From CBDUXZ01 sp965371325 [NCBI: uncultured bacterium] (lineage in GTDB: Bacteria; JAUYMQ01): 7,876 nucleotides of DNA. Both the position numbers and the translations under genes were made by a program. Under the pieces are notes generated by a model. It made no database searches and was not told where the DNA came from. It saw only the letters and a list, made by a program, of their open reading frames with translations. Of the stretch, positions 1 to 7,876 are shown in pieces. The stretch spans positions 1 to 7,876 of the forward strand of contig CBDUXZ010000076.1 in NCBI GenBank assembly GCA_965371325.1. Direction: 5' to 3'. Each line of letters begins with the position of its first letter. Position 1 is the stretch's first letter.

Positions 1-524
1 GAGAGCTTGCGATCATGGTGGGAGGGCGGCGGGAGATCTTCGAGCGGCACCTCGACGTGCTCTCCGCGATGGGGAAGAAGATCGTTCACATGGGTCCGGT
101 CGGTTCGGGTGAGCGGACAAAGCTCATCAACAACATCGTCTGTGCGGTGACCATGCAGGCGATCTGCGAGGGGCTTGTGATGGGCCGTCGCGCCGGGCTG
201 AGCCCGGAGGCCGTGCTCGAAGCTCTGTCTGCGGGCGCCGCCGGGTGCAAGGGAATTGAGCTTTACGGTCCGATGCTGGTGTCGGACGGCCACGATGAGG
301 CGCGCTTCTCGCTGAAGCTGATGCACAAGGATCTCGGCCTCGCCCTCGAGACGGCACAGCGTCTGAAGAGTCCGTTACCGGCGACGGCGGTGACCCGCGA
401 GGTGATGAACGCGGCGCGGGGCCTCGGCCTCGATGAGCACAATTTCTCGGCCATCGTAAGGGTGATGGAGCAGAGCGCCGGGGTCACCGTGGGCGAAACA
501 ACCGCCGGCGACGCGCTGACGTGA
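1..524 (+). CDS. 3-hydroxyisobutyrate dehydrogenase-family NAD(P)-dependent oxidoreductase, C-terminal part (5' end outside window)
   Basis: The reading frame is open from the first bases, reading GELAIMVGG before and through the ATG at 15, so that ATG is internal and the true start lies upstream. About 174 residues are present out of roughly 290 usual for the family, and the N-terminal Rossmann NAD(P)-binding domain is missing. What remains is the end of the conserved segment before the interdomain helix, then the helix motif GPVGSGERTKLINN. Its Lys (codon 120-122) matches the catalytic lysine of beta-hydroxyacid dehydrogenases, and the two Asn match the conserved substrate-contacting region. 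An all-helical C-terminal domain follows, with a typical HKDLGLALETAQ segment at about 321-356. The family reversibly oxidises 3-hydroxyacids such as 3-hydroxyisobutyrate, tartronate semialdehyde or related compounds in the cytoplasm. The substrate cannot be told from this half. Family assignment is firm; the specific reaction is not. Confidence 0.88.
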   Translation, partial: ELAIMVGGRREIFERHLDVLSAMGKKIVHMGPVGSGERTKLINNIVCAVTMQAICEGLVMGRRAGLSPEAVLEALSAGAAGCKGIELYGPMLVSDGHDEARFSLKLMHKDLGLALETAQRLKSPLPATAVTREVMNAARGLGLDEHNFSAIVRVMEQSAGVTVGETTAGDALT

Positions 525-570
525 CCTGGATGCTTCTCCTAAAGCGCTTAAAATACAACAAGTTACGTCT

Positions 571-598
571 GTAAAAAGGGGGGCAGTCCCCCTTATTC
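571..598. repeat. G/C-run hairpin, possible third copy of the dispersed palindromic unit
   Basis: This short palindrome lies in the 118-bp spacer between the dehydrogenase and the Rieske fusion gene. It has a GTAAAAAGG-type left side, a run of six Gs, a short CAGT-containing loop, five Cs and CTTATT on the right. It resembles the units at 6631-6663 and 6695-6726 in layout (TGxAAAAA, G-run, 3-5 nt loop, C-run, TTA) but differs in loop and stem bases. On the minus strand the hairpin is followed by five Ts, so it could terminate minus-strand transcription. On the plus strand the tail (TTATT) is poor. It may be a diverged member of the same repeat family or only a similar-looking hairpin. The spacer also contains two TAAAAT boxes (549-554, 609-614), but neither has a good -35 partner, so no promoter is called. 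Confidence 0.5.
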
Positions 599-642
599 CG
601 AGATTCGGTAAAATCATCAGGCACACCGGCCGGGAGTAATCT

Positions 643-1305
643 ATGGGTGACAAGCCTTTCCATCGTCGCGGCATGCGCTTTCTGCTCGAAGTGCGAAACT
701 GGGAGGCGTCGCAAATCGTCGCGCTCGAGTCCTACGCCTGCCCGCACCTCGACAAGAAGAGCCGGGCGCTTATCGACCTCGTCCTGAACACGGTCCGCCC
801 GAGCGAGCAGAATCTCCGGCGCGCGCTGGACAAGGCCACCGCGGGCGGGGCCAAGCGCGACGAGATCATCGACGCCATCCTCGCGGCGCACCCGATCGCC
901 GGCACGGAGAGTGTCACGCAGGCGACAGAATGGATGCTCGACTGGGAAGCCGAACGCAACGCCCAGAAGCCTCCGAAGCGGCCCGGGGAGCGTGAGGACG
1001 GGTTCTACCGTGCGGGAAAGGTTTCCGAACTTGTCGAAGGCAGGCCGAAAACGGTACGCTTGGGTGACCGGAGCGTCGTGATCCTGAAGATCGCGGATGG
1101 CGGCGTGAGCGCGCTCTCGAACATCTGCCCCCATTCGGGCGGGCCGCTTGGTCAGGGACGGCTCGAAGGGAATATCCTCACCTGTCCATGGCACGATTGG
1201 CGGTTCGAGATCACGAGCGGAGAGTGCATCAACCGCCCCGGAAAGCATGCTCAGATCTTCCCATCGAAGATTGAAGGCGATGAGGTCTGGGTGAAGATCA
1301 AGTAG
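643..1305 (+). CDS. Fusion of an AhpD/carboxymuconolactone-decarboxylase-like domain and a Rieske [2Fe-2S] domain
   Basis: This 220-residue protein starts at ATG 643, preceded 6 nt upstream by GGGAG (632-636). Residues about 36-100 are helical and match the carboxymuconolactone decarboxylase/AhpD pattern: LDKKSRALIDLVLNT, then LRRALDKATAGGAKRDEI, then AHPIAG. The redox CxxC and the following His of AhpD are absent; by eye their positions hold Thr50, Pro53 and Asn57. After a Pro/Arg/Glu-rich linker (about 103-120), residues 121-220 form a Rieske domain with C162-P-H164 and C181-P-W-H184 separated by 16 residues, the full set of [2Fe-2S] ligands. Gly167 stands where cytochrome bc1 Rieske proteins have the disulfide Cys, so it resembles soluble NirD or dioxygenase-type ferredoxins. 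No signal peptide or membrane segment is seen, so it should be cytoplasmic. The likely role is electron transfer or sensing, partner unknown. It leads a close run with the HAD and PgeF genes, 11 bp before the next start. Confidence 0.85.
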   Translation: MGDKPFHRRGMRFLLEVRNWEASQIVALESYACPHLDKKSRALIDLVLNTVRPSEQNLRRALDKATAGGAKRDEIIDAILAAHPIAGTESVTQATEWMLDWEAERNAQKPPKRPGEREDGFYRAGKVSELVEGRPKTVRLGDRSVVILKIADGGVSALSNICPHSGGPLGQGRLEGNILTCPWHDWRFEITSGECINRPGKHAQIFPSKIEGDEVWVKIK

Positions 1306-1316
1306 GGGGAGCAGCG

Positions 1317-2081
1317 GTGACGATCGATTTGCGTCAGATCCAAACAGTTTTCTTCGATGCCGCGGGAACGCTTTTCCACGTGCGCGGCAGCCTCGGGAAA
1401 ATCTACTCGGATATGATGGCCCGTCACGGGGCACGCATGGCGAGCGAAACCGTGGAAATCCGCTTCAAGCAGGCCTTCGCGACGGCGCCCCCGCTCACAT
1501 TTCCCGGAGCGGCTTCCGAAGACATACCGCGGCTCGAGCGCGCCTGGTGGCGCACACTCGTCGCGCAAGTCATGCATCCGGCGGAGCCCTTCGAGAAGTT
1601 TGAGGAGTGTTTCAACGATCTCTTCGAGCTGTTTCAGACCGAGCGCGGTTGGGAGCTCGACCCGGGAGCGAAGCCCCTGCTCGATTACCTGGCCTCCGGT
1701 GGCCGCACGATGGGAATCGTCTCGAACTTCGATTCACGCCTGCGAAGCATTTTGCACAATCTGGGGATCGCCCACTATTTCAAGAGCGTGACCGTTGCGA
1801 CGGAAGCGGGTATCGCCAAACCCAACCCGGAGATTTTCCGACTGGCGATGCGCCGGCACGGGCTCGCTACGGGTGAGGCGATCTATGTGGGGGACAGCAT
1901 GAAAAGGGATGTCGAAGCATCACGGGCAGCGGGGCTGATCCCCGTTCTGATTCTTCGCGAGCGGGAAGTTGCGGGCTGGAAGATCGGGCCGCTGCGCAAG
2001 AGGGTGGAACCGCCCACCGACCCGAATCTTGTCCACTTTCGATCTCTTTCCGACTTGCTGACCTGGCTAGAGAGCGCATGA
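1317..2081 (+). CDS. HAD-superfamily hydrolase, REG-2/HDHD3-like (subfamily IA)
   Basis: The 254-residue protein starts at GTG 1317, 5 nt after the strong Shine-Dalgarno AGGGGGAG (1304-1311), which overlaps the stop of the preceding gene. HAD motif I is VFFDAAGTLF with nucleophile Asp14. Motif II is GIVSNFD with Ser136. Motif III is Lys168 in IAKPNPEIF, and motif IV is YVGDSMKRD with Asp193 and Asp198. The cap is the helical C1 type between motifs I and II (about 20-120), rich in Phe and Trp. Length and the VSNFDSRL and GDS features resemble the REG-2/HDHD3 group (about 250 residues). The residue two after the nucleophile is Ala16 rather than the general-acid Asp of typical phosphatases; as I recall the REG-2/HDHD3 group also lacks that Asp, so this may be a family trait. 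Substrate unknown; a small phosphorylated metabolite is possible. It is probably co-transcribed with its neighbours. Confidence 0.87.
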   Translation: MTIDLRQIQTVFFDAAGTLFHVRGSLGKIYSDMMARHGARMASETVEIRFKQAFATAPPLTFPGAASEDIPRLERAWWRTLVAQVMHPAEPFEKFEECFNDLFELFQTERGWELDPGAKPLLDYLASGGRTMGIVSNFDSRLRSILHNLGIAHYFKSVTVATEAGIAKPNPEIFRLAMRRHGLATGEAIYVGDSMKRDVEASRAAGLIPVLILREREVAGWKIGPLRKRVEPPTDPNLVHFRSLSDLLTWLESA

Positions 2082-2091
2082 GCTCTCCTTC

Positions 2092-2097
2092 AGGAGG
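2092..2097 (+). promoter_or_regulatory. Ribosome binding site AGGAGG that decides the pgeF start
   Basis: A perfect AGGAGG lies 8 nt before GTG 2106 but only 2 nt before the in-frame TTG at 2100. The longer TTG start is therefore unlikely and GTG 2106 is chosen. CTCCT at 2085-2089 could pair with AGGAG at 2095-2099 across a 5-nt loop, partly hiding the site; this is a weak hairpin and its relevance is unknown. Confidence 0.75.
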
Positions 2098-2105
2098 AGT
2101 TGACC

Positions 2106-2840
2106 GTGACGGACTTCACGCGGCTCAGGTTGCCGGCCTGGGAAGGCATCCCGGGTCTCGTGCATGCCTTTCTGGGCCGGCTCGATCATCTTGATTCGGA
2201 TCCGCCCGACTGCGCGCGCGACCCCATCTGTCACGTGAAGAAGGCCTTCGCTCTGGGAGGCAGGACCATCACAATCCTGAAGCAGGTACACGGCGACAGG
2301 ATTGTCGATGTGGGAGATCCGGCGCCCAAGTTCAAGGGCGAAGGCGACGCGCTTGCCACCGACAGCCCCGGCGTCTTCATCGGAATCAACACCGCCGACT
2401 GCGTTCCCATCCTTTTCGTCGATCCGAAACAGCGCGTCTGCGCGGCCGTTCACGCCGGCTGGCGCGGCACGCGCGCGGGAATCGCGGAGAAGACGGTTTC
2501 GCATCTTCGGCTGCGCTACGGCTGCGACCCTTCCAATCTCCGCGCCGCCCTCGGCCCGGCCATCGGCCGTTGCTGTTTCGAGGTTGGTCCCGAGGTGCTC
2601 GAGGCCTTCGAACAGAAGATGGGCAAGAGGATCGAGAATTACGTGGATCGGCGCGGAGAGAAGGGACTGATGGATCTGCGCGGGCTCAACCGGCACGCCC
2701 TCGCGGAGGCCGGTCTTGATGCCGATCAGATCGAGACCGTCGGTCCCTGCACGTACTGCGAACCCGAAAACTTCCACTCCTACCGGCAGGAGGGCGGAGC
2801 AGAGGGGCGCCAGCTGAGCTTTGCGGGTTTCCTTCCATGA
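2106..2840 (+). CDS. pgeF: PgeF/YfiH/LACC1-family purine nucleoside phosphorylase ('polyphenol oxidase', DUF152)
   Basis: The 244-residue protein uses GTG 2106, as fixed by AGGAGG at 2092-2097. It carries the full signature of the family: KQVHGDRIV with His62, NTADCVPI with Cys99, and VHAGWRGT with His116, the His/Cys/His metal site. These are followed by LGPAIGRCCFEVGPEV, the MDLRGLNRHAL segment, and a C-terminal GPCTYCEPENFHSYRQ then GRQLSF. Family members were first called laccase-like polyphenol oxidases. They are now known to phosphorolyse adenosine, inosine and related nucleosides, and are also linked to correct muropeptide composition (PgeF). Length matches the usual 240-260 residues. 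It is the last gene of the plus-strand run, 24 bp after the HAD stop, and its own stop lies 7 bp from the stop of the convergent MBL gene. Both a HAD phosphatase-like protein and a nucleoside phosphorylase could act in nucleotide salvage, but that link is inference. Confidence 0.93.
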   Translation: MTDFTRLRLPAWEGIPGLVHAFLGRLDHLDSDPPDCARDPICHVKKAFALGGRTITILKQVHGDRIVDVGDPAPKFKGEGDALATDSPGVFIGINTADCVPILFVDPKQRVCAAVHAGWRGTRAGIAEKTVSHLRLRYGCDPSNLRAALGPAIGRCCFEVGPEVLEAFEQKMGKRIENYVDRRGEKGLMDLRGLNRHALAEAGLDADQIETVGPCTYCEPENFHSYRQEGGAEGRQLSFAGFLP

Positions 2841-2847
2841 GACGGTT

Positions 2848-3759
2848 CTAACGGGCTTTCCAGAGACCGTTCGCGGCGGAAATCGCCTCTTTTCCTTCCA
2901 GTCTTTTCAGATGTTTTTCGATCATGATTCGCTCGATCATCCGGTACATCTCCGCGGGCTCGGGGTAGCGCCGGTAGACGAGGTGCGCGTCCACGATCTC
3001 GTCGAGGGTGTGCGGCCGGTCGGCGACCAACTTCAAAATGGCGTCGTCGCGCTCGTGAATTTTCGATTCGTAACGGTCGAGCGCCTCCATCATGTCACTC
3101 CCCTCGAACACCCCCTTTCCGTGGGATGTAATGAGGGTTCTCGGCTTCATATCGCGCACTTTCCGGATCGAAGCGACGAACTGATCAATCGATGAGAAAT
3201 AATCGCCGTAGAATGGCCCGAAGCTTGTGAGGTCGATGTCGGCGATAAAAAAGGAATCTTCATCCTCGAACCAGATGCCCGCGTGGCCCGGCGTGTGGCC
3301 CGGAAGATACACGAGGCGCATGCGCACCCCGTCGATCTCCAGCACCTCGCCGTCCTGCACCTCCCGGTGCACGGGGCTCTCCCGGTAGCCCCAGACCTCC
3401 GTCATCAGCCGCCGCCAGCTCTCTTCCATCGGCGTGCCCGCGACGCCGTTCGCCTCAGCAAACGCGGTTAGGGATCGGATGTAAGGCGCATCCTCGGCGG
3501 GCGCGGCCACCTGCGCGTTCGCGAAGTGGTGATTTCCGCCCTCGTGATCTTCATGGCAGTGTGAGTTGATCACCCAGGCGATTTTCGCCCCGTCAAGCTC
3601 GTAACGGGACGGATCGAAAGTCATTCCGGGATCGATGACGACGGGCTCGCGCCCGTGTACGTAAAGCGTGTGGGAATAGGGGTAGCGCCCGCCGTCGGGG
3701 CCCGGGAGGACCTCGACGCGGCCGAAGCGGACGCGCTCCGAGAGGCCGCGCGTCTTCAC
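2848..3759 (-). CDS. Metallo-beta-lactamase-fold hydrolase with C-terminal helical (winged-helix-like) region
   Basis: The 303-residue protein starts at GTG 3759-3757, whose bases overlap the acs stop as GTGA, so translation is probably coupled to acs. The MBL metal-binding set is visible: [11 protein letters not shown] with His67, His69, Asp71 and His72, then [10 protein letters not shown] (His155, His159), then Asp174 in FIADIDLT where a GD is more usual, and SHGKG with His213. Both zinc sites therefore look complete. Residues about 230-295 are charged and helical ([20 protein letters not shown] and an [15 protein letters not shown] tail), like the winged-helix tail of LACTB2-type members. 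The fold covers thioesterases, glyoxalase II, lactonases and nucleases; no nuclease-type beta-CASP domain is present. Coupling to acetyl-CoA synthetase favours a thioester or ester substrate, but this is inference. No signal peptide is seen. Confidence 0.88.
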
Positions 3760-5726
3760 GATTCTTCATCTTCGCGGAGCCGGGTGAGCACCGAGTAGTC
3801 CTCGAGCGTCGTGGTGTCGCCCACGGTGCTGCTTCCCGATGCGATCTCGCGCAGAAGACGCCGCATGATCTTTCCGGAACGGGTTTTTGGAAGGGAGTCG
3901 GTGAAGCGAATTTCGTCGGGCTTGGCGATGGGACCAATTTCCTTCGCAACGTGGTTGCGGAGCACTTCCTTCAACCGGGGGGACGGCTTGCTCCCGCCTT
4001 CGAGTGTCACAAAAGCCGAAATGGCCGTTCCCTTCATGTCGTCCGGCTTTCCAACCACGGCGGCCTCGGTCACGCTCGGGTGGCTGACCAGTGCGCTTTC
4101 GACCTCCATCGTGGAGAGCCTGTGGCCGGCGACGTTCATAACGTCGTCGATGCGCCCCATGACCCAGAAGTAACCATCCTTGTCGCGACGCGCCCCGTCG
4201 CCGGCGAAATAGAAGCCTGGGATATCGCTCCAGTACTGCTTCTTGTAACGGGCGTCGTCGCCGTAAATTGTGCGAAGCATTCCCGGCCAGGGACGCCTTA
4301 GCACGAGATATCCGCCCGCGTTCGGGGGAACGGATTTTCCGTCCTTCGAAACAACGTCGACATCGATACCGGGGAAGGGGAGGGTGCAGGAGCCGGGCTT
4401 CGTCGGCACGGCGCCGGGCAGCGGTGTGATCAGAATGCCGCCGGTTTCCGTCTGCCACCAGGTATCCACGATGGGGCATCGCTTCCCGCCGATGACGCGG
4501 TGGTACCACATCCACGCCTCGGGGTTGATCGGCTCACCCACCGTCCCGAGGAGCCGGAGACTCGACAGATCGTGTTTGTTGGGCCATTCGTCGCCCCACT
4601 TCACGAAGGCGCGGATCGCCGTCGGGGCCGTGTAGAAAATAGTCACGCGGTGGTGCTCAAGGATCTCCCAGAGGCGATCATTCTCGGGGAAGTTCGGCGC
4701 CCCCTCGTACATGACGCTCGTCGCGCCGTTGGCGAGAAGTCCATAGATGACGTAGCTGTGCCCGGTCACCCAGCCAATGTCGGCGGTGCACCAGAAGGTG
4801 TCTTCGTCCTTGAGATCGAATATGAGGCGCGCGGTGTGCGTGACGTGTGTGAGGTAGCCGCCGGTCGTGTGAAGCACGCCCTTGGGCTTCCCCGTGCTGC
4901 CGCTCGTGTAGAGGATGAAGAGCGGGTGCTCGCTGTCGAGCTTCGCGGGTTCGCACTTCGCGGAGGCGTTTTCCATGAGATCATGCCACCAGAAGTCTCG
5001 TCCCCTCCGCATGGCCGTTTTCTCGCCGATTCTTTTCACGACGATAGCGCGCTGAATGGTGGGTGTTCCCTGGAGCGCCTCGTCCGCCATTGTCTTGAGC
5101 GGTACCACGCAGCCGCGCCTCCATCCGCCGTCGGCCGTGATCAGGACCTTTGCCTCGGCATCGTTGATGCGATCGCGGAGCGCGTCGGCGGAGAAGCCGC
5201 CGAACACCACGTTGTGGACGGCGCCGATGCGCGCGCAGGCGAGCATGGCGATGGCAAGCTCCGGAATCATCGGCATGTAGATGGCCACCCGGTCGCCCTT
5301 CCTGACTCCGCTCGTCTTGAGTACGTTTGCGAACTTGCAGACCTCGCGGTGAAGATCGGCATAGGTGAGCGTGCGCCGGTCACCGGGCTCGCCTTCCCAG
5401 ATGATTGCCGCCTTGTTGCGGCGCCACGTCGTGAGGTGCCGGTCAATACAGTTGTGCGAAACGTTGATGCGACCCCCCACAAACCACTTCGCGAAGGGGG
5501 GCTTCCATTGCAGCACCTTCTTCCAGGGCCTGAACCAGTCGAGCTCCTTCGCCGCCTTCGCCCAATAGGCCTGTGGATTGCGCTGCGCCGCCTTCGCGAT
5601 TCGCTTGTGCTCGGCGAGGCTCTTCACATGGGAGCGCTTCGAGAAATCCGGGGGCGGCTTGAATAGACGCGTTTCCTTCAGAGAAGACTCGATCTCGGAC
5701 TTGGTCGAAGCGGGTTTCCTGGCCAT
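3756..5726 (-). CDS. acs: Acetyl-CoA synthetase, AMP-forming
   Basis: At 656 residues this matches the usual Acs length (about 650). It activates acetate with ATP to acetyl-adenylate and then acetyl-CoA in the cytoplasm. The N-terminal ACAS region holds [18 protein letters not shown] (about 81-98). The P-loop is [11 protein letters not shown] (273-283). WWQTETGG (423-430) includes Trp424, equivalent to the Trp that limits the acyl pocket to acetate in characterised Acs proteins. The hinge and C-terminal domain include [13 protein letters not shown] (524-536). Lys619 in [11 protein letters not shown] is the adenylation-step lysine that is acetylated by Pat-type enzymes in Salmonella. ATG 5726 is preceded by GGAGA (5735-5731) with a 4-nt gap. 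It lies 42 bp after the alpha/beta-hydrolase stop and overlaps the MBL start by 4 bp, so it is the middle gene of a three-gene operon. No acetyltransferase or deacetylase gene for Lys619 control is in view. Nothing truncated or odd. Confidence 0.97.
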
Positions 5727-5768
5727 GGTTTCTCCGAAACTGGATTTTTGAGGTCTGCCCCCGAAAGT

Positions 5769-6569
5769 TCAGGCGTGGGATCGGATGAAGTGGGTGATGT
5801 GATGGGCGGCGGTGTCTGGCGCCTCGATCCAGAACATGTGGCCGATGCCAGGAAGCAGCGTGAGCTGGGCCTGCGCGATCTTGCCCGCCAGCTCGACGGA
5901 GTTCTCTGGCGGGATGAGTTCGTCCTTGTCGCCGGCGATGATGAACGTGGGAACCTTTATCGCCCCGAGCCGCTCCACCGTGTCATGATCACTCACCGCC
6001 GACATCTGCCCCGCGAAGCCGTCCTTCTTCATGCGGTTCTCGAGGCCATACTGAATAAGATGCTCCACGACCTCGGGGCGCTTCTTCATGAACGCCGGTG
6101 TCAGGTTCACGCTCAGGATGTCCTGCATCGCCCGTTCGGCCCCTTTTCCGGCCAGAATGAATGCGCGTTCGATCACCTCCGGCGGCGGCATGATCTGCCC
6201 CGTCCCGCCGAAATGCGTGCACCCGAGCACGAGTGAGCGAACCCGATCCGGGTGGGAGAGGGCCAGCTCCTGCGCAATCATTCCGCCCATGCTCACCCCA
6301 AAGATGTGCGCGCGCTCGATCGAAAGGGCGTCGAGTAGTCCCGCGGCGTCGTCGGCCAACTGCTTCATGGTGTAAGGGGGGGGCGGCGCCGTCGTCTTTC
6401 CGACACCGCGGTTATCGAAGGCGATGGTCATGAAATCGAGTTTGAGCTTCTTGTCGAAGCCCAGCCAGTGATACTTCGACCCCGTGATCCCCATGATCAT
6501 GAGGAGGGGATCACCCGCTCCCTCCATCTCGCAGGCGATGTCGATGTCGTTTACCTGGATGCTCGGCAC
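5769..6569 (-). CDS. Alpha/beta-fold hydrolase, 3-oxoadipate enol-lactonase-like
   Basis: I choose GTG 6569-6567, giving 266 residues (MPSIQVNDIDIACEM...), because GGGAG (6582-6578) sits 8 nt upstream and the family normally begins at this strand. A longer in-frame reading to ATG 6680 would add 37 residues encoded by the inverted repeat and promoter region and is rejected. Visible features: the oxyanion region LLMIMGITGSKYHW (about 22-35); DNRGVGKT; a tetraproline at 62-65; the nucleophile elbow GVSMGG with Ser93; the acid Asp216 in AGDKDELIPP; and the base His244 in GIGHMFWIEAP. A cap of helices lies between the elbow and the acid. The set is a complete Ser-Asp-His triad. Such enzymes hydrolyse esters, lactones or C-C bonds of small molecules. 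Substrate unknown. It leads the operon with acs and the MBL hydrolase, so it might release a carboxylic acid that Acs then activates; this is inference. Confidence 0.9.
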   Translation of the reverse strand: MPSIQVNDIDIACEMEGAGDPLLMIMGITGSKYHWLGFDKKLKLDFMTIAFDNRGVGKTTAPPPPYTMKQLADDAAGLLDALSIERAHIFGVSMGGMIAQELALSHPDRVRSLVLGCTHFGGTGQIMPPPEVIERAFILAGKGAERAMQDILSVNLTPAFMKKRPEVVEHLIQYGLENRMKKDGFAGQMSAVSDHDTVERLGAIKVPTFIIAGDKDELIPPENSVELAGKIAQAQLTLLPGIGHMFWIEAPDTAAHHITHFIRSHA

Positions 6570-6577
6570 GGTGTTGT

Positions 6578-6582
6578 CTCCC
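6578..6582 (-). promoter_or_regulatory. Ribosome binding site GGGAG for the alpha/beta-hydrolase
   Basis: GGGAG on the minus strand stands 8 nt before GTG 6569-6567. It sets the start of the hydrolase at 266 residues rather than the 303-residue reading that runs into the upstream inverted repeat. Confidence 0.7.
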
Positions 6583-6611
6583 GCAACGAAGGGGTCGGGT
6601 GACGAGGGCAA

Positions 6612-6640
6612 TTTATACCATGAAAGCTTGTCCGTGTGAA
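6612..6640 (-). promoter_or_regulatory. Putative sigma-70-type promoter for the hydrolase-acs-MBL operon
   Basis: On the minus strand TTCACA (6640-6635) stands exactly 17 bp from TATAAA (6617-6612); each hexamer matches the consensus at 5 of 6 positions. The start of transcription would fall near 6605, giving a leader of about 36 nt with the GGGAG site. The -35 box lies inside the left arm of the inverted repeat and shares its first two Ts with the T-run of the preceding hairpin. It is in an AT-rich patch between an operon and the previous gene, as expected. Predicted by eye only. Confidence 0.6.
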
Positions 6641-6726
6641 AAAAGGGGACGCTCCCCTTTATCAAAACCTTGTCGAGCAACGCGGCGGCTTGGCGATAAA
6701 GGGGAGCGTCCCCTCTTTTTCACGGA
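6631..6726. repeat. 96-bp inverted-repeat element (REP/MITE-like) with two hairpin arms
   Basis: The left arm (6631-6663) and the reverse complement of the right arm (6695-6726) agree almost throughout. Both start TCCGTG and end GGGGACGCTCCCCTTTATC; the differences are an indel of one base and a few changes in the A-run. A 31-nt spacer separates them. Each arm is also a small hairpin: AAAGGGGA, a 3-nt loop (CGC or GCG), then TCCCC and Ts. The outer end is 1 bp from the antiporter stop codon (6727-6729). No clear target-site duplication is seen in the flanks. The arms encode the similar peptides IKGSVPFF and IKGSVPSF on opposite strands, which is a by-product of the palindrome and not a gene. 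No transposase is present in the window, so if it is mobile it would need one elsewhere. Confidence 0.85.
6639..6660 (-). terminator. Probable intrinsic terminator after the antiporter gene
   Basis: Read on the minus strand this is AAAGGGGA, loop GCG, TCCCCTTT, then a T-run reaching 6639: a GC-centred 8-bp stem followed by Ts. It lies 67 bp beyond the antiporter stop codon and just before the -35 box of the next operon. The right arm could likewise end plus-strand transcription (stem then TCTTTTT at 6714-6720). Competing pairing of the two arms with each other could give a longer stem instead. Confidence 0.5.
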
Positions 6727-7686
6727 CTAAATCAGCAGGAAGAGATAGACGGCGTAGCCCAGCAAGAGGAGGATCCCCTCGCTCCGCACGATGCGCGATC
6801 CGCGATACATCATCGGCAGAACGGCGAGCGAGAATCCCATCATCCACCACATGTCGCTGGCGATGAGATCGGGGGCAACCGTCGTCGGCTTAACGAGGCT
6901 GACCAGACCGACCGTTCCCAATATGTTGAAAATGTTTGAGCCCATGACATTGGCAACGGCGATCTCAGTCTGCTTGCGCAGGACGGCCACAATCGATGTC
7001 GCGAGCTCTGGCAGGCCGGTGCCCGCCGCAACGATGGTGAGCCCCACCACCCGTTCGCTCATCCCCATCAGGGTGGCGAGATCGACCGCCGCGATCACAA
7101 GAAACCGCGCGCCCAGGGTGAGACCGGCGATCCCCGTGAGCACCAGCCCGGTATTAAGCGCAGCGCTCCTCCATTTCCGCACGGGCGCGGTGAGTGCCTC
7201 GGCCCCGGCCTTCAGATGAACCGCCTCCTGCCCTTTCACCTCCTTGCGTGCGAGGCGAATGCTGTAGATGGTAAAGAGGATCAAGGAGGTCACGAAGAAG
7301 ACCCCCTCGAGTCGATCAACCATGCCGTCGCGGCAAACGATGAGCGCCGCAAAGCTCGAGGCGAACATGAAGGGCCACTCCAGCTTCACCGCGTTCCCGT
7401 GCACCCGGAGCGGCACGAAGAGCGAGGCCAATCCCAGAATGATCGCGAGGTTGAAAATGTTGGAGCCGATCACGTTTCCCATGGCGATATCGGGGCGGTC
7501 GGAAAGACGCGCGAAGGCCGTAACGGCCAGCTCGGGGAGCGAAGTACCCATGGCGACGATGGTGAGGCCGATGACGGCAGGCGTTACCCTGGCGATCTGC
7601 GCGATGGCGGCGGCGCCCCGGACAAGAAACTCGCCCCCTATCGCCAGAAGGAGAAGGCCCACGGCAAGCAGGATGAAGATGGTCAT
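6727..7686 (-). CDS. CaCA-family calcium/sodium antiporter (YrbG-like)
   Basis: The 319-residue membrane protein starts at ATG 7686, with a GGAG about 10 nt upstream. It shows the two inverted alpha-repeats of cation/Ca2+ exchangers. Alpha-1 is VIGLTIVAMGTSLPELA with Glu52, then GNVIGSNIFN with Asn71 and Asn76. Alpha-2 is VVGLTIVAAGTGLPELA with Glu227, then ANVMGSNIFN with Asn246 and Asn251. The two Glu are the central ion-binding acids of the family. About ten hydrophobic segments are seen, five on each side of a charged loop (about 143-175, with RLARKEVKGQE). Length and architecture match bacterial YrbG-type proteins, which are predicted to exchange Ca2+ for Na+ or H+ across the inner membrane. 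No added regulatory domain is present. It lies 40 bp after the stop of the partial gene at the window edge, so the two may be co-transcribed. Ion selectivity is not shown by sequence. Confidence 0.95.
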   Translation of the reverse strand: MTIFILLAVGLLLLAIGGEFLVRGAAAIAQIARVTPAVIGLTIVAMGTSLPELAVTAFARLSDRPDIAMGNVIGSNIFNLAIILGLASLFVPLRVHGNAVKLEWPFMFASSFAALIVCRDGMVDRLEGVFFVTSLILFTIYSIRLARKEVKGQEAVHLKAGAEALTAPVRKWRSAALNTGLVLTGIAGLTLGARFLVIAAVDLATLMGMSERVVGLTIVAAGTGLPELATSIVAVLRKQTEIAVANVMGSNIFNILGTVGLVSLVKPTTVAPDLIASDMWWMMGFSLAVLPMMYRGSRIVRSEGILLLLGYAVYLFLLI

Positions 7687-7726
7687 TCGTAGGGGCTCCG
7701 GGCCGTTGTTTCGCTGGCGGCGCCGA

Positions 7727-7876
7727 TCATTGCATGACCAGGGGGAGCTTTTTTTCCAACGCCAGATCGCAGAGCGCCGCGATCTTCTCTAGGAGCGGTT
7801 CCACCTGCGTGTCGACGAAGCAGTGGTGCAGCGCCCTGAAGCGGCTGCGCACGCGGTTTGCATACTCGGGAACGAT
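7727..7876 (-). CDS. C-terminal end of an unrecognised protein (5' part outside window)
   Basis: A minus-strand frame is open from the right edge for 49 codons to a TGA at 7729-7727. The visible C-terminus reads IVPEYANRVRSRFRALHHCF, then a VDTQVEPLLEKIAALCDLAL stretch and EKKLPLVMQ. Nearly all codons end in G or C, like the known genes around it, and the peptide looks like amphipathic helices, so it is probably real coding sequence. It has two Cys and two adjacent His, but no family motif I can name. The next gene (antiporter) starts 40 bp downstream on the same strand, suggesting shared transcription. Confidence 0.6.
   Translation of the reverse strand: MVPEYANRVRSRFRALHHCFVDTQVEPLLEKIAALCDLALEKKLPLVMQ

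Follow-up and report, generated by a model that had tools for sequence, protein, structure and literature searches.

Can one short palindrome both end the transcript of the gene before it and supply a promoter to the genes behind it? The question is raised by a locus on contig CBDUXZ010000076.1 of an uncultured bacterium, where a palindrome stands between an antiporter gene and a group of genes that includes acetyl-CoA synthetase (acs). The stretch of DNA analysed here, called the window, is 7,876 bp long. The genes for a Na/Ca-exchanger-family antiporter, an alpha/beta-hydrolase, acetyl-CoA synthetase and a metallo-beta-lactamase-fold protein (MBL) flank the palindrome and all lie on the minus strand (Table 1). 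The hydrolase start is best placed at the GTG given in the table, because a related locus (L001, described below) starts at the same codon and has GGAG eight bases upstream. Further along the window, at 643-1305 on the plus strand, a 220-aa frame combines a carboxymuconolactone-decarboxylase domain (34-98) with a Rieske domain (122-202), an unusual-looking pairing.

Table 1. Features of the window at and around the palindromic element, in window coordinates.
Feature	Position	Strand	Basis or remark
Metallo-beta-lactamase-fold protein (MBL)	2848..3759	-	Open reading frame, domain match
Acetyl-CoA synthetase (acs)	3756..5726	-	Open reading frame, domain match
Alpha/beta-hydrolase	5769..6569	-	Start GTG 6569-6567, placed by comparison with L001 GTG 541
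Candidate ribosome-binding site GGGAG	6578..6582	-	8 nt before GTG; GGAG at equal spacing in L001
TATAAA, candidate -10 (5/6), outside element, 17 bp from -35	6612..6617	-	Sequence, promoter scan
Palindromic element, paired inverted arms, 31-nt centre between 25-nt core arms	6630..6727		Fold, repeat search; missing in L001
Left arm GTCCGTG-TG-AAAAAAGGGGACGCTCCCCTTTATC	6630..6663	+	Sequence, repeat search, fold
TTCACA, candidate -35 (5/6), within element	6635..6640	-	Sequence, promoter scan
Left-arm hairpin (6660-6642) and T6 (6644-6639), intrinsic-terminator-like	6639..6660	-	By sequence; absent from simple scanner list
Right arm, inverted copy, without the left arm's TG/AC dinucleotide	6695..6727	-	Sequence, repeat search, fold
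Hairpin AGGGGAGCGTCCCCT with CTTTTT tail, terminator-like in other direction	6700..6720	+	Scanner (hairpin 6700-6714)
Na/Ca-exchanger-family antiporter (Na_Ca_ex)	6727..7686	-	Stop TAG 6729-6727, G common to element

The preliminary description of this DNA had reported an inverted repeat of 96 bp beginning 1 bp after the antiporter stop. The repeat is confirmed, at a length of 98 bp (6630-6727), and base pairing runs from its first base to its last. The offset is not: the outermost base, C at 6727 (G on the minus strand), is also the last base of the antiporter TAG codon. Folded as minus-strand RNA, the palindrome reaches -65.9 kcal/mol against -28.5 +/- 3.3 for 200 shuffles (z -11.2), and the plus-strand fold gives z -10.5. 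It is the only inverted repeat with fewer than 300 nt between its arms among the 25 longest of the 59 found in the window, and a separate palindrome finder returned this element alone. Both arms are built of GTCCGTG, an A-rich run and then GGGGACGCTCCCCTTTATC, and the core arms share 96% identity. The outward arm ends differ by 2 bp (left CACACGGAC, right CACGGAC), an asymmetry that may have arisen in either direction, by the left arm gaining AC or the right arm losing it. An Rfam search of the window gave no match at the element and three sub-threshold matches elsewhere.

Comparison with a relative indicates how the element may have come to this place. A search for related loci with the hydrolase yielded at least 580 confirmed loci among 590 stretches, of which the best 80 were compared, some of them on contigs too short to show gene order. 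The only syntenic locus among these 80 is L001, from Deltaproteobacteria bacterium isolate C24_metabat.bin.90 (genome G001), where six genes stand in the same order. Identities are 56% for the antiporter (over the end of the gene only, where the L001 contig begins), 77% for the hydrolase, 84% for Acs, 76% for MBL, 59% for PgeF and 61% for HAD. In L001, a gap of 34 bp, free of any palindrome, separates the antiporter stop from the hydrolase GTG; the locus that lacks the element is thus the tighter cluster. A promoter scan of L001 reached at best 5/12 in 481-545 and 7/12 in 371-545, a stretch that includes the antiporter gene end. A relative that lacked the element and kept the same hexamers would speak against promoter donation, as the preliminary description had pointed out; L001, the one relative available for this comparison, has neither. 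Because syntenic L001 has its short gap without the element, and the order antiporter-hydrolase-acs-MBL is otherwise the same, the element looks acquired at the window site, the direction of change being read from two genomes with no outgroup. When 15 genomes were searched with MBL for an outgroup, identity in the best-scoring matches was 34-35%.

Removal of the element leaves 60 nt in the window gap against 34 in L001, and the difference is therefore more than a clean insertion. This disparity in leader length beyond the element, together with the fact that only two taxa are comparable, gives some room to the opposite history, in which L001 lost an ancestral palindrome and promoter and its short gap is derived. 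Such a loss is nevertheless very unlikely: the L001 junction holds no remnant of either arm, and elsewhere G001 has single, scattered elements of this build, the pattern expected of insertions.

Candidate signals for the end of one transcript and the start of another are packed closely in and beside the left side of the element. On the minus strand, the stem AAAGGGGA (6660-6653), a GCG loop and TCCCCTTT (6649-6642) form a hairpin that runs into T6 (6644-6639), and the last two T of this run are the first two letters of TTCACA. The preliminary description had noted this succession of left-arm hairpin, Ts and TTCACA, 17 bp from TATAAA, and the sequence bears it out. A GC-rich stem followed by a T-run is found in both directions, on the minus strand at 6660-6639 (by sequence) and on the plus strand at 6700-6720. 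In a promoter scan with TTGACA and TATAAT, spacers of 16-18 and at least 4/6 per hexamer, TTCACA-17-TATAAA is the sole match of at least 10/12 on either strand of the 7,876-bp window; lowering the threshold to 9/12 adds three sites on the minus strand and none on the plus strand. The predicted start from this candidate promoter is at about 6605, giving about 36 nt of leader. A simple scanner listed no promoter in the window (shuffle mean 1.6), because it requires the final T in the -10, and left the minus-strand hairpin unlisted as well. The extra AC of the left arm matters to the candidate promoter, as the left-end hexamer would read TTCACG at 15 bp spacing without it. The best element-borne -35 match is 10/12 at the left end and 6/12 at the right end.

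A match of 10/12 is rare by chance. It occurred in 0.35% of 2,000 first-order Markov gaps composed like the 158-nt gap (one strand) and in 0.15% when they were composed like the window, or in about 1/290 to 1/670 such gaps. In 5,000 trials that joined the actual element to random leaders of 60 nt, the element supplied the -35 of a 10/12 match in 0.6% (0.24%). These values bear on the idea that the palindrome is a REP-type post-transcriptional element, which stalls ribosomes at the stop codon or shields the 3' end of the antiporter mRNA, so that the four genes form one transcript with unequal expression and the hexamers are accidental. The palindrome does begin at the antiporter stop codon, gene order and strand are kept, and the gap in L001 fits co-transcription. 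For REPs less than 16 nt from a stop, lowered translation has been reported (Liang et al. 2015, cited in PMC12306157). Given how seldom so good a promoter match is expected, and that the T-runs favour termination over read-through, it is quite unlikely that the element acts only in this way.

Related elements occur in the genome of the relative. A sample of 254 kb of G001, non-random in that it consists of 20 contigs touched by earlier searches, contains 13 long palindromes; an equally large random control contains 1. The top-scoring palindrome (C119) consists of GGGGACGTTCACCATTTTC, 33 nt and the inverse arm, which is the build of the window element; it lies one base from the 3' end of tRNA-Leu, and its arm is identical to the window arm at 15/19 positions. 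A 19-nt arm motif was made from the window and C119, so only other copies count as independent. With up to two mismatches, the motif has 10 matches in G001 and none for a reversed-pattern control. Across 47 genomes, 32 have some match: G001 and G009 have 10 each (control for G009, 1), and the other 45 together have 40 against 27 control matches. An exact match in G022 lies inside a reading frame and has no second arm. Seven of the ten matches in G009, on six contigs, are a repeat, GGGGACGCACCTCTTTTTC, of another GGGGAC palindrome family. On G009 contig C238 (L182, 987-1044), two inverted copies of this repeat flank a 7-nt centre, with a T6 tail, shortly after the stop of a putative frame.

Inverted pairs of the motif are present in G001 on C119, C580 and C612, with spacers of 28-33 nt and arms identical to those of the window at 13-15/19 positions; the second arm on C612 has three mismatches to the motif. 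C107, C110 and C268 carry single arms at or near gene ends. The single arms on C282 and C286 lie inside reading frames and were dropped from the element counts, and C116 and C500 were used for the -35 test only. In an alignment of the window element with the three pairs, 13/19 base pairs are unchanged, 5 are changed on both sides, none is changed on one side and in 1 the sole departure is an unpaired cell; pairing holds for 97.4% of cells. None of 500 shuffles had as many both-sided changes, a result for four sequences that were chosen as palindromes. The arms thus change together, as expected of units spreading as palindromes. Likeness of single arms is a weak guide by itself, as four other 19-mers at least 15/19 like the window arm occur in the 254 kb of G001.

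The outer tag is a second link to the relative: GTCCGTG with AAAARGGGGAC no more than 8 nt behind it was found in one of 36 genomes and there at one place (controls 0). This place is C373 of G001, the nearest relative found, where the tagged element GTCCGTG...AAAAAGGGGAC comes directly after a TGA stop and before nuoB. The 18-mer of the window arm was searched for in 32 genomes (covering 34 of the 80 loci) and gave no match at up to one mismatch. The exact element has no match in plasmids and one irrelevant 25-base match in phages. In IMG/VR, a 21-mer has no match and a 16-mer core has three, none with a second arm; the tag pattern and the arm pattern have one match each, neither with an inverted second arm. 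Other palindromes were seen in G001 in passing. Four lie within 800 bp at L131 139-918 (C317), some with the common units CAATGACATGCG and TTGCTTCG, and one at L133 5739-5795 (C116) has 20-nt arms, a 9-nt loop and a CGTCCCCTTTTCTT tail, with a window-like edge and an unrelated inner part.

Bidirectional intrinsic terminators have an A-run, a GC stem and a T-run on both strands, and the window element has the same layout. It could be an ordinary terminator of this type, non-mobile and arisen in place, whose hairpin and U-run end the antiporter mRNA, while the next unit has its own promoter. Hairpins with the same CGTCCCC edge as the window element and a T-rich tail are found in G001 at C500, C116 and C373, of which only C373 was verified beside a stop codon. 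The C373 element lies between that stop and a 10/12 promoter outside it, before nuoB. In detail, the palindrome there (L122 11725-11820) directly follows a GST stop, and TTGACA-16-TACACT precedes nuoB wholly outside the hairpin. However, the 33-bp arms and 31-nt centre of the window element are unusually long and exceed what a terminator needs, paired copies of the same arm design recur in G001 as relatives of mobile type, and L001 has nothing at this place. A plain terminator is therefore an unlikely account, and a palindromic element of mobile type is quite probable.

The behaviour of the family distinguishes what is general from what is particular to the window copy. Among seven intergenic G001 elements (C119, C580, C612, C373, C107, C268 and C110), four touch a recognisable gene end: that of GST (0 nt), of a convergent Mur-ligase/phosphomethylpyrimidine-kinase pair (22-bp gap), of a sulfotransferase and of tRNA-Leu. 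One element lies 12 nt after a weakly supported frame (sub-threshold VIT1 match), and C580 stands 64 nt downstream of a frame that has no Pfam match. The C612 element overlaps a Lactamase_B frame in its upstream part and so is on the 5' side of that gene. Siting at gene ends is common in G001, not universal. A different result was obtained for the -35. An element-borne -35 with a -10 at 16-18 bp scored 4-7/12 at the 18 ends of nine other G001 elements, the right end of C116 having only about 16 nt of contig beyond it. As none of these ends exceeds 7/12, -35 donation across the family was rejected, and the -35 is peculiar to the window copy. The pairs on C119, C580 and C612 have no T6-CAC end; their ends are CCCCATTA or a run poor in T/A and lacking T6, and termination therefore does not characterise the family either. 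From both results, the T-run and the -35 are features of the window copy or its subfamily.

The preliminary description had proposed that the element may have brought the -35 of the acs operon, and had asked for a genome-wide count of the unit after stop codons with a -10 at 17 bp. Attempted in G001, the count shows siting at gene ends to be common, but it returned no end with an element-borne -35 in a match above 7/12, and a -35 carried as a general property of the element is not borne out. The proposal for the window itself survives in part: of the two hexamers, the -35 is part of the palindrome and the -10 is not, and L001 lacks both, but there is no family rule and the case hangs on a 2-bp asymmetry. 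The candidate promoter is a property of the window copy, not of the family.

As to class, the best reading of its build places the window element with paired TIR/REP elements (REPIN-like) of a GGGGAC class. The TIRYT class is described as Y1 transposases with HTH tails and GGGG[AT][CG]A[CG] repeats (PMC3733652; subclass 2.1 of the Y1 family in PMC6006769). The TIR elements of this class resemble the window element in having GGGGAC-type inverted repeats, many as dimers, and HTH-tailed Y1 transposases of the type described are encoded in the genome of the relative. G001 has three Y1_Tnp genes, two with C-terminal HTH domains (one Bac_DnaA_C, one scoring as sigma-70 region 4). The window sequence GGGGACGC fits the GGGGWSAS consensus at 7/8 positions, and no transposase gene flanked by the window repeat was found in G001; one arm of C373, GGGGACAC, fits the consensus fully. 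No arm copy was found beside the G001 Y1 genes, which leaves the identity of the mobilising enzyme to guesswork. One Y1 gene has two other GGGGGAC palindromes at a distance of about 1.3 kb, and the single arm on C110 is on the same contig as that gene, about 10.8 kb away.

REPINs, or REP doublets, are described in PMC3116915 as two inverted hairpin units with a short spacer that form one long hairpin and are extragenic. The window element likewise consists of two inverted hairpin units forming a longer hairpin, but it lacks the GT[AG]G guide tetranucleotide of those elements at its foot. The canonical REP, defined by GT[AG]G at the hairpin foot in PMC6006769, is not matched by the window foot, GTCCGTG(TG)AAAAAA. 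REPs lie predominantly near 3' ends, and their termini can supply a stop codon, according to PMC3733652.

The closest functional parallel is the 'Black promoter' of Correia elements (CREE), for which PMC2649163 describes a -35 within the element, a -10 completed by the landing site, an RNA hairpin, and 18 potential Black promoters in one genome, the element also holding part of the -10. An element-borne -35 with a native -10 is found by sequence in the window copy only, and at 0/18 other ends. Correia elements differ in occurring in other bacteria and in their terminal sequence, CCGGTACGG in the same source, whereas the window element ends in GTCCGTG and is one copy. In the literature searched, which took in few subscription journals and some texts only in part, no report was found of a TIR-pair element donating a -35.

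Taken together, the evidence tips slightly towards an overall reading in which a mobile-type TIR/REP pair landed at the antiporter stop, ends the antiporter mRNA and, with less assurance, created a new promoter for hydrolase-acs-MBL. A miniature non-coding element, an inverted pair of TIR/REP-like hairpins, would have landed exactly at the antiporter stop codon, within a tight co-directional run of antiporter, hydrolase, acs and MBL such as that of L001. In the antiporter mRNA, the hairpin and U-run would then end most transcripts or fix their 3' end. More tentatively, the T-run/CAC end of the arm and the nearby TATAAA may form a new sigma-70-type promoter that drives hydrolase-acs-MBL. It is plausible from the sequence that the window copy acts as both terminator and promoter. 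The predicted effect on the antiporter mRNA, termination or a fixed 3' end, is likely. Activity of the candidate promoter is evenly balanced between yes and no; if it is active, the -35 probably came with the element. The strengths given here to mobile type, termination, promoter activity and the origin of the -35 are judgements and were not computed.

A fuller history can be proposed, although as a whole it is improbable. One landing of a TIR pair would have split the four-gene cluster, its hairpin would have ended the antiporter unit, and a 2-bp gain of AC, changing the spacing from 15 to 17 and TTCACG to TTCACA, would have made the arm the -35 for hydrolase-acs-MBL. If this is true, the split of an operon and the birth of a promoter would both come from the same 98 bp, and the finishing mutation would be readable as the asymmetry of the arms. 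A small hairpin element could then, in a single event, cut a co-transcribed cluster and set its second half going again. Correia elements, and also insertion sequences, already provide examples of this principle. What this locus would add is a pair of loci with and without the element, and unequal arms, whose difference may be the mark of the mutation by which the promoter was completed.
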